A stretch of 64,000 nucleotides of DNA, taken from assembly GCA_025054715.1 (NCBI GenBank), contig JANWYH010000001.1:122001-186000 (forward strand), in the 5' to 3' direction. A program made the translations under genes and the position numbers. Below, piece by piece: positions 1 through 64,000 of the stretch. Source of the DNA: Pyrinomonadaceae bacterium (GTDB lineage: Bacteria; Acidobacteriota; Blastocatellia; Pyrinomonadales; Pyrinomonadaceae). A model generated the notes under the pieces. It did no database searches and was not told the origin of the DNA. It was given only the letters and a program-made list of their open reading frames with translations. Every line of letters starts with the position of its first letter. Position 1 is the first letter of the stretch.

Positions 1-1
1 C

Positions 2-298
2 TGGGCAACGCTCGGTTATGAAGCGGTTGCTAAGGGTTGGAGAGATTATTGCATTTCTAGCATAAATTTGAAAAGATGCGAATGGGTTGAGGTTTTGAAA
101 GGTCAGGAAAATGGTGACATTGGCTTTTTAGCAGGTATTGTTGATGTTGAAGCAGAAATAAATGGAGAACTAAGAAAAATTCGATTCCGAGGCACATTTG
201 TCTTGAAAAATGAAGGAGATAGATGGCGGATTGTACACGAGCATTTTTCTCAACCTGCCTCTGATCCTTACGGTGTAGGAGATTGGTTAAAGGAGTAA
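2..298 (+). CDS. SnoaL/NTF2-like protein, 5'-truncated by the window edge
   Basis: The reading frame is open from the first bases of the window, so the beginning of the gene lies outside. About 98 residues remain. The visible part alternates beta strands with a helix and ends in a pattern typical of SnoaL-like/NTF2-fold domains (an FRGTFVLKNEGDRWRIVHEH strand pair, then a short tail). A TTG at 68 is in frame but nothing suggests it is the real start, because the frame upstream also reads as plausible protein. Members of this fold bind small ligands or act as ketosteroid-isomerase-like enzymes; the specific role cannot be told. Family call by pattern, moderately sure. Confidence 0.6.
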   Translation, partial: WATLGYEAVAKGWRDYCISSINLKRCEWVEVLKGQENGDIGFLAGIVDVEAEINGELRKIRFRGTFVLKNEGDRWRIVHEHFSQPASDPYGVGDWLKE

Positions 299-323
299 AG
301 CCAACGTTTTCCTTCTTTGGCTT
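298..323 (+). terminator. weak hairpin after the NTF2-like gene
   Basis: Inverted repeat AAGCCAA (298-304) / TTGGCTT (317-323) with a 12-base loop, beginning at the stop codon of the NTF2-like gene. There is no T run after the stem, so it is a poor intrinsic terminator. Confidence 0.25.
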
Positions 324-324
324 C

Positions 325-353
325 TTGACATTAAGCTTTTGTAAAGTTAAATT
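325..353 (+). promoter_or_regulatory. candidate sigma70-type promoter for rpsA
   Basis: A perfect TTGACA at 325-330 is followed after 17 bases by TAAATT at 348-353 (4 of 6 matches to TATAAT). It lies about 80 bases upstream of the rpsA start, leaving a leader of roughly 70 bases. Inference from consensus match and position only. Confidence 0.5.
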
Positions 354-430
354 TTATCTTTGCCTTTTGCTTAAAAGGAGATTTTATAACGGCAATCTTT
401 TGCTGAAAATTGTTAGGGCAGATTCTTTTC

Positions 431-2281
431 ATGGTTACGGAAGTTAACGAAATTCAATCAGCGGAAAATCAAGAAAACGGTCAAACGGTCGAAGTCGAGG
501 TAGCTGAAACCCCAGCTGAAGATTTTGGTGCAATGCTACAGCAATATGAGCAAGAGCAAACCTACTTCAGGAGGGGTCAGGTTGTAAGCGGTCGTGTGGT
601 AGGTTTTACCGAGAATGCGATGATGGTAGATTTCGGGCATAAGTCCGAAGGTGCGGTTAACATCTCGGAGGTCAAAACGCCCGAAGGTGAGTTGAAATTG
701 AAGGAAGGCGATGAGGTAGAGGTTATAATTCTTAACATTGACTCTAGTGATAATCCGCCGGTTTTATCTTATCTGGAAGCCCTGAAGCGTCGTGCCTGGG
801 AGAAGATTTCCAGAGCCTTCAGAAAAAAAGAAGCCCTGAAATGCAAGGTTGTTAACAAGGTAAAGGGCGGTTTTACGGTAGATATTGAAGGAGTTGAAGC
901 ATTTTTACCCGGGTCTCAGATTGATTCTCGTCCGGTAAAGGATTTTGAGAAATTTATAGGTGAAGAGTTAGAAGTAAAAGTTATACGTTATAACCGAAAG
1001 AAGGGCAATGTCGTTGTCTCAAGAAAGGTAATAACCGACGAGATTCTTAGAAAGCAAAGAGAAGAGCTTTTCAGCCAGATAAAAGAAGGTTACGTAGTTG
1101 AAGGAACTGTAAAAAGCATAGTTGATTATGGTGTTTTTGTTGATATAGGTGGAGTTGACGGACTATTGCACTTATCTGAGATTTCTTGGGAGAAGATTGA
1201 AGATCCTTCGAAGATTTTCAAGGTAGGAGATAGAATTCAGGTAAAGATACTAAAGATTAATCGCAAGAAGAAAGATAAGATTTCGCTTGGTTACAAGCAA
1301 TTGCTGCCTGATCCTTGGGACATAGTTCCTGAAACTTATCTTGTTGGTTCAGTCGTCAAAGGAAAAGTTACTAGTATAACTAATTATGGGGCTTTTGTTC
1401 AGCTTGAGCCGGGTGTAGAGGGGCTTGTTCATGTTTCTGAGATGACTTGGTCGAATCGGAAGAAGCATCCGAAAAATATAGTCAGTCTTGGGCAAGAGGT
1501 AGAAGTTCAAGTCATTGGACTCGATCCGAAGGAGAAGCGGATAAGCCTTAGCATGAAAAACCTTATTCCTGATCCTTGGAATACCGTCGAAGAAAGGTAT
1601 CCTGTGGGTTCTACGGTTAGCGCTGTTGTAAGAAAATTAACTGAATTTGGCGCTTTCGTTGAGGTTGATGATGCCATAGAGGGTTTGGTGCATATATCCG
1701 AGATTTCATGGAAGAAGATCAAGCATCCCAAAGAGGTTCTCAAGCGAAAACAACGAATTGAAGCTCAGGTTTTAAGAATAGATCACGAAAAGAAAAGGCT
1801 TTCGCTTTCGATAAAGGCTCTTCAGCCGAGTGCTTGGGAGCTTTTCGTAAAGGATCACTACGTTGGAGACGTAGTAAAAGGTAAGATAACTAGATTCGCT
1901 AATTTTGGCGTCTTTGTAGAGCTTGCTGAAGACCTTGAAGGGTTGTGTCACATATCTGAGCTTTCTGAGGAGAAGGTAGATAGCCCTGAGAAGGTCGTCA
2001 AAATCGGAGATGAGTTAGATTTTAAGATTTTACAAATTGACCATGCGGCTCAAAAGATAAGGCTTTCTCATCGTGCTGTTAAGGCAAAAGAAGAAGAGGA
2101 AGAAAGAGCCGAAGAAAAAAGTTCAGAAAAGAAGATTCTCATAAATGAAGAGGCTCGTGGGGGAATTGCGTCGCTTGGCGAGTTGATAAATCTGAAACTT
2201 GGTAAGCAGGCCGAGAAGATTGTTCCTAAGAAGCTTGATCAAGTTAGCTCTGACGAGTCTCAGCAATCAGGTGAATCTTGA
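431..2281 (+). CDS. rpsA: 30S ribosomal protein S1
   Basis: S1 binds mRNA on the 30S subunit and helps start translation of structured or weak-SD messages. Six S1 (OB-fold) repeats are visible in about 616 residues, roughly at 50-120, 133-200, 218-286, 303-371, 388-456 and 473-541. Repeats 3-6 carry the typical YGVFVDIGG...GLLHLSEISW pattern; the first two are more divergent, as is usual for the ribosome-binding end. A charged Lys/Glu-rich tail follows. An in-frame TTG exists at 410, but ATG 431 is preferred because an AGGGCA site lies 10 bases upstream. A HU/IHF-type gene follows, the same order as rpsA-ihfB of proteobacteria. Confidence 0.95.
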   Translation: MVTEVNEIQSAENQENGQTVEVEVAETPAEDFGAMLQQYEQEQTYFRRGQVVSGRVVGFTENAMMVDFGHKSEGAVNISEVKTPEGELKLKEGDEVEVIILNIDSSDNPPVLSYLEALKRRAWEKISRAFRKKEALKCKVVNKVKGGFTVDIEGVEAFLPGSQIDSRPVKDFEKFIGEELEVKVIRYNRKKGNVVVSRKVITDEILRKQREELFSQIKEGYVVEGTVKSIVDYGVFVDIGGVDGLLHLSEISWEKIEDPSKIFKVGDRIQVKILKINRKKKDKISLGYKQLLPDPWDIVPETYLVGSVVKGKVTSITNYGAFVQLEPGVEGLVHVSEMTWSNRKKHPKNIVSLGQEVEVQVIGLDPKEKRISLSMKNLIPDPWNTVEERYPVGSTVSAVVRKLTEFGAFVEVDDAIEGLVHISEISWKKIKHPKEVLKRKQRIEAQVLRIDHEKKRLSLSIKALQPSAWELFVKDHYVGDVVKGKITRFANFGVFVELAEDLEGLCHISELSEEKVDSPEKVVKIGDELDFKILQIDHAAQKIRLSHRAVKAKEEEEERAEEKSSEKKILINEEARGGIASLGELINLKLGKQAEKIVPKKLDQVSSDESQQSGES

Positions 2282-2382
2282 ATATAAAAAATCAGAAGAG
2301 GACAAAATTGATAGTGTTGATTCAAAGTAGGATTTTCTGTAGAGATTGAATGAGAAACTTAATCTCAAAAAAGGGCAGGATT

Positions 2383-2661
2383 ATGACTAAATCGGACATA
2401 GTAGAAAGGGTTGCAAAAGAGGCGCGCTTAAGTAAAAGGGATGTTGAGAAGCTCGTTGAAGTAGTTTTTGACAGTATAATAGAAGCTTTGAACAAGGGTG
2501 ATAAGGTCGAACTGCGTGGATTTGGGAGCTTTCGCACCCGTGAAAGAAAGCAAAGGAAAGGTCGTAATCCGAAAACAGGTGCTGTTATAGAGGTTCCTGC
2601 AAAGCGAGTCGCCTATTTTAAGCTAGGCAAAGAATTGCGAGAATTGATCAACAATTCATAG
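2383..2661 (+). CDS. HU/IHF family DNA-binding protein, IHF-beta-like
   Basis: A 92-residue nucleoid protein that bends DNA as a dimer. The family signature GFGSFRTRERKQRKGRNPKT and the proline-bearing arm tip are present, followed by a C-terminal stretch (RVAYFKLGKELRE) more like IHF than HU. ATG 2383 is chosen over the in-frame ATG at 2350 because it has an AGGGCAGGA site just upstream and gives the standard family N-terminus (MTKSDIVERVA). It follows rpsA after about 100 bases and abuts the HIT gene. Whether it works as HU homodimer or as one IHF subunit cannot be decided here. Confidence 0.92.
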   Translation: MTKSDIVERVAKEARLSKRDVEKLVEVVFDSIIEALNKGDKVELRGFGSFRTRERKQRKGRNPKTGAVIEVPAKRVAYFKLGKELRELINNS

Positions 2662-3141
2662 ATGGATATTCTATGGAGTCCCTGGCGTTACGATTACATT
2701 TCGGCACAAGTCGGAAAAGTAGAAGGCTGTGTCTTTTGTAACATTTTAGATCAGGGAAAAGACGAAGAAAATTTCATACTTGTTCGCGAAAAGTTTAACT
2801 TCGTTATACTCAACATCTATCCTTACACAAGCGGGCATTTGATGATAGTGCCATATAAGCATATTGCTGAGCTTGATCATGCGGAAAAGGTCGTAACAGA
2901 TGAAATGATGGATTTAGCGAAGCGCTGTCATAGAGCCATAAGAGAGGTTTATAAACCAGATGGCATAAATTTGGGGATGAATTTTGGTAAAGCTGCTGGT
3001 GCGGGAGTTTCCGGACATTTTCACATGCACATATTGCCTCGGTGGGTAGGAGATGTCAATTTCATGACGGCTGTCGGTCAAACCCGCACTATTCCGGAAA
3101 GCCTTGTTGATACTTATCGGAAACTCAAGGGGAAAATTTGA
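2662..3141 (+). CDS. HIT family nucleotide hydrolase/phosphorylase (Ap4A phosphorylase-like)
   Basis: A 159-residue histidine-triad protein. The catalytic HxHxH triad appears as GHFHMHILPRW, and a CxxC (GCVFCNIL) near residue 25 matches the zinc-containing branch of the family. The N-terminal LWSPWRYDYI is typical of bacterial Ap4A phosphorylase-like HIT proteins that act on dinucleoside polyphosphates or nucleotidyl conjugates. The ATG directly follows the stop of the HU/IHF gene with no gap, so translation is probably coupled. The exact substrate is not determined by sequence. Confidence 0.88.
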   Translation: MDILWSPWRYDYISAQVGKVEGCVFCNILDQGKDEENFILVREKFNFVILNIYPYTSGHLMIVPYKHIAELDHAEKVVTDEMMDLAKRCHRAIREVYKPDGINLGMNFGKAAGAGVSGHFHMHILPRWVGDVNFMTAVGQTRTIPESLVDTYRKLKGKI

Positions 3142-3142
3142 T

Positions 3143-3400
3143 ATGCAAGAAACAAAAAAGCTTTTACCCATAATAAGCGAAGATAAGAAGATACAGGTTG
3201 AAGTAGAAGGTGAGGAAGTTATCATAAGGTTTTTTACATGGGCGAAGGGGTTAGGCTGGCAGTGTCAAAAAACGATTCGGTTAAACACTGATATGCTGGC
3301 GGAGCTTCAGAATGCATTAATTGTTGCTAGCCGTAAAATAAACTATCGTCAAAATAACTTAGAAGGAAAAATATTGAAATTTCCTTTAGGTTCCGAATGA
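3143..3400 (+). CDS. conserved-looking small protein of unknown function
   Basis: An 85-residue protein I do not recognise. It starts one base after the HIT stop codon, with an AAGGGG site 10 bases upstream, so it is most likely the last gene of the rpsA operon. The sequence suggests an antiparallel beta unit (IQVEVEGEEVIIRFFTWAKG) followed by a helix (TDMLAELQNALIVASRKI). This loosely recalls the PC4-like single-stranded nucleic-acid-binding layout, but no diagnostic motif is present and I do not assign it. No signal peptide or membrane segment. Confidence 0.65.
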   Translation: MQETKKLLPIISEDKKIQVEVEGEEVIIRFFTWAKGLGWQCQKTIRLNTDMLAELQNALIVASRKINYRQNNLEGKILKFPLGSE

Positions 3401-3472
3401 TCCTTTTGAAGCCGAAGGTTTGATTTTTCACTGATGAAGTTTTGCATTCCTTTCCGAAACAATCAAAAACAA

Positions 3473-4723
3473 TCAAAAAAGAATTGGCTCTTCTTTCAAG
3501 CCAAAATCTGCAGGTTTTTGCATGATTGTGCCTATAGCTAAAAAGCGAAGGACTAGCTCATATTCTTCATCTGAAAGCTTGCCTTTTTCACGTAAAAACC
3601 AAATGTCTCTTATTTTATGAGCTTCTATTTTTGATTCTCTTGCTAAGGCTTCTACTGTATTTCTCATTGAGCGAAAATCACCCTTTAGCCCTCTTTCAAA
3701 AGATGCGATTATTAAGAAATTATCGTTTGGCGACTCATTTCCGAGAGAAATTCTAAGCTCGCTAAGCACAGGAAGAATCATTTGGGCATTTGCAATGAGT
3801 TTTGCATTCGTTTTATTTGTGGCAATGGAAGCCGCTGCAAGAAACTGTGGTTTTAGATTTTTCGATTGAGCCATCTCGATAATTTGGGAGCGGTTTTTTC
3901 TGATCTCTTTTAGCTGATCAATAAAAACGGGTGAATTCAATACATTTTTTATTCTCTTTTGGATTTCTTCTATTTGTTTTGTCGTGAAGACGTAATTTGC
4001 TTGGTTTAGAGAAATACGTTTTGCAAATAGAATTGCATTTTTCTCGATTCTTTCAAATTCGCTTTCCATTTCGTTTTTTATTGGTGATTCCGTGTTCGGT
4101 TTGTTAAGAGGAGTCGGTGACTTTGAGTAAGTTGTTTTGTAATCTGAGTCGATCGTGCTTGTGTTGCTATCTTTATCAGCTCTTTGATTAGTTACGGTTC
4201 TTTCTTTTTGGTTACTTGGATAGATGAAGTTGCTTGGGTAGATGAAAAGTAAAAGTCCGGCAAAAAGAAGGATGGTTAAGCCAAGAATAGGTGCGATTAG
4301 AAGAAATGGAAAGAGGTGAGTTTCAGAGGGCTCAATTTTGGGGTTTGTGTTGGCTGGCGGAGGCGTATTTGATGTTTGTTGTGGATCGTCTTGTTGAGAA
4401 TTGGCTTCTTCCGTTATGAAGTTACTTTTTATTTCGACGCTAATTTTGAAATTTCCTCCGCAGTTGATTTCATCACCGTTTTTTAGAGCCACTGGTGCGG
4501 TTAGTTTTTCTCCGTTTATAGTTGTTCCATTGCTTGAGCCTAGGTCAGAAGCGACGAATACTTCTCCGAATTTTTCTATTTTTAGGTGTTTGCGGGAAAG
4601 ATTTTGCAAGCTAATCTGAAGGTGATTTTCAGGGCTTCTTCCGATTAGGAACTCGTCTTGGCATACTTCGATTCTTTGTTGGTTTCCTTTTTCGTCGATG
4701 AAGTTTAGCCAGAGTTGAGCCAT
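3473..4723 (-). CDS. FHA-domain membrane protein
   Basis: 416 residues. An N-terminal FHA domain (about 5-100) shows the phosphothreonine-binding residues: GRS at 28-30, SRKH at 43-46 and SSNGT at 63-67. A Pro/Gln/Asn-rich linker leads to a single transmembrane helix at about 137-162, so FHA should be cytoplasmic and the C-terminal half extracytoplasmic. The C-terminal region (about 225-416) is helical and unrecognised. It begins three bases after the stop of the sigma54-type activator, so they share a transcript. FHA domains read Ser/Thr kinase output; this window encodes at least one active-looking kinase, but pairing is only a possibility. Confidence 0.8.
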   Translation of the reverse strand: MAQLWLNFIDEKGNQQRIEVCQDEFLIGRSPENHLQISLQNLSRKHLKIEKFGEVFVASDLGSSNGTTINGEKLTAPVALKNGDEINCGGNFKISVEIKSNFITEEANSQQDDPQQTSNTPPPANTNPKIEPSETHLFPFLLIAPILGLTILLFAGLLLFIYPSNFIYPSNQKERTVTNQRADKDSNTSTIDSDYKTTYSKSPTPLNKPNTESPIKNEMESEFERIEKNAILFAKRISLNQANYVFTTKQIEEIQKRIKNVLNSPVFIDQLKEIRKNRSQIIEMAQSKNLKPQFLAAASIATNKTNAKLIANAQMILPVLSELRISLGNESPNDNFLIIASFERGLKGDFRSMRNTVEALARESKIEAHKIRDIWFLREKGKLSDEEYELVLRFLAIGTIMQKPADFGLKEEPILF

Positions 4724-4726
4724 GTT

Positions 4727-6811
4727 TTAGCTTCCGTTTCTGTATTGTTTTAATTTTCTATAGAGAGTTTTTCTTCCAATTTTTAGCAGTTTTGAAGCTC
4801 GAGACTTGTCTCCTCCGGTGTATTCTAGGGCTTTTTCTATGGCTATTTTTTCTATTTCTGCTAATGGGCTGGGAAAATGGATTTTTAGGCTAGTAAGGTC
4901 TTTTTCGTAGTCGAATACTTGAATTTGCGGCGCTTTTTGCTTGATACTTTCGGGAAGGTCTTGGAGTTTGATTTCTCTTCCTGAAGCTATTATGACTGCT
5001 CTTTCGATAGCATTTTCGAGTTCACGGACGTTTCCTGGCCAATCATAATTTGTAAGAGCTTGCAAAGCCTCTTTTGAAATGCCAGCAACGAAGCGGCCAG
5101 TTTTTTGCTTATATTTGTCAAGGAAGTGAAGAACTAGAAGATGTATGTCCTCGCGGCGTTCGCGCAGCGGTGGGAGTTTTATAGGGAAAACAGACAGTCG
5201 GTAAAAGAGATCGCGTCGGAATCGCCCCTCTTCGACCGCCTTTTCTAATTCAACATTGGTTGCTGCTATCACTCTTACATCAGTTTTTATCACTTCATTA
5301 CCACCTATGCGCGTAAATTCACCGTCTTGAAGAACTCTAAGCAGTTTAACTTGAGAAGAGAGTGGTAATTCGGCTATTTCATCCAAAAAGAGAGTGCCGC
5401 CGTTTGCTTCCTCGAACTTACCTTTGCGTCTTAGTTTTGCGTCGGTGAAAGCTCCTTTTTCATGACCGAAAAGCTCGGACTCAATTAGGGTTTCGGGAAT
5501 TGCGCCACAGTTTATTTTGATATAGGGTTTATCTTCTCTTCCTGAGTTATAGTGAATGAGGTCAGCCAGTAATTCTTTTCCTGTACCGGATTCTCCTTGA
5601 ATGAGAACAGTGGTTTTCGTTGTAGCAACGCTTAATGCAAGCTCTATAGCGTTTCTTATGGCTGGAGAGCGACCAATGATTTGTGAAAGATGCTTTTCGT
5701 GTAATTCAGATTTAAGACGCATTACTTCAGCTGTAAGTCTGTCTCTTTCAAGAGCAGTTCCGATCTGGTCGGCTATTGCTTCTACCAGCGCGATTTCGTG
5801 CCTTTCAAATCCATTTTCGTCCTTTTCACCCCAGACAAAGCCTAGGAGACCAAAAGTTTGTCCTCCGACACGCACGGGAGCTACTACGGCCGCTTTTCCT
5901 GCTAGTTTTGAGTTGAATATGATCCTTAGAGACGCTGGTAAGTTCTTATCGAATAAGACTAGTGTTTCACCTTTTCTAATAAGGTCTGAAAGTGCCGAAA
6001 AGGATTCTACATCGAGTGAACCGCCGTATTTTTGTATCATTTGTAACACTGAGTTGGGCTTGTTGTTTGGTGAGGATTTGAAGCAAGCAAGAGAGATTTT
6101 TTTTGCAGATTTATCAAGAACGCCTAAAGCACCGTAGTTTGCACCGAGGATTTCTAAAGCTCTTTCCAATACTTTCGACGAAACTTCTGTAAAATCAAGA
6201 TGTGAATTGATTATGTTGGCTATTTCTAGGAGAGTGTTTGTTCGTTTTGTTTCCAGCTGCTGAGCAACGTAAAGACGCGTGTATTCGTAGCCTATCGCTA
6301 GGTGTCTTGCTATTGATTCTAAAAAGGTCACCTCTTCGTCGAGCCATTCGCGTTTTTCTTTAGTATGAATGCAAAGAAAACCGAATCCTTCTTTACTGGA
6401 AAATATCGGTACTATGAGAAAAGATTTGGTGCCAAGTTTTTTAGCGAAGAAGTTAACAAGTGGGTCCTTAACCGATGCGGTATCATTGATTCGTATAGGC
6501 TTTGTAAGTTGTAGAAGCTCAAGCGAGTTTCTAATTTCTACTTCTAACCCTCTAGCTGAGGTTATGAGATTATTTTTTTGCCACTCATGGGAGATTTTTA
6601 GCTTGCCGGATTTAGATACTTCGATTAGATTGCATCTATCGGCATTGAACATTTTACCGATCTCTGATACCACAACATTTAAGAAGCGTTCGAGGTCTAT
6701 GTTTTTTGGTAGATCGCGAGCCAGTCTTTCAATTATAGCTTCTCTGGCTTCGTGCATTTGAATTTTTTGCTCGAGGGTTAAATCTTGCGTGCTTTCTATT
6801 TCTATCTTCAC
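4727..6811 (-). CDS. sigma54-type AAA+ transcriptional activator with two GAF domains
   Basis: 694 residues, NtrC/FhlA-like. Two GAF sensor domains (about 25-175 and 190-345) precede the AAA+ domain, which has Walker A GESGTGKE near 406-413, the ELFGHEKGAFTDA loop near 445-457, a GGTLFLDEIAELPL Walker B and WPGNVRELENAIERAV. A Fis-type helix-turn-helix closes the protein (about 660-690: GGDKSRASKLLKIGRKTLYRKL). There is no receiver domain, so the signal is probably a ligand bound by the GAF domains. The sigma54-contact motif reads GAFTDA, not GAFTGA. The start is GTG. It lies between a small membrane peptide gene and the FHA gene on the same strand. Confidence 0.92.
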   Translation of the reverse strand: MKIEIESTQDLTLEQKIQMHEAREAIIERLARDLPKNIDLERFLNVVVSEIGKMFNADRCNLIEVSKSGKLKISHEWQKNNLITSARGLEVEIRNSLELLQLTKPIRINDTASVKDPLVNFFAKKLGTKSFLIVPIFSSKEGFGFLCIHTKEKREWLDEEVTFLESIARHLAIGYEYTRLYVAQQLETKRTNTLLEIANIINSHLDFTEVSSKVLERALEILGANYGALGVLDKSAKKISLACFKSSPNNKPNSVLQMIQKYGGSLDVESFSALSDLIRKGETLVLFDKNLPASLRIIFNSKLAGKAAVVAPVRVGGQTFGLLGFVWGEKDENGFERHEIALVEAIADQIGTALERDRLTAEVMRLKSELHEKHLSQIIGRSPAIRNAIELALSVATTKTTVLIQGESGTGKELLADLIHYNSGREDKPYIKINCGAIPETLIESELFGHEKGAFTDAKLRRKGKFEEANGGTLFLDEIAELPLSSQVKLLRVLQDGEFTRIGGNEVIKTDVRVIAATNVELEKAVEEGRFRRDLFYRLSVFPIKLPPLRERREDIHLLVLHFLDKYKQKTGRFVAGISKEALQALTNYDWPGNVRELENAIERAVIIASGREIKLQDLPESIKQKAPQIQVFDYEKDLTSLKIHFPSPLAEIEKIAIEKALEYTGGDKSRASKLLKIGRKTLYRKLKQYRNGS

Positions 6812-6840
6812 GGATTATAGTTTAGCATGAAAGCAAAAAA

Positions 6841-6942
6841 TTATTTACTACAGAACCAGAAGCCAATTATTATCAAAAGCGCAAGAATTATAAGCGGCAA
6901 GAGCCAGTCCATTAGAGTTATTTTTTCTTCATCTTTTGTCAT
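6841..6942 (-). CDS. 33-residue single-pass membrane peptide
   Basis: A short ORF reading MTKDEEKITLMDWLLPLIIL and ending in FWFCSK. Residues 13-30 form one strongly hydrophobic helix; the N-terminus is short and charged. Its ATG sits three bases after the stop codon of the acyltransferase gene, and a full AAGGAGG Shine-Dalgarno lies 12 bases upstream, inside the end of that gene, which suggests translational coupling. The sigma54-type activator begins about 30 bases after its stop. Function unknown. The strong ribosome-binding site, compact position and clean helix support a real gene; without homologues this is an inference. Confidence 0.55.
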   Translation of the reverse strand: MTKDEEKITLMDWLLPLIILALLIIIGFWFCSK

Positions 6943-6946
6943 CTTT

Positions 6947-7699
6947 TTAATTTACCTCCTTGTTACGCCATTTTTGACCGAGCTTTACTAGCTCGTCAAG
7001 CGAACCTTGAAGTTCCAATCTTTTTTCCTCGAGTTTTTCGTCTTCTGCGTCGGCTTCAACCTCTATGGGTTTGGCGAAAAAGACTTTTGCTCGACTGAAT
7101 GGTTTTGGAATTTGAAGTTCATCCCATGTGCTTCGAATCTGCCAAAAATTCTCGCACTCTATCAGAAAGGGGAGGATTGGGTTTTGAGTTTTTTTTGCTA
7201 AAAGACAAGCTCCCATTTTCGCGACATATTTAGGTCCTTTTGGGCCGTCAACTGTAAAAGCCATAGGAAAGCCTTGTTTCATAAGCTTTATCATCTTTGC
7301 AAGTGCCGTGATACCACCTCGAGTAGAGCTGCCGCGAACTGCCCCATAGCCGAAACGTTGTATGAATCTTGCAATGTATTCGCCATCGAAACTTTGCGAG
7401 GTCATCACAACTATTTTTTGGTTACGGAAAAAGTAGGTTGAAGCAAATATTCTATTATGCCAGAAAGCATAAATTGGAAGTTTTCCTTTTTGTTTTATTT
7501 CTTTCAAGTGATTCTCGCCTTCAGTTTCAAAATTTAAGGTTTTTCCAATAAAGCTTATAAGCCAATAAAAGGCAAGATCAGCTAATCTTATTAAGAGACG
7601 TTGCTGGAAAGAGTACTCAGAAAGTTCAGCGTGAGTAAAAATGCTTTCTTCGGCTTTCATACTACTTTGGCTTGCAGTTCGACTTTTAATTTCTTTCAA
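6947..7699 (-). CDS. DUF374 lysophospholipid acyltransferase-like protein
   Basis: About 250 residues. The centre matches the DUF374/LPLAT-like family: YAFWHNRIFASTYFF, then SFDGEYIARFIQRFGYGAVR, GSSTRGG and VDGPKGPKYVAKMG. These proteins are related to membrane acyltransferases and are often found near lipid A or Kdo transferase genes, so a role in acylating a glycolipid at the inner membrane is likely. The frame starts with TTG at 7699; an ATG at 7660 would shorten it by 13 residues and is also possible. It is the first gene of the minus-strand cluster with the small membrane peptide, the activator and the FHA protein. Confidence 0.82.
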   Translation of the reverse strand: MKEIKSRTASQSSMKAEESIFTHAELSEYSFQQRLLIRLADLAFYWLISFIGKTLNFETEGENHLKEIKQKGKLPIYAFWHNRIFASTYFFRNQKIVVMTSQSFDGEYIARFIQRFGYGAVRGSSTRGGITALAKMIKLMKQGFPMAFTVDGPKGPKYVAKMGACLLAKKTQNPILPFLIECENFWQIRSTWDELQIPKPFSRAKVFFAKPIEVEADAEDEKLEEKRLELQGSLDELVKLGQKWRNKEVN

Positions 7700-7755
7700 A
7701 TTAGAATTTTAGCTAGACACTCTGTTAATTAGAACTGCTTAAGGCAAAAAGATTG

Positions 7756-8496
7756 ATGAAGAAGAGAAAAATTCTTATCATAGATAATTACGATGGAATA
7801 ATGGCTCTTCTGCAAGGGCGTCTGAAGGAATATGCGTTGGAGGAGGTAAAAAATTCTACATCCGATGAATTAGGCACACGGGTTAACGATTATGATGTTC
7901 TAGTAATTGATTTTGATAAAGCCGATAACTGCGTAGATAGTCAGACGGGAAAAGAATTGACTCGATATTTTAAAATAGACGCAAGTAATTTTGAAAGAGA
8001 AAATTTTTTTGATGAAGGTGAGCTTAGCAGAATCTTCAGAGAAATTTTAAGGGCGAAATCAAGATTTGTTAATCAAAAAGGGTGTGAAGCAGCTGAAAAA
8101 ATAGAGTTTATTTTTCCTTCTTCAATCTCTGTGATTCACTGGATCGTGGATTATTTGACGGAGCGGGTTGAGAAGATGAATTTGATCGATCCGAAAAAAT
8201 CAAATCTTTTCGTAGCCTTAGATGAGGCATTAGCTAATGCTGTAAAACACGGAAACAAGTTTGATACAAAAAAACTCATAAGTCTTACGGCTCACATTTC
8301 ACCTGAACAAGCAGACTTTGTTATTGAAGATGAAGGAGAAGGCTTTGATGCTACAGCTGTTTCTGATCCGACGTCGAAAGAGAACATAATGAAACCAGGC
8401 GGTAGAGGAATTCTAATCATGAAGAACGTAATGGATGAGGTTACTTACAATCCTAAAGGAAACCGCCTTAGAATGATAAAAAGGCAAGAAAAATGA
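7756..8496 (+). CDS. RsbW-like ATP-binding regulator with N-terminal receiver-like region
   Basis: 246 residues. The C-terminal half (about 120-246) is a GHKL/HATPase_c domain of the anti-sigma-factor type: ALDEALANAVKHGN (N box), EDEGEGFD (G1) and GGRGILIMKNVMDEV (G2). RsbW-like kinases bind sigma factors or phosphorylate STAS proteins. The N-terminal 80 residues start KILIIDNYDGIMALLQ and resemble a receiver fold, but the usual DD...D...K set is not convincing. ATG 7756 is preferred to TTG 7753. Its stop overlaps the nadE start (ATGA), so the two are cotranscribed. The partner sigma or anti-anti-sigma factor is not in the window. Confidence 0.78.
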   Translation: MKKRKILIIDNYDGIMALLQGRLKEYALEEVKNSTSDELGTRVNDYDVLVIDFDKADNCVDSQTGKELTRYFKIDASNFERENFFDEGELSRIFREILRAKSRFVNQKGCEAAEKIEFIFPSSISVIHWIVDYLTERVEKMNLIDPKKSNLFVALDEALANAVKHGNKFDTKKLISLTAHISPEQADFVIEDEGEGFDATAVSDPTSKENIMKPGGRGILIMKNVMDEVTYNPKGNRLRMIKRQEK

Positions 8497-10151
8497 AAGT
8501 TACAATTGGGCAAATTAACACGACTAATGGTGACATAAGTGGAAATCTCGAAAAGATACTTCGAGCGATAGAAAGGGCAAAGGCGGATAAGTCTGATTTA
8601 GTTGTGTTCCCAGAAGTTTGCACTCATGGCTATACCTCACAGGATTGGTTTCAAGATGGCGACATAATTGAAAACGCCCTAAAGCCGCTTGAAAGCATAA
8701 TTCCAGCGACCGAAGGAATAACGGCTATTGTCGGGACTGTAAGACCAAATGAAAATGAAAATGGCAAAAGGCTTTTCAACACGGCTGCTGTTATACACGA
8801 TGGGAGTTTAGTAGGATTTGCTGATAAGGAGCTTCTTCCAGAGTATGACGTCTTTGACGATCCAAGGTATTTTCAGGTAGGAAAGCCAAAGGAAATTTTT
8901 TCGATCAATGGTATCAGAATCGGAGTTGTGGTTTGCGAAGATTTTTGGAATGATAAAACCTTCTGGAAAGAAAGGCTTTACGAAAACGATCCTACCGATG
9001 AGCTAATCAGAAAGGGAGCCGACCTGATAGTTTCAATAAATGCCTCGCCCTTTAATAAGGGGAAAATACGGCTTCGTTGTAGTATGGTGTCGCATCGAGC
9101 AAGGATACATCGTAAACCTGTTGTTTTTGTTAATCTTGTAGGTGGTAATGATGGAATCATATTTGATGGGGCAAGTTTGGTAGCTAATAGCAACGGAGAT
9201 GTTATCTTGCAAGCACCAGCGTTTGAAGAATTTGTAGAAACGGTTGAGATAAACTCTACTAAGCCGAGCGAAGGAGATATATTCGAGGATGAAATAGGAA
9301 CTATAAAAAATGCTCTCGTTCTGGGCATTCGGGATTATGCCTGGAAGAATGGATTTAAGCAGGCGGTTCTTGGGTTATCTGGAGGGATTGATTCTGCATT
9401 GGTTGCAACCTTAGCTTGTGAGGCTTTAGGCCCGGAGAATGTTCTTTGCGTTATGATGCCGTCACCTTTTAGTTCTGAATCAAGCCTCAAAGATGCTGAA
9501 AAGCTCGTCCGAAAATTGGGTTGTCAATCCCGGGTAGAGCCTATTACTGATGCTTTTGAGGTTCTTTGCCGACAACTTAACCTTACAAAGCCTACTAAAG
9601 GCGGAGAGAATTTAGCTGCTGAAAACTTACAATCCAGGCTCCGAGGTGTAATCTTAATGGCTATTTCAAACGCTGAAGGCAGACTCCTTTTGTCAACCGG
9701 AAATAAAAGCGAGCTTGCTGTCGGCTATTGCACTTTATATGGCGATACAAACGGAGGACTTGCAGTTTTGGGAGATGTTCTGAAAACCGAAGTTTGGCAG
9801 ATTGCGCGCTACATAAACGAAGTGGCTGGAGATGAGATTATTCCGAATGAAATAATACAAAAGCGACCATCTGCTGAGCTTGCACCTAATCAATTCGATC
9901 AAGATTCGCTTCCACCTTATGAGATTATGGATCCAATACTCAAGCTTTATTTCGAAGATAAGCTTCCGCCAAAGCAGATAATTGCTTATGGACACGATGA
10001 AAAGCTTGTTTACGACATTTTAAACAAAGTCGAGTCACCAGCAAACGAATTCAAAAGGCGTCAACTCCCACCGACGATAATCATTTCAAAAAATGCTATT
10101 GGAATTGGTCGGCGTCGCCCTGTGACTCATAAATATCGCCGTAGTCCTTGA
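8493..10151 (+). CDS. nadE: glutamine-dependent NAD+ synthetase
   Basis: 552 residues in two domains. The N-terminal nitrilase-like glutaminase domain (about 1-255) carries the Glu-Lys-Cys triad (VVFPEVCTHGY, KELLPEYD, VVVCEDFWN). The C-terminal domain is the NAD synthetase proper with the PP-loop GLSGGIDSALVATLA and the late GNKSELAVGYCTLYGD motif. It converts deamido-NAD to NAD using glutamine as nitrogen source, the last step of NAD biosynthesis. The length fits the family. It overlaps the genes on both sides by about four bases, showing a tight operon. Confidence 0.95.
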   Translation: MKVTIGQINTTNGDISGNLEKILRAIERAKADKSDLVVFPEVCTHGYTSQDWFQDGDIIENALKPLESIIPATEGITAIVGTVRPNENENGKRLFNTAAVIHDGSLVGFADKELLPEYDVFDDPRYFQVGKPKEIFSINGIRIGVVVCEDFWNDKTFWKERLYENDPTDELIRKGADLIVSINASPFNKGKIRLRCSMVSHRARIHRKPVVFVNLVGGNDGIIFDGASLVANSNGDVILQAPAFEEFVETVEINSTKPSEGDIFEDEIGTIKNALVLGIRDYAWKNGFKQAVLGLSGGIDSALVATLACEALGPENVLCVMMPSPFSSESSLKDAEKLVRKLGCQSRVEPITDAFEVLCRQLNLTKPTKGGENLAAENLQSRLRGVILMAISNAEGRLLLSTGNKSELAVGYCTLYGDTNGGLAVLGDVLKTEVWQIARYINEVAGDEIIPNEIIQKRPSAELAPNQFDQDSLPPYEIMDPILKLYFEDKLPPKQIIAYGHDEKLVYDILNKVESPANEFKRRQLPPTIIISKNAIGIGRRRPVTHKYRRSP

Positions 10152-10825
10152 GGATGCAGGTAAGAAGTTTACATAACTGGGATTTGTCAATCTCAGAAGC
10201 TTTTGAAGTTCAAAAGTGGCTGTCTAAGAAGGTTCGTTGTGAAAATTTGATTAAAGAGCCAATAGAGCGCATTGCTGGGATTGATGCAGGTTATGACAAC
10301 TCGAAAGGCGTATGTAGAGCCGTGGTTACGGTTTTAAGTTTTCCTGAACTGAAGCTGATTGAGACAAAAAAGGCTGAGGTTTCTGTTAGTTTTCCTTACA
10401 TTCCGGGGCTTTTATCTTTTCGAGAATCTCCTGCTGTTGTTGAGGCGTTGAAGAAAATTACTCAAGAGCCGGATTTAATTTTTTGTGATGGTCAGGGCAT
10501 AGCACATCCTAGAAGATTCGGAATTGCTTGTCATATTGGGCTTTTGACGGAAAAACCTACTATAGGTGTCGGAAAATCTAGGCTTGTAGGTAAATTTAAT
10601 TATCCTGAGAATACTCGCGGAAGTTTTTCTAGTTTAATTTACAAAGGAGAGATAATCGGTGCAGTAGTCAGAACGAAGGAAAATGTAAAGCCCATTTATG
10701 TATCTGTAGGTCACAAATTGGACCTAAAGGCAGCAATTCAATACACTCTGCAATGCACAACCAAATATCGCTTGCCAGAGCCTGTTCGTTTGGCTGATAG
10801 AATCGCTTCTAACCGAAGAATTTGA
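10148..10825 (+). CDS. nfi: endonuclease V
   Basis: About 225 residues, normal for the family. It cleaves DNA near deaminated bases such as hypoxanthine. Catalytic acids can be placed: Asp46 in AGIDAGYD, the Glu in SFRESPA and the Asp in IFCDGQGIAHPRR; the PYIPGLLSFRE segment also contains the wedge region. The downstream GVGKSRLVGKF and RLPEPVRLAD motifs match E. coli Nfi closely. Two starts are possible, TTG 10148 (overlapping nadE) or ATG 10154; neither has a clear ribosome-binding site, so translation probably depends on coupling to nadE. Confidence 0.93.
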   Translation: MRMQVRSLHNWDLSISEAFEVQKWLSKKVRCENLIKEPIERIAGIDAGYDNSKGVCRAVVTVLSFPELKLIETKKAEVSVSFPYIPGLLSFRESPAVVEALKKITQEPDLIFCDGQGIAHPRRFGIACHIGLLTEKPTIGVGKSRLVGKFNYPENTRGSFSSLIYKGEIIGAVVRTKENVKPIYVSVGHKLDLKAAIQYTLQCTTKYRLPEPVRLADRIASNRRI

Positions 10826-10860
10826 AACAATTTTGTTTGTTTTGAAGATCGGGTTTTGAA

Positions 10861-10866
10861 TATAAT
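10861..10866 (+). promoter_or_regulatory. possible -10 element before the Ser/Thr kinase gene
   Basis: A perfect TATAAT 21 bases before the kinase start codon, in a 60-base gap after nfi. No good -35 element sits at 16-18 bases, so it is a weak candidate. Confidence 0.3.
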
Positions 10867-10887
10867 TTTTTAACGGTAAGCTATGAG

Positions 10888-13302
10888 ATGATAGGTTCTA
10901 GCATTCATCAATATAAAATTTTGGAAAAGTTAGGTTCAGGTGGGCAAGGAACGGTTTATAAGGCTTTAGACACGAGACTTAATAGAACAGTAGTCGTTAA
11001 GATACTTCCTGCTGAACTTACCTCAAAAACTGCAAATTTCAAGCGTTTTCAGCGTGAAGCACAGCTTTGCTCACAGCTTGACCACCCGAACATCTGCACA
11101 ATCTACGAATTCGGTGAATATGAAGGCGTCTATTATATTGCAATGCAATATATCGAGGGTAAAAACGTTCGTCAGCTTGTTGCCGGAAAGCCTTTAGAAC
11201 TGAAAAGCGCTCTAAGCATTGCCATTCAAGTTTGTGATGCTTTGGCATATACTCACTCAAAGGGCATAATTCATCGAGACATAAAGGCTGGGAATGTAAT
11301 GGTAACGTCTTCTGGGAGGGTTAAAATCCTTGATTTCGGTTTGGCAAAGCTAATTTACGATGAGGATAAATATGGCGTTGATAGGACAGAGTTAACCGAG
11401 ATTGGCATACCGTATGGAACGGCAACTTATGCTGCACCTGAACAAGCTCGAGGAGAGCGAGCTGATCATCGCGCCGATATATTTTCGACAGGAGTTTTGC
11501 TTTATGAGATGCTGACAGGAATTTGGGCATTTCAAGGCAAGACAGTAGTTGACGTAAGGCATCAAGTTTTGTACGGGACTCCTAAACCAATAGCCGAGAT
11601 GCGTTCCGATCCAGTTCCTGCTGATCTTCAAAGAATTATTGACAAGGCACTCGCTAAAGACCCGAAGGATCGCTATCAAAAAATTGCTGATATGCGTGAT
11701 GATCTGAAAAGAGTTTACTTTGAAGTTACAGGTGAGACTTTGTTTTCCTTTGATCAAGGAATTACTCCTAAACACGCAAAGAATATGGGTTTTGTAAAGC
11801 GGATTTTTAACTGGTTGACCGGAGGAACTACTGTAGAATCTTCATCGCAAAAAACTCCTGCTCAAGTTCCTGATTCAAGCGTTACTACAGCAGTTACCTC
11901 CACTGGGATAGAAAAGAAAAGCATTGCTATACTCCCATTTAAGAATCTAGGCAACGATAATTCTTTTGACTTTTACGAATTCTCTTTGGCTGATGCAGTT
12001 ATTACCGAATTGGCTAGATTAAAATCTCTAATTGTTAGACCATCTTCAGTGATTGCAAAATATCAAGCAGTTAGCATTGATCCAAGAGACGCAGGTCGAG
12101 AATTAGGCGTAGATGCCGTTCTTTCAGCAGGTTTTATCTGTTCTGGCAATAGAATTAGGGTTACGGCGCAACTTCTCGATGTGGATACTGGTGAAATTCT
12201 TTGGAGTGATAGAATTGACGCTGAAGGAGACGATATTCTGACTCTTCAAGACGTAATAAGTCGTCAAATACTCGAAGGTTTACAGCTTGAGCTTTCACCA
12301 AAAGAGTTAGAGAAAATAGGTCATGCGCCGACTCAAAATCCTCAAGCTTATGAAGAGTATTTACGGGGACGTGATCTATTTGGAAAGTTCATCTTTCACA
12401 GCTTGTCTAACGAGGACTGTGAAGCGGCGATTCATCATTTCAAGAAAGCAATAGAATTGGACTCTCATTTTGCTTTGGCATATTCAGGACTTGGAGCTTG
12501 TTATGCAAACAGAGTTTTCAAAGGTTTAGGCAGTGCTGAAGACTATACTTATGCTGAAGCTGCCTTCAGCAAAGCTATAATTTACGATCCTAATGTTGTT
12601 GAAGCGAGAGTCTTAATGGTCTTGATCTATCTTTCGAGAGGTGAAAAAAAGAAGGCACAAGCAGAGATTAAATTACTCACTGAGCAGTTTCCGAATGAAG
12701 CTCCGCTTTATTTTGTGAAGGGCACAATTCATAGGCTCAATGGAGAATATGCGGAAGCTTTGAAAAGCTGGGATAAGCTATCAAAGCTCGATCCGGCAGC
12801 TCGAGTTATTTCAAGTTACAACAAGGCTAGAATTTACGTCTATAAAGGCGAATATGAAAAAGCTTTGCAAGAACTTGAAAAAGGAGAAAAACTGGAGCCA
12901 AGCCATCCTTTGATTAGAGTTTTCAAAGGTGCCGTCTTGTATTACCAGGGTAAAGAAAAGGAAGGTCTGCAGATAATTGAAGATGTTCTTAACAAAAACC
13001 CGCAAATGGAAGGTTTAAGACCGCTTTATGCAATTTTTCTTGCAAACAGCGGACGTGCTGATGAGGCGCGGGCCCAGTTTACAGAAAAAGTGCGAAGTCT
13101 AGCAAAAGCCGATCATGATATTGCATACTGGATGGCTTCGGCTAACGCACAGCTTGGTGAAAAGGATGAGGCATTTAAGTGGTTAGAAAGAGCCATAAAG
13201 CTTGGGAATGAAAACAAACCCTGGTTCTTAAGTGATAAAATGTTAGCGCCTTTGCGTGAAGATCCACGATTTGATGATTTAATGAGGAAAATTGAACACT
13301 GA
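10888..13302 (+). CDS. Ser/Thr protein kinase with TolB-like and TPR regions
   Basis: 804 residues. The kinase domain (about 8-275) is complete: glycine loop GSGGQGTVYKA, VVVKIL lysine, HRDIKAGNVMV catalytic loop, DFGLAK, and GTATYAAPEQARG. A Ser/Thr-rich linker follows, then a domain (about 350-460) starting KSIAILPFKNLG, of the TolB-N/FlgO-like type often found between kinase or HTH domains and TPRs. From about 470 to the end there are TPR repeats for protein binding. No transmembrane helix is evident, so it should be cytoplasmic. Its stop overlaps the start of the deacetylase-like gene. The target proteins are unknown. Confidence 0.93.
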   Translation: MIGSSIHQYKILEKLGSGGQGTVYKALDTRLNRTVVVKILPAELTSKTANFKRFQREAQLCSQLDHPNICTIYEFGEYEGVYYIAMQYIEGKNVRQLVAGKPLELKSALSIAIQVCDALAYTHSKGIIHRDIKAGNVMVTSSGRVKILDFGLAKLIYDEDKYGVDRTELTEIGIPYGTATYAAPEQARGERADHRADIFSTGVLLYEMLTGIWAFQGKTVVDVRHQVLYGTPKPIAEMRSDPVPADLQRIIDKALAKDPKDRYQKIADMRDDLKRVYFEVTGETLFSFDQGITPKHAKNMGFVKRIFNWLTGGTTVESSSQKTPAQVPDSSVTTAVTSTGIEKKSIAILPFKNLGNDNSFDFYEFSLADAVITELARLKSLIVRPSSVIAKYQAVSIDPRDAGRELGVDAVLSAGFICSGNRIRVTAQLLDVDTGEILWSDRIDAEGDDILTLQDVISRQILEGLQLELSPKELEKIGHAPTQNPQAYEEYLRGRDLFGKFIFHSLSNEDCEAAIHHFKKAIELDSHFALAYSGLGACYANRVFKGLGSAEDYTYAEAAFSKAIIYDPNVVEARVLMVLIYLSRGEKKKAQAEIKLLTEQFPNEAPLYFVKGTIHRLNGEYAEALKSWDKLSKLDPAARVISSYNKARIYVYKGEYEKALQELEKGEKLEPSHPLIRVFKGAVLYYQGKEKEGLQIIEDVLNKNPQMEGLRPLYAIFLANSGRADEARAQFTEKVRSLAKADHDIAYWMASANAQLGEKDEAFKWLERAIKLGNENKPWFLSDKMLAPLREDPRFDDLMRKIEH

Positions 13303-14234
13303 TGGGGTATAAAGTCTTTTACTCGCCTTATTACTATGCAGATATTGGCGAAACACATGTCTTTCCCATACGAAAATTCGAACTGGTAAAGGACTTACTT
13401 CTTTGCGAAGGAACATTAAAACCACAAGAGATCATAGAACCTGAGCTTGTTAGCTTCGATGACTTGTTGCTTGTTCATACTGAGGATTACGTCAGACGCT
13501 TTGTTGATGGAAGGCTAACGGAGAAAGAGCTTAGAAAACTAGGACTTCCTTGGTCTAAATCACTCGTTAGACGTTCGTTTCTAGCAACTTCAGGCACAAT
13601 AAATGCCGCTAAAAGTGCTCTTAAGAATTTTGTTTCCTCAAACCTTGCTGGAGGGACACATCATGCTTATCCAGACAGAGGAGAAGGTTTTTGTGTCTTT
13701 AATGACATTGCTGTTGCGATTAGAGTGCTTCAACGAGAGCGTTTAGCTGAAAGGTTTCTAATTATTGATTGTGATGTTCATCAAGGAGATGGAACTGCTT
13801 TCATATTCAGAAACGAGCCGAAAGTTTTCACGTTTTCTATGCACGCAGCCAAGAACTATCCGCTCCATAAACAAAAATCTTCGCTCGATATAGAACTTGC
13901 GGATGGAACAGGTGATGAAGAGTATCTAGAAATTCTGGAGCAGGCACTCTTTAGAATTTTCTTGAATGAGCCTGATATAGTTTTTTACATCGCAGGAGCG
14001 GATCCATACGAAAAGGATAAGCTCGGAAGGTTGAAACTGACAAAAAAAGGCTTAAAGTCCAGAGATCATCTCGTGTTAAACTTTGCAAAGGAGCGCCACG
14101 TGCCAATTGTTACAACAATGGGTGGTGGCTATGCCGAAAAAATTGAGGATACAGTTGAAATTCACGCAAATACTATAAGAGCAGTCAAAGAAGTTTTCTT
14201 TGGTATAAGTTCTAGGGCGAAAGTAGCATTATGA
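13302..14234 (+). CDS. histone deacetylase-like (AcuC family) zinc hydrolase
   Basis: 310 residues. The arginase/deacetylase fold signatures are present: GGTHHAYPDRGEGFCVFND (His-His pair and Asn), IDCDVHQGDGTAF (zinc Asp and His) and IAGADPYEKDKLGRL (second zinc Asp). Bacterial members deacetylate acetyl-lysine proteins, acetylpolyamines or other amides. The start overlaps the upstream kinase stop by one base and its stop overlaps the thrA start by four, so it is cotranscribed with both. The substrate is not predictable from motifs alone. Confidence 0.9.
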   Translation: MGYKVFYSPYYYADIGETHVFPIRKFELVKDLLLCEGTLKPQEIIEPELVSFDDLLLVHTEDYVRRFVDGRLTEKELRKLGLPWSKSLVRRSFLATSGTINAAKSALKNFVSSNLAGGTHHAYPDRGEGFCVFNDIAVAIRVLQRERLAERFLIIDCDVHQGDGTAFIFRNEPKVFTFSMHAAKNYPLHKQKSSLDIELADGTGDEEYLEILEQALFRIFLNEPDIVFYIAGADPYEKDKLGRLKLTKKGLKSRDHLVLNFAKERHVPIVTTMGGGYAEKIEDTVEIHANTIRAVKEVFFGISSRAKVAL

Positions 14235-16660
14235 AGGTTCTAAAATTTGGAGGCTCTTCGGTTGCAAACGCTAGTAGAATAGAAAAAGTAGCGGAAATAG
14301 TAAATCAAAACGACGGTAAACTTGTCGTTGTCCTATCGGCAATGCAAGGCGTTACTGATAAATTGATTGAGATTGCAAAATTGGCTGAGCAAGGCGATCA
14401 CTCTTTCAAGCAGAAAATTTCAGAGCTGGAAGAAAGACACAAAGAAACCCTCAGACAAATTATTGAAGATGACGAAACCTTTCACTACATCGAAGAAAAA
14501 ATCTTTGAACTGATGAGCCTTTGTCAAGGAATTTATCTTTTAAGAGAACTCACCCCGAAAACACTCGATAGGATACTGAGTTTTGGGGAGCTTGTTTTGT
14601 CTCGCATCTTCTTTGCGAGAATGAAAAAAACGGAAAATAGCGTTACTTGGAAAGATGCCAGAGAGTTGATCTTCACAGATTCAAGTTTTGGAAGTGCGGT
14701 TGTCGATTTTCAGATAACAAACGAAAAGATAAGAGAATTTTTTGGAAAAAGTGAAGCTAAAATTTTTGTAATTCCGGGTTTTATTGCTTCTGACTTAAAT
14801 GGAGCTACAACAACACTTGGTCGGGGTGGATCGGATTATACAGCTGCGATAATTGCTGCCGGGGTTGAGGCGAGCATCCTTGAAATATGGACTGATGTAA
14901 GCGGAATGATGACAGCTGACCCAAAACTTGTGCGCAATGCTAGAAGGATACCACGCATAAACTATGCGGAAGCAATGGAGTTGTCGCATTTCGGGGCAAA
15001 AGTTATCTATCCTCCGACTATACAACCAGTCATGGCAAAAGGTATTCCCGTTTTGATAAAGAACACTTTTGCGCCCGAAGATACGGGAACTTTGATTGAG
15101 GCTGAAGCAGAGCAAGATAACATTATTCGTGGAATTTCTAGCATTGATAAGATAGCAATTTTGAATCTCGAAGGAAGTGGAATGGTTGGTGTGCCCGGTT
15201 TTTCAAAACGTTTTTTTGCAGCTTTAGCCGATGCGAAGATAAACGTAATTTTAATAACTCAAAGCTCTTCTGAACATTCTATTTGCGTCGCTGTGGAGGA
15301 GCGTTCTGCCGAACTTGCAAAGCAGGTCGTCGATCGTGAATTTGCGAATGAGATATCGTTGGGTAAGCTTGAACCTCTTAAAGTTGAAAAAGATTTTTCG
15401 ATTCTTGCTTTGGTTGGAGACAGAATGCGTTCTCATACCGGGATTTCCGGTAAGATGTTTTCGGCTCTCGGTATTCAAGGTGTAAACGTGCATGCCATAG
15501 CCCAAGGTTCCTCTGAAAGAAATATTTCCGCCGTTATAAGCTCGAAAGACGTAAAAAAGGCAGTGAATGCTCTTCATGAAGAATTTTTTTCAGACGGCAA
15601 AAAACAGATAAATCTCTACGTTGCTGGCGTAGGCAACGTAGGTAGCAAGTTTTTAGAACAGATTCAGAGTCAAAGAGCATTTCTTTCTGAAGCATTAAGG
15701 CTAAACATTCGAGTTGTTGGTTTAGCAAATAGCAGGCAAATGGTTTTCAATGAAGATGGTATAGACCTAAAGGAATTTTCTGAGCAATTGAGGTCTTCAA
15801 AAATCAAGTCTGATCCAAAAAGATTTGCTGAAGTTATAATTGAGAATAACCTTCGTAATTCGATTTTTGTTGACATAACTGCAGAACCATCACTAGTTGA
15901 AATCTATCCGATGTTGCTCGAAAAGTCTATTTCGATAGTTGCTTGCAACAAGGCGGCAGCTTCTGCTGATTACGCAACTTACAAACGGCTCAAGGATTTT
16001 GCTAGCGAATATAACGCAAGTTTTCTTTTTGAAACAAATGTCGGAGCTGGGCTTCCCATCATCAGCACTTTGAATGATCTCTTACGAAGTGGTGACGAAA
16101 TCAGACGCATTGAAGCCATTCTTTCCGGTACTTTGCAATTTGTTTTTAATAACTATAACAAAAAAGAATCTTTTGCTAGCGTAGTTCATCGTGCACAGGA
16201 GCTCGGTTATACTGAGCCTGATCCTAGATTTGATCTATCTGGTATTGACGTTGCTAAAAAGATTTTGATTTTGGCTCGCGAAGCCGGACGTTGCTTAGAG
16301 CTAGATGAAGTCGAAAGAGAAGATTTCTTACCAGAATCTTGCCTTAAAGCAGAATTGGAAGATTTTTACACGGAACTTGAAAGAAACGAACCGTATTTTA
16401 GGGCTTTGTTGGAAGGAGCCGAAAAAAAGGGAAAGCTTATCAGGTATGTAGCTAATCTAGAAGGCGAAAAAGCAAGAGTCGGGCTAGCTGAGATTGATCG
16501 AAATCATGAATTTGCCTTTCTTTCTGGAAAAGATAATGCAGTTCTTTTTTACACGAAAAGATATAGTGAACCACTAGTTGTAAAAGGAGCTGGTGCTGGC
16601 GCCGAAGTAACCGCAGCCGGTATATTTGCTGATGTGATTCGTGCAGCTAAATATCGTTAA
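14231..16660 (+). CDS. thrA: bifunctional aspartate kinase / homoserine dehydrogenase I
   Basis: 809 residues. The aspartokinase domain (about 1-290) begins MKVLKFGGSSVA and includes TTLGRGGSDYTA. Two ACT-like regulatory segments follow (about 300-455). The homoserine dehydrogenase domain (about 465-809) has a Rossmann start NLYVAGVGNVGSKF and the catalytic region GAGLPIISTLNDLL...LSGTLQFVFN. The enzyme carries out the first and third steps from aspartate toward threonine and methionine; the ACT domains predict feedback control, usually by threonine. Domain order and length match E. coli ThrA. No other threonine genes are adjacent. Confidence 0.95.
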   Translation: MKVLKFGGSSVANASRIEKVAEIVNQNDGKLVVVLSAMQGVTDKLIEIAKLAEQGDHSFKQKISELEERHKETLRQIIEDDETFHYIEEKIFELMSLCQGIYLLRELTPKTLDRILSFGELVLSRIFFARMKKTENSVTWKDARELIFTDSSFGSAVVDFQITNEKIREFFGKSEAKIFVIPGFIASDLNGATTTLGRGGSDYTAAIIAAGVEASILEIWTDVSGMMTADPKLVRNARRIPRINYAEAMELSHFGAKVIYPPTIQPVMAKGIPVLIKNTFAPEDTGTLIEAEAEQDNIIRGISSIDKIAILNLEGSGMVGVPGFSKRFFAALADAKINVILITQSSSEHSICVAVEERSAELAKQVVDREFANEISLGKLEPLKVEKDFSILALVGDRMRSHTGISGKMFSALGIQGVNVHAIAQGSSERNISAVISSKDVKKAVNALHEEFFSDGKKQINLYVAGVGNVGSKFLEQIQSQRAFLSEALRLNIRVVGLANSRQMVFNEDGIDLKEFSEQLRSSKIKSDPKRFAEVIIENNLRNSIFVDITAEPSLVEIYPMLLEKSISIVACNKAAASADYATYKRLKDFASEYNASFLFETNVGAGLPIISTLNDLLRSGDEIRRIEAILSGTLQFVFNNYNKKESFASVVHRAQELGYTEPDPRFDLSGIDVAKKILILAREAGRCLELDEVEREDFLPESCLKAELEDFYTELERNEPYFRALLEGAEKKGKLIRYVANLEGEKARVGLAEIDRNHEFAFLSGKDNAVLFYTKRYSEPLVVKGAGAGAEVTAAGIFADVIRAAKYR

Positions 16661-16662
16661 AA

Positions 16663-18438
16663 TCAAGCCTTTGGACCAGGATAATTTGGACCAAGTTTTG
16701 TAGCATCTCCTTCTGCTAAAGACTGAACAAGCTCATAATGAAAGTAGTCGAATTTGGCAGCTACAGAAGGCTTGACGCGCTTATCATACATTTCTCTTGA
16801 TCGATCAATAGCTTCTCTTAATCTATCGTAAAGATCGCCTGCTCGACGTCCTTCCTCAACTTTCTGCTGATTGTAAAGCTTAATTTCAGAAACTAACAAG
16901 CGTGCAAATCTACGTGCTTCATTATGATAGCGTCTTTCTTCCTCAGAAGTTACCTCTACGGGTAACTCTATGTGTCTATCGGCAAGAGTAGAGATTCTTG
17001 GTCGAGGCGGTTCCGTAGTTACTGGCCGATATGATGGAGTTTCTTCGGCAATTATGGTTGGTCTTAATTCGCTAGACGAAGGTCTAGTTTCTTGGAAGGC
17101 CGGCTTTTCCTCAGTTTTAGGCGCTTCAAATTTTAGTTCGCTTGAAAGTGGACTTTCAAATTTTGGTATCTCAGGTTCAACTTTGAATGTTGGTTCTTCC
17201 TGAATTTTTACTTCTTGCACTTCTACTTCTTGTATTTCATATATGGGTTCTGCAATTTCAGCTTGGTGATGGACTTCCTCAGAAACTGTTACAGTTTCTG
17301 GCTGTAATTTCTGTGGGCTGTCCAAAGAAAAGTCTTTTATGGTCGTCGGCTGAACTTCTGGCACCCTTTCTTCGACGGGCTCCGTCTTGACTTCTTCCGT
17401 AGGAGCGTAGGTTACATTTCGATAAGGATAATCTTGTGTGGATTGCGAGGTCTCCCTAAATTCGTATGTTGGTTTTGAAGCTGGAGTTTCTGGTTCTTGG
17501 TAAGATACCTGTTGAGGTAATGTTTGCTGATATTCTGTCTGGTAAGATGTGACAGATTCTCGATGATAAGGTGTAGCAGGTTCTCGATAAGAAGGATAGG
17601 TTTTGTGTGTTTGTTCTTCTTGTTGAGTCCTTTTAGCAGCTGATTTCATCGAAGCTAGGACTTCAACTGTCATACTGGTTACGCAAACGAGAGATTCTAA
17701 TGCTTCTGTAAGGAGATTCTTTTCGGGTGAATCCTCAGCGTAGAGAACGGCAACGCCGCGTCCACGGACAACAAGTGGTATGGCTACAGCTTTCCTTGTC
17801 AAACCATATCCAGCCTTTCTTAGAATGCTCATGTCTCCGCTGTAGTTTCCGTCTTCTACTTCTATTGAGGTTAGGGAATTGACAGCTTCAGACAAAATGT
17901 TGTTTGAGTTGATTGGTGAGACGATGCTTTTAATCATTTCTTCTCTTTTTTCTTTGTCATAGCCGAAAGTATGCCAACCGATCAATCTCTCATTTTTAAC
18001 AACAAAAAGTGCTCCGCAGGCGGAAAATTTCTCAGCATTTGAGATAAGCGCCTTTAGTATGTCAGCCTGAGTCGTTTTGCTGCTGATTTCTTTTATTGCT
18101 TGGCTTAAGTCTGCAAATCCGGGTTCAGAAGCACGTCTTTGACGCTCAAGTTCCTCTGCTTCTGCGTGAGCCATTGCAGCTATTTGAGCACCTTCATCTC
18201 TTGCAAGCCTTAAGTGCTCTAGGATTGATTCCTTAAAGGCTTCATCTAGTTGTTTTGGTTCAGAAATTTTTTCTTTGGCTTTTCTAAAGAGCTCTTCGAC
18301 TTCTCTTTTTTGTTTTTCTATCTCAGCGAATATTCTTTCTTCTACTTCACTAATTTCTTTTCTTATGTCGGCTAATGCTTCGTTTAAGAAATTTTCAAAA
18401 TCAGCTCTAAGACTTCTTTCTAATTCTTCACTTTTCAC
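16663..18438 (-). CDS. coiled-coil/GAF protein with long Pro-Glu-Thr-rich linker
   Basis: 591 residues. N-terminal 115: charged coiled coil rich in Glu, Lys and Arg. About 125-270: GAF-like domain (ADILKALISNAEKFSACGALFVVKN ends in IPLVVRGRGVAVLYAED). About 275-500: low-complexity linker rich in Pro, Glu, Thr, Val and Tyr. The last 90 residues form a compact charged helical module (RRYHNEARRFARLLVSEIKL ... YFHYELVQSLAEGD) that recurs, as far as I remember, in acidobacterial GAF or zinc-ribbon proteins. No signal peptide. The layout suggests a cytoplasmic scaffold or sensor. It converges on thrA with only two bases between stops. Function unknown. Confidence 0.75.
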   Translation of the reverse strand: MKSEELERSLRADFENFLNEALADIRKEISEVEERIFAEIEKQKREVEELFRKAKEKISEPKQLDEAFKESILEHLRLARDEGAQIAAMAHAEAEELERQRRASEPGFADLSQAIKEISSKTTQADILKALISNAEKFSACGALFVVKNERLIGWHTFGYDKEKREEMIKSIVSPINSNNILSEAVNSLTSIEVEDGNYSGDMSILRKAGYGLTRKAVAIPLVVRGRGVAVLYAEDSPEKNLLTEALESLVCVTSMTVEVLASMKSAAKRTQQEEQTHKTYPSYREPATPYHRESVTSYQTEYQQTLPQQVSYQEPETPASKPTYEFRETSQSTQDYPYRNVTYAPTEEVKTEPVEERVPEVQPTTIKDFSLDSPQKLQPETVTVSEEVHHQAEIAEPIYEIQEVEVQEVKIQEEPTFKVEPEIPKFESPLSSELKFEAPKTEEKPAFQETRPSSSELRPTIIAEETPSYRPVTTEPPRPRISTLADRHIELPVEVTSEEERRYHNEARRFARLLVSEIKLYNQQKVEEGRRAGDLYDRLREAIDRSREMYDKRVKPSVAAKFDYFHYELVQSLAEGDATKLGPNYPGPKA

Positions 18439-18713
18439 TTTTCTTTCCTCCCGATTTCAGACTAAGACTAAGAAAAACGGCTGGCAATTTTCTGCAAGGC
18501 AACCGATTTATGTGAAGTGACCTTTTAACAAAATTTGTCACCTTTGGCATTATGAACAAAAACTATACACAATGTCAAGAGTTGTTTTGGACGGAACCTT
18601 TTCTCAACTCTTGCTCTTTTATTTTAGCAAAAGTTTGTCTTGTGAAACAGTCTTCAAACAAAACCTTAAACGGATTTGAACAAAGCCAGATAAACTGCAA
18701 TAATTCAATCATT

Positions 18714-19418
18714 ATGGACGAGCTTTTTTCAATTGCGAATTTCTCTATTCTTTTCTATGGATTTTTGATAGGTTTAAAGCATGCGACTGATACAGATCAT
18801 CTTGCCGCAATTGGCACGATAATTGCCGAAAAGCGAAGTTTGCTGAGTTCGGCTCTCGTGGGTGGTTTATGGGGATTAGGACATACGGTTTCTTTATCTT
18901 TAGCTGGGTTTTTGATTCTTTTTTTGGAGTTTCAAATTAGTGAAGAGGTAGAAAAGTTTTTTGAATCTTGCGTTGCAGTAATGCTTTTATTGTTAGGGCT
19001 TAACGTATTTAGAAAGCTTTTACAAGGTGGCGAGCTTCATTTTCACACTCATTCTCATGGGAGCATCACGCATGCTCACCCTCATATTCACTTGGGAGAG
19101 GACGCAGCTCATACGCATCACGGTTTAGATTTAACGTTTCGCTCTTTTCTTATCGGGCTTGTTCATGGGCTGGCTGGAAGTGCAGGTTTAATGCTTATGG
19201 TCATTCCGACGATTAACTCAAAGCTACTTGGCATTGTCTACATAATTGTTTTTGGTATCGGCTCTATAGGTGGGATGATGATTATGAGCTTTTTGGTAGG
19301 GCTTCCTTTTTTCCTCTCATCTGGGTTTATTCGCTTGAACAAAATTTTGCAAGTTTTGGCTGGAAGCTTTAGCCTCTTTGTAGGTGTTTACATTATTTAC
19401 GAAATTTATTTTACGTAA
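18714..19418 (+). CDS. NiCoT-type nickel/cobalt transporter (UreH/HupE-like)
   Basis: About 234 residues with six or so hydrophobic helices. The second helix carries the HX4DH metal-transport motif as HATDTDH. A histidine-rich loop (FHTHSHGSITHAHPHIHLGE) between membrane segments fits Ni2+ or Co2+ binding, as in RcnA/NicO and UreH-like permeases. ATG 18714 is chosen because it gives a helix start that fits the family; an open frame extends upstream to 18552 but its extra residues are polar and unlike a transporter. Whether it imports or exports, and which metal, is not clear. The debranching-enzyme gene begins four bases after its stop. Confidence 0.85.
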   Translation: MDELFSIANFSILFYGFLIGLKHATDTDHLAAIGTIIAEKRSLLSSALVGGLWGLGHTVSLSLAGFLILFLEFQISEEVEKFFESCVAVMLLLLGLNVFRKLLQGGELHFHTHSHGSITHAHPHIHLGEDAAHTHHGLDLTFRSFLIGLVHGLAGSAGLMLMVIPTINSKLLGIVYIIVFGIGSIGGMMIMSFLVGLPFFLSSGFIRLNKILQVLAGSFSLFVGVYIIYEIYFT

Positions 19419-19422
19419 AGTT

Positions 19423-21384
19423 ATGCTGTTTTTTGGTTCGGAAGTCTGTTCTAACTTGAATGAATCGGCTTCTAGAGAGTGGCTTGAGACAAATGGTTTA
19501 GGTGGCTTTGCTTGCGGAACTATCTCAGGTATAAATACAAGACGTTATCACAGTTATTTAACCATAGCTACGAGTCCGCCGGTTAAGCGCATCAGAGTTT
19601 TATCTAAATTTGAAGAGACACTTTTTGTAAATGGTCGAGAGTATGAACTTTCGGCTAATCAGTATCCGGGTGCAATCTATCCACAAGGTTATAGATATAT
19701 TCTTAACTTTACGCCAAAGCCTTTCCCAAGATGGGTTTTTGAGATTGAAGGGGTAAAGATTGAGAAGGTTTTATTTATGCCTTATGGCTGTGATGTAGTA
19801 GTTTGTCGCTATAAAATGCTTGATGAATGCGAAGATTGTTATTTGGAATTAAAGCCTTTGATTTGTTTTGTTGACTATCACTCCTTACAGCGGGAAAATC
19901 ATCTGATTGATACTTCCTTTGAAGAATCCGAAGATGCCGTATTAATAAAGCCTTATTCAGATCTACCAGAAATCTTCTTTTGTCATAACGCACAGAGCGT
20001 GCAAAAAACTGGATATTGGTATAGAAACTTTGAATATCAAATAGAAAAGGAGCGAGGTTTCGATTTTCATGAAGACCTTTTTCAGCCCTTTAAATTGCGA
20101 TTTAATCTGAAAATTGATGCGATAGTGCTGACCTCAACTGAAAAGACAGAGTACGAGAAGGCTTTTCAGCTAGAAGAGCTCGAAGTGCAAAGGCGCAAAA
20201 TTTTGACTGAGCATGCAAAGGATGAGTTTGAGGAGGCGCTACTGCTTGCTGCCGATCAATTTATCGTGAGACGAGATTCTGGGTTTACAGTAATTGCAGG
20301 CTATCCATGGTTTACCGATTGGGGAAGAGACACAATGATTTCCTTAAATGGACTGACTTTGATTACTAATCGCCCTGTAATTGCTAAAAACATTTTACTT
20401 GAATTTTCAAAATACATTTCGGAAGGAATGATTCCGAACCGTTTTCCTGATAATGGTCAAGAACCAGAATATAATTCTGTTGATGCAACACTTTGGTATT
20501 TTGAGGCAATCAGAGCTTATGTTGAAAAGACAGGAGATTATGATTTTGTACGACGTGACATTTACGAAAAGCTCGTTGACATAATAGCATGGCACTTGCG
20601 GGGTACACGCTTTCAGATACATGTCGATACAGATGGGCTTCTTTATGCAGGTGAGAATGGCTCGCAGCTTACATGGATGGACGTAGCAATAAATGGCAGT
20701 CCTGTTACACCGCGAATAGGCAAGCCCGTGGAGATACAAGCTCTCTGGTTCAATGCTTTAATGATAATGGCAAAATTTGCCGAATTTTTTGGTAGTGAGT
20801 CTGATTGCTCTCTTTATAAATCAATGGCAGATATGACGCGATATAGTTTCAATCAGCTTTTTTGGAATGAGGAAAAGCAGTGCCTTTTTGATGTCGTATC
20901 TAATGGCAAGATAGATTCATCTGTACGCCCAAATCAGATTTTTGCCGTAAGCCTTCCTTATTCAATGTTGGATTTAGAGAGGGCGAGAAAAGTAGTTGAA
21001 AGGGTCGAGGAGCAACTTTTGACGCCTTTTGGGCTTCGTTCGCTCTCATCTAAAGAAAAGAATTATCAGCCGAGATACGAAGGAGGACCTTCGGAAAGAG
21101 ATGCTGCTTATCATCAAGGAACAGTTTGGGCTTGGCTTATCGGAGCTTTCGTAGATGCTTATCAAAAAGTATTTCCTGAAAGGAAAGAAAAGCTAAAGCT
21201 CGTAATTGAGCCTTTTAAAAAGCATCTTACGGAAGGTTGTGTCGGACAGATTTCAGAGATTTTTGATGCAGAACCACCTCATCAACATCGGGGCTGTTTT
21301 GCGCAAGCGTGGAGTGTAGCAGAAGTTTTACGTGCCTACAAGCTCATTAATGACTCATCCTTAGCTCATAAGGGGAAGACATAA
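19423..21384 (+). CDS. glycogen debranching enzyme, archaeal type (amylo-alpha-1,6-glucosidase)
   Basis: 653 residues. The N-terminal domain (about 10-270) starts with the family hallmark REWLETNGLGGFACGTISG and NTRRYHSYL. The C-terminal (alpha/alpha)6 barrel (about 280-640) has PWFTDWGRDTMISLNGL, NRFPDNGQEPEYNSVDATLW and YHQGTVWAWLIGAF. This GH133-type enzyme removes alpha-1,6 branches from limit dextrin during glycogen breakdown. ATG 19423 lies just after the transporter gene and gives the usual N-terminus; an upstream in-frame ATG would overlap the transporter. No other glycogen genes are nearby. Confidence 0.92.
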   Translation: MLFFGSEVCSNLNESASREWLETNGLGGFACGTISGINTRRYHSYLTIATSPPVKRIRVLSKFEETLFVNGREYELSANQYPGAIYPQGYRYILNFTPKPFPRWVFEIEGVKIEKVLFMPYGCDVVVCRYKMLDECEDCYLELKPLICFVDYHSLQRENHLIDTSFEESEDAVLIKPYSDLPEIFFCHNAQSVQKTGYWYRNFEYQIEKERGFDFHEDLFQPFKLRFNLKIDAIVLTSTEKTEYEKAFQLEELEVQRRKILTEHAKDEFEEALLLAADQFIVRRDSGFTVIAGYPWFTDWGRDTMISLNGLTLITNRPVIAKNILLEFSKYISEGMIPNRFPDNGQEPEYNSVDATLWYFEAIRAYVEKTGDYDFVRRDIYEKLVDIIAWHLRGTRFQIHVDTDGLLYAGENGSQLTWMDVAINGSPVTPRIGKPVEIQALWFNALMIMAKFAEFFGSESDCSLYKSMADMTRYSFNQLFWNEEKQCLFDVVSNGKIDSSVRPNQIFAVSLPYSMLDLERARKVVERVEEQLLTPFGLRSLSSKEKNYQPRYEGGPSERDAAYHQGTVWAWLIGAFVDAYQKVFPERKEKLKLVIEPFKKHLTEGCVGQISEIFDAEPPHQHRGCFAQAWSVAEVLRAYKLINDSSLAHKGKT

Positions 21385-21395
21385 GAACTAGGTTT

Positions 21396-23582
21396 TCATT
21401 CAGTTTTGGACTTCTTAGAAATCTCGAATTCTAAAACCTGCAGCCACTTTTCTATTTGCCTTTTTTCCGATTCAGAGAGTTTACGTTTGCCAAAACGGAC
21501 TTCGTTGTATTTTTCGGTGATTTTTTTAGCTTCTAAAAAGCCAATGGCTAAGGCAAATTCCATCGGAGTTTGGGAAAATTCACGTTTGAGACCGTTTCTT
21601 TCAAGTATTTTCACCATTTTGCTATAAAACTCAACATCGCAATCTGTCTTCGCATTTGAGAGTTTGCTTTTTAGCTTCAAAAGTAGCTCTGAAAATCTCA
21701 GTTTTCGATAGATCACACTAAAAAACCATATTGCGAGTAGGGTTAAGCCTAACAATGAGACAGCTTTTATGATAGCAATTAGACTTGCCTTAATGCCTCT
21801 TTGCCCTATTAAATCTTGCCACCATTGGGATAAAAGACCAACAATTGTTTTTGCTTTTTCACTTAAGAATTGCCGTGCTTTTCTTATCTGCGTGTAAAAG
21901 TTGCTCATTAAGGATTTTTGTTCTTGACTATCGTAGCTTACTACATATTGAATCCATAAAGCTTCAAGGGCTTCAAGATAGCGACTAAATTCTAAAACGA
22001 TGTTTGTCTGATCTAGTGACGGCATTTGCCTTCCAGCCGCTGGAGTCGGATCGAATGCTATCCAAGCATTTTCGCGAGGGAAATAAACCTCTACCCATGC
22101 ATGAGCATGTTTTTGCCTAACTATATACACATCGGCTGTTTCATTATATTCGCCACTTTGAAAGCCCGTAGCGATTCTTGTAGCAATGCCTTGAGTTCGA
22201 AGCATCACGGCCATTGCGCTTGCAAAGTATTCACAGTGTCCTTCACGAACATTGAAAAGAAAGTCCGCTAAAGGTTCGCTTCCACCCGCCTTAAGATCGA
22301 GCGTGTATCCGAAGTTTTCTTGTAAGTATCTTTCGATGGCTCTAGCTTTGTCATATCGGTTTGTTGCATTGGCTTTTGATATAATCTCTTCGGCCAAGCT
22401 AACTATGCGAGGGTCAATTCTATCAGGGAGTTGAAGGTAACGGTAATGGCTAAAAGAGTATTGAGAGTCATCACTTCTTAATCTTTCGATGCTTGGAGCA
22501 GAAATATCCGAAAGAACCTTGTAAGAAAAGCGCTCTGAACCAACGCGGGCTACACTTACAGCTCCTTCAGCATCCTTGTTTATCAGCTTAAATGGACCTT
22601 GAAAGGCAACAGGTCGCCATAGAGAGAAAAGCACAGGCGTATCTAAGGGTTCTAAATAAACGGTTTGAGAGATCAAATTTGAGGCTTCTGTTGCTCCATC
22701 AACCACGAAAAAATCTTGTTCCGTTTTAATAAATGGCTCAGTGTAGTTTCTTCGAGTTCTATACCAGCTTATATTGTCGAAGTAATCAAGCGCCATTGCT
22801 CGCCATTTTATATCGGGGACTTGACGATCAACGCGGACTCTCATGACGACGTCGTTACTTTGCTGAATACGAGCTATTTGTCCTAGTCTTATAGAATCAG
22901 AAAAACCCGTTGTAAGTCCACCACCAAGATTAGCCCCAAATCCGGCTCCGCCAACGCGAGGAAGTGTAAAAAACAAAGGCACAGATAGGAAGACAGTAGA
23001 AAAAAGAAGTGCAGCTGCTACAGCGAACAGTCTATAGTGGGACTTTCCTTCAAAAGAGCTTACCGCTTTGGAAATGAGGGTCATCTTTCTTATTTCAAAG
23101 CAGATGATAGCGCAGATGATAAAGAAAAGATATATAAGTAGCGATAGAATAAACAAAGGGCTTATACTAAATCCTGCAGATAGAAGGACTTGAAAAAACG
23201 ATGTGAGATAAATGAAAAACCAGTCTCGGTTACTCTTCTTTTGCAAGAGTTTGATTGCTGTAAGTGTTAAGATCATCTTTGCAAGGCTACTTGCCATTGC
23301 AACTTCTCTTGCCGAAGAGCCGAGTTGATACCTCCAGTCAAGATAAAATATCGGCAAAAAAACGAGAATCAGAATTAAGCTGAGCCTTTCGGATATTTGT
23401 TTTTCAGAATCTTCAATTCGCCATGCAATCAAGAATATGAAAGCAAAGATTGTTCCGAAAAAAAGGTTAATACCGCCAGATGTAAGCAATGCAAACAGTC
23501 CACAAAAGGCTGTCATGTAGGAGCTTAATCTGAACAGCCTTTCAAAATTTGAATTTATTTTTGTGGGTTGCAATTTTTGCAT
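21396..23582 (-). CDS. TgpA-like membrane transglutaminase-domain protein
   Basis: About 728 residues. The N-terminal part has some six hydrophobic helices (DUF3488-like, to about residue 200), then a periplasmic segment with the transglutaminase core: the Cys in EGHCEYFASAMAVMLR, the His in HAHAWVEVYF and the Asp in WIAFDPTPAAGR. A further transmembrane helix near 620 and a C-terminal DUF4129-like cytoplasmic tail follow. This is the layout of TgpA proteins, thought to act on periplasmic or cell-surface proteins. ATG 23582 is preferred; a TTG at 23624 would overlap the upstream gene by 35 bases. It is downstream of the exonuclease/pseudopolymerase gene on the same strand. Confidence 0.9.
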   Translation of the reverse strand: MQKLQPTKINSNFERLFRLSSYMTAFCGLFALLTSGGINLFFGTIFAFIFLIAWRIEDSEKQISERLSLILILVFLPIFYLDWRYQLGSSAREVAMASSLAKMILTLTAIKLLQKKSNRDWFFIYLTSFFQVLLSAGFSISPLFILSLLIYLFFIICAIICFEIRKMTLISKAVSSFEGKSHYRLFAVAAALLFSTVFLSVPLFFTLPRVGGAGFGANLGGGLTTGFSDSIRLGQIARIQQSNDVVMRVRVDRQVPDIKWRAMALDYFDNISWYRTRRNYTEPFIKTEQDFFVVDGATEASNLISQTVYLEPLDTPVLFSLWRPVAFQGPFKLINKDAEGAVSVARVGSERFSYKVLSDISAPSIERLRSDDSQYSFSHYRYLQLPDRIDPRIVSLAEEIISKANATNRYDKARAIERYLQENFGYTLDLKAGGSEPLADFLFNVREGHCEYFASAMAVMLRTQGIATRIATGFQSGEYNETADVYIVRQKHAHAWVEVYFPRENAWIAFDPTPAAGRQMPSLDQTNIVLEFSRYLEALEALWIQYVVSYDSQEQKSLMSNFYTQIRKARQFLSEKAKTIVGLLSQWWQDLIGQRGIKASLIAIIKAVSLLGLTLLAIWFFSVIYRKLRFSELLLKLKSKLSNAKTDCDVEFYSKMVKILERNGLKREFSQTPMEFALAIGFLEAKKITEKYNEVRFGKRKLSESEKRQIEKWLQVLEFEISKKSKTE

Positions 23583-23589
23583 TTTTTCA

Positions 23590-25350
23590 CTAAAAGCTCC
23601 AAGACTCAGACTCTCTGCTTTCAACGCGAATGGGCACGGAGTTTATAAATTCCTCACCTGCCTTTTTCATTACTTCTTTAGTCAGATCGGAAATTTTTTT
23701 CGTTTCATCGGCATAACATTCAATTAAATATCCGTGTTGGAAAAGGTGAATAATCCTAGCCGATGAGTTTTTGAGATTTTTATCAAGAAGATACAAACAG
23801 TGCTTGAATATATCTGTTGAGAGAGCTTGAGCATGGAAGCTGCGAGCGTATCTCTTGGCAGACTTTCTTTTCTCCTCTGTGTCAAATTTTAACTTGCATA
23901 TTCTGCCTGACGTCGAACGGCAGATTTTTTCCTGCTCGGCTTTTTGCGACAAGCTTTCAAGCCATTGCCAAAGTCTCGGATAAAGTGCGAAGAATCTTCT
24001 AAAGAGCTCTTCGGCTTCTTCGGTGCTTATTCCGTTCAGTTTAGCTAAGTAAGAAGCTCCTGCGCCGTAAATAACGGCGTAGGACAATCTTTTTGTAAGT
24101 AACATGTGTTCTTCGGTTAGCTGCTCGGAATCAAGATTAAAAAGTTTCGTTGATAGCGCTATTTGAAAGTCTACGTTATTCGTTAGAGTGTTTATTAAGT
24201 CTTTATCTTGGGAAAGCTCTGCAAAAGCACGGAATTCCAGGTCCGGGTAAAACGCTAAGATGAGCTTCTTGTTTTCTGGGGCTACGAGGCATTTGCGATA
24301 TTCTAGGGGAAGTTGGTAAAGGTTAGGTTTGTAGCACCTTATGTTTCCTGAGAAAGTTGCGATTTGTTTGTAATCTGGATGAAGTCTTTGAGTCTGTGGC
24401 TTTATCAGTTTAAGAAAATCCTCGCCGAACTCGGATAAAAACTTCTCAGTTTCTAAGTATTCTAAAAACATAGAAGCTGTCGGATTAGTTGCGGCTAACG
24501 TTCTAAGTTCCTTTTGCAAGCTCTTTGAAGAAGCTGAGATTCCCAAAGCAGAGCGGACCTGATTTTGATCGTTGATGTCTATTTCGGCATTCTTCGAGAA
24601 AAGAAAGTTTTGAGAGTTTAGATTCGAGATATTTTTTTTAAGATTTTCTGATAAGTCAAGTTTTTTTTGTAATGTTTCATTTAAGTTTTTTTGCCACGAC
24701 GTCAGATCAACGTAAATTCCATTCATTTCTACGTTTGAGAGCGGTGTAATGCAATTAAATTCTATTTGTGCTGTTTTTGTTAAAGCTTCGCGCATCAGTT
24801 TTTCTTCTATTTGTTTGCCTAGTCTGAAAGCTACAACGGCGTCTGTAGCAGCGTATTTTAGTTGCGATTCTGTAAGTTCCGACGAGCTCCAGTCGGATTT
24901 TTGTTCGCTTTTATCTAACTCAAGGCCAAGAAAAAATTGGGCTACTTCTGCGAGACTATGTCTTTTTTCTTGATCGCCTGAATGAAGTAGCTGGCTTGCT
25001 AGCATGGTATCGAAAATTCCGCCTAATTCAACCCCTAGATGATGCTGAATCCACTTGGTATCAAACTTTGCGTTGTGAATGAATTTTGTTTTCTCTTTAT
25101 CTTTGAGAATTCTTCTTAAAGGTTCGAGCATTTCATTTTCTTTTAGGCTTCCATTTTCGGCAAAGTAGATTAGATCAACGACGATAGTAGCTTTGCTATT
25201 GCTGAGCTGAATAAGTCTTAAACTTCCTTCATGAGGATCGAACCCTGTCGTTTCTGTGTCGAGTCCTAAACAATCTTCGGATGAAAATTTTTCTTCGCAG
25301 ACTCTCTTTAGATGCTCGCCATTCTTGACTAGTTCAAAATAAACTTCCAT
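23590..25350 (-). CDS. DnaQ/RNase D-like 3'-5' exonuclease fused to a degenerate family A DNA polymerase domain
   Basis: 586 residues. The exonuclease domain (about 1-190) has all DEDDy residues: Asp31 and Glu33 (LDTETTG), Asp97 (HNAKFD), Tyr166 and Asp170 (YAATD). From about 325 the protein follows the PolA fold (IRCYKPNLYQLP, IYGAGASYLAKLNGIS, HAQALSTDI), but catalytic positions are changed. Motif A reads LAFYPDLEFR where LADYSQIELR is expected, so the metal-binding Asp is Phe367. Motif C reads QHGYL where VHDEL is expected, so its Asp is Gly540. In the O helix Lys420 and Tyr428 remain, but the upstream Arg is Met. There is no 5' nuclease domain. Predicted: active exonuclease, inactive polymerase that may still bind DNA. 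Confidence 0.9.
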   Translation of the reverse strand: MEVYFELVKNGEHLKRVCEEKFSSEDCLGLDTETTGFDPHEGSLRLIQLSNSKATIVVDLIYFAENGSLKENEMLEPLRRILKDKEKTKFIHNAKFDTKWIQHHLGVELGGIFDTMLASQLLHSGDQEKRHSLAEVAQFFLGLELDKSEQKSDWSSSELTESQLKYAATDAVVAFRLGKQIEEKLMREALTKTAQIEFNCITPLSNVEMNGIYVDLTSWQKNLNETLQKKLDLSENLKKNISNLNSQNFLFSKNAEIDINDQNQVRSALGISASSKSLQKELRTLAATNPTASMFLEYLETEKFLSEFGEDFLKLIKPQTQRLHPDYKQIATFSGNIRCYKPNLYQLPLEYRKCLVAPENKKLILAFYPDLEFRAFAELSQDKDLINTLTNNVDFQIALSTKLFNLDSEQLTEEHMLLTKRLSYAVIYGAGASYLAKLNGISTEEAEELFRRFFALYPRLWQWLESLSQKAEQEKICRSTSGRICKLKFDTEEKRKSAKRYARSFHAQALSTDIFKHCLYLLDKNLKNSSARIIHLFQHGYLIECYADETKKISDLTKEVMKKAGEEFINSVPIRVESRESESWSF

Positions 25351-25395
25351 AATCCAAAAAGTAAACCGAAATCAGAAAAAAATCAAAGATAACGT

Positions 25396-25425
25396 TTGAC
25401 AGGTTTAATTTTTAAGCAATATCAT
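25396..25425 (+). promoter_or_regulatory. promoter for the LysW-like gene
   Basis: TTGACA (25396-25401), 18-base spacer, then TATCAT (25420-25425; 5 of 6 matches), about 60 bases before the start codon in the divergent gap next to the exonuclease gene. Confidence 0.6.
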
Positions 25426-25485
25426 AAAACTTTTCTGCTGCATTCTGTTTTAGGAAAACCTAAAAACCAAAAAAGGAGATGGGAA

Positions 25486-25701
25486 ATGTTATCAGGAATC
25501 TGTCCTGAATGCGAAGAAGAAATCTATGTTGACGAAGACGCCGAAGAAGGCGACATCGTAGATTGTGAAGAGTGTGGAGCTAGGTTAGAACTTCTCAGCC
25601 TTTCTCCCGTCGAGTTTGTGATTATTGAGGATGAATATGAAGACTATGACGACTCAGATTTTGACTACGAAAGTTATGACTATGAAGACGATCGTTATTG
25701 A
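25486..25701 (+). CDS. LysW-like zinc-binding small acidic protein
   Basis: 71 residues, very acidic. The first 45 match the amino-group carrier protein LysW: CPECEEEI, then DIVDCEECGARLELLSLSPV, giving Cys6, Cys9, Cys27 and Cys30 for one zinc. True LysW ends in EDWGE, whose terminal Glu carries the lysine or arginine intermediates. Here the end is replaced by a Tyr/Asp/Glu-rich tail ending DDRY. It therefore cannot serve as the standard carrier and no lysine genes are nearby. ATG 25486 has a strong AAAGGAGATGGGAA upstream. Its stop overlaps the tail of the convergent VWFA gene by a few bases. Confidence 0.78.
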   Translation: MLSGICPECEEEIYVDEDAEEGDIVDCEECGARLELLSLSPVEFVIIEDEYEDYDDSDFDYESYDYEDDRY

Positions 25702-26645
25702 ATAGGAAATTTGTATCCCAAGCGGTTTTGTCTTATCTTGTAGTTTCCTTGTTTTATTTTTATCTTGACTTCTCGAAAACGGCCGTCTCGCTTACTTTCT
25801 TCTGACGGGTAAAAGGCGAGAACGTATGAGCCTGTGAACTCATCGGACAAAGCTCTGAAAATTTCGTCTAGCTCTTGTTCGGTTGGATAAAATGTCCTGC
25901 CGCCAGTTTTTTCTATGATACCGCTGGCTTCTAGTGGAGTAAGAAGTGGTCTTTTGTTTCGACTAAAAATAGAGTAAGAAGGCAGAATTATCGAGTAAAT
26001 AGTTACTTCAGCTGTGTTTGCCCTTTCAATAACTGTTTCCGGAGTGACCAAATCACCGACTGGAAATCCATCCGTTATTAAAACGACTATTTTCCTTGCT
26101 AGTTTTTCGTTTTTTTGATTAGGAATTTGCCTTCTTAACATTCTTATTGCGGTATCAACAGCATCGTAGGCATGAGTTGAAAGACCGTCTCTTTCATGTT
26201 CAAGTTTTAGAATAGCTTTTCTGATTTTATCGGGATTATTTGTAAATGGTAACAAGACTTTAACACGCATTCCGAATGTGAGGATTGCAAATTGAGAGCG
26301 GTAATCGGCAAGAGTCTCTATAAACCTTGATATTACGAATTTTAATTTCTCTATCTCTTGCTCTGTCATACTTCCAGATACGTCTAGGGCGAAAACCACA
26401 GCAAGCGGACGTGACTTTCCGTTATTTTTAATAGGTTCAAAAAAATCTATCTTTCTTTCAACTCCATTTTCAAATATCTGGAAATCTTCGGACTTAAGTC
26501 CACGCACAATGTTTCCTTTTTTGTCTGTCACTGTAACTTCAAAGTTTATAAGATCGGTTTCTACACGGATAGGCTTGGCTTCACTCTGAGGAAAAGTTGA
26601 CATAGATAAAAGGAAGAAAAGAAAAGTTAAAGCGAAAGCTTTCAT
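25695..26645 (-). CDS. VWFA-related protein, acidobacterial type
   Basis: 316 residues with an N-terminal signal peptide (hydrophobic residues 4-15, cleavage likely near PQSEA). A beta-rich N-terminal part (LINFEVTVTDKKGNIVRGL) leads into a von Willebrand A domain with the MIDAS motif DVSGSM near residue 95, the downstream FGMRVKV strand and ITDGFPVGD. This domain combination is the exported VWFA-related family expanded in Acidobacteriota. It probably binds other proteins in a metal-dependent way outside the cytoplasm. Partner unknown. Confidence 0.88.
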   Translation of the reverse strand: MKAFALTFLFFLLSMSTFPQSEAKPIRVETDLINFEVTVTDKKGNIVRGLKSEDFQIFENGVERKIDFFEPIKNNGKSRPLAVVFALDVSGSMTEQEIEKLKFVISRFIETLADYRSQFAILTFGMRVKVLLPFTNNPDKIRKAILKLEHERDGLSTHAYDAVDTAIRMLRRQIPNQKNEKLARKIVVLITDGFPVGDLVTPETVIERANTAEVTIYSIILPSYSIFSRNKRPLLTPLEASGIIEKTGGRTFYPTEQELDEIFRALSDEFTGSYVLAFYPSEESKRDGRFREVKIKIKQGNYKIRQNRLGYKFPIQ

Positions 26646-26752
26646 GCTCTTCTACTCCTTTCCTCAGAAGATTTTTTCATCTTTAGTAAGGTGTGTCAAT
26701 GAGTTTTAACGTAAGGTTAGTCTGAGGTTGTTGTTTGAAAAGAAAAAGGAGC

Positions 26753-26779
26753 GCCTTCTCCCGTTTTTAGGGAGAAGGC
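26753..26779 (-). terminator. intrinsic terminator after the haemoglobin gene
   Basis: Perfect 10-base stem GCCTTCTCCC / GGGAGAAGGC with a 7-base loop. Read on the minus strand it is followed by a T-rich run (GCTCCTTTTTCTTTTC), just after the haemoglobin stop codon. Confidence 0.8.
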
Positions 26780-26786
26780 AATGAAA

Positions 26787-27224
26787 TTACTTTTCTACTA
26801 TATCTTTTTTCATTCCGCTTAAGGCTGTGATAACTTCGTTTCTTTCCCTTTCGGGGACCTTGAATTTATCGAAAGTCTCATTTGCAAGCTTTACAAATAT
26901 TTTCCAATCTTCTTCATCAAGTCCGAGTCCAGCGTGTGCAGTTTTCATGTCTCTTCCAGTATAAACACAAGGTCCCCCTGAAATCTGGCATAAAAAGTCA
27001 ACAAGATGTTGGCGAAGTCGCTTTTTCGAGCTTGTGCTTAATCCAACGAAATATTCTGATAATTTTTTATCTTGAACGAGTCTGGCTATTAAGTCATCTG
27101 TTACAGCAGCTATAGCATCATAGCCACCGAGACGCTGATATAAGCTTTTTTCTTGTGCTGAAGAGTTAACTGCGAAAACAAACAGCATCACAATAGAGAA
27201 GATTAAAAGCTTTGCTTTCATCAT
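26787..27224 (-). CDS. exported group 1 truncated haemoglobin
   Basis: About 145 residues. A signal peptide (MMKAKLLIFSIVMLFVFAVN, cleaved near SSAQ) precedes a 2-on-2 globin. The proximal haem His is in KTAHAGLGL, and the family motifs LYQRLGGYDAI and GGPCVYTGRDMK are clear. The usual Phe-Tyr at B9-B10 is replaced by Leu-Ile (DDLIARL), so the distal Tyr that stabilises bound O2 is missing. Start: ATG 27224 (or the next ATG at 27221), with GAAAGGAG just upstream; an earlier in-frame start is less likely. A periplasmic place suggests O2, NO or haem handling there. A cysteine pair (CQISGGPC) may form a disulfide after export. Confidence 0.88.
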   Translation of the reverse strand: MMKAKLLIFSIVMLFVFAVNSSAQEKSLYQRLGGYDAIAAVTDDLIARLVQDKKLSEYFVGLSTSSKKRLRQHLVDFLCQISGGPCVYTGRDMKTAHAGLGLDEEDWKIFVKLANETFDKFKVPERERNEVITALSGMKKDIVEK

Positions 27225-27301
27225 ATTTCTACTCCTTTCAAAGTTAGGTTTTTTCAAGCTATTTATTTCGCATTTTGCGTGAAAGTGGATGCAGAAAAGA
27301 T

Positions 27302-27326
27302 AAGCGCCCGAAAAAATCGGGCGCTT
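27302..27326 (-). terminator. strong hairpin after the fasciclin gene, possibly bidirectional
   Basis: Perfect 10-base stem AAGCGCCCGA / TCGGGCGCTT with a 5-base A loop. On the minus strand it is followed by ATCTTTT; on the plus strand by a T run as well. It separates the fasciclin gene from the haemoglobin gene downstream. Confidence 0.85.
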
Positions 27327-27377
27327 TTTAAGGGGAGAGACTTTCTCTCTTTTGGAGGCGGTGAGGTCTAACTAATA

Positions 27378-27914
27378 TTATTGCTTAGGTAATACCACTT
27401 TGTCAATAACATGTATAACGCCATTTGAAGCTATTAGATCTGCTTTCGTAACGGTTGCGGTGTTACCGTTTTCATCTGTTATTTTCACGTTTCCACCTTC
27501 GGTGGTTAAAGTTAGACTACCGCCTTGAACGGTTTTAACGGTTGCCTTGCCTTTGTTTCTTCTTATTAGTCTTAAGACATCCTTGGAGCGGAATTTTCCT
27601 GAGACGACATGATAGGTAAGAATCGCTTTGAGTTTTTCTTTGTTTTCGGGCTTGAGAAGTGATTCAACTGTTCCTGATGGCAATGCCGCAAAGGCTGAGT
27701 TTACCGGTGCAAAAACGGTAAAAGGGCCTTTCCCTTTCAAGGTTTCTACGAGCCCTGCAGCTTTGACAGCTTCGACAAGTGTCGTGTGATCAGGCGAAGA
27801 GACCGCAACATCAACGACGTCTTTCCTCTCTTTTTTACTTCCGTATTGGCCATACACGGTGCTGATGGCAACGATTATGCACAAAGCTCCAAATATCAAG
27901 CTTAGTCTTCTCAT
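27378..27914 (-). CDS. exported fasciclin-domain protein
   Basis: 178 residues: signal peptide (1-22, ending STVYGQ) and one fasciclin (FAS1) domain. Both conserved boxes are visible: GPFTVFAPVNSAFAALP (H1 region) and ASNGVIHVIDKVVLP (H2 region), with the YHVVSGK core between. FAS1 proteins mediate adhesion or ligand binding on the cell surface or in the periplasm. A GAAAGGGAAG site precedes the ATG. A perfect 18-base palindrome lies in its leader. A strong hairpin follows the gene. Confidence 0.92.
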   Translation of the reverse strand: MRRLSLIFGALCIIVAISTVYGQYGSKKERKDVVDVAVSSPDHTTLVEAVKAAGLVETLKGKGPFTVFAPVNSAFAALPSGTVESLLKPENKEKLKAILTYHVVSGKFRSKDVLRLIRRNKGKATVKTVQGGSLTLTTEGGNVKITDENGNTATVTKADLIASNGVIHVIDKVVLPKQ

Positions 27915-27941
27915 ATGAACTTCCCTTTCTCGATAAGATTA

Positions 27942-27959
27942 GTGATGAAATTTCATCAC
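27942..27959. promoter_or_regulatory. 18-base perfect palindrome upstream of the fasciclin gene, operator candidate
   Basis: GTGATGAAATTTCATCAC is fully self-complementary with no loop, which suits a dimeric repressor or activator better than a terminator. It lies 28-45 bases upstream of the fasciclin start codon. Further upstream on the minus strand a TAAAAT could serve as -10, so a bound protein would block transcription. No regulator gene is adjacent. Confidence 0.45.
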
Positions 27960-28499
27960 CAGCTTAAATTTTATCACGAAACTCTTCCCAATTAACAAAA
28001 CTGCGAAACAGGATTTCTTACGCAAAATGAAGCTTTCAATAAAAGATTTTTCTTCCGAAAGAATTACTTGCTTGTCCGTAAGGCAAGGTCATAAGGCAGG
28101 CGAATGAAGCTGAATACCTTATTCATAAGCAAAAAGCCTTGCCTCTTTCAAATGTTTTTTCCAAGTAAAGCTTTGAAACTTAACTTTCCGGAAGGAATGT
28201 GTAGCGTAGAAAAATTGAAATTTTCACTCTTGCATCTTACTTTTCTGTTAAGTGATTTTTCTTGGGGAGAAGCTTGATCAATTGCATCTTCCCTGCAAAA
28301 ATCTGATAGCGTTCTAAAAAAGTTTCGGGAAAAGTTGTAGCTATAATGCGTTGAAAATACCGGAGTCAATCGGACAGATGCAGATTGATGTTTGAATTCA
28401 AGTGGCCTTGTTATCGGCTTACGTTTTGAGAACGTATAGTAAGGTTAGTTAAATCGTAACTAGGTTTGGTTTTTGAGTTTGACAGAAAGTTGTAAGCGA
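27960..28499. other. intergenic stretch without a convincing gene
   Basis: About 540 bases between the fasciclin and repeat-protein genes. Small frames exist on both strands but lack ribosome-binding sites and coding character. The notable structure is an inverted repeat AGGCAAGG (28081-28088) / CCTTGCCT (28137-28144) enclosing a tight hairpin TGAATA-cct-TATTCA (28111-28125); it could be a small structured RNA or a decayed element. Confidence 0.5.
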
Positions 28500-29735
28500 T
28501 CAGTCGTATGCTCCTGAGATTAGTTTAGCTCTTACTTCTTCAAGGCTTGCGCCTTTTTCGAAACTTGTGCGTATTTTTTCCATCTTCTTTGAACTATATT
28601 CGGGTTTGGCATAAGTGCTGACTTGCTCATAATTTAGTCCTCTTTCTAATCCCAGTCTTATTTGCTGCATTTGCCACACGTCATAATTACGATTAGCGTA
28701 TAGACTTACTTGTTCGAGACTTAGACCGTTTTCGAATCCCAGTCGTATTTGCTCCATTTGCCATGAGTTGTACTCAGGCTTTGTATACAAGCTTAATTGT
28801 TCTATACTTAAATTCTTTTCGATTCCTAACCGTATCTGTTCCATTTGCCAAGGTCCATAGTCTGGTTTTGCGTATAAACTTACTTGTTCGATAGTTAATC
28901 CTTTTTCAAATCCCAGAAGTATTTGTTTCATTTGGTGTGCACTGTATTTCTGATTTGAACAAAAAATTACCTGCTCCAGAGTCAGACCTTTTTTGAATCC
29001 CAATCTTATTTGTTCCATTTGTTCTGGGTCATGTTCAGACTTTACATAGAGGCTTACCTGCTCGATGGTTAAACCGTCCTCAAGTCCTAGTCGTATTTGC
29101 CGTATTTGTTCTGAACTGTATTTGTACTCTGCGTAAAGACTTATCTGCTCTAAAGTCAGACCCTCTTTTAATCCTAGTCTTATTCGTTCCATTCGCTCTG
29201 AGTTATATTTGGGTTTTGCATAAAGGCTAACTTTTTCAATAGTTAGTCCTTCTTCGTATCCCATTCGTATTTGTTCCATTTGCCGTGCACTGTATTCAGG
29301 CTCTGCGTAGAGGCTTACCTGCCGGATGGTCAATCCTTTTTCAAGTCCGAGTCGGATTTGTTCCATTTGCCATGCACTGTATTCAGGCTTTGCGTAGAGG
29401 CTTACCTGCTCGATAGTCAGCCCGTTTTCAAATCCAAGTCGGATTTGCTCCATATTTTCCGATTCATATTCAGGACTGGAATAACGCATTACTTTTCTTA
29501 GGCTTAAACCATTTTCTATTCCCAAAAGTATTTGATTTGTTTGCTTTGGGTCGTATCCGTTTGATAAGAAAGCAGAGTACAAATCATCTCGCTTATGCTT
29601 TTGGTAGCCACTCTGATTAGAGTAGTCTTCTAGTTTTCTCATTAATTCTTTGGGAAGGTAAAAATGGGACTCTTGTGATTCTGATTTTTCACTGCTAACT
29701 AATGTTTTATCTCTGAACTTTTTCTCCTGCGTCAC
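28500..29735 (-). CDS. tandem 29-residue repeat protein of unknown function
   Basis: 411 residues. After about 60 N-terminal residues (polar, with YLPKELMRKLEDYSNQSGY) the protein consists of 12 repeats of 29 residues with the consensus PEYSxxQMEQIRLGLExGLT followed by IEQVSLYAK; the last unit degenerates. Each unit should fold as two short helices, giving an elongated superhelical binding surface. I recall similar QM-xx-IR-x-GL repeats in proteins of Firmicutes and their mobile elements, but cannot verify it. No signal peptide or catalytic motif. Start is GTG with AAAGGAG upstream, and a TATAAT at 29808-29813. It lies beside two tRNA genes, a common integration site, though no integrase is seen. 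Confidence 0.8.
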   Translation of the reverse strand: MTQEKKFRDKTLVSSEKSESQESHFYLPKELMRKLEDYSNQSGYQKHKRDDLYSAFLSNGYDPKQTNQILLGIENGLSLRKVMRYSSPEYESENMEQIRLGFENGLTIEQVSLYAKPEYSAWQMEQIRLGLEKGLTIRQVSLYAEPEYSARQMEQIRMGYEEGLTIEKVSLYAKPKYNSERMERIRLGLKEGLTLEQISLYAEYKYSSEQIRQIRLGLEDGLTIEQVSLYVKSEHDPEQMEQIRLGFKKGLTLEQVIFCSNQKYSAHQMKQILLGFEKGLTIEQVSLYAKPDYGPWQMEQIRLGIEKNLSIEQLSLYTKPEYNSWQMEQIRLGFENGLSLEQVSLYANRNYDVWQMQQIRLGLERGLNYEQVSTYAKPEYSSKKMEKIRTSFEKGASLEEVRAKLISGAYD

Positions 29736-29807
29736 CTTACTTTGTCTCCTTTCAACAAGACTGTTTCTGTGGTTCTTTCGGACTTGCGCCTTTTTATAGA
29801 CGTTCCT

Positions 29808-29813
29808 ATTATA
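29808..29813 (-). promoter_or_regulatory. -10 element for the repeat-protein gene
   Basis: TATAAT on the minus strand about 73 bases before the GTG start. The -35 region is poor. Confidence 0.35.
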
Positions 29814-30006
29814 GCAACGGTTTTTTCAGGATAAATACATAAAAATAGCCAGAAGCTTTTGGAAAGAGGTTTATTTCCAAACCCTCGAGTTTTCTGAAAG
29901 AAAATTCAAGCTCTCTCAGACTAGCTAGAATTTTTTACGCTGAAGTTAAAAACGAAGAAGGAGGTTTTATCGCTTGTCGAGGCACACTAGCAAGACATTA
30001 GAAAAA

Positions 30007-30083
<77 letters not shown>

Positions 30084-30086
30084 GCT

Positions 30087-30162
30087 TGGTGGGCATAGAA
30101 GGACTCGAACCTCCAACTTCTTCCTTGTAAAGGAAGCTGTCTACCAATTGACATATATGCCC
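30087..30162 (-). tRNA. tRNA-Val (TAC)
   Basis: A 76-base cloverleaf: acceptor GGGCATA / TATGCCC, D stem TGTC/GACA, anticodon stem CTTCC/GGAAG with loop TTTACAA (anticodon TAC), T stem GGAGG/CCTTC around TTCGAGT, discriminator A and encoded CCA. First of a two-tRNA transcript with tRNA-Asp. Confidence 0.94.
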
Positions 30163-30188
30163 ACGCTTTGGTTTTCCAGACAAATATA

Positions 30189-30218
30189 AAGATAGCTTCT
30201 CAGAAGGCCTTGTGTCAA
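30189..30218 (-). promoter_or_regulatory. promoter for the tRNA-Val/tRNA-Asp operon
   Basis: On the minus strand, TTGACA (30218-30213), an 18-base spacer and TATCTT (30194-30189), 26 bases before the tRNA-Val 5' end. Confidence 0.6.
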
Positions 30219-30366
30219 GTTATCTTACTCGAATTGACGAGCAATTCATTTCTTTTTCTTTGCAGTCTATATGCCTTTTACTGCTTTTCGTTAAAAAGTT
30301 ATACATTGATCATTTTGTCTAAAAATAGAATTTTGGTTCTGAAAAACTCTATCGAGGAGCGCAGGT

Positions 30367-33300
30367 ATGAAGTTACTCCTAATTTTTGCCATCCTTGCCT
30401 TATTTTATGAATCTAATGCTTATTCATCTAGCATACAAGGTTTCGTTTCAGATAGTAACAATAGCCCCATTCCCGGCGCCACAGTTCGGTTGAAGGATCA
30501 AGGTTCAAATCGGACACTCACTACTCAAACCGATAGAGAAGGATTTTACGTTTTCACAAGTTTAGAAGCGGGAAATTATCGGATAGAAGTTACAAAAGAA
30601 GGGTTTCGTTCTGTTATACGGGAATCAATCGTTTTGAACGTGTCTTCGAAGATAAGGCTAGATTTTACTCTAGAGCCTGGGCAAATAAATGAAATGGTAA
30701 TTGTCGAAGAGACAAGTCGTGATATGGTTGAAACAGATTCAGCTGCAGTCAGCACCTTGGTTGATAGAAAATTCATAGAGAATTTGCCCTTGAATGGAAG
30801 AAGTTTCCATTCTCTTATTGAGCTAACTCCTGGTGTAGTTTTGGTTCCTTCGTCTATACAGAGTCCAGGACAGTTTTCTATAAATGGTCAACGTTCAAAT
30901 GCTAACTACTTTACGGTGGATGGAGTTTCGGCAAATGTAGATACATCAACTAATTTTCAGTTTTATCAGCAGGCTGCTGGAACCTTGCCGGGCCTTTCCG
31001 TTTTTGGCGGTACTAGCTCGCTTGCCTCTATCGATACGATTGAAGAATTTAGAGTAACTACGTCGTCATACGAGGCTCAATACGGAAGACAGCCAGGTGG
31101 ACAAATAGAAGTTGTAACTCGCAGAGGAACTAATAAATTTACCTTTACTGCATTCAATTATCTTCGTAACGACATCTTCGATGCAAATGACTTTTTCAAC
31201 AATCTTGCTGGCAGACCAAAAGGAAAACTTCGTCAAAATGATTTTGGATTTGTTGCAGGAGGTCCTTTGGTCTTACCATACTTGTATAACGGTAAGGACA
31301 GAACTTTCTTTTTCGCATCTTATGAAGGCCTAAGGCTCACACAGCCGCAACCTGGTTCTTTCATTGCCAATGTCCCATCAAACGCTTTGAGACAAACAGC
31401 ACCGGAGCCTTTTCGAACAATTCTCAGAGCCTTTCCTTTGCCAAATGCGCCTAGGCAACCTTCTGACCCTTCGGACACTGAAAGATATGTTACAACTATT
31501 TCCTACCCGTCCCAAGCAGATAGTTTTAGCATTCGCGTAGATCAGAAAATAACCAATTCAATAAGCCTTTTCGGTAGATACAATCAATCACCTTCTTCTC
31601 AAACCTTTAGAGCTTTTCCTAGTCAAAACAATTTCTACAAAAAGCACCTACACACCTTTACTTTGGGTTCAACGCAAGTTTTTTCTTCTCGCGTTACTAA
31701 CGACTTTCGTTTCAATTACAGTCATAATGATGGGCTTTTTGACTTTCGAGGGATTGAAGTTGATGGTTCGGTTTTGCCGCCTAGAAGTTTAATTTTTCCT
31801 TCCTTCACCTCGCCAGATAGAGCAGCGGTTAGCATACAGCTGAGCACGGGAGTTGCGTCAGCCGGGATAATTTCAGCAAATCTTACTCAGGGCAAGGTTA
31901 CTGCAACAAAACAAAGGCAATTTAACTTCCTAAATTCCGTAACTTTGGCTCTAGGAAGACATCAATTAAAGTTTGGGATAGACTACAGAAGATTAAAACC
32001 CAAGTTCAATAGTAGAGAAATAAATATAAGCTATGTTTTCTCAACTACTGCCAGTCGAGCTTTAGGAACGCCAACTAGCATAACGGTTCAAGCTTTTGCT
32101 CCAAATACTAATTTTTATGTTGAAAATTTTTCTGCCTATATTCAGGATGCTTGGCGAGTGAGCAGACGATTGACCTTTTCGCTAGGTATGCGTTGGGAGG
32201 TAAATCCACCGCTTCAAGGCGAGCGATTGCCTTATAATGCCATCGGAATGAATAATCCTCTAACGGCGACATTAGCTCCTAAAGGAACTAAGCAGTGGAA
32301 AACTCGATATGATAATCTTGCCCCGCGACTTGGCGTTGCTTATTTGCTCTCTGAAAAACACAATCTAGTCATTCGCAGCGGATTTGGAATCTTTTATGAT
32401 TTGGGAACGGGAGTGGCTCTGAGAGGTTTTACTAGCTTTCCTTACAATTCACTGAAAACCCTTACGGGAAGTCAGCTTCGCTTTCCTGCTGACGAAAACG
32501 ATTTAAGACCTCCAGCCTTTCTGGATGAATCTCCACCACCTTATTTTGCTTCCTTTTTCTTTTTTGATCCAAATCTCAGACTGCCTTATACGAGACAATG
32601 GAATGTTTCTATTGAAAAAGGTTTTGGTAAAGATCAAACTTTGACGGTTTCCTACGTAGGGGCTCAAGGTAGGAGGCTTATTAGAACAGAACAGTACAGA
32701 AACTTTAATGCAGCTTTTGTGCAACAAAGATTTGGGCTTAACACTGGTCCGTTGATAGTTGTAAATCCGGCAATTTTTGGACCAACGCCGGCTCAACTTC
32801 AATCTAATGTTCCAGCTGCAGGTTCCGATGTTCAATACACTAGAAACGGAGCTGAATCTGACTACAATGCCTTGCAAATACAATATCAAAGGCGTCTTTC
32901 TAAGGGATTACAAGTTCTTGCTTCCTATACTTATTCTCGTTCGACGGATGATGTTTCCGATGAAACGACTATTGGCGTTCCACCTAATTTGCTAAATCTA
33001 GCCCTTGAAAAAGGTCCTTCATCGTTTGATTTACCGCATAACTTTGTAGCGGCTATAAGTTATGATCTGCCTAAAGTAAGATTAAATGGATTTCTAGACG
33101 GGATTTTGAATGGTTGGGGAGTTGATTCTATTATTCGTTGGCGAAGTGGTCTGCCGTTTTCAGTTATCACCCAAGTTTTCGATCCGCTAAACATAGGATC
33201 AACCAGAAGAGTTGATCGTGTCCCAGGACAACCAGTTTGGGTAAAGGACAAGACAAGACCGGGCGGAAGAAGACTAAATCCGAATGCATTTGCTTTACCT

Positions 33301-33636
33301 CCTGTCGGTGTTCAGGGGAACTCTGGCAGAAACGCCTACCGTTCTTACAATGCGAGACAGGTTGACTTAGCTGTTAGAAGAACTTTCAAATTTTTGGACG
33401 ATAGATTGAAGGTGCAGCTGCGTGCAGAAGCTTTCAATCTCTTCAATACGCCTAATTTTGGGTTTCCTGCTGCTTCTTTTGGGATTTCTGGCTTTGGCGT
33501 CCCGTTTGCTACACTGGGAAGGACTTTAAGCGGTAATACTGCCGCAGTTCAAACGACTCCAAGCCCCGGTTTTAATTCTCTTTATCAGATGGGAGGTGCT
33601 CGTTCGTTGCAGTTTGCAATAAAAATTTCTTACTAG
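30367..33636 (+). CDS. Oar-like TonB-dependent receptor with carboxypeptidase-regulatory domain
   Basis: 1089 residues. Signal peptide (1-19), then a CarboxypepD_reg-like beta sandwich (about 20-105: IQGFVSDSNNSPIPGATVRL), a plug domain (about 120-245, with LPLNGRSFHSLIELTPGV) and a long outer-membrane beta barrel ending in the aromatic strand SLQFAIKISY. This layout is the Oar-type family that is hugely expanded in Acidobacteriota; members are presumed to import or bind large ligands. GAGGAGCGCAGG lies upstream of the ATG. A WG-repeat gene follows after 13 bases. Ligand unknown. Confidence 0.92.
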   Translation: MKLLLIFAILALFYESNAYSSSIQGFVSDSNNSPIPGATVRLKDQGSNRTLTTQTDREGFYVFTSLEAGNYRIEVTKEGFRSVIRESIVLNVSSKIRLDFTLEPGQINEMVIVEETSRDMVETDSAAVSTLVDRKFIENLPLNGRSFHSLIELTPGVVLVPSSIQSPGQFSINGQRSNANYFTVDGVSANVDTSTNFQFYQQAAGTLPGLSVFGGTSSLASIDTIEEFRVTTSSYEAQYGRQPGGQIEVVTRRGTNKFTFTAFNYLRNDIFDANDFFNNLAGRPKGKLRQNDFGFVAGGPLVLPYLYNGKDRTFFFASYEGLRLTQPQPGSFIANVPSNALRQTAPEPFRTILRAFPLPNAPRQPSDPSDTERYVTTISYPSQADSFSIRVDQKITNSISLFGRYNQSPSSQTFRAFPSQNNFYKKHLHTFTLGSTQVFSSRVTNDFRFNYSHNDGLFDFRGIEVDGSVLPPRSLIFPSFTSPDRAAVSIQLSTGVASAGIISANLTQGKVTATKQRQFNFLNSVTLALGRHQLKFGIDYRRLKPKFNSREINISYVFSTTASRALGTPTSITVQAFAPNTNFYVENFSAYIQDAWRVSRRLTFSLGMRWEVNPPLQGERLPYNAIGMNNPLTATLAPKGTKQWKTRYDNLAPRLGVAYLLSEKHNLVIRSGFGIFYDLGTGVALRGFTSFPYNSLKTLTGSQLRFPADENDLRPPAFLDESPPPYFASFFFFDPNLRLPYTRQWNVSIEKGFGKDQTLTVSYVGAQGRRLIRTEQYRNFNAAFVQQRFGLNTGPLIVVNPAIFGPTPAQLQSNVPAAGSDVQYTRNGAESDYNALQIQYQRRLSKGLQVLASYTYSRSTDDVSDETTIGVPPNLLNLALEKGPSSFDLPHNFVAAISYDLPKVRLNGFLDGILNGWGVDSIIRWRSGLPFSVITQVFDPLNIGSTRRVDRVPGQPVWVKDKTRPGGRRLNPNAFALPPVGVQGNSGRNAYRSYNARQVDLAVRRTFKFLDDRLKVQLRAEAFNLFNTPNFGFPAASFGISGFGVPFATLGRTLSGNTAAVQTTPSPGFNSLYQMGGARSLQFAIKISY

Positions 33637-33649
33637 GAGGAATTTGAGT

Positions 33650-34249
33650 ATGAAGAAATTGTTTTTCTTAGTTTTCACCTTTTTGAACGTTTCCGTAATC
33701 TTTTCTCAGGAAAAGATGGAGCTATTTTGGATTCTTGAGGACGGTAAATATGGCTATATAGATAGAACTGGAAAGGTAGTCATACCGCCGCAATTTGAGA
33801 ACTCTGTTGGATTTAGAGAAGGGTTAGCTGCGACTAAGATGAATGGAAAATACGGTTACATTGATAAAACTGGTAAGTGGGTGATAGAACCTAAGTTCGA
33901 TCATACCTACATGTTCTCTGAAGGTTTGGCGAAGGTGCGCATAGAGGGCAAGCTAGCATGGATTGACAAAAACGGAAATTATGTAATTAAGCCAACGGAT
34001 GCCTTTGAAGATGCTGACATCGGGTTTAGTGAAGGCAGAACAGGTGTCAAGATAAATGGTAAATGGGGTTACATTGATACCACTGGAAAAGTAGTAATTG
34101 AGCCTAAGTTTACCAAAGTATCAAGATTTAACGGTGGGGTGGCTCAGGTTCATACTGAGGATGGTAGGCATCATTGGATTGACATAAATGGTCGTATCCT
34201 CTGGAGTGAGAAAATTAAACCAAAGGATACAAAGCAAAAAGTTAATTAA
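33650..34249 (+). CDS. exported WG-repeat protein
   Basis: 199 residues with a signal peptide (1-20, ending NVSVIFSQ) and about five WG (KWG) repeats of the form GKYGYIDRTGKVVIPPQFE, GLAATKMNGKYGYIDKTGKW and so on. WG repeats form beta-rich modules of unclear, probably ligand- or wall-binding, function. ATG 33650 is chosen because AGGAGG lies nine bases upstream; a TTG at 33644 is in frame. It immediately follows the TonB receptor gene and is probably cotranscribed, so it may be a periplasmic partner. Confidence 0.88.
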   Translation: MKKLFFLVFTFLNVSVIFSQEKMELFWILEDGKYGYIDRTGKVVIPPQFENSVGFREGLAATKMNGKYGYIDKTGKWVIEPKFDHTYMFSEGLAKVRIEGKLAWIDKNGNYVIKPTDAFEDADIGFSEGRTGVKINGKWGYIDTTGKVVIEPKFTKVSRFNGGVAQVHTEDGRHHWIDINGRILWSEKIKPKDTKQKVN

Positions 34250-34361
34250 TCGGTAGCCGTTTGTCTTTTCACTGTAGTTTTTTCGCCATTTACTTAAAAG
34301 ACAAAGGACAAAGCCAGTAAAGCCTGACCCTTGGTTCTTTCCTCAACACGCTCTCCTCTGG

Positions 34362-34392
34362 CTAAGCTGGTCAGAAGACCAGCTTAGTTTTT
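34362..34392 (+). terminator. intrinsic terminator of the TonB receptor - WG operon
   Basis: Perfect 11-base stem CTAAGCTGGTC / GACCAGCTTAG with AGAA loop, directly followed by TTTTTA. Confidence 0.9.
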
Positions 34393-34439
34393 ATTAGCTT
34401 AGGACTCTTTGGTAGAATCTTTGCTAAGGACTAGGCTTT

Positions 34440-35873
34440 ATGAGTGAGAGTATGTATCAGTCTATACATTTTAAGTCGAAGGGAAGAGCGACAACAAACG
34501 CTTCCAAACCAGAAGTAATCGCAAAAATGAAAGAGATAGTTGGAGAGGAAAATGTTTTGGTCGCTCCTGAAAAGGTTGAGCCTTATGGAGCAGATGCTGT
34601 GAAAGAAAAGTTTCCGCCGGAAGCGGTCGTTTTCCCTGAGAACACTGAGCAAGTGTCTAGGATTTTGAAACTAGCAAATGAATATCTTTTTCCGGTAACT
34701 GCTCGCGGCGGTGGTGTAGGTTACACGGGTGGTGCAGTGCCCATAGAAGGCGGGATCGTAATTGGAACGGACAGGATGAATAAAATAAAAGAAATAAATG
34801 TTGATGATCTGTATGTCGTATGCCAACCTGGGATAACAACGTATAATCTTCAAAAGGCAGTTGAAGATTACGGTTTGATGTTTCCTCCCGATCCAGCTTC
34901 ATACAAAGAAAGCTACATCGGAGGAAACATAGCCGAGAATGCAGGCGGAATGAGAACACCTAAATACGGGGTTACGAAGCACTATGTGCTTGGATTAGAA
35001 GTTGTGACAGGAAGAGGTGAAGTCATAAGGACGGGTGGAAAAACAGTAAAAAATGTTGTTGGGTTTGACCTTACTGGTTTGATGTGCGGTTCAGAAGGAA
35101 TGCTTGGAATAATAACCGAGGCAACTTTGAGGCTTTTGCCGATGCCCGAAGCTACCGCAACAGTCAGAGCAAACTTCAAGAGTATGGAAGAGGCTTGCAA
35201 AGTGCTTACGAAGTTTACCCCCGAAGGCATAATGCCAATGGCTATGGAAGTTATGGACAAGTATTGTATTGAAGCCGTTGAGGGTAGTTTCGCTTTCGGG
35301 CTTTCTAAAGATGCTAATGCGGTTCTGCTTGTGGCTGTAGATGGTTCAAAAGAAGAAGTAGAAAAACAGGCAAAAATAATTGAGGAAATTATAAAAGCAA
35401 ACGGTGGATTTGATGTTGTTCGTTCAAAAAGCAGAGAAGAAGAAAATAAACTTTGGGATGTGCGACGTGCCATAAGTCCTAGCCTTAATAAATATGGTGA
35501 TTTGAAAATAAATGAAGATGTAGTAGTGCCTCGCTCTAAAGTTCCAGAATTGATTAAAGGCGTTGAGCAGATAGCTAAGCGCCATAAAACCTTTGTTGCG
35601 AACTTTGGACACGCAGGAGATGGAAATATACACGTCAATTTTGTCTGTAACCGTAGTCCAGAAGAGATAGCACGAGCAAGAGCATGTGTAAAAGAAACCT
35701 TTGAATTAGCCTTGAAACTCGGCGGCACAATTTCTGGTGAGCATGGTATAGGCTACGTAAAAGCTCCATATCTTGACATGGCAGTTGACAAATCTACTTT
35801 GGAGATAATGAAGCAACTAAAAAAGGTTTTCGATCCAAACGGAATCCTAAACCCTGGAAAAATGTTTACTTAG
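34440..35873 (+). CDS. glcD: FAD-linked oxidase, glycolate oxidase GlcD-like
   Basis: 477 residues. The N-terminal FAD-binding (PCMH-type) domain (about 40-250) has the ARGGGVGYTGGAVP flavin loop and GGNIAENAGGMRTPKYG. The C-terminal FAD-oxidase domain ends with the HAGDGNIHVNF and SGEHGIGYVK motifs, the latter near the substrate site. GlcD subunits oxidise glycolate or D-lactate and normally work with GlcE and the iron-sulfur GlcF; neither is adjacent here, so this could be a stand-alone 2-hydroxyacid dehydrogenase. Preceded by a strong terminator, so it has its own promoter (a TAGAAT lies at 34413-34418). Confidence 0.88.
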   Translation: MSESMYQSIHFKSKGRATTNASKPEVIAKMKEIVGEENVLVAPEKVEPYGADAVKEKFPPEAVVFPENTEQVSRILKLANEYLFPVTARGGGVGYTGGAVPIEGGIVIGTDRMNKIKEINVDDLYVVCQPGITTYNLQKAVEDYGLMFPPDPASYKESYIGGNIAENAGGMRTPKYGVTKHYVLGLEVVTGRGEVIRTGGKTVKNVVGFDLTGLMCGSEGMLGIITEATLRLLPMPEATATVRANFKSMEEACKVLTKFTPEGIMPMAMEVMDKYCIEAVEGSFAFGLSKDANAVLLVAVDGSKEEVEKQAKIIEEIIKANGGFDVVRSKSREEENKLWDVRRAISPSLNKYGDLKINEDVVVPRSKVPELIKGVEQIAKRHKTFVANFGHAGDGNIHVNFVCNRSPEEIARARACVKETFELALKLGGTISGEHGIGYVKAPYLDMAVDKSTLEIMKQLKKVFDPNGILNPGKMFT

Positions 35874-37369
35874 GCAGAACCTTCTTTTCTCACTCTTTTT
35901 AATTTTTTACTTGCGATAAGCCTTTTATCGGCAGTCCTTGTTAGTTCTTTTTGCGTCTCACCGTCTTCGGGATAGATGGCAACTCCTATGCTTATACCTA
36001 ATTTGAAAACTTGGTCGTTTATAATGAAAGGCTCGTTGATGACAGATTTTATTCTTTCAACAACCGTTTGAGCGCCGTTGTGATCACAGTCGTTGATCAA
36101 GATAGCAAATTCATCACCGCCTATTCTTGCTAAAAAGTCTCTTTCTCTAAGGACGGAATTTACTCTTATTGCAACTAATTTTAACAGCTCATCACCTGTT
36201 TCGTGTCCAAATTCGTCATTTACTTTCTTAAAATCATTCAGATCAAAGTAAACGACCGCTAGTCTTTCTTTTTTCCTTTTTGACTCCAATAGGCAGAACT
36301 CAAGCTCTTCTTGAAATCTTCTGCGATTTGCAACCTGCGTCAAAGCATCTCGAAAGGCCAGGTTCTTTAAGAAAAATTCATAATTTTTCTGGTCGGTTAT
36401 GTCTCTAAGAATGAATACTCGTCCTTCACTGTCATCTTCTATCGGAATAATAGTTACAAGGAAGTATCTTTTTTCACCTTTATAGTTAACTGAAAGCTCG
36501 TCTTGGAGGCTGCTATAATCTTTGTATTTTTCTACTATTTCTTTCCAGGCTGAAAAACCTTCCTCAAGAGAGTTTCCTATTAGATCACTTCTTGATTTTC
36601 CTAAAATCTTAGTTACTACGGGATTGACGTCCAAGACGATATTTTCTTTGTTTACTATGACGACGCCGTCTTGCATGCTGGAAAAAACTTTTTCGTAGGC
36701 TACTGGATTGCTCCGCAGGAAGTCATATCGAAGCACCGCAAATGCAATTACAGAAGAGAAGATAGGGAAGCTTATAACTGATGGTATGCTGTTGCCGGAG
36801 AAAAGCCTGTAAGCGTCGAATAAGAAAGGGATCATGATAGATAGGAAAAGCGTAAGTAAGCTTTTCCTGTCTCTTTCGGGCGAGTTTTTCATTGAATCGG
36901 CTATAACAGAAAGAGTCGAAGCTATGATTCCATAAGAATAGGGAAGATGAATCCACCAATAGTAATGATTAAATTCGAATTTCAATACGCCTGATGGATC
37001 AAAGCTCTTTCCCTTGAAAAAGAGAAGATGAGCCTCGTTAGTAATCAACATCAGAGTCGAAATTATCGGTATGAGAAGTATCAAAGCTACGTGAAAGCTT
37101 GTGACTTTCTTTTTGCAGTACTGAAGGGCAAAGATGAATAAAGATGGAGGAAGAAAGATTACAAAAAGAAATCTGAAATTTTCTGCTATAAACTGCACTT
37201 CGTATTCAGTCCAAGTTCTTTTTATTAACTCTGCCAAAGTCCAGAAAGTGCCTAGAAAACAAGTAACTGCAAAAAATTTACTTCCTCTAGCCTTACTTTG
37301 TAGTGAATAGGCGCTTATGAAGAAGCATACAAGAAGTGAAAATGTAAGATATAAGTTCAGAAGACTCAT
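35870..37369 (-). CDS. membrane diguanylate cyclase with PAS domain
   Basis: 499 residues. Seven or so N-terminal hydrophobic helices (about 5-215) match the 7TM module found at the start of some histidine kinases and GGDEF proteins. A PAS domain (about 220-330: VFSSMQDGVVIVNKENIVL) and a GGDEF domain (about 335-495) follow. The active-site motif GGDEF is intact, and an RxxD inhibitory site (RERD) lies five residues before it, so product inhibition is expected. It should make cyclic di-GMP in response to a membrane or PAS signal. Its stop overlaps the glcD stop (convergent). No EAL domain. Confidence 0.92.
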   Translation of the reverse strand: MSLLNLYLTFSLLVCFFISAYSLQSKARGSKFFAVTCFLGTFWTLAELIKRTWTEYEVQFIAENFRFLFVIFLPPSLFIFALQYCKKKVTSFHVALILLIPIISTLMLITNEAHLLFFKGKSFDPSGVLKFEFNHYYWWIHLPYSYGIIASTLSVIADSMKNSPERDRKSLLTLFLSIMIPFLFDAYRLFSGNSIPSVISFPIFSSVIAFAVLRYDFLRSNPVAYEKVFSSMQDGVVIVNKENIVLDVNPVVTKILGKSRSDLIGNSLEEGFSAWKEIVEKYKDYSSLQDELSVNYKGEKRYFLVTIIPIEDDSEGRVFILRDITDQKNYEFFLKNLAFRDALTQVANRRRFQEELEFCLLESKRKKERLAVVYFDLNDFKKVNDEFGHETGDELLKLVAIRVNSVLRERDFLARIGGDEFAILINDCDHNGAQTVVERIKSVINEPFIINDQVFKLGISIGVAIYPEDGETQKELTRTADKRLIASKKLKRVRKEGSA

Positions 37370-37453
37370 AAAATTTCAAGGCGAAAAGCCTTCGTAGCTC
37401 ATCAGAAAAATGATAGACTAGCTAAGTTAGGGATTTCAATACTTTTGCAATTT

Positions 37454-38515
37454 ATGCTTATCGTAAATCCTGAAATCAGACGTGCCGAGACCTTGCCTGC
37501 TGAGTTCTACACTGATGAGAGGTATTTTTTTGAATCAAAGGAGAAAATTTTTGTCCGAACGTGGCAGTTTTTAGAAGTTGTGCAGTCGGTAGAGAAGAAG
37601 CTTACGCCTTTAGTGCTTCTCGAAGGGTTCTTAGATGAACCCGTTTTGTTGGTGAAAGATAAAGAAGACATATCTTGCCTATCGAATGTTTGCACTCATA
37701 GGGGCAAGATTCTTGTTGAGGAAGCATGCGATACCGAATCTATCCACTGCGGTTATCACGGAAGGCGATTTCGCCTTGATGGTAAATTTCTTTCAATGCC
37801 AGAGTTTGAAGGTGTTTGTGACTTTCCTTCTAGAAAGGATGACTTAATGAAGATACCGCTTGAAGTTTGGAAAGAAATGATTTTCGTATCGCTTGATCCA
37901 AAGTTCGATTTCAAGGACTTTTTTCGCGAGATAGAACCTTACATAAGTCAATTAAGGTTAGACATAAAATCGGTTTCACGGAAGGATTATCTAGTAAAGG
38001 CACATTGGGCGCTTTATTGCGAAAATTATCTTGAAGGTTTGCACATTCCGTTTGTTCACAAAGGATTAAATCGGGTTTTGGATTTTTTATCTTACACAAC
38101 GAATACATTTAGATTTTCTAGCCTTCAAGTAGGGTTTACAGATCAGCGTGAATGTGGATTTGATTTTCAAATTGACGGGTTTTCTGAAAAGAAACATATT
38201 GCAGCTCTTTATTTTTTTGTTTTTCCTAACTTGATGTTTAACTTTTATCCTTGGGGACTTTCTGTTAATGTAGTGAAGCCTTTAAAGCTGGATGAAACTC
38301 TGGTTTCTTATATTACTTTTGTTTCGGATGAGTCAAAGCTAAATGTGGGCGCTGGAGCCGATTTAGATACTGTTGAGATAGAGGATCAACGAGTGGTTGA
38401 GTCGGTTCAAAAGGGTATTCGTTCCAGATTTTTCAAGTCTGGGCGTTATTCGCCTTCGCGCGAAAAGGCAGTTCATCATTTCCATCGGCTGATAGCGGAA
38501 TTTATGAACAGCTAG
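37454..38515 (+). CDS. Rieske non-haem iron oxygenase, alpha subunit-like
   Basis: 353 residues. The Rieske 2Fe-2S ligands are Cys80-x-His82 (CTHRG) and Cys99-xx-His102 (CGYHG). The catalytic domain has the mononuclear iron motif ENYLEGLHIPFVH (ExxHxxxxH) and the C-terminal EDQRVVESVQKGI segment typical of ring-hydroxylating oxygenases and of betaine/carnitine-type monooxygenases. ATG 37454 is chosen over TTG 37445. No reductase, ferredoxin or beta subunit gene is adjacent, so electron transfer must come from elsewhere. Substrate unknown. Confidence 0.88.
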   Translation: MLIVNPEIRRAETLPAEFYTDERYFFESKEKIFVRTWQFLEVVQSVEKKLTPLVLLEGFLDEPVLLVKDKEDISCLSNVCTHRGKILVEEACDTESIHCGYHGRRFRLDGKFLSMPEFEGVCDFPSRKDDLMKIPLEVWKEMIFVSLDPKFDFKDFFREIEPYISQLRLDIKSVSRKDYLVKAHWALYCENYLEGLHIPFVHKGLNRVLDFLSYTTNTFRFSSLQVGFTDQRECGFDFQIDGFSEKKHIAALYFFVFPNLMFNFYPWGLSVNVVKPLKLDETLVSYITFVSDESKLNVGAGADLDTVEIEDQRVVESVQKGIRSRFFKSGRYSPSREKAVHHFHRLIAEFMNS

Positions 38516-39270
38516 GTTTCAAAAAGTAGATACTTCGGCTGATTGTCACTGCGCTCGAAGCCTCTGCAGATAAGTCCTTCAGCAAATGCTTCTTGGAATT
38601 CTTTTCTTATTCGTTGTTGTTCTAGGTTTGCTTGAAACGCGTTTTCTCGAAGCAGAAGATTCCAGTCAGAGGGAATACGTATAGTTCTTTTTGGATTTGC
38701 CGTTTCACGATATTTTTCCCCTTTGGATAAGGCTACGACTTTTGGGTCTTCTAGATACCATTCGGCGAACAGTCGGTCGCTATCAATGCCGTATTTAGTT
38801 TGTTTGCCCTCTACGAAAATGTAGTCAGTTCCGTAAAAATTTGGAGCGTATGTTCTAACAATTGCGCCTAGGCGTTCAAGATTGAAAAAGGCATTTCTAG
38901 CTTGCGCAGGCTGAAAAGTCCATTTGATGTATTTTATTCCTTCTTCGAGAGCTCGCTCTCTTTGAGCCCATTTAAGTTTTGCTCCTATTCCGAGATTTTG
39001 ATATTCTTTGTCAACTGCGGTCATGTGAGAGTAAAATGCTCGTTCTTTTCCGTTGAACATTGGAACGCTTAGGACGAAGCCTATTATCTTACCTTCATGA
39101 AAAGCGGCTAAAGTAAATCCTCCTGCGTTTTTTGTTACGATTAAATGCCTTACTGGGGAGATTTCTATGTCGGGAAGTTCAAAAACCCTTCTTTGAAGCT
39201 CTACACACTCCTGAAACTCTTCTACTGATGAAACTTCGCGAATCTCTACTTTTATATCTTTTGAGCTCAT
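38512..39270 (-). CDS. GNAT-type acetyltransferase (COG3375-like)
   Basis: About 252 residues. A GNAT fold is suggested by YSHMTAVDKEYQNLGIGAKL (beta4 and the acetyl-CoA pyrophosphate loop, here QNLGIG) and the following helix KWAQRERALEEGI. The segment IKWTFQPAQARNAFFNLERLGA is typical of the predicted acetyltransferase group COG3375. The start ATG 39270 overlaps the stop of the upstream YaeQ-like gene (TGATG); a longer start at 39294 is possible. Substrate unknown. Its stop overlaps that of the convergent Rieske gene. Confidence 0.82.
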   Translation of the reverse strand: MSSKDIKVEIREVSSVEEFQECVELQRRVFELPDIEISPVRHLIVTKNAGGFTLAAFHEGKIIGFVLSVPMFNGKERAFYSHMTAVDKEYQNLGIGAKLKWAQRERALEEGIKYIKWTFQPAQARNAFFNLERLGAIVRTYAPNFYGTDYIFVEGKQTKYGIDSDRLFAEWYLEDPKVVALSKGEKYRETANPKRTIRIPSDWNLLLRENAFQANLEQQRIRKEFQEAFAEGLICRGFERSDNQPKYLLFET

Positions 39271-39728
39271 CACACTTGATACGTTGAAAACCAACTTTCA
39301 GGAATCTGCTCAAAGTCCTTTTGCAATGAAAGATTTACAATATCACTTACGAAGTTAACAAGCAAAACTCTTCCTTCGGGACGATATTTTTTAGGTATTT
39401 CTTTCCTAAGTTTCTTGATCAGAGCTTCTGCCTGGAAGCCTATCTTAAAAAGAACAAGCTTTTTTGTGTCAGTGTGTTTCAAAATCCAGTGAATTTTTCG
39501 TATCGAAATTTGTCCGCATTCACCCCAGAATTCGATATCTTCGTTTTGGTTAAGAGCTATGAGATCGGGCGTATAACGAAGTCCGAGGTTTAGTTCGATT
39601 TGTATTTGCTCATAGTCATTTCTAAACATTGCGTAACCAAGGGCTTTCATGAGCACATGCTCGTAGGATTCGCCTATCTTTTGCCATAATCTCAACTTTT
39701 TTCTTGCTATCATAAATTCATGAAGCAT
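39270..39728 (-). CDS. YaeQ-like protein (PD-(D/E)XK nuclease fold candidate)
   Basis: 152 residues. The pattern resembles YaeQ: a first helix ESYEHVLMKALGYAMF, then IELNLGLRYTPDLIAL, EFWGECGQISIRKIHWILKH and a strand KKLVLFKIG. The Glu, PD and ExG residues are arranged as in the PD-(D/E)XK fold that YaeQ adopts. E. coli YaeQ has no firm enzymatic role. It precedes the GNAT gene with one-base overlap on the same strand. Family assignment by eye, so moderate. Confidence 0.6.
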   Translation of the reverse strand: MLHEFMIARKKLRLWQKIGESYEHVLMKALGYAMFRNDYEQIQIELNLGLRYTPDLIALNQNEDIEFWGECGQISIRKIHWILKHTDTKKLVLFKIGFQAEALIKKLRKEIPKKYRPEGRVLLVNFVSDIVNLSLQKDFEQIPESWFSTYQV

Positions 39729-39749
39729 TTTTTGTAGCTATGAAGAGGT

Positions 39750-40868
39750 TTAATTTTCATATACGGTTTTGTTTCTTGATTTGTCTTGATGTCTTTCAAA
39801 GGCTAGGTTAATCAGTCGTTCGATAATTTGTTGAAAAGAAAGCCCGCTTGCTTGCCACATTTTTGGAAAACCAGAAGCATCTGTAAGTCCTGGCATTGTG
39901 TTTATTTCATTAACCAGTATTCTTCCATCGTCTTGTTTAAGAAAGAAATCCACTCGGGCTAATCCTGAACCGTCAATAGCTTTAAAGGCTTTTATCGCCA
40001 TTTTCTGCACTATTTGGACTAATTCGTTTGATATGGGCGCAGGGACAACAAATTCATTATTTCCTGTGCTTGCGTATTTTTCGGTGTAATCTAGGAAAGA
40101 CTTTTCTTTATTGCGAATTACATATTCACCTGGAAGGCTCGCTTGCGGGTCTTCATTGCCAATTATTGCGCACTCGATTTCCCTCATCTTGAGAGCTTCT
40201 TCCACTATGATTTTTCTGTCATATTTTGCTGCTAACTCCACAGCTTTTTCAAGTGACTGTTCATCTTCTGCTTTTGAGACTCCTACTGAAGAGCCTAAAT
40301 TTGCAGGCTTGACAAAGCAAGGAAACCCTATTTTCTCTTTTATTAGACTTAAGGTCTTCTTTTTGTCGGATTCAAAATTACTTCTTAAGAACCAAACAAA
40401 ACGGCAGGTAGGTAATCCTGCAGCTTTGAAAAGATTTTTCATTATCACCTTGTCCATTCCGCAAGAGGAGGCAAGAACTCCGCAACCGACGTAAGGCACA
40501 CCTGCCATTTCGAAAATACCTTGAATTGTGCCATCTTCTCCATAAGTGCCATGAAGAACCGGAAAAAACACATCTATCGGTGAAACTATATTTTCCAAAA
40601 GGTTTATCAAGCCTTTATGTGAGGTGTCGGGTGATAGCGTTATTGGAGCATGGTTGAATGATTTTAAGTCAACGAGCTTTTGAGTCTCTTCTGGAAAAAA
40701 TGAGATTGAGTCTATTGGGTTGAGCCATCTACCTTCTTTTGTTATGGCTATGGGTATTACTTCATACTTTTCTTTGTCAATCTGCTCGATTACAGATTTT
40801 GCAGAACGAATGGAAATTTCATGCTCGCCAGAACGTCCACCAAAAATTAAACCTACGCGTGTTCTCAT
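39750..40868 (-). CDS. ddl: D-alanine--D-alanine ligase
   Basis: 372 residues with the ATP-grasp fold. Family motifs: GGRSGEHEISIRSA at the N-terminus, FPVLHGTYGEDGTIQG, CFVKPANLGSSVGVSK and VNEINTMPGLTDASGFPKMW near the end. It joins two D-Ala residues for peptidoglycan precursors in the cytoplasm. The Tyr (VPYVG) in the substrate loop is as in normal D-Ala-D-Ala ligases rather than vancomycin-type. It follows the arginase gene by six bases on the same strand. Confidence 0.95.
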   Translation of the reverse strand: MRTRVGLIFGGRSGEHEISIRSAKSVIEQIDKEKYEVIPIAITKEGRWLNPIDSISFFPEETQKLVDLKSFNHAPITLSPDTSHKGLINLLENIVSPIDVFFPVLHGTYGEDGTIQGIFEMAGVPYVGCGVLASSCGMDKVIMKNLFKAAGLPTCRFVWFLRSNFESDKKKTLSLIKEKIGFPCFVKPANLGSSVGVSKAEDEQSLEKAVELAAKYDRKIIVEEALKMREIECAIIGNEDPQASLPGEYVIRNKEKSFLDYTEKYASTGNNEFVVPAPISNELVQIVQKMAIKAFKAIDGSGLARVDFFLKQDDGRILVNEINTMPGLTDASGFPKMWQASGLSFQQIIERLINLAFERHQDKSRNKTVYEN

Positions 40869-40874
40869 AAGCTT

Positions 40875-41810
40875 TTAGAGAATAACTTTGCCTAGTGCCG
40901 ATAGTATTAGCTCACCGGCTAGTTCTACGGTTATGTTTTCTTTGTCTAGAGTTGGGTTGACTTCTACCATTTCGAAAGAGAGCATGCCGCCTGCTTCGGC
41001 TATTATTTCAAGTGCGAGATGCGCTTCTCTATATGTGATCCCGCCTCGGACAAGCGTTCCAGAGCCGGGGGCAAAGCGCGGGTCAATTATATCAATGTCA
41101 AAAGTGACGGAGTATCCACCAGAGGCTTTCGATACAATTTCGATTGCTTTTTCTACACAATAAGCCATACCGTGTCGGTCTATATCGCTCATTGTGAAGA
41201 AATGATCCCTTAAGCCGAGCTTGTAGATTAATTCCTTTTCGCCGGGGTCAAGATCACGCCCGCCGATATGTGCCAGGAATTCAGGATTAAGTTTTGGCGA
41301 ATAGCCGCAAAGGTTTGTAAGACTTTCTTCGCCAAAGCCAAGAAGAACTGCTAACGGCATTCCGTGCAAATTTCCTGAAGGTGAGGTTTCTGGTGTGTTC
41401 ATGTCAGCATGGGCGTCGAACCATATTAATCCAATCTGTTTGCCTTGATCACGACGATAGAAATCTGATACTGACGAGAATGTCCCGATTGCAATGGAAT
41501 GATCTCCGCCTAAAATTACGGGAAAGTCACCTTTTGCTAAGATTTCTCTCATCGCCTCAACTATTTGAAGACAAGATAAATTCATTTCTTTCAGGTATTT
41601 TGGACTTTCTTCTTTTGTTGCAATATAGTTTGGATTGACAATTTCTACATCACCGTAATCCTTTACTTGGTAGCCTAGTTCAGCGATGTGCTCAACAAGC
41701 CTTTTTCCTCTTATGTCAGCTTTTCTGATGGCTGCTGCTCCGAATTCGCTTCCAGGTTTACTTGCTGCAAAGCCGAGAGGAATACCGATTAAACCTACAT
41801 TTTTCATCAA
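40875..41810 (-). CDS. rocF: arginase
   Basis: 311 residues of the ureohydrolase family. Binuclear manganese ligands are in GGDHSIAIG, WFDAHADMNTPETS and FDIDIIDPRFAPGSGT. SGNLHGMPLA is the loop that separates arginases from agmatinases. The enzyme splits arginine to ornithine and urea. The start overlaps the end of the HPr gene (ATG pair at 41810/41807). No urease genes are seen; the NiCoT transporter elsewhere in the window is not close enough to imply one. Confidence 0.9.
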   Translation of the reverse strand: MMKNVGLIGIPLGFAASKPGSEFGAAAIRKADIRGKRLVEHIAELGYQVKDYGDVEIVNPNYIATKEESPKYLKEMNLSCLQIVEAMREILAKGDFPVILGGDHSIAIGTFSSVSDFYRRDQGKQIGLIWFDAHADMNTPETSPSGNLHGMPLAVLLGFGEESLTNLCGYSPKLNPEFLAHIGGRDLDPGEKELIYKLGLRDHFFTMSDIDRHGMAYCVEKAIEIVSKASGGYSVTFDIDIIDPRFAPGSGTLVRGGITYREAHLALEIIAEAGGMLSFEMVEVNPTLDKENITVELAGELILSALGKVIL

Positions 41811-42079
41811 ATTTCACCGAAGCCTTTCCTAAAAATTTCTTTTATAGCCTCAAAAGCCTGTTTTTCATCAGAACCTTCAACAGTAAGCTTTAATTCTACT
41901 CCCTTTCCAGCAGCTAGTGTCAAAACGCTAAGGATAGATTTTGCGTCTGCTATTACGAGATTATCTGTTCTTGTTAGTCGAATTTCGCTATTAAAACTAT
42001 TGGCTAATTTTACCAACTGAGCGGCTGCTCGTGCATGAAGTCCCAGCGGATTTATTACTTTTAGATTGGTTTCAAGCAT
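41807..42079 (-). CDS. ptsH: phosphocarrier protein HPr
   Basis: 90 residues, standard HPr size. The phosphorylated His15 is in GLHARAAAQLV and the regulatory Ser (DAKSILSVLTL, Ser48) matches the HprK target Ser46. It passes phosphate from enzyme I to EIIA proteins. Its start overlaps the EIIA gene end. With only EIIA-Man beside it and no sugar permease, it likely belongs to a regulatory phosphotransfer chain. Confidence 0.94.
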   Translation of the reverse strand: MLETNLKVINPLGLHARAAAQLVKLANSFNSEIRLTRTDNLVIADAKSILSVLTLAAGKGVELKLTVEGSDEKQAFEAIKEIFRKGFGEI

Positions 42080-42515
42080 CTGTTTTCTTAGATTTTGAGA
42101 TTGGAGTTAGGAAATCTCTCGCTCGATAGATAGAATTTTTGCCTTGTTCTTCAATTTGTCTTGCAAGCTCTGCAACTGTTTGATCTTCTTTTTGTGATGC
42201 TAGTTTCAAGACCATAGGGAGATTTACTCCAGTGACTATTTCAATCTCTGTGTTATCGAGAAACATAGCCGATATATTCGTAGGGGTTCCGCCGAACATG
42301 TCAGTTAAGATCAACACTCCTTTGCCAGCAGAGACCTTTTTAATGGCTTTCTCGATCTCACTTTTGGCATTTTCTACGTCGTCTTGCCATCCGATTGAAA
42401 CGGCAGTTATGTGGTTCAGTTTGCCTACTATCATCTCTGCTGCTGCTAAAAGTTCGCTGGCAAACTGTCCATGTGAAACTATTACTCCACCAATCTTGTT
42501 TTTTTCTTTTGTCAC
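42072..42515 (-). CDS. PTS EIIA component, mannose/fructose type
   Basis: 147 residues. The phosphorylation site is His15 in VIVSHGQFASELL; LILTDMFGGTPTNIS and IVTGVNLPMVLKLA are the other family motifs. It is a single-domain EIIA-Man with no IIB or permease domain attached. It heads an operon with HPr, arginase and ddl, each overlapping or a few bases apart. Stand-alone EIIA-Man with HPr is usual in bacteria that use PTS parts for regulation, often with HprK and RapZ nearby; those may lie elsewhere. Confidence 0.92.
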   Translation of the reverse strand: MTKEKNKIGGVIVSHGQFASELLAAAEMIVGKLNHITAVSIGWQDDVENAKSEIEKAIKKVSAGKGVLILTDMFGGTPTNISAMFLDNTEIEIVTGVNLPMVLKLASQKEDQTVAELARQIEEQGKNSIYRARDFLTPISKSKKTDA

Positions 42516-42602
42516 CTCAAAAAGTTTAATTCGAGCTAGCCGAGACGGTCAAATGCGCAGATGCAACTAGCTTTTTTAGAGTTCACAGGCTATTCTGAAA
42601 AC

Positions 42603-44291
42603 ATGAAGTTTGCGAGATTTTCTGTTTTGCTCTTCATTTTCTTCGTTTTTTATGAGATTCAAAAAGCAGAAGTAGTTGATTTTGAGAGCCTATCAAAGAA
42701 ATTTGACAAAAAACGCACTTACGACGTTCAGCATTACAAAATTAAGATAGAGTTTGACCGAGGAAAAAAGCAAGTTTTTGGCGATGTTACCATTCAGCTT
42801 AAACCTCTTGAGGATGGGTTTTCGATCGTAGAGCTTGATGCTGCTGGACTTGAGTATAGGTTTGTCGGTTTTGAGAGCGAAGTTGCGCTTAGGTACGAGC
42901 AGAAAGGTGAAAAATTAAAGATTTATCTTGATAGAAGTTACTCAAACAAAGAAACAATCTCAATTCGTGTGGTTTATTCGTGCCGTCCGAAAAAAGGAGT
43001 TTATTTCGTAGAGGCCGAAAAGAGAAATGGCTATATTCGAGATGCGCAAATATGGACTCAGAATGAACCAGAAGAAGCTCATCACTGGCTGCCTTCCTAC
43101 GACTTCCCTGATGATAAAGCCACAAGTGAACAGATCATAACGGTTCTGCCTGATGAAACGGTTATAGGAAATGGAGAACTTCTTTCAGTAAGTGAATCGG
43201 AAGGGAAAAAGACTTTTCACTACAGAATGAATGTGCCTCATTCGGTTTATCTCATCTCTTTTGTCGTGGGAAAATATGTAAAGCTAGCAGATTTTTATAG
43301 AGACATACCGTTAGGTTTCTACGTTTATCCACAAACAGAATGGGTTGTGCCAAAAGCATTCAGTAAGACAAAAGATATGTTCAGAATTTTTGAGCAATTA
43401 ACAGGTATGCCTTATCCTTTTAACAAATACGATCAAACCATAGTGGCAAGATTTAGATTTGGCGGAATGGAAAACATAACTGCTACTACCTTAGCTGACA
43501 CTGAAATCTTTGCTGTCAATTTTTTACCTAACGAAATAGAAGATTTGGTGGCTCACGAACTGGCGCATTCTTGGTTTGGCAATTTAGTTACATGTCAAAA
43601 TTGGGCAGAGCTGTGGCTGAATGAAGGATTTGCTAGTTTTATGGAAGCTGCGTATAGAGAGAGAATGTATGGACGAAAAGATTACATGCGTAAAATAAAA
43701 GAAGACGCTCAGAGGTATTTTGCTTACGAACGCGTTAACAAAAATCGTCATGGGCTTTTTAATCAGTTGGCTCGTCCCGATGATTCTATTTTCAACCCAA
43801 TTCCTTATCAAAAAGGAAGCGCTTTTCTTCACACTTTACGAGAACAGGTAGGAGACGCTGCCTTCTGGAAGGCAGTACAAAAGTATCTTCAGAGGCACAA
43901 ATTTGGCAACGCGAGAACAAGTAACCTGAAAAGAGTATTCGAAGAGGTTTCCGGTCAAAATTTAGACTGGTTTTTCTATCAATGGGTTTACATGGCTGGC
44001 TTTCCGCAGGTTGAGGTAAAGCCGGTCTATTATAAAAACCGAAAAAGGCTAGAGATAACCTTTACACAGAAGCAAACGGTAGAAGAGCTTGTTCCCCAAG
44101 CCTTTATATTACCGCTTGAAATAGAGCTACAAGATTCAAAAGGCAAAAAGCTAGAAAAGATCAGGCTTAGTAAGAGAACCGAAAAATTTTCTTTCAAAAT
44201 GGTAGAGAAACCTCAAACTATAGTCATCGATCCATTAAATAAACAGCCTCTTATGCTACTGAAAATGCAGTCTTTAGAGACTGTGAATTAA
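42603..44291 (+). CDS. exported M1-family metallopeptidase (aminopeptidase N-like)
   Basis: About 562 residues. A signal peptide (1-20) is followed by a beta domain and the peptidase domain. The substrate-binding exopeptidase motif reads GGMEN (GAMEN type), and the zinc site is HELAHSWFGNLV with the distal Glu in LNEGFASFME. It lacks most of the C-terminal helical domain, which fits the shorter bacterial members. It removes N-terminal residues from peptides outside the cytoplasm. ATG 42603 is chosen because it starts the signal peptide; the frame also extends to 42561. Confidence 0.92.
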   Translation: MKFARFSVLLFIFFVFYEIQKAEVVDFESLSKKFDKKRTYDVQHYKIKIEFDRGKKQVFGDVTIQLKPLEDGFSIVELDAAGLEYRFVGFESEVALRYEQKGEKLKIYLDRSYSNKETISIRVVYSCRPKKGVYFVEAEKRNGYIRDAQIWTQNEPEEAHHWLPSYDFPDDKATSEQIITVLPDETVIGNGELLSVSESEGKKTFHYRMNVPHSVYLISFVVGKYVKLADFYRDIPLGFYVYPQTEWVVPKAFSKTKDMFRIFEQLTGMPYPFNKYDQTIVARFRFGGMENITATTLADTEIFAVNFLPNEIEDLVAHELAHSWFGNLVTCQNWAELWLNEGFASFMEAAYRERMYGRKDYMRKIKEDAQRYFAYERVNKNRHGLFNQLARPDDSIFNPIPYQKGSAFLHTLREQVGDAAFWKAVQKYLQRHKFGNARTSNLKRVFEEVSGQNLDWFFYQWVYMAGFPQVEVKPVYYKNRKRLEITFTQKQTVEELVPQAFILPLEIELQDSKGKKLEKIRLSKRTEKFSFKMVEKPQTIVIDPLNKQPLMLLKMQSLETVN

Positions 44292-44317
44292 CATTATTGA
44301 AGAAAGTTAAAAAAGAC

Positions 44318-44345
44318 TTGAAATCTTTTTCTTTGATGCTATAAT
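44318..44345 (+). promoter_or_regulatory. promoter for the DnaC-like gene operon
   Basis: TTGAAA (44318-44323), a 16-base spacer and a perfect TATAAT (44340-44345), 42 bases before the ATG of the DnaC-like gene. Confidence 0.6.
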
Positions 44346-44387
44346 CCAAAAACAGCTCTAAATTTTTGTTTTGTTTCGGTGCTTCTG

Positions 44388-45149
44388 ATGGCTCAAGAAA
44401 CCTCAAATTTAAGGCTTTATTCTTCATTTGATAGTGGAAAATCTGAGAATGAGGAAACTTGTTCGATTTGTTTTGGAACAGGGATAGAAATTGTTGCAGG
44501 TAAAGGAGCTAGAAGATGTGTCTGCCGATTGAAAGAAATTCAGGAGAAAATATTCGAAAAAGTTAGAATTCCAAAGCGATACGCAAATTGTTCTTTTTCT
44601 AATTATCGTCCTATAACTAAGTCGCAGGATATAGCGATGAAATATGCCTATTCGCTTGCTCAAAAATATCCAGATGTAGAAATGGGGCTGCTTTTTATGG
44701 GTAGCGTCGGAACCGGAAAAACGCATCTTGCAGTTTCGATTCTGAAGGGGTTAACTGAAAAGGGGTTTTCTTGTTTATTCTATGAATTCGGCTCGCTTCT
44801 TAAGGAAATTCAGGACTCGTATAATTCTGCAACTCAAACTTCGGAGTTGAGAGTTCTTGCCCCAGTTTTTGAAACAGAAATTCTGGTTCTTGATGAATTA
44901 GGAGCATCAAAGCCAACTGAGTGGGTCCGCGACATAATGTCATACATAATTAACACTCGTTATAATGACAAAAAGCTAACCATTTTCACAACAAACTATC
45001 TTGACGAACGTAAAGACGATGCTGAAGAAACTTTAGAAGATCGCATCGGAAAAAGGCTTCGTTCAAGGTTATATGAAATGTGTCATACTGTAAGAATTGA
45101 AGGGCCGGATTACCGCCGAAACTTCGATAAATTTTCAAAAATAAGATAG
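44388..45149 (+). CDS. DnaC-like AAA+ ATPase
   Basis: 253 residues. An N-terminal Cys cluster (CSICFGTG ... RRCVC) is followed by a helicase-loader-type AAA+ domain: Walker A GSVGTGKTHLAV, Walker B ILVLDELGA, sensor 1 FTTNYLDE and an Arg pair in GKRLRSRLYEM. DnaC proteins load the replicative helicase DnaB. ATG 44388 is preferred to an in-frame GTG at 44379. It has its own good promoter and is four bases from the DUF885 gene. No phage genes surround it, so it is probably a chromosomal loader. Confidence 0.88.
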   Translation: MAQETSNLRLYSSFDSGKSENEETCSICFGTGIEIVAGKGARRCVCRLKEIQEKIFEKVRIPKRYANCSFSNYRPITKSQDIAMKYAYSLAQKYPDVEMGLLFMGSVGTGKTHLAVSILKGLTEKGFSCLFYEFGSLLKEIQDSYNSATQTSELRVLAPVFETEILVLDELGASKPTEWVRDIMSYIINTRYNDKKLTIFTTNYLDERKDDAEETLEDRIGKRLRSRLYEMCHTVRIEGPDYRRNFDKFSKIR

Positions 45150-45153
45150 AAGG

Positions 45154-46854
45154 ATGAAAATAGGAATTTTATTCTTGCTCTTTGGGCTCTTCTTATGCTC
45201 CTATTCTCAAGATGTAGAGCTTAGAAATCAGCTTCGTCAAGCTATAGAACAATTTGTGGAAGATCAAGCAAGTTTGGATCGTTTCTACACGGCGGAAACT
45301 TCTAAAAATCGCTTTGATAGATTCCGTAAGTTTTATCTTGAGTGGCTGGGCTTGCTAGAAAAAAAGGATTTCTCTTCATTGAACTTTGAGGAGAAAATTG
45401 ACTACATTCTTTTCAAAAATCACCTGAACCGTCGTCTAAAAGAGCTCGAAAGAAGGGAAAAATCGCTTGAAGAGATAAGTGATCTAATTCCTTTTGCGAA
45501 TACGATAAATCAGTTGGAAGATGGTCGAAGGAAGCTAGAGTTTATTGATGCAGCGAAGGCAGCTGACATTCTTGATGGTTTGCGCAAGGAAATTGAGAGG
45601 ACAAAACGGAGATTACAAGATTCAAGGCCGACGTTAAAACGTAATATAGCGAATCGTGCTGCTCAAACCATACTTTCTTTGCAGAAAGCGCTTCGCAGCT
45701 GGTTTAACTTTTACAACGGCTACGATCCAGCTTTTACTTGGTGGAACCTAAAGCCCTACGAGGCGGTTGATTTTGCATTAAGGGATTATCGAAATTTTCT
45801 GCTTGAGAAATTTGTTGGAACTACTGCAGATGATAATCTTGCAATCATAGGCGATCCCATCGGACGTGATGCCCTTCTGCAAGAACTCGAACATGAAATG
45901 ATTCCGTACACACCCGAAGAGCTAATAGAAATTGCAAATAGGGAGCTTCAATGGTGTGAAGACGAAATGAAAAAGGCTTCAAGAGAGATGGGTTATGGAG
46001 ATGATTGGAAAAAAGCCCTAGAAGCTGTCAAGCAAAAGTATTTAGAACCAGGGAAACAACCTGCACTAATACGCGATCAGGCTTTTGAAGCTATAGAATT
46101 TGTAGAAAAGGGAGATTTAATCACCGTCCCTGAGCTTGCGAAACAAACGTGGAGAATGGAAATGATGTCGCCCGAAAGGCAGCTCGTAGCACCGTTCTTC
46201 TTAGGAGGGGAAACCATCTTAGTTGCATATCCAACAAATACGATGACTCATGAGCAGAAGCTAATGTCAATGCGGGGAAATAACCCACATTTTACTCGTG
46301 CCGTTGTTCATCATGAGCTTATACCGGGTCACCATCTTCAGGGATTTATGAATCGGCGTTATCGAGCTTATCGTCAAGTTTTCAGAACCGCCTTCTGGAC
46401 AGAAGGATGGGCATTATACTGGGAATTTCTGCTCTGGGATTTGGGCTTTTTCAGAACTCCAGAAGACAAGATAGGAGCGTTATTTTGGCGAATGCATCGG
46501 GCTGCAAGAATTATATTCAGTCTTAGTTTTCATCTTGAAAAAATGACTCCTGAGGAATGTATTGAGTTTCTAGTAAATCGTGTTGGACATGAGCGAGATA
46601 ATGCAACTGCTGAAGTTAGAAGGTCTTTTTCAGGCGATTATGGTCCGCTTTATCAAATAGCCTATATGATCGGTGGGTTACAGTTTTATGATTTACGAAA
46701 AAATCTTGTTCTTTCAGGGAAAATGACTCATAAGCAGTTCCATGATTCCATATTAAAAGAGGGGGCAATACCTGTAGCAATTGTAAGAGCTATTCTTACT
46801 AAACAACCGCTTTCAAAAGATTTTAGGTCAAACTGGCGTTTTTATGAAAGATGA
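45154..46854 (+). CDS. exported DUF885 family metallopeptidase-like protein
   Basis: 566 residues with a signal peptide (1-19, ending CSYSQ). The DUF885 hallmark HHELIPGHHLQGFMNRRYR is present, followed by WTEGWALYWEFLLWD and a late Glu-rich helix RVGHERDNATAEVRR. The HExxxGHH arrangement is a gluzincin-like zinc site, so a carboxypeptidase- or aminopeptidase-like activity is likely. It is exported, like the M1 peptidase upstream. Its stop overlaps the start of the DUF4286 gene. Confidence 0.9.
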   Translation: MKIGILFLLFGLFLCSYSQDVELRNQLRQAIEQFVEDQASLDRFYTAETSKNRFDRFRKFYLEWLGLLEKKDFSSLNFEEKIDYILFKNHLNRRLKELERREKSLEEISDLIPFANTINQLEDGRRKLEFIDAAKAADILDGLRKEIERTKRRLQDSRPTLKRNIANRAAQTILSLQKALRSWFNFYNGYDPAFTWWNLKPYEAVDFALRDYRNFLLEKFVGTTADDNLAIIGDPIGRDALLQELEHEMIPYTPEELIEIANRELQWCEDEMKKASREMGYGDDWKKALEAVKQKYLEPGKQPALIRDQAFEAIEFVEKGDLITVPELAKQTWRMEMMSPERQLVAPFFLGGETILVAYPTNTMTHEQKLMSMRGNNPHFTRAVVHHELIPGHHLQGFMNRRYRAYRQVFRTAFWTEGWALYWEFLLWDLGFFRTPEDKIGALFWRMHRAARIIFSLSFHLEKMTPEECIEFLVNRVGHERDNATAEVRRSFSGDYGPLYQIAYMIGGLQFYDLRKNLVLSGKMTHKQFHDSILKEGAIPVAIVRAILTKQPLSKDFRSNWRFYER

Positions 46855-47147
46855 AGGTTTATCAGGTAGAAATAGAGATTGAGGAAAAGCTTGTGAAAGA
46901 TTTCGAAGAATATATGATCAAGCTCCACATACCAGAACTGATGAAGACGGGACTTTTTCGAGGTTATATATTTTCAAGAAAAGACTTGGGAAGTTATCAA
47001 GTGCAGTATTTTTCAGATGAAAAATCCTTAGAAAAATACTTTCTTGAGTTTGCTCCAAAATTTAGAAAGGATTTTTCTTCTCGCTTTCCTGATGTTACTA
47101 GAATTTCACGTAAGGTCTTGGAAGTTTTGTCTCATTCCGCAGATTGA
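46851..47147 (+). CDS. DUF4286 family protein
   Basis: 98 residues. The sequence follows the DUF4286 pattern: VYQVEIEIEEKLVKDFEEYM, KLHIPELMKTGLFRGYIF, YQVQYFSDEKSLEKYFLEF and a final SRKVLEVLS. It has a ferredoxin-like (dimeric alpha-beta barrel) look. No enzymatic function is established for the family. The start overlaps the DUF885 stop by four bases, and the 3' end overlaps that of hpt on the other strand. Confidence 0.8.
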   Translation: MKVYQVEIEIEEKLVKDFEEYMIKLHIPELMKTGLFRGYIFSRKDLGSYQVQYFSDEKSLEKYFLEFAPKFRKDFSSRFPDVTRISRKVLEVLSHSAD

Positions 47148-47704
47148 GCTTCCTTTAGAACTGCAATAAATGGCAAGTTTCTGTAGCGATTTGCGGCATC
47201 TAGTCCATAACCTACTACAAATTTATTGGGGATTTGAAATCCACAGTAATCAATTTTCAAGTTTTTTACCACTCTCGGCTCTGGCTTATCTAGAAGCGTT
47301 GCTACTTTTAGTGAGTTAGCGCCGCGAGTTTTGAGCAATTCTAGAAGATGTGAAAGAGTAAGCCCGGTGTCAACTATGTCCTCTACGACAATGACGTCTT
47401 TGCCTCTTATCGGGTGAGTAAGGTCTTTGAGTATTTCGACGTCGCCCGAACTAACTTGAGCATCTTTATAGCTTGATACCGCCATAAAATCTATCGAAAG
47501 TTTTAGATCGATTTCTCGCATAAGGTCTGAAAGAAAAACACACGAACCTTTCAAAACGCCAACTAGAACTAAATCCTTGTCTGCGTAGTCTTTTGTGATT
47601 TGTTTTCCTAATTGCGCAACTCGTTCCTTTATTTGCTCCGCTGTGAACAATATCTCGAGGTTTGGGTTTGTAAATTCGGTATATTTTTTGGTTTCTGTTG
47701 TCAT
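47132..47704 (-). CDS. hpt: hypoxanthine phosphoribosyltransferase
   Basis: 190 residues. The PRPP-binding motif VVEDIVDTGLTLSHLLELL is exact for the 6-oxopurine family; VLVGVLKGSCVFLSDLMRE and SIDFMAVSSYKD are the other conserved parts. It salvages hypoxanthine and guanine to IMP and GMP. It is divergently placed from rpiB with about 70 bases between. Confidence 0.94.
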   Translation of the reverse strand: MTTETKKYTEFTNPNLEILFTAEQIKERVAQLGKQITKDYADKDLVLVGVLKGSCVFLSDLMREIDLKLSIDFMAVSSYKDAQVSSGDVEILKDLTHPIRGKDVIVVEDIVDTGLTLSHLLELLKTRGANSLKVATLLDKPEPRVVKNLKIDYCGFQIPNKFVVGYGLDAANRYRNLPFIAVLKEAQSAE

Positions 47705-47775
47705 AGTTTCTCAGATAAAATATGATGTTTGCTTAGATATTATTTTAAGCAACAAGTTAATGGCAAGTCGAAATT

Positions 47776-48450
47776 ATGTCTGAAAATCTTCCTGAAAGGC
47801 TGATTGTTAATTCCATCAAAGAAAGAAGTGAAAAAGATGAGTCTGAAAAACTTTTGATAACCGAAATGGATTTGCGAGGGTTAGAAGAGGGAGCAAGGCT
47901 GATAGTCTCGAAAAATGCGAGGTTTACGCCTTTGGCTGAGGACTTCATCCGTGAAAAAAAGATTGAGGTTGTGAGGAAATCCAAAGACTTACCGGTCGTA
48001 AGATCAATAGCAATCGGTGCCGATCATGGTGGATTTCATTACAAAGAGAAACTCAAAAATTACCTTTCTCAGAAGGGTTTTCGGGTGTATGATTTCGGGA
48101 CAAACTCGAAAGAAGCGGTTGATTATCCAGATTTTGCGCACGCCGTAGCAAAGGCGGTTTCTGAAGGAAAAGTTGACATTGGCATTTTAATTGATGGTGC
48201 TGGTATAGGGAGCGCTATTGCGGCTAATAAGGTTCCGGGTGTAAGGGCGGCCGCTTGCTACAATGCTGCCTTGGCGAAAAATTCTCGTGAACATAATGGT
48301 GCCAATGTGTTAACTCTTGGAAGCGGACAGAACTCTTTTGAGCAGGTGATCGAAATTGTTGACGTTTTTCTGAGGTCTGGATTGACAGAGGAACGACATG
48401 CAAGGCGAGTCGGAAAAATAGAAAGTATTGAGAGGCAGTATCTAAAATGA
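47776..48450 (+). CDS. rpiB: ribose-5-phosphate isomerase B with N-terminal extension
   Basis: 224 residues, about 75 more than usual. The RpiB domain (about 77-220) starts AIGADHGGFHYKEKL with Asp83-His84 and includes AANKVPGVRAAACYN and REHNGANVLTLGSGQ. The Cys base of E. coli RpiB (LICGTG) is Asp140 here (LIDGAGIG). The extension ends in ITEMDLRGLEEGARLIVSKN, ARFTPLAEDFIREKKIEVV, a pattern I associate with microcompartment-linked enzymes. It interconverts ribose 5-phosphate and ribulose 5-phosphate. The esterase gene overlaps its stop, and deoC follows, so pentose or deoxyribose phosphate breakdown is implied. Confidence 0.9.
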   Translation: MSENLPERLIVNSIKERSEKDESEKLLITEMDLRGLEEGARLIVSKNARFTPLAEDFIREKKIEVVRKSKDLPVVRSIAIGADHGGFHYKEKLKNYLSQKGFRVYDFGTNSKEAVDYPDFAHAVAKAVSEGKVDIGILIDGAGIGSAIAANKVPGVRAAACYNAALAKNSREHNGANVLTLGSGQNSFEQVIEIVDVFLRSGLTEERHARRVGKIESIERQYLK

Positions 48451-49811
48451 AACCGGTGAAAATTATAGTTTTTCTTTTAATTGCAAGCTGCGTTTATGCT
48501 CAGGTCGAAAGATACGAGCTTGGTAGAAGACTTAAGCTACTTGAACAAAAGCTGGAGGTAACAAAAGAGAATTCCGTCCGTAAGAGAGCATTTGAACAGA
48601 TAAACAAAGCAGTTTTGAGCTTTTTTTCTTTTAAAATTCAAGATGCTGCAAGAAGTATTGACGAAGCAAGATTAGCCTTAGAAGGCAAACAGGATAGAAA
48701 GGAATTCTTATGGGCTGAAAGCTTGTTTACTAGTCCTGATTCAAGAGTTTACGATGCAAAACAAGCATATCTCAAAGTTACGCTGGACGCTTTTTATGCC
48801 GTAGATAAACCTCTTGCTAAAAAAATTACATGGAAGTTGAGCATATCCGACTCTAACGGTAAATCTATAAAGTCTCTTAAGCCTGTAACTTTAAATAGTT
48901 TACCCGCATTTCAAAATATTTCTATAACAAGAATCAAGCAAGGAGATTACTTTCTTCTTTCTGAGGTTTTCGTTGAGGAACGAAAAGTGCTTGCGTCTAT
49001 GGTTTTAGTTTCGTTCATTGATAGTTTTGAGAAAAGACTTGAGTCGTTAAAAAGAGAGTTGGAGGGAGAAGATAAGAGCTGGCAAGCTGAAACGGCAAGG
49101 GAGTATGTTAGGATTTTGCAAGATTTGAAGCAAGGCAAGATCAGAGAGGCCGACATCCCTGCGGCTAGTTTTCTTTCAAGAGCAGAGAATTATAAAAAAC
49201 TTATTCCTAAGGATGGACTGTTGGCTATTCCTTACGTTGATGGAGCGATTCAGGTAAGTCGAGTCTATATTCCAGACACTAGCGAAAAAATACCGTTGGT
49301 TATCGCATTACACGGTGCTGGAGGAAGTGAAAATCTTTTCTTTGAAGGTTATGGCGGTGGAAAGGCTTTAAGGCTTTGCAAAAATCGCAAATGGGCTTTA
49401 GTAGCACCAAGAAATTTTGGATTCAACGCTGAAAAAATGTCGGAATTATTGGATCGGCTTTCAGAAATTTACCCGATCGATAAGAATTCAGTTTTTCTGA
49501 TCGGACATTCTCTTGGTTCTGTGCAAGCTTTGACTATAGCTTCAAAGAAGCCAGAGCTTTTCAGAGCCCTAGCTTTGATTAGTGCCGGGAATTTTCAAGG
49601 GATTAACGAAAAATTTACGAGGCTACCTATTTTTATCGGAACTGGAACGTCTGATTTTTCCTTTTCTAGTTCGAGAAAGCTTTATGATTTCTTAGTTAAA
49701 TCTGGTGCTGAAAAGGTTGAATTGAAGGTTTATCAGGATGTAGAGCATCTGACAGCAGTTCAATTTTCGCTAGAAGATGTTTTTGAGTTTTTTGACCTTG
49801 CAAAAATATAA
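48447..49811 (+). CDS. exported alpha/beta-hydrolase (esterase-like) with helical N-terminal domain
   Basis: 454 residues with a signal peptide (1-19, ending CVYAQ). The first 250 residues form a helical and beta domain I do not recognise. The last 200 are an alpha/beta hydrolase of the PHB-depolymerase/esterase type: [14 protein letters not shown] (oxyanion), GHSLGS (nucleophile Ser), then a likely Asp in GTSDFSF and the His in EHLTAVQF. It lies between rpiB and deoC in the same transcript with a four-base overlap. An acyl-ester or polymer substrate outside the cytoplasm is plausible; the exact one is unknown. Confidence 0.82.
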
Positions 49812-49828
49812 ACGAAGGTGTGTTTAGC

Positions 49829-50698
49829 ATGAAGTTAAATGCAGAGGATTACGAAAGGCTCGTTGAGCAGTTGACGGATCTGGTATTGGAAAGGCTTGAT
49901 GAAGAAAGCAACCGCCCTTCATTTTGTAGCACTGATGTAAAAAGGATTGTTGATGCAGGAGCATCAAGAATAGGTATAGTTTTGGGCGAGACAGCAACAG
50001 CTCGCGACTGGGCTAGTCTTATCGATCATACTCTTTTGAAACCTGAAGCTACTGAAGATGAAATAAGAAGACTTTGCGTTGAGGCAATTGAATATGGGTT
50101 TGCCTCGGTTTGCGTAAATCCCTTTTGGGTAAAGCGAGCTACGGAATTTCTGAAGGGTTCTAAAATACCTGTTTGCACGGTTATAGGGTTTCCTCTCGGG
50201 GCGACGCCTTCGGATGTAAAGGCTTATGAAACTCGCCGCGTGATATTTGATGGAGCGAAAGAGGTAGATATGGTCATAAATATAGGCGCTCTAAAATCCG
50301 GTGACAATTGCACTGTTGAAGAAGATATAAGAGCTGTAGTGAAGGTTGCACATGAGCACGAAGTTTTATGCAAGGTGATAATTGAGACAGCCTTGCTTAC
50401 AGATGATGAAAAGATAAAAGCTTGTATCGCAGCGAAGAATGCAGGTGCAGATTTTGTTAAGACCTCTACAGGATTTGCAAAAGGCGGCGCAACGGTTCAT
50501 GATGTCGCTTTGATGAGGCGGGTGGTTAGAAATGAGCTTGGCATAAAGGCTTCTGGAGGCGTTAAAAGTCTAGAAGATGCTCGCAAAATGATTAAAGCCG
50601 GTGCCACCAGAATAGGTGCAAGCGCAGGAGTTAAAATAACAAAGGAAGCAGAAATCGGTAAACTCGAACAACCAAATTCAGAAAAAGAATATTATTAA
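49829..50698 (+). CDS. deoC: deoxyribose-phosphate aldolase with N-terminal extension
   Basis: 289 residues, about 60 longer at the N-terminus than the standard enzyme. The TIM-barrel core begins [13 protein letters not shown]. The Schiff-base Lys is in [14 protein letters not shown], with the second Lys in IKASGGVKS and the Asp in [10 protein letters not shown]. It splits deoxyribose 5-phosphate into acetaldehyde and glyceraldehyde 3-phosphate. Residues 5-23 ([19 protein letters not shown]) would form an amphipathic helix, followed by a linker, which resembles encapsulation peptides of microcompartment enzymes. ATG 49829 has GAAGGTG eight bases upstream. No shell-protein gene is in the window. 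Confidence 0.93.
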
Positions 50699-50736
50699 CA
50701 AAGCCCTCTATCTTTAAGAAGAAAAGAGTCTTGGTT

Positions 50737-51942
50737 TCATCTTGCAAAACTATAAATGATAAAGCCCCTTGCTTTGACGGGTTTATCGTTAACTAAAACA
50801 GGTTTGAACTTTGAGCGTTTGGCAGCATCCTCACATACAGCTCGTAATAAGTTAGGACCTTCGACAGCTTTTGCCGAGATCACATTTCCTTGTTCATCGA
50901 GAGTAACCTCAACTTTTACTTGTCCTTGTACTCCTGAGCGCTGGGCTATTATTGGATACGTGGGTTTAACCATGTTAACAGCATTTACAGAAGTAAGTTG
51001 TCCAACACCAACAATTACTTCATCCTCGTTAGAATCTACATTTGTGGCTGTATTAGATGGTTCTTCCCTTTTGGGCTCTTTCTTTTCAGATTCTTCTTTG
51101 GAGGTCTTCTCAGGTTGTGGCTGCTCTGCTTTTGCAACTGTTTGAGTTTGAGGTTGTCTAGGAGCTTGGTTGTCGCGGTTAACAGGAGCTTGAACTGGAT
51201 TTCTCGATGCAACCTGTTGTTGAGGTGGAGTTGGTGTAGGTGCTGGAGCCGTTCTTGCTAGAAGTTCTTGCAATCTTTTTAGATCGTTTTTTGCTTGTTC
51301 GTTGTTTTGATCGAGCTCTATTACTTTCTGGTAATCTGCAATAGCTTTTTCTAACTTGTTATCTTTTTCGTATAGACTTGCTCTGTAAAGATATGCCCTT
51401 GTTTCTTTCGAGTCAATTTCTATAGCCTTGTTGTAATCTGCAAGAGCAAGATCAAAGTTTTTCTTGTTGAAAAAAGCAAAGCCTCTTTTAACATACAAAA
51501 TAGCTTCTTTTGGGTTGAGGTCTATGGCGCGGTTGTATTCCAAGATAGCTAAGTCGTATTCACCTTTTTGGACATATACGTCTGCTCGATCTTCGTAAGG
51601 TTTATATTCAGGGGTTGATGGTGTCGGAGCTGGTTTGGGTTCAGTTTTAGCAGAGGGACCTTTTAGTTTTATAGCTTCAATTAGAGCTTTACTAGCACCT
51701 GTTATTTCAAGTTCTTTTTCTATCTCAGGTGAAACACTGAAAGTAACTCCGCGCTCGATAACAGCTTCTATCAAAAGTCTGTTTTTTTCTTCTGGATCTT
51801 CGATTCTTTTCGAGCGAAGAGCTGTTAGAATATCTGCTAGCGTCAACGGTGGTTTTGGATTTTGGGCTTTTAGCTCGCCTATGGCAAAGATTGATAACAG
51901 AACCATTATCAAGATTCTTGAGGTTGCGACGTTGATTTTCAT
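50737..51942 (-). CDS. exported TPR protein with TonB-type C-terminal domain
   Basis: 401 residues. A signal peptide or anchor (about 8-26) is followed by a linker, three to four TPR repeats (about 115-225: AILEYNRAIDLNPKEAILYV and similar), a Gln/Pro/Glu-rich region and a TonB C-terminal domain (about 315-400: PTYPIIAQRSGVQGQVKVEV, RSKFKPVLVNDKPVKARG). The TonB fold without an obvious N-terminal ExbB/D-binding helix motif suggests a periplasmic binding role rather than classical energy transfer. ATG 51942 has AAAGGA nine bases upstream and is preferred to ATG 51960. It is 47 bases downstream of the pseudokinase gene. Confidence 0.85.
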   Translation of the reverse strand: MKINVATSRILIMVLLSIFAIGELKAQNPKPPLTLADILTALRSKRIEDPEEKNRLLIEAVIERGVTFSVSPEIEKELEITGASKALIEAIKLKGPSAKTEPKPAPTPSTPEYKPYEDRADVYVQKGEYDLAILEYNRAIDLNPKEAILYVKRGFAFFNKKNFDLALADYNKAIEIDSKETRAYLYRASLYEKDNKLEKAIADYQKVIELDQNNEQAKNDLKRLQELLARTAPAPTPTPPQQQVASRNPVQAPVNRDNQAPRQPQTQTVAKAEQPQPEKTSKEESEKKEPKREEPSNTATNVDSNEDEVIVGVGQLTSVNAVNMVKPTYPIIAQRSGVQGQVKVEVTLDEQGNVISAKAVEGPNLLRAVCEDAAKRSKFKPVLVNDKPVKARGFIIYSFAR

Positions 51943-51989
51943 AACATTATGTCCTTTCATTTTTGAATCCTTCTCCTTACAAACAGAAT

Positions 51990-53525
51990 TTAGTTATCAT
52001 TGATCAAATCGTCAACGGTAACTTTTTTCTTTTGTTGTTGCTGTTGCTGCTGCTGAGCTTCTTCTCTCCTTGAAGCCGCTGGTCTTTGTTCTTGAGTAGG
52101 AACGTTTCTTCTATCTTGAGTTTGCCTTTCGGGTTGTCTTTCAGTTCTAGCTTCTTTAATTTCAGACTCTTGGTTGCGCTCACGGGTGCCTTTTTCGGTT
52201 GCTTCGGAAGTTTGAGAGGCAGGTGCAGAAGATGGAATTTTAGTTTCGATGCTTTCAATTTGTGGTTGAGCTTGTTTTTCAACTTGTGGTGGAGCACTGG
52301 AACTTACCAGGGTAAAAATTCCCGCTCCTACTACAAGGAAAACTAAAACGCCGGCACCTATTATCATCATCTTTTGTTTTGACATCCCTTGACTTGCGTA
52401 TTCTTCATCAAAAAGAATGCCGCTTTCAACTCCTAGATCTTGGGTTCGCATGCTTACGGACTCTTTCAATTTTTTCTCTGCTTCGGCAGCTCTCTTTTCG
52501 GCTTCTAATCTCTTTGATTCTGCTTCTTGTAATTTTCTTAGAAGGTCAACAACAGGAACGGGTTCAGACTCAATTTCAAGTATATCTTCTAGGTTTGTTT
52601 CTATGGAGATGTTTTCTATTTGCTCTCTTTGTCTTTCTTTTATCTTTGCAAAGGCAGTTTTTAAGAACTGCCTCATGATGGCAGCTGAATCAAAACGGTT
52701 TTCTCGTTTTATTTCGATGGCTTTTACTATAGCTTCGGCAATTTCTGATGGTATCTTGGGATTAAGTTGGTTTGGAGGAACTAGCGGATCGGGTTTTCCT
52801 TCTAGCATTTCTATTGAGCGTTCGAGCGGGTCAACGGGTAGTCTTGCCGTCAGGAGGTAGTAAAGTGTTGCTCCTAAAGAGTAAATATCACTTTTTGCGT
52901 CTGGTGGTTGCTTTAGTATTTCAATGGATTTCTCATCATAATCATTCAGGAGGACTTTTTGAGATGCTGGGTCAAGCTGGTAGAAGATCATCTCAAAAGG
53001 TATGAAATGCAAGTTCTGATTCGTTATCGTAGAGCCTACTTTTGCCTGTGGAATTCTGCCAATTTCAGATATATCAAGTTTTACTTTTCCATCTATTGTA
53101 AGCCTTATGTTTTGAGGTTTAATGTTTTGGTGAATTAAAGCAGGAGTATGGGAGTGCAAGTAAATCAAGGCATCAAGTAAGTCATTAACCCAACCGGAAA
53201 CATCAGAAAGTGGAAATGGGCGCTTGTTTCTCTCAATCAAATCACTTAAAGTGTCGCCTTCTACTATCTCCATCACTATATATCGTTTCCCATTCTCGGA
53301 GAAAATCTCTAAAACTTTCTGAAACGCTTCGTGTCTTAATTCCAGCAGTTTTTCTGGTTTTACAGAGGAGCCTTGAAAGAAATCTTCTGGGATCTCTTTA
53401 AGAATTACCTCCTTTTTCTGTCCTTCGTCGTAGGCTTTATAAACTTGGAGATTAAAGCTACTACTTTCAATCGGCTGAATTATCCTGTAACGATTTTGTT
53501 GTAAGACGGCGTTTGCACTCAACAT
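51990..53525 (-). CDS. membrane-anchored Ser/Thr pseudokinase
   Basis: 511 residues. The kinase-like domain (about 12-290) keeps the VAIK-type lysine (Lys43 in ILKEIP), the Asn of the catalytic loop (IKPQN, Asn139) and DIYSLGATLYYLL. The catalytic HRD is His132-Gln133-Asn134 and DFG is Asp151-Ile152-Ser153; the glycine loop is absent (IESSSFNLQVYKA). Catalysis is therefore unlikely. A coiled coil (about 335-365), a transmembrane helix (about 385-410) and a Pro/Gln/Glu-rich extracytoplasmic tail ending in a run of eight Gln follow. It lies between leuS and the TPR/TonB gene. Probable role: scaffold or sensor. Partner unknown. Confidence 0.88.
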   Translation of the reverse strand: MLSANAVLQQNRYRIIQPIESSSFNLQVYKAYDEGQKKEVILKEIPEDFFQGSSVKPEKLLELRHEAFQKVLEIFSENGKRYIVMEIVEGDTLSDLIERNKRPFPLSDVSGWVNDLLDALIYLHSHTPALIHQNIKPQNIRLTIDGKVKLDISEIGRIPQAKVGSTITNQNLHFIPFEMIFYQLDPASQKVLLNDYDEKSIEILKQPPDAKSDIYSLGATLYYLLTARLPVDPLERSIEMLEGKPDPLVPPNQLNPKIPSEIAEAIVKAIEIKRENRFDSAAIMRQFLKTAFAKIKERQREQIENISIETNLEDILEIESEPVPVVDLLRKLQEAESKRLEAEKRAAEAEKKLKESVSMRTQDLGVESGILFDEEYASQGMSKQKMMIIGAGVLVFLVVGAGIFTLVSSSAPPQVEKQAQPQIESIETKIPSSAPASQTSEATEKGTRERNQESEIKEARTERQPERQTQDRRNVPTQEQRPAASRREEAQQQQQQQQKKKVTVDDLINDN

Positions 53526-53653
53526 ACCCTTGAAAACCTTTCCTCTTTTACTTCTAGGTCAGACAATCTGAGATTTGCCTTTGTAATTATAAGAAAATTT
53601 TTTCAAAAAGAAAAGGTTTTTTTAGAGTTTTTTGAAAAATTTTTAACAATTAA

Positions 53654-53676
53654 GTAAAGCTTCAACTAAGCTTTAC
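53654..53676 (-). terminator. hairpin overlapping the leuS stop codon
   Basis: Perfect 9-base stem GTAAAGCTT / AAGCTTTAC with a 5-base loop; on the minus strand it is followed by TTAATTGTTAAAAATTTTT. The T run is interrupted, so termination may be partial. Confidence 0.4.
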
Positions 53677-56339
53677 GGTTTTATAACTATGTTTACGAGT
53701 CTTTTGGGAACGACAATTACTCTATTGATCTCCTTATTGCTGATATATTCTTTGATTTTGTGGTCGGTTAAAGCTAGTTCTTTTAGTTCTTCTTCTTTAA
53801 TTTCTGCTGAAACTTTTATTTTCGAGCGGATTTTGCCGTTTATTTGTATCGGGATTTCTATTTCTTCATCTTTTGCCAAATGAAGTTCAAAATCAGGGAA
53901 TCTGACACCATTTAACAACATTCCTTTTTGGTTGCCAACCAAGTGAGAATACAGTTCCTCGGCAGTGTGTGGGGCGAATGGAGTAAGCATTATTATCAGG
54001 CTTTCAAGAGCTTCGCGCATGGCGAAAGCATCGCTTTCTTTTGCATTTTCTGGTTCTATTTTGAAGTCGTAAATTGCGTTTAACAGCTCCATTAGGGCTG
54101 CGATTGGAGTATTGAATTGAAGGGATTCTAGATTTTCAGTAACGCGTTTTATGGTTTGGTGGGTTTTTCGACGCAATGCTTTTGCTTGCTGGGAGAAAGT
54201 TTGTTCTGATGGAGTTTTTGCTTCAGCTATTTTATCTTTCCATTTGCGGAATATCCTCCAGAGTCTTTGCAGGAATCTGACACTTCCTTCGATTCCGGCT
54301 TCGTTCCAAACAAGCTCATTTTCTACTGGTGCGGCAAATAGAATGAAAAGCCGAGTCGCGTCTGCTCCGTAGGCTTCGATCATTTCATCTGGATCGACGC
54401 CATTACCCTTTGATTTTGACATTCTTTCTATAGCCCACTGAAGGGGTTTTCCCTCTGGCGATGTTGCAGAAAGGATTTTTCCTTTTGAGTCTCTTTGAAC
54501 TTTTACCGAGTCGGGTGGGTAGTAGATTCTTTTTCCTTTTCCTTGAGGGTCTTCTGGATTTGGTATTACTTCAAAAAAGGTTTCTCCCACAACCATTCCT
54601 TGAGTTAAGAGTTTTCTAACGGGTTCATTGAAGTTTACTAGTCCTATATCTCGCATTACCTTTGTCCAGAAGCGAGTGTAAATAAGGTGCATTACAGCGT
54701 GATCGTCTCCGCCTATGTATTGATCAACCGGCGTCCAATAACTTACAATTTTGGGGTCGAAAGGCATGTTAAGGTTCTGCGGGTCACAATATCTGAAGTA
54801 ATACCAGCAAGAATCAACGAAGGTATCCATGGTATCGGTTTCACGCTTTGACAGTTTACCACACCTCGGGCAGGAGCAGTTTACAAATTCTGGAACTTTT
54901 GCAAGAGGTGACTCTCCCATGCCTGTTATCTCAACGTTTTCGGGTAGCTTTATTGGTAGATTTTCATATTTTTCTGGCACGATACCGCAAACATCACAAT
55001 AAACTATAGGAATGGGAGCACCCCAATATCTTTGCCTTGAAATGCCCCAATCACGGAGTCTATATGTGACAGCAGCTTTTCCGAAACCTTTTTTTTCAGC
55101 GAATTCCGTCATTTCTTTTCTTGCTTGTTCGGAGTGTTTTCCTGACCAATCTCCAGAATTTACCAAAATACCGTAATCTGTAAAGGCTTCTTTTAGCTGC
55201 GATTTTGCGTTCTCAAAATTTGTAGATTCTTCTATACGACAAATTACTTGACGGATCGGCAATCCATATTTTTTGGCGAAGTCAAAATCCCTTTCGTCGT
55301 GTGCTGGAACGCTCATTACCGCACCGGTTCCGTACTCCATCATTACGTAGTTTCCTACCCAAACAGGTAGCTCCTCGCCCGAGAAGGGATTTACAGCTTT
55401 AAGTCCCGTGTCTATGCCTTCTTTTTCTTGTTCAACTTCGTGATCTACAACTCGCCTTTTCTCTGCAAGTATTTTTCTTACAACTTCTTTAACTTCTGAC
55501 GAAAAGTATTCAAAATTGCTTTCAATGACCGGATGCTCAGCAGCTACTACTATTGCATTTGCTCCGTAAATTGTATCAATTCTGGTCGTAAAAATTCTGA
55601 CTTTTTCGATGCCAGCTGGATTTTCTTTCAATGCAAAATCGACATAAGCTCCTTCTGATCTGCCTATCCAATCGCGTTGTCTCTTTAAGACTTTCTCTGG
55701 CCATCCGTTTTCGATTTCTTTCATATCATCTAGTAGTTGATCAGCATAAGCTGTTATCTTCAGAAACCATTGTTGCATATCTTTTTTGGTTACAGGGTTA
55801 CCACAGCGCCAACAAAGTCCACCGCTGGCTTGCTCATTCGATAGAGTCGCCTTACATGTTTCGCACCAATTTACTTGCGTGAGCTTTTTGTAAGCCAGAC
55901 CTTTTTCGTACATTTTTAGAAAAAACCATTGATCAAATTTGTAGTAATCAGGGCGATGTGCAAAAATCTCTCGCCGCCAGTCATAACTGAAACCCAATCG
56001 TTTTAGTTGCCCTCGCATTTGATTGATATTGTTTTCTGTCCAGTCAAGAGGCCTTACACCTCGTTTTATCGCTGCGTCTTCTGCTGGCTGACCGAATGAA
56101 TCCCAGCCTATTGGGTGAAGAACATTATAGCCTTTAAGTCTCTTATACCAAGCCAGTGCATCGCCTATGGAGTAATTCCGAACATGCCCCATGTGAAGAT
56201 TGCCCGAGGGATAAGGCAACATTTCAAGAGCGTAAAACTTTGGTTTTTCTTGGCTTATTTCAACTTGGAAAACTTTATTTTCTTCCCAGATTTGCTGCCA
56301 CTTTTTCTCTATCTTTTTAGCAAAGTACTTCTCATCCAT
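53673..56339 (-). CDS. leuS: leucyl-tRNA synthetase
   Basis: 888 residues, close to the usual length. Class I signatures: PYPSGNLHMGHVRNYSIGD (HIGH) and ERMSKSKGNGVDPDE (KMSKS). The CP1 editing domain is present (TTRIDTIYGANAIV, and the Asp of VPAHDERDFDFA), so mischarged tRNA can be hydrolysed. Zinc-ribbon cysteines occur (CETCKATLS, CWRCG). It charges tRNA-Leu. The patatin-like gene lies 34 bases upstream on the same strand. Confidence 0.97.
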   Translation of the reverse strand: MDEKYFAKKIEKKWQQIWEENKVFQVEISQEKPKFYALEMLPYPSGNLHMGHVRNYSIGDALAWYKRLKGYNVLHPIGWDSFGQPAEDAAIKRGVRPLDWTENNINQMRGQLKRLGFSYDWRREIFAHRPDYYKFDQWFFLKMYEKGLAYKKLTQVNWCETCKATLSNEQASGGLCWRCGNPVTKKDMQQWFLKITAYADQLLDDMKEIENGWPEKVLKRQRDWIGRSEGAYVDFALKENPAGIEKVRIFTTRIDTIYGANAIVVAAEHPVIESNFEYFSSEVKEVVRKILAEKRRVVDHEVEQEKEGIDTGLKAVNPFSGEELPVWVGNYVMMEYGTGAVMSVPAHDERDFDFAKKYGLPIRQVICRIEESTNFENAKSQLKEAFTDYGILVNSGDWSGKHSEQARKEMTEFAEKKGFGKAAVTYRLRDWGISRQRYWGAPIPIVYCDVCGIVPEKYENLPIKLPENVEITGMGESPLAKVPEFVNCSCPRCGKLSKRETDTMDTFVDSCWYYFRYCDPQNLNMPFDPKIVSYWTPVDQYIGGDDHAVMHLIYTRFWTKVMRDIGLVNFNEPVRKLLTQGMVVGETFFEVIPNPEDPQGKGKRIYYPPDSVKVQRDSKGKILSATSPEGKPLQWAIERMSKSKGNGVDPDEMIEAYGADATRLFILFAAPVENELVWNEAGIEGSVRFLQRLWRIFRKWKDKIAEAKTPSEQTFSQQAKALRRKTHQTIKRVTENLESLQFNTPIAALMELLNAIYDFKIEPENAKESDAFAMREALESLIIMLTPFAPHTAEELYSHLVGNQKGMLLNGVRFPDFELHLAKDEEIEIPIQINGKIRSKIKVSAEIKEEELKELALTDHKIKEYISNKEINRVIVVPKRLVNIVIKP

Positions 56340-56373
56340 AGTGAAAAATAAAAGTTTAACTGATTGCCTGAGA

Positions 56374-57198
56374 TTACTCCAAGCTCCGAAAAGAATCTAC
56401 TTTTTCGAGGTCTATCAATTTTCTTATTTCACTCAGTTTTTCTAAAGCTGCTTTTTCACCCGCTTTTATGAATTCTTGCATCTTACCTATTTCGTCTGGT
56501 CTTAGATGTGAAACGTTTGGAGTTATGACTATATCTGCTTCATAGTGTTGGTGTTTACCAGCGGTTCTGATAAGCATCATTGCGGATTGAAACAGTATGC
56601 CTAAAAAGGTTGAAGGTTTCCCCCAGTATGATGCACCAGAAGCATTGACATCAACTGCTATCACGACTTCTGCACCAAGTTGACGCACGGCTTTTACTGG
56701 TACTATCGAAGTTATACCGCCATCAACTAAGGTTTTTCCATTGTATTCGACAGGACTAAAAACTCCAGGAACGGCACAGCTAGCTCTTATGGCCGTTATT
56801 AGATCGCCTCTGTCTTTGAAGACGACTTCTTCGCCAGTTTCAATGTCACAGGCAACTGCAGCGAAAGGTTTCGGCAAATCTTCAAATTTGTGATAAGGAA
56901 GGTGTTGTCTTAAGAAGTCTCCTAAAGGCTCATTTGTTAGAAGTCCTTTCGTCGAATAGGAAAATTTTGCTATTTTTAGCCAGTTCATTTTGCTACCGAT
57001 TTCTATTATTTTTTCAATACTAAGTTCGCAGGCAAGCGCTGCTCCGACAATCGAACCTGCCGAAGTTCCAGCTATGTAGTCAATTGGTATCTGATTTTCT
57101 AAAAGGACTTTTATTACTCCAAGATGAGCATAACCGCGTGCCGCACCTCCAGAAAGTGCAAGACCAATCTTTTTTCTTTGCTTGTGTGCTTCGTCCAT
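56374..57198 (-). CDS. patatin-like phospholipase (RssA/YchK type)
   Basis: 274 residues. Catalytic dyad: Ser in GTSAGSIVG (GxSxG) and Asp in VDGGITSIVPV (DGG/DGA). The oxyanion segment SGGAARGYAHLGVIKVL is at the N-terminus. No signal peptide or membrane helix. Bacterial patatin-like proteins of this size are probably acyl hydrolases acting at the inner face of the membrane; the substrate is not known. It is the first gene of a minus-strand cluster with leuS. Confidence 0.92.
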   Translation of the reverse strand: MDEAHKQRKKIGLALSGGAARGYAHLGVIKVLLENQIPIDYIAGTSAGSIVGAALACELSIEKIIEIGSKMNWLKIAKFSYSTKGLLTNEPLGDFLRQHLPYHKFEDLPKPFAAVACDIETGEEVVFKDRGDLITAIRASCAVPGVFSPVEYNGKTLVDGGITSIVPVKAVRQLGAEVVIAVDVNASGASYWGKPSTFLGILFQSAMMLIRTAGKHQHYEADIVITPNVSHLRPDEIGKMQEFIKAGEKAALEKLSEIRKLIDLEKVDSFRSLE

Positions 57199-57293
57199 AG
57201 CTAGATATTGATCTTACGATCGCCTTATGGAAAACTAAACCTACGATGAATAAACTCGATCGGAGAAATTGTTTTTCATATAGCAAAAGAAAG

Positions 57294-58631
57294 ATGGATT
57301 TTAAGGTTTGCCCTGTCTGCGCCAGAGATACGAAAAATGAGTTTGTCCCCTTTGTGGCGCTCGATGAAGAGTTAAGAAGGCTTATAAAAGCGAATACTCC
57401 TAACGGTCGAAATTTTAACGCAGTTTGTTCTAGATGTGTGCGTCTTTTTGAACGGGCGAAAGAACAGATACTCAGGGATGCCGCAGTTACAAAGGATGGG
57501 TCTCATGTTCTTTCGATTCCTTTACGGCTGGACGCAGACGAAAGATTTACTGGTCGAGGAGTTACAATAGCCTTTCTTGATTCGGGATTTTACCCGCATG
57601 CTGATTTAACAAAACCAGTAAATAGAATACTCGCGTATCAAGACATGACCAAGCAAGGCGAGATCGCTTCGCTTTTTCAGGTAGATGCGGCAAGCTGGCA
57701 TGGCATGATGACAAGCGTCGTAGCTGCTGGAAACGGAAGTTTATCAAATGGGTTTTATCGTGGGATTGCGCCTGAGGCAAATGTGGTTCTAGTTAAGTTA
57801 GCAAAAACCGGTAGAATCACAGAGTCGGACATAAAGTTGGGTTTAGAGTGGGTTTTGGAAAACCACAAAAAATTCAAGATTCGCATAGTAAACGTCTCCG
57901 TAGGGGGAGACTTTGAATCGAGCTATCTTCATGATCCTCTTTCTCAAACGGTGGAGGAGTGCGTGCGACAAGGTTTGGTTGTTGTTTGTGCTGTTGGGAA
58001 TTCGGGACATTTGCCTGATCATCCTGTTTATCCACCCGCTTCGGCTCCTTCTTGCATTGCTGTTGGCGGTCTTGACGACAAAAATTCAATTAATCGAGCT
58101 AGACGTGGGATGTATCGTTCTAGCTATGGTCCTACTGTTGACGGATTGCAAAAACCGGAAATTATTGCACCATCTATTTGGGTTCCAGCTCCTATATTGC
58201 CAAATACGCCAACGGCTCAACAAGCCGAGCTTCTTGAAAAACTTGATTCTGCCGATGATGAAGAGCTACATGAGATTATTCTAAAACATAAAGGCATCGA
58301 TCCTGAGCTTGATGCTGCTATTGACCGACCTGCCCACACGATTAGACAGCTAGTTACCTTGAAGATCAGACGTGAAAACGTTATAACCAAAAACTACAAA
58401 TACGTAGATGGAACAAGCTTTGCTGCTCCGATAGTTTCTTCAGTGGCGGCTCAAATGCTAGAGGCTAATCCTAACTTGACACCTCAACAGGTGAAGAGAA
58501 TCTTAATTCTGACTGCGGAAAGGCTGCCTGGTTATGAAATAGATCGACAAGGTTGGGGAGTTATTGATCCGCGTAAAGCCGTTGAGATGGCTCTTTCAAT
58601 GAAAAATCAACTCGAAAGTAGGCTTGAGTAA
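57294..58631 (+). CDS. intracellular subtilisin-like protease with N-terminal four-Cys module
   Basis: 445 residues. Residues 1-60 carry Cys6, Cys9, Cys45 and Cys48 (CPVC ... CSRC), a likely zinc site. The S8 domain begins near 90: Asp in IAFLDSGFYPH, His in SWHGMMTSVVAAGNG, Asn in CAVGNSGHLPDHP and Ser in DGTSFAAPIVSS. About 60 helical residues (PTAQQAELLEKLDSADDEEL onward) are inserted just before the catalytic Ser. No signal peptide or propeptide is visible, so it is probably cytoplasmic. ATG 57294 is preferred; an in-frame ATG at 57246 would add 16 basic residues. The 3' end overlaps that of the glycosyltransferase gene by 25 bases. Confidence 0.88.
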   Translation: MDFKVCPVCARDTKNEFVPFVALDEELRRLIKANTPNGRNFNAVCSRCVRLFERAKEQILRDAAVTKDGSHVLSIPLRLDADERFTGRGVTIAFLDSGFYPHADLTKPVNRILAYQDMTKQGEIASLFQVDAASWHGMMTSVVAAGNGSLSNGFYRGIAPEANVVLVKLAKTGRITESDIKLGLEWVLENHKKFKIRIVNVSVGGDFESSYLHDPLSQTVEECVRQGLVVVCAVGNSGHLPDHPVYPPASAPSCIAVGGLDDKNSINRARRGMYRSSYGPTVDGLQKPEIIAPSIWVPAPILPNTPTAQQAELLEKLDSADDEELHEIILKHKGIDPELDAAIDRPAHTIRQLVTLKIRRENVITKNYKYVDGTSFAAPIVSSVAAQMLEANPNLTPQQVKRILILTAERLPGYEIDRQGWGVIDPRKAVEMALSMKNQLESRLE

Positions 58632-59710
58632 AGCTCTTTTAGTTTTTTCAGATGCGCATTGATGCTGAAATTTTTTAGGGCAAAGTCTTTTGCCTTTTTA
58701 CCTAAAAGTTTACGTTTTTGCTCATTTTTGAGAAGCTCTATAAGTTTATTGGCAAGGTCTTCTTCATTTTGGGTCTCAAAGACGACTGCATATTCGCCAT
58801 TTTGGGAAATTTCTAGAAGCGGTGGTATATCCGAAAGCACTACTGGCAAGCCGGCAAGCATGGCTTCTGAAACTGCTAATGGTAATCCCTCATGCAAAGA
58901 AGAGAAAACGAATACATCGAGAGACGAAAGAATTTCAGGAATGTCTTTTCTAGGTCCCAGAAAATAAACTTTATCGGCTATTTGTCTGTCGCGACAAAAG
59001 TCTATGCAAGCCTGATACTTTCTTTCAGCGCCTGCCTCAACTTTTCCGATAAACACACATCTTGCATTTGGGACTTCGAAAAAGATTTTAGGCAGGCTTC
59101 TGCAAACAGTCATCTGGTCTTTGCGTGGATCACGGTAAAAGTTTGCTATCATCCCGAAAAGTAGCTCTTCCCGTAGATTCAGCTCTGTGCGAAGGCGCTT
59201 TTCGTTGCTTGTGACTCTCTTTTCATCTGCTCCGTTATAGACTAAATAGAAATTATCAGCCGAAAGACCTGCGGATTCTTTTAACCATTTTCTTAATCCT
59301 TCGCTTACGACGATGTTTGCGTGCATTCTAGACGTCAGAAACTTTGCTGTTATGCGGTTTTTTTCATCTTGAATGAATCCTTGAAAGCTGAGGACTCTTT
59401 TGACCTTAGAACCTAAAGTAGCAACGTAAGCATGCAGAGCTTCAACTGGCTGGTAACAGTGGATGATTTCTGCTTTGTAAAGTTTTATAACTTTTCTGAG
59501 TTTTAGCGCGAGATTTAAGTCAAAAGGCATACGGCGGCGCAAGGTTACAACTGGAATGTCAAGTCTCAAGAAGTCCTCCTTCAGCTCTCCATCTCCGAAG
59601 GTGACAAAAATTGCTTCAATCCCGAAATTACTTGCATTTCGACAAAGTTCTAGAACTTGTATTTCGGCACCGCCACGATTTAAGCTGTCCAGAATTTGGA
59701 TAACTCTCAT
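58607..59710 (-). CDS. glycosyltransferase, GT4 family
   Basis: 367 residues in a GT-B fold. The N-terminal half starts MRVIQILDSLNRGGAEIQVL, the acceptor-side motif with GGAE. The donor-side nucleotide-sugar motif is SSLHEGLPLAVSEAMLAGLP (E-x7-E) followed by VVLSD. It likely transfers a sugar to a cell-surface polysaccharide or lipid carrier. Its start overlaps the stop of the Ppx/GppA gene, so the two are cotranscribed. Sugar and acceptor unknown. Confidence 0.92.
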   Translation of the reverse strand: MRVIQILDSLNRGGAEIQVLELCRNASNFGIEAIFVTFGDGELKEDFLRLDIPVVTLRRRMPFDLNLALKLRKVIKLYKAEIIHCYQPVEALHAYVATLGSKVKRVLSFQGFIQDEKNRITAKFLTSRMHANIVVSEGLRKWLKESAGLSADNFYLVYNGADEKRVTSNEKRLRTELNLREELLFGMIANFYRDPRKDQMTVCRSLPKIFFEVPNARCVFIGKVEAGAERKYQACIDFCRDRQIADKVYFLGPRKDIPEILSSLDVFVFSSLHEGLPLAVSEAMLAGLPVVLSDIPPLLEISQNGEYAVVFETQNEEDLANKLIELLKNEQKRKLLGKKAKDFALKNFSINAHLKKLKELYSSLLSS

Positions 59711-61242
59711 AGATTGTAAGCTTTCAAGTGATGTTTAGTTGTTATTACTAATTTGCAGTTGAAAGCTTTTTCGAACATATCTTTTCTTTGATTTGCCATT
59801 TGAATTTCTAAGGAACAGTCTTCGTCTGAAATGAGTTGAATGGTTATTTTTTTCCTTTCGCAACTGACTAGTATGTCTTTTATGCGATTTTCATAACTTC
59901 TGTCGAGAGCATTTGCAAGCCGTAAAATACCCCCTAACTTCCAAACGAGCTGCTTTTCTTGCTCATTTAAAATCATAAAATCTGGATGTTTTTCTTGTGG
60001 TAGCTTACCACGATGATAACGCGCTATGTTGGCTATTATGAGTTTTTCTTTTTCTGAAAAGCCGATGATTTCAGAATGCTTTATTAGATAAAGAGTGTGT
60101 TTGTGGTGTGAGTCGTGGGAAATATAATAACCGATGTTATGAAGTAATGCTGCAGCCGAAAGGAGTGTTCGCTCGCTGCGTTTTAGCTTATAGTTTTCGG
60201 CAAGTTGATCGAAGATTTTTTCGGCTAGCATCGCAACTTGCAAAGCATGTTTTTCTTCATAACCGTAACGTCTGCCGATAGCGAAGATGCCTTTTAATCT
60301 TGGGTCCTGAACGTCTGGAACAGGAGGTAGTCCTTCCAGCTCTGTTTTTTTCAAGTGGTCTATTATTACTCCTTCTCGCAGGGCGTAGGGGCAAGGGCTA
60401 AGAGTCGTAATTTTAAGTGCCTTCATTATTTGCTCAAGAATTTGTCCGCCTGAGACTATTACTTCAGCTCTAGATAGGCTTATGCTTGGTAAGGTTGCTC
60501 TTTGTGCTTCGGTCATCCTTGCAAGTTTCTCGTTTAGTGAAATGAGTTTTTTAAGTTGTATCTGCTTTCTTGTTGGATCTATGAGGTAAGCGAGATTCAG
60601 GATAGTTCCGCTGGTTCCACTGGTAATTTCCCAAGTTCTATTTTGGATTTCTCTAGTTGGTCGGATAAGAGCGTCACGTATTTCATGGCGAAGGTCTTTC
60701 AGCTCTTTTTCTTTCGGTGGGTCGGATTTAAGATGTTTTCTCTTTAATGTAACTGAGCCTATTTTCATTGAGAGTAAAAGCTCGGGCATAGCATCTTGCA
60801 TCAGTGATAGCTCGGTTGATCCACCGCCTATGTCTATGTTGAAAAGTGTGCCTTTCGTCTTGCGGAAGTAGCTTACTGCAGCTATGCCTATAAGCCTAGC
60901 TTCTTCAACGGCTGGTATTATTTCGACTTTTACGCTCGTTTTTTTCTCTATTTCATGGACAAATTCGTCTTTGTTTATGGCTTCTCTAATTGAAGCGGTA
61001 GCGACAGCGAGAATTTTTTCTGCCTTGCGATTTTCGGCAATAGCTTTGAATCGTAAAATAGCTTCTGCTGATCTTTGTATAGCCTCGTTTGGTATGACTC
61101 TTTCAATCAGTGTCTCGCCAAGTCTAACCTTTTCTCGATCTTGTAGTATTACAGTGAATGAATCGCTCGCTGCAGCTTGAACAATCGAGAGTTTTATCGA
61201 GTTTGAACCTATGTCTATGGCAGCGATGGTTTGATTTTTCAC
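59707..61242 (-). CDS. Ppx/GppA phosphatase (exopolyphosphatase or pppGpp phosphatase)
   Basis: About 511 residues. The actin-like ATPase core has AAIDIGSNSIKLSIVQ (phosphate 1), FNIDIGGGSTELSL (phosphate 2) and ITSGTSGTILNLA. A C-terminal HD-like domain (about 310-511) includes LLHNIGYYISHDSHHKHTLY and IARYHRGKLP. This arrangement matches Ppx/GppA enzymes that cut polyphosphate or pppGpp. Start: GTG 61242 is preferred, as it gives the family N-terminus; the open frame upstream is unlike protein and runs into the divergent sixA. Polyphosphate versus pppGpp cannot be told. Confidence 0.92.
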   Translation of the reverse strand: MKNQTIAAIDIGSNSIKLSIVQAAASDSFTVILQDREKVRLGETLIERVIPNEAIQRSAEAILRFKAIAENRKAEKILAVATASIREAINKDEFVHEIEKKTSVKVEIIPAVEEARLIGIAAVSYFRKTKGTLFNIDIGGGSTELSLMQDAMPELLLSMKIGSVTLKRKHLKSDPPKEKELKDLRHEIRDALIRPTREIQNRTWEITSGTSGTILNLAYLIDPTRKQIQLKKLISLNEKLARMTEAQRATLPSISLSRAEVIVSGGQILEQIMKALKITTLSPCPYALREGVIIDHLKKTELEGLPPVPDVQDPRLKGIFAIGRRYGYEEKHALQVAMLAEKIFDQLAENYKLKRSERTLLSAAALLHNIGYYISHDSHHKHTLYLIKHSEIIGFSEKEKLIIANIARYHRGKLPQEKHPDFMILNEQEKQLVWKLGGILRLANALDRSYENRIKDILVSCERKKITIQLISDEDCSLEIQMANQRKDMFEKAFNCKLVITTKHHLKAYNL

Positions 61243-61306
61243 TATCAAAATGATAGTAAACAGACTGCACGATTCAAAATTTGAAACAAAGATTTCAGAT
61301 GAAACG

Positions 61307-61798
61307 ATGAAAACCCTTTTTTTGATGAGGCATGCAAAATCAAGCTGGGACGATCCGACCTTGAGAGATTTTGATCGTCCTTTGAATAAGCGCGGCCTAA
61401 AGACGGCTCCTTTCATGGGAAAGCTCATGAAGCAAAAAAACATAAATCCGGATCTTATTTTAAGCTCGCCAGCAAAACGCGCTGCTTGCACAGCAGAATT
61501 AGTCAAAGAACACGGGAATCTTTCGGCTGAGATCAGCTATGAAAAAAGAATTTATGATGCCTCCGCTTACGATTTGCTTACGGTTTTAAGCTCGATTGAC
61601 GATTCCATCGAGTCTCTTCTTTTAGTGGGGCATAATCCTGGACTTGAGGATTTACTTAGAGTTTTAACAGGCCAAACACATCGAATGCCGACAGCAGCTT
61701 TGGCAAAGATAAGTCTGAATATAAACGCTTGGCAACAAATATCAGAAAACTTTGGTAAGCTTGAGTTTCTAATAAAACCAAAAGAAGAGATGAAGTAA
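61307..61798 (+). CDS. sixA: SixA-type phosphohistidine phosphatase
   Basis: 163 residues of the histidine phosphatase superfamily. The catalytic motif is LFLMRHAKSSW at the N-terminus, with LSSPAKRAACTAELV and LLVGHNPGLEDLL carrying the second His. SixA removes phosphate from phosphohistidine in HPt domains or PTS proteins. ATG 61307 is chosen because it gives the standard short lead to the RHA motif. It diverges from Ppx/GppA across about 64 bases. The HPr/EIIA system elsewhere in the window is a possible target, as E. coli SixA acts on a nitrogen-PTS phosphocarrier. Confidence 0.88.
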   Translation: MKTLFLMRHAKSSWDDPTLRDFDRPLNKRGLKTAPFMGKLMKQKNINPDLILSSPAKRAACTAELVKEHGNLSAEISYEKRIYDASAYDLLTVLSSIDDSIESLLLVGHNPGLEDLLRVLTGQTHRMPTAALAKISLNINAWQQISENFGKLEFLIKPKEEMK

Positions 61799-61830
61799 AA
61801 CCTTATCTCTTCTCAAGTTCATATACACGT

Positions 61831-63996
61831 TTAATATTTGACTATTTCTAACACTGCCTTTTCTACATCTTCGATTTGAGGTAATATGAAGTCCTCGACT
61901 TGTGGGGCGTAAGCTACGAAAGTATCAGTGCTAGCTACGCGTTTTACTGGGGCGTCTAACCATTCAAAAAGCTCGTCTGCGATTCTGGCGGCTATTTCCG
62001 CACCATAGCCAAAAGACAACGGATCTTCGTGAGCTATTATGACTCGTGAAGTTTTCTTTACGGATTCTGCAATTCTTTCCCAATCATAGGGAACGAGCGT
62101 GCGTAAGTCTATTACCTCGACTGAAATGCCTTCTTTTTCCAACCTTTTTGCTGCTTCAAGGCTTTTCTGAACCAATGCTCCGAAAGTTACTATAGTTACG
62201 TCAGTTCCTTCACGGACAATCTTTGCTTTTCCGAAAGGAATCATAAAGTCCTTACCCGGATATTGTGACTTGTTATAAACTTGACGATAAAGATGCTTAT
62301 GCTCGAGAAAAAGAACCGGGTCATCGCATCTTATTGCTGTCCTAAGAAGGCCGTTTGCATCCAGAGCATTTGAAGGATAAGCTATTAAAATTCCGGGCGT
62401 GTGAGCAAAAAGTGTTGTTCCTGATTGAGAATGATAGACAGCTCCGCCCTTTAGATATCCTCCTACTGGAACTCGAATCACTACCGGACATTTCCATTCG
62501 CCATCACTTCGCCACCTCATTACGGCGAGCTCATTACGTATTTGGTGAAAGGCCGGAAATATGTAGTCGAAAAATTGGATTTCAACCACTGGCTTAAGTC
62601 CGCGCGTCGCCATCCCGATTGCGCGTCCTACGATATTTGCCTCTGCAAGAGGAGAATTAAAGACGCGGGCTGAGCCGAATCTTCGCTGAAGATTTGCTGT
62701 GACTTTGAAAACGCCACCTTTGCCTTTGACTCTGTCAAGGTATTGTTCTCGCGAGCAATCGGCAACATCTTCACCAAAGACAATTATCCGAACGTCTCGT
62801 TCCATTTCTTCGTGAAGGCATCGGTTGATTAGATCAACCATAGTTCCTGGCGTTCCGTGAAGTTCTGCCCCTTCCTCTGTGTCAAATTCTTTCGAAGTTG
62901 GGTCAACGTCGGGTGAGAACACATTTCTTAGTGCACTTTCTGGCGGCGGTTGTGGAGTATTGAGGGCGATCTCGGCTGCTTCGTTTACTTCTCGATCAAC
63001 TTCTTGTCTTATCTTTTCTAGATCTTCGGCAGTTGCCAAGCCTTCATTTATTAAAAACTCGGCATAGGTTTTCAGTGGATCAATCGCCGCTTCTTGTTGG
63101 CGTTCTTCTTCCGGTCGGTAAAGCCTTTCATCGTCAGAGAGTGAGTGTGAATAGGGGCGTATAACTTTTGCATGAATCAAAGCCGCACCTTTGCGTGCTC
63201 GGGTAAACTCTACGGCACGTCTGAAAGTTTCGTAGCTTTCAAGCGGTTTTGTTCCATCGCATTTTTGAACAAGAAGGTTAGGAAAGCCTTGAACTAACTT
63301 TGAAATATCGCCTCCGGCTGTTTGAACCTCAATCGGCACGCTTATAGCATAGCCATTGTCTTCTACTAAGAAGATCACCGGTAGTTTCAGGTTGCAGGCC
63401 GTATTCAATGCTTCCCAGAACTCGCCTTCTGAAGTAGTCCCGTCTCCTAGAGATACGTAAACTACTTCATCGCCTTTGAAGCCTTTAACCTTGTCTTGAA
63501 GCTCTTTGACTAAAGAGGCTCTGTAACTTGCTTCAGCAGCACCGACCGCTTGCAAGGCTTGCGTTCCTGTGGGCGAAGACTGCGATGGAACGTTAAGCTT
63601 CACACTTCCCCAGTGCGAAGGCATCTGTCTTCCGTGAGAATTCGGGTCTTTTTCTGCTCCAACCGAAGAGTAAAACATTTCTAGTGGAGTCATTCCAAGC
63701 TGAAGCATCAGCGCACGATCGCGATAATACGGGTAGAACCAGTCGTAACCGGGTTTTAGAGCTAGACCAGCCGCAACCGTAACTGCTTCATGTCCAGCCC
63801 CAGAAATCTGAAAGAAAACCCTGTTCTGACTTTTTAACTGTATCTCCTTATCGTCAATGCGACGAGATAAATACATCGTGCGATAAATTCCTACTAGCGT
63901 TTTCCTGTCAAGACCGCAATATTTGTCCTTTTTTGTCTCGTTTGTAGTTTTGCTAGTTTTATTGCTAACCTTTAATTTTCTAGGTGCCACTGCCAT
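61831..63996 (-). CDS. 2-oxo acid dehydrogenase E1, fused alpha and beta subunits
   Basis: 721 residues. The alpha part (about 1-360) has the thiamine diphosphate motif [20 protein letters not shown] ending in [11 protein letters not shown]. After a linker (about 360-385) the beta part runs from about 385 with [36 protein letters not shown] and [17 protein letters not shown]. Fused E1 proteins usually act in branched-chain 2-oxoacid (2-oxoisovalerate) dehydrogenase complexes; pyruvate is also possible. E2 and E3 are not in the window. The start codon is the last ATG possible before the window edge, so a slightly longer protein cannot be excluded. Confidence 0.9.
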
Positions 63997-64000
63997 CTTC

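Follow-up and report, generated by a model that had tools for sequence, protein, structure and literature searches.

Loss of polymerase function with retention of a linked nuclease is documented in family X, where noncanonical PolX proteins have lost residues of the polymerase and dNTP sites, keep a linked 3'-5' exonuclease, and in experiments showed exonuclease but no polymerase activity (PMC9226535). They carry a PHP nuclease, occur in several phyla and are linked to end joining (PMC9226535). Inactive polymerases also exist in family Y, where ImuB binds the processivity clamp (PMC9226535). For family A, no precedent for polymerase loss was found in the literature searched, whose partial coverage makes this weak evidence of absence, and a 2026 survey of polymerases in bacteria lists, in its accessible part, inactivated exonucleases of family A and no inactivated family A polymerase domain. 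In Actinobacteria, PolA2/APEX is a second family A enzyme without a 5' nuclease; it combines a dead exonuclease with a live polymerase and carries, within the exonuclease domain, a QxxLF pentapeptide that was called the first clamp motif of a bacterial A-family polymerase (PMC12926913). The clamp also functionally affects E. coli Pol I (PMC6010275).

The protein described here is encoded in the window, the whole 64,000-nucleotide stretch of Pyrinomonadaceae DNA analysed, which comes from a 2.45 Mb draft genome that is 99% complete. It descends from within the bifunctional exonuclease/polymerase group NF011539 (PRK14975) and shares the two-domain plan, length and DEDDy site of the active Blastocatellia orthologues in that group, which, unlike it, keep all polymerase residues. 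Its best solved relatives in sequence and fold are apPol and Aquifex Pol I, both built on the same exonuclease-polymerase plan, with Klenow also among the best. Noncanonical PolX is the closest functional parallel; the present case differs in belonging to family A, in its DEDDy nuclease, in its restriction to one genus and in the absence of a detected Ku. PolA2/APEX is a mirror image, since in the window protein the exonuclease is intact, the polymerase is dead and the clamp-type motif lies in the thumb, which places it outside APEX. ImuB and other inactive Y-family polymerases likewise present a polymerase fold without catalysis, but they belong to a different family, serve as scaffolds and have no nuclease. 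Our favoured reading, held at about even odds, is that the window protein is a polymerase-dead, clamp-docked 3'-5' exonuclease, a family A counterpart of noncanonical PolX.

Polymerase and exonuclease sites

The gene occupies positions 23590..25350 on the reverse strand, as do all features of the protein given below, and encodes 586 residues in a frame confirmed to be uninterrupted. The predicted union of a DEDDy exonuclease with a family A polymerase domain is borne out by both Pfam matches: the 3'-5' exonuclease domain (residues 7-185, 24796..25332) scores 137.4 bits against DNA_pol_A_exo1 (PF01612, cut-off 23.6), with conservation like that in active homologues, and the polymerase domain (residues 232-585, 23596..24657) scores 173.9 bits against DNA_pol_A (PF00476, cut-off 34.3). 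A 5' nuclease is absent from the frame. Against the NF011539 equivalog (cut-off 640), the protein reaches 396.3 bits and its congener 286 bits; active orthologues score 602-650, some of them 602-630. An AlphaFold model built with 58 sequences (pLDDT 94.2, pTM 0.91) is Klenow-like and superposes on Klenow and apPol with TM 0.84-0.88, the match to the apPol fold being 0.88. Together with the PF00476 match this places the domain in the family A fold, a claim resting on the homologues that drive the model, since the two genus members by themselves gave no successful prediction.

In family A enzymes, the Asp residues of motifs A and C bind the catalytic metals. Here the site was compared with 104 distinct homologues from outside the genus, 103 of which reach motif C. 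In motif A (LAFYPDLEFR, 24229..24258), Phe367 replaces the metal-binding Asp, and in the O helix (24067..24108), Met416 replaces the Arg; each lost residue is present in 104/104 homologues, and both substitutions agree with the original prediction. Preceding motif A, Asn336 stands for the invariant Arg of TGR (24343..24345; Arg in 104/104), and Ser504 stands for an invariant Asn (23827..23841). Motif C (23719..23745) had also been predicted to lack its Asp and Glu, with Gly540-Tyr541 in their place. The double loss holds, but the assignment was one residue off: IIHLFQHGYLIE pairs without gaps with homologue sequences of the LVNIVHDEIIVE type and with apPol IILCVHDEIIIE, so that His-Asp-Glu, present in 103/103 homologues, corresponds to Gln538-His539-Gly540, and Tyr541 does not occupy the Glu position. 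In an independent alignment with apPol, Phe367 lies opposite D410 and His539 opposite D579, the two catalytic Asp of that enzyme (PMC12529929). Further invariant or near-invariant residues are replaced by Asp370 (Gln of DYSQ), Ser423 (O-helix Asn) and Ala509 (Gly of QG). The three catalytic changes, in motif A, motif C and the O-helix Arg, occur in none of the 104 homologues, and with Phe367, His539-Gly540 and Met416 the protein falls outside the active family A polymerases.

Residues kept at the site include Glu372, the O-helix residues Lys420 and Tyr428, Arg500, Gln508 and Glu544. Persistence of Glu372, Lys420, Tyr428 and Gln508 could be taken as a sign of continued polymerisation at an unusual site; since both metal-binding Asp, Glu of motif C and Arg of the O helix are lost and neither Asp position has an acidic residue, this is most improbable. 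Equally slight is the chance of an assembly error or of a pseudogene caught early. Draft assemblies in both species would allow for it, but the changes consist of numerous in-frame substitutions spread over distinct invariant sites, the exonuclease half is normal, and the independently assembled congener is also defective and has the same upstream genes. A local frameshift does not explain the changes either, because the other reading frames around motifs A and C contain stops or no motif.

In the exonuclease domain, D, E, D, Y and D are present in three motifs: Asp31 and Glu33 in motif I (25252..25260), Asp97 in motif II (25060..25062), and Tyr166 and Asp170 in motif III (24841..24855). All five align with invariant homologue residues, in keeping with the intact site first proposed. 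The domain resembles ribonuclease D weakly (TIGR01388, 74.9 bits, below the cut-off of 298.95). This similarity, and the lack of any other intact PF01612 protein in the source genome, would fit a protein whose nuclease has turned chiefly to RNA and whose polymerase shell serves to bind RNA or hybrids. Such a role is unlikely, as models of polymerase-linked exonucleases score far above the RNase D model and the congener genome has a separate, small, RNase D-like PF01612 protein; active homologues match RNase D models equally well, so no shift toward RNase D is visible.

Loss and residual constraint within the genus

The genus comparison comprises one other species, whose protein exactly matches that of MAG J014 (RFGC01000043.1; L027, L063). 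In this congener, motif A reads LDYPLLEVA, six O-helix residues including the Arg are deleted and the Lys is replaced, and motif C has RDQ for HDE. Conservation of the Phe and Gly changes among relatives, which the original prediction put forward for testing, is therefore not observed: the congener keeps both metal-binding Asp, and its losses fall on Arg and Lys of the O helix and on His and Glu of motif C. The window protein is nevertheless no lone exception, as the only congener compared is polymerase-defective too. Loss is thus genus-level, with a different course in each lineage and no fixed new motif. The two proteins share the Pro after DY/FY, the Ala for the Gly of QG and the loss of the O-helix Arg, which suggests that the loss began in their common ancestor, both Asp being lost in the window lineage alone. 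In the tree, the pair nests among active homologues. The surveys of class and phylum are samples; in the 197 genomes sampled from the phylum, four homologues lie outside the class, and all are intact.

The two halves of the protein evolve at different rates. The window and congener proteins are identical at 55.6% of exonuclease positions, at 29% of those in the thumb region and at 30% across palm and fingers, against medians of 49%, 51% and 58% for active pairs. On a fixed tree, the branch length of the pair relative to the remaining tree rises from 0.074 in the exonuclease to 0.326 in palm and fingers, and the terminal polymerase/exonuclease rate ratios of the two proteins, 4.5 and 2.8, are the top two of 46 (next 1.78, median 0.66 among the others). 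In this pair, the polymerase domain evolves at 3-5 times the rate of the exonuclease, and elsewhere it is usually the slower of the two; fast change is confined to the thumb and polymerase part, and the contrast indicates that constraint has been relaxed on the polymerase only. Decay of the whole gene is contradicted by exonuclease conservation and by the open frame.

Constraint on the polymerase part persists in relaxed form. Between the window and congener genomes, 37% of fourfold sites in Pol I agree (random expectation 26%), and a neutral simulation with 0.25-1 substitutions per site predicts 10-18 stops in the polymerase part; both frames are open despite these near-saturated silent sites. 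Of 69 hydrophobic palm and finger positions, 64 and 62 are kept in the two proteins. A charge shift toward stronger DNA binding was not seen in the polymerase part. The same data bear on the main rival of a clamp-docked exonuclease, in which the protein would be a stand-alone 3'-5' DNA exonuclease and its polymerase part passive ballast, heading for loss and without a clamp role. The accelerated change, as in a decaying domain, and the different sets of residues lost in the two lineages would be expected of ballast, but roughly 400 residues kept in frame in both lineages and the retained hydrophobic positions would not.

There is good support for the substance of the original proposal, a pseudo-polymerase whose exonuclease is intact: the polymerase site is dismantled, the exonuclease shows normal residues and a normal rate, and both species have an open frame. 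Loss of both Asp as its hallmark does not extend to the congener.

A candidate clamp motif at the thumb tip

New here is a putative QxxLF-type beta-clamp pentapeptide at the thumb tip of the exonuclease-polymerases. In the window protein it is QNFLF (residues 247-251, 24598..24612), located in the least confident loop of the model, an accessible, flexible thumb-tip loop between helices 216-246 and 262-269; T7 DNA polymerase has its thioredoxin-binding insertion at roughly the corresponding position. QxxLF (QASLF, QGSLF, QMSLF, QLSLF and others) occupies this one slot in 93/104 homologues and occurs only 2 times elsewhere in these proteins (61,216 aa). It is found in 0/32 Pol I sequences, and the full motif is absent from the homologues examined outside the class. 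The congener has QVSFF at the slot, a weaker match that is not strictly QxxLF.

Given a pentapeptide of the right type, in an accessible loop and conserved among orthologues, the QNFLF loop is probably a docking site for the beta clamp. Its Q, L and F are kept although the flanking thumb is just 12-20% identical to homologues, which also speaks against a passive polymerase part. By shuffling of this one protein, the motif arises by chance in the thumb slot in 0.3% of shuffles, so its retention in the window protein alone is modest evidence. Because the polymerase part changes fast and the congener's motif is imperfect, the ballast alternative stays alive, and we assign it a real but minority likelihood. 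For a clamp-docked exonuclease, the motif points to a more specific guide than the general DNA or RNA binding first suggested for the retained domain, where a clamp motif was not mentioned. With the copying site destroyed and the trimming site and putative clamp tag kept, the protein is probably a dedicated trimmer of DNA ends.

Cell context and proposed role

The search for a second, complete polA in the genome, proposed with the original prediction, yielded a canonical Pol I on another contig with ADYSQLELR and HDEL intact. Its proofreading (3'-5' exonuclease) site is dead, a condition shared throughout the class: the exonuclease motifs of Pol I are degenerate in the sampled Blastocatellia genomes and the polymerase motifs are intact in 32/32 (L128-L159). 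The class therefore appears to split these duties, Pol I carrying out synthesis without proofreading and the exonuclease-polymerase bearing the DEDDy site; in the window genus, only the DEDDy half of the latter survives. A beta clamp (DnaN) is present in the source genome. Three other settings were considered and rejected. The protein is not the main replicative proofreader in place of an absent DnaQ, since the genome has one DnaQ-type exonuclease; end joining as for PolX is not indicated, no Ku having been found in the source genome; and no second exonuclease-polymerase copy supplies the lost function, the search turning up only canonical Pol I.

Upstream of the gene, the order of an acidic zinc-ribbon protein and a VWA protein is common to window and congener only. 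The first is a small, divergently transcribed zinc-ribbon-like protein with a very acidic tail (25396-25701, forward strand; L027:1061-1360, reverse strand, in the congener), followed by the VWA-domain gene. Downstream, a transglutaminase-like frame (21396-23624, reverse strand) shares 35 bases (23590-23624) with the 3' end of the exonuclease gene when its first TTG is taken as the start; a later start is possible, and no such neighbour was found beside the homologues examined. At 28500-29735 (reverse strand), a 411-aa protein consists of about 10 imperfect repeats of about 36 residues (MEQIRLGFEKGLTIEQVSLYAKPEY...). Among active orthologues, L038 (G008), L041 (G026), L040 (G004) and L127 (G072) carry intein-like insertions at two sites. 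Site 1 lies inside motif A (IADY^C...HN^SQVELR in L038) and site 2 just before it at GRFxC (C...VHN^C in L041 and L127, and the start of one in L040), suggesting that the gene is an intein hot spot within the family.

In the proposed mechanism, the ancestral state would be a clamp-associated exonuclease-polymerase of the kind found across class Blastocatellia. We infer that DNA synthesis was lost in the window genus and that the protein was kept as a dedicated 3'-5' exonuclease. Docking on the beta sliding clamp would go through the thumb-tip QNFLF loop, what is left of palm and thumb would hold the primer-template without extension, and the 3' end would be handed to the intact DEDDy site and trimmed. 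Plausible clients are the cell's own proofreading-dead Pol I or 3' ends at clamp-loaded gaps. That a family A polymerase has in this way become a clamp-tethered exonuclease, proofreading in trans for a proofreading-less Pol I or another clamp user, is a speculative and rather doubtful extension.

In conclusion, sister genera with active orthologues, two proteins inactivated in different ways and a proofreading-less Pol I in the same cells together provide a natural experiment on the role of the exonuclease-polymerase. The candidate clamp motif at the thumb tip of the active, class-wide enzyme would be a separate claim, on how second family A polymerases may reach DNA ends.
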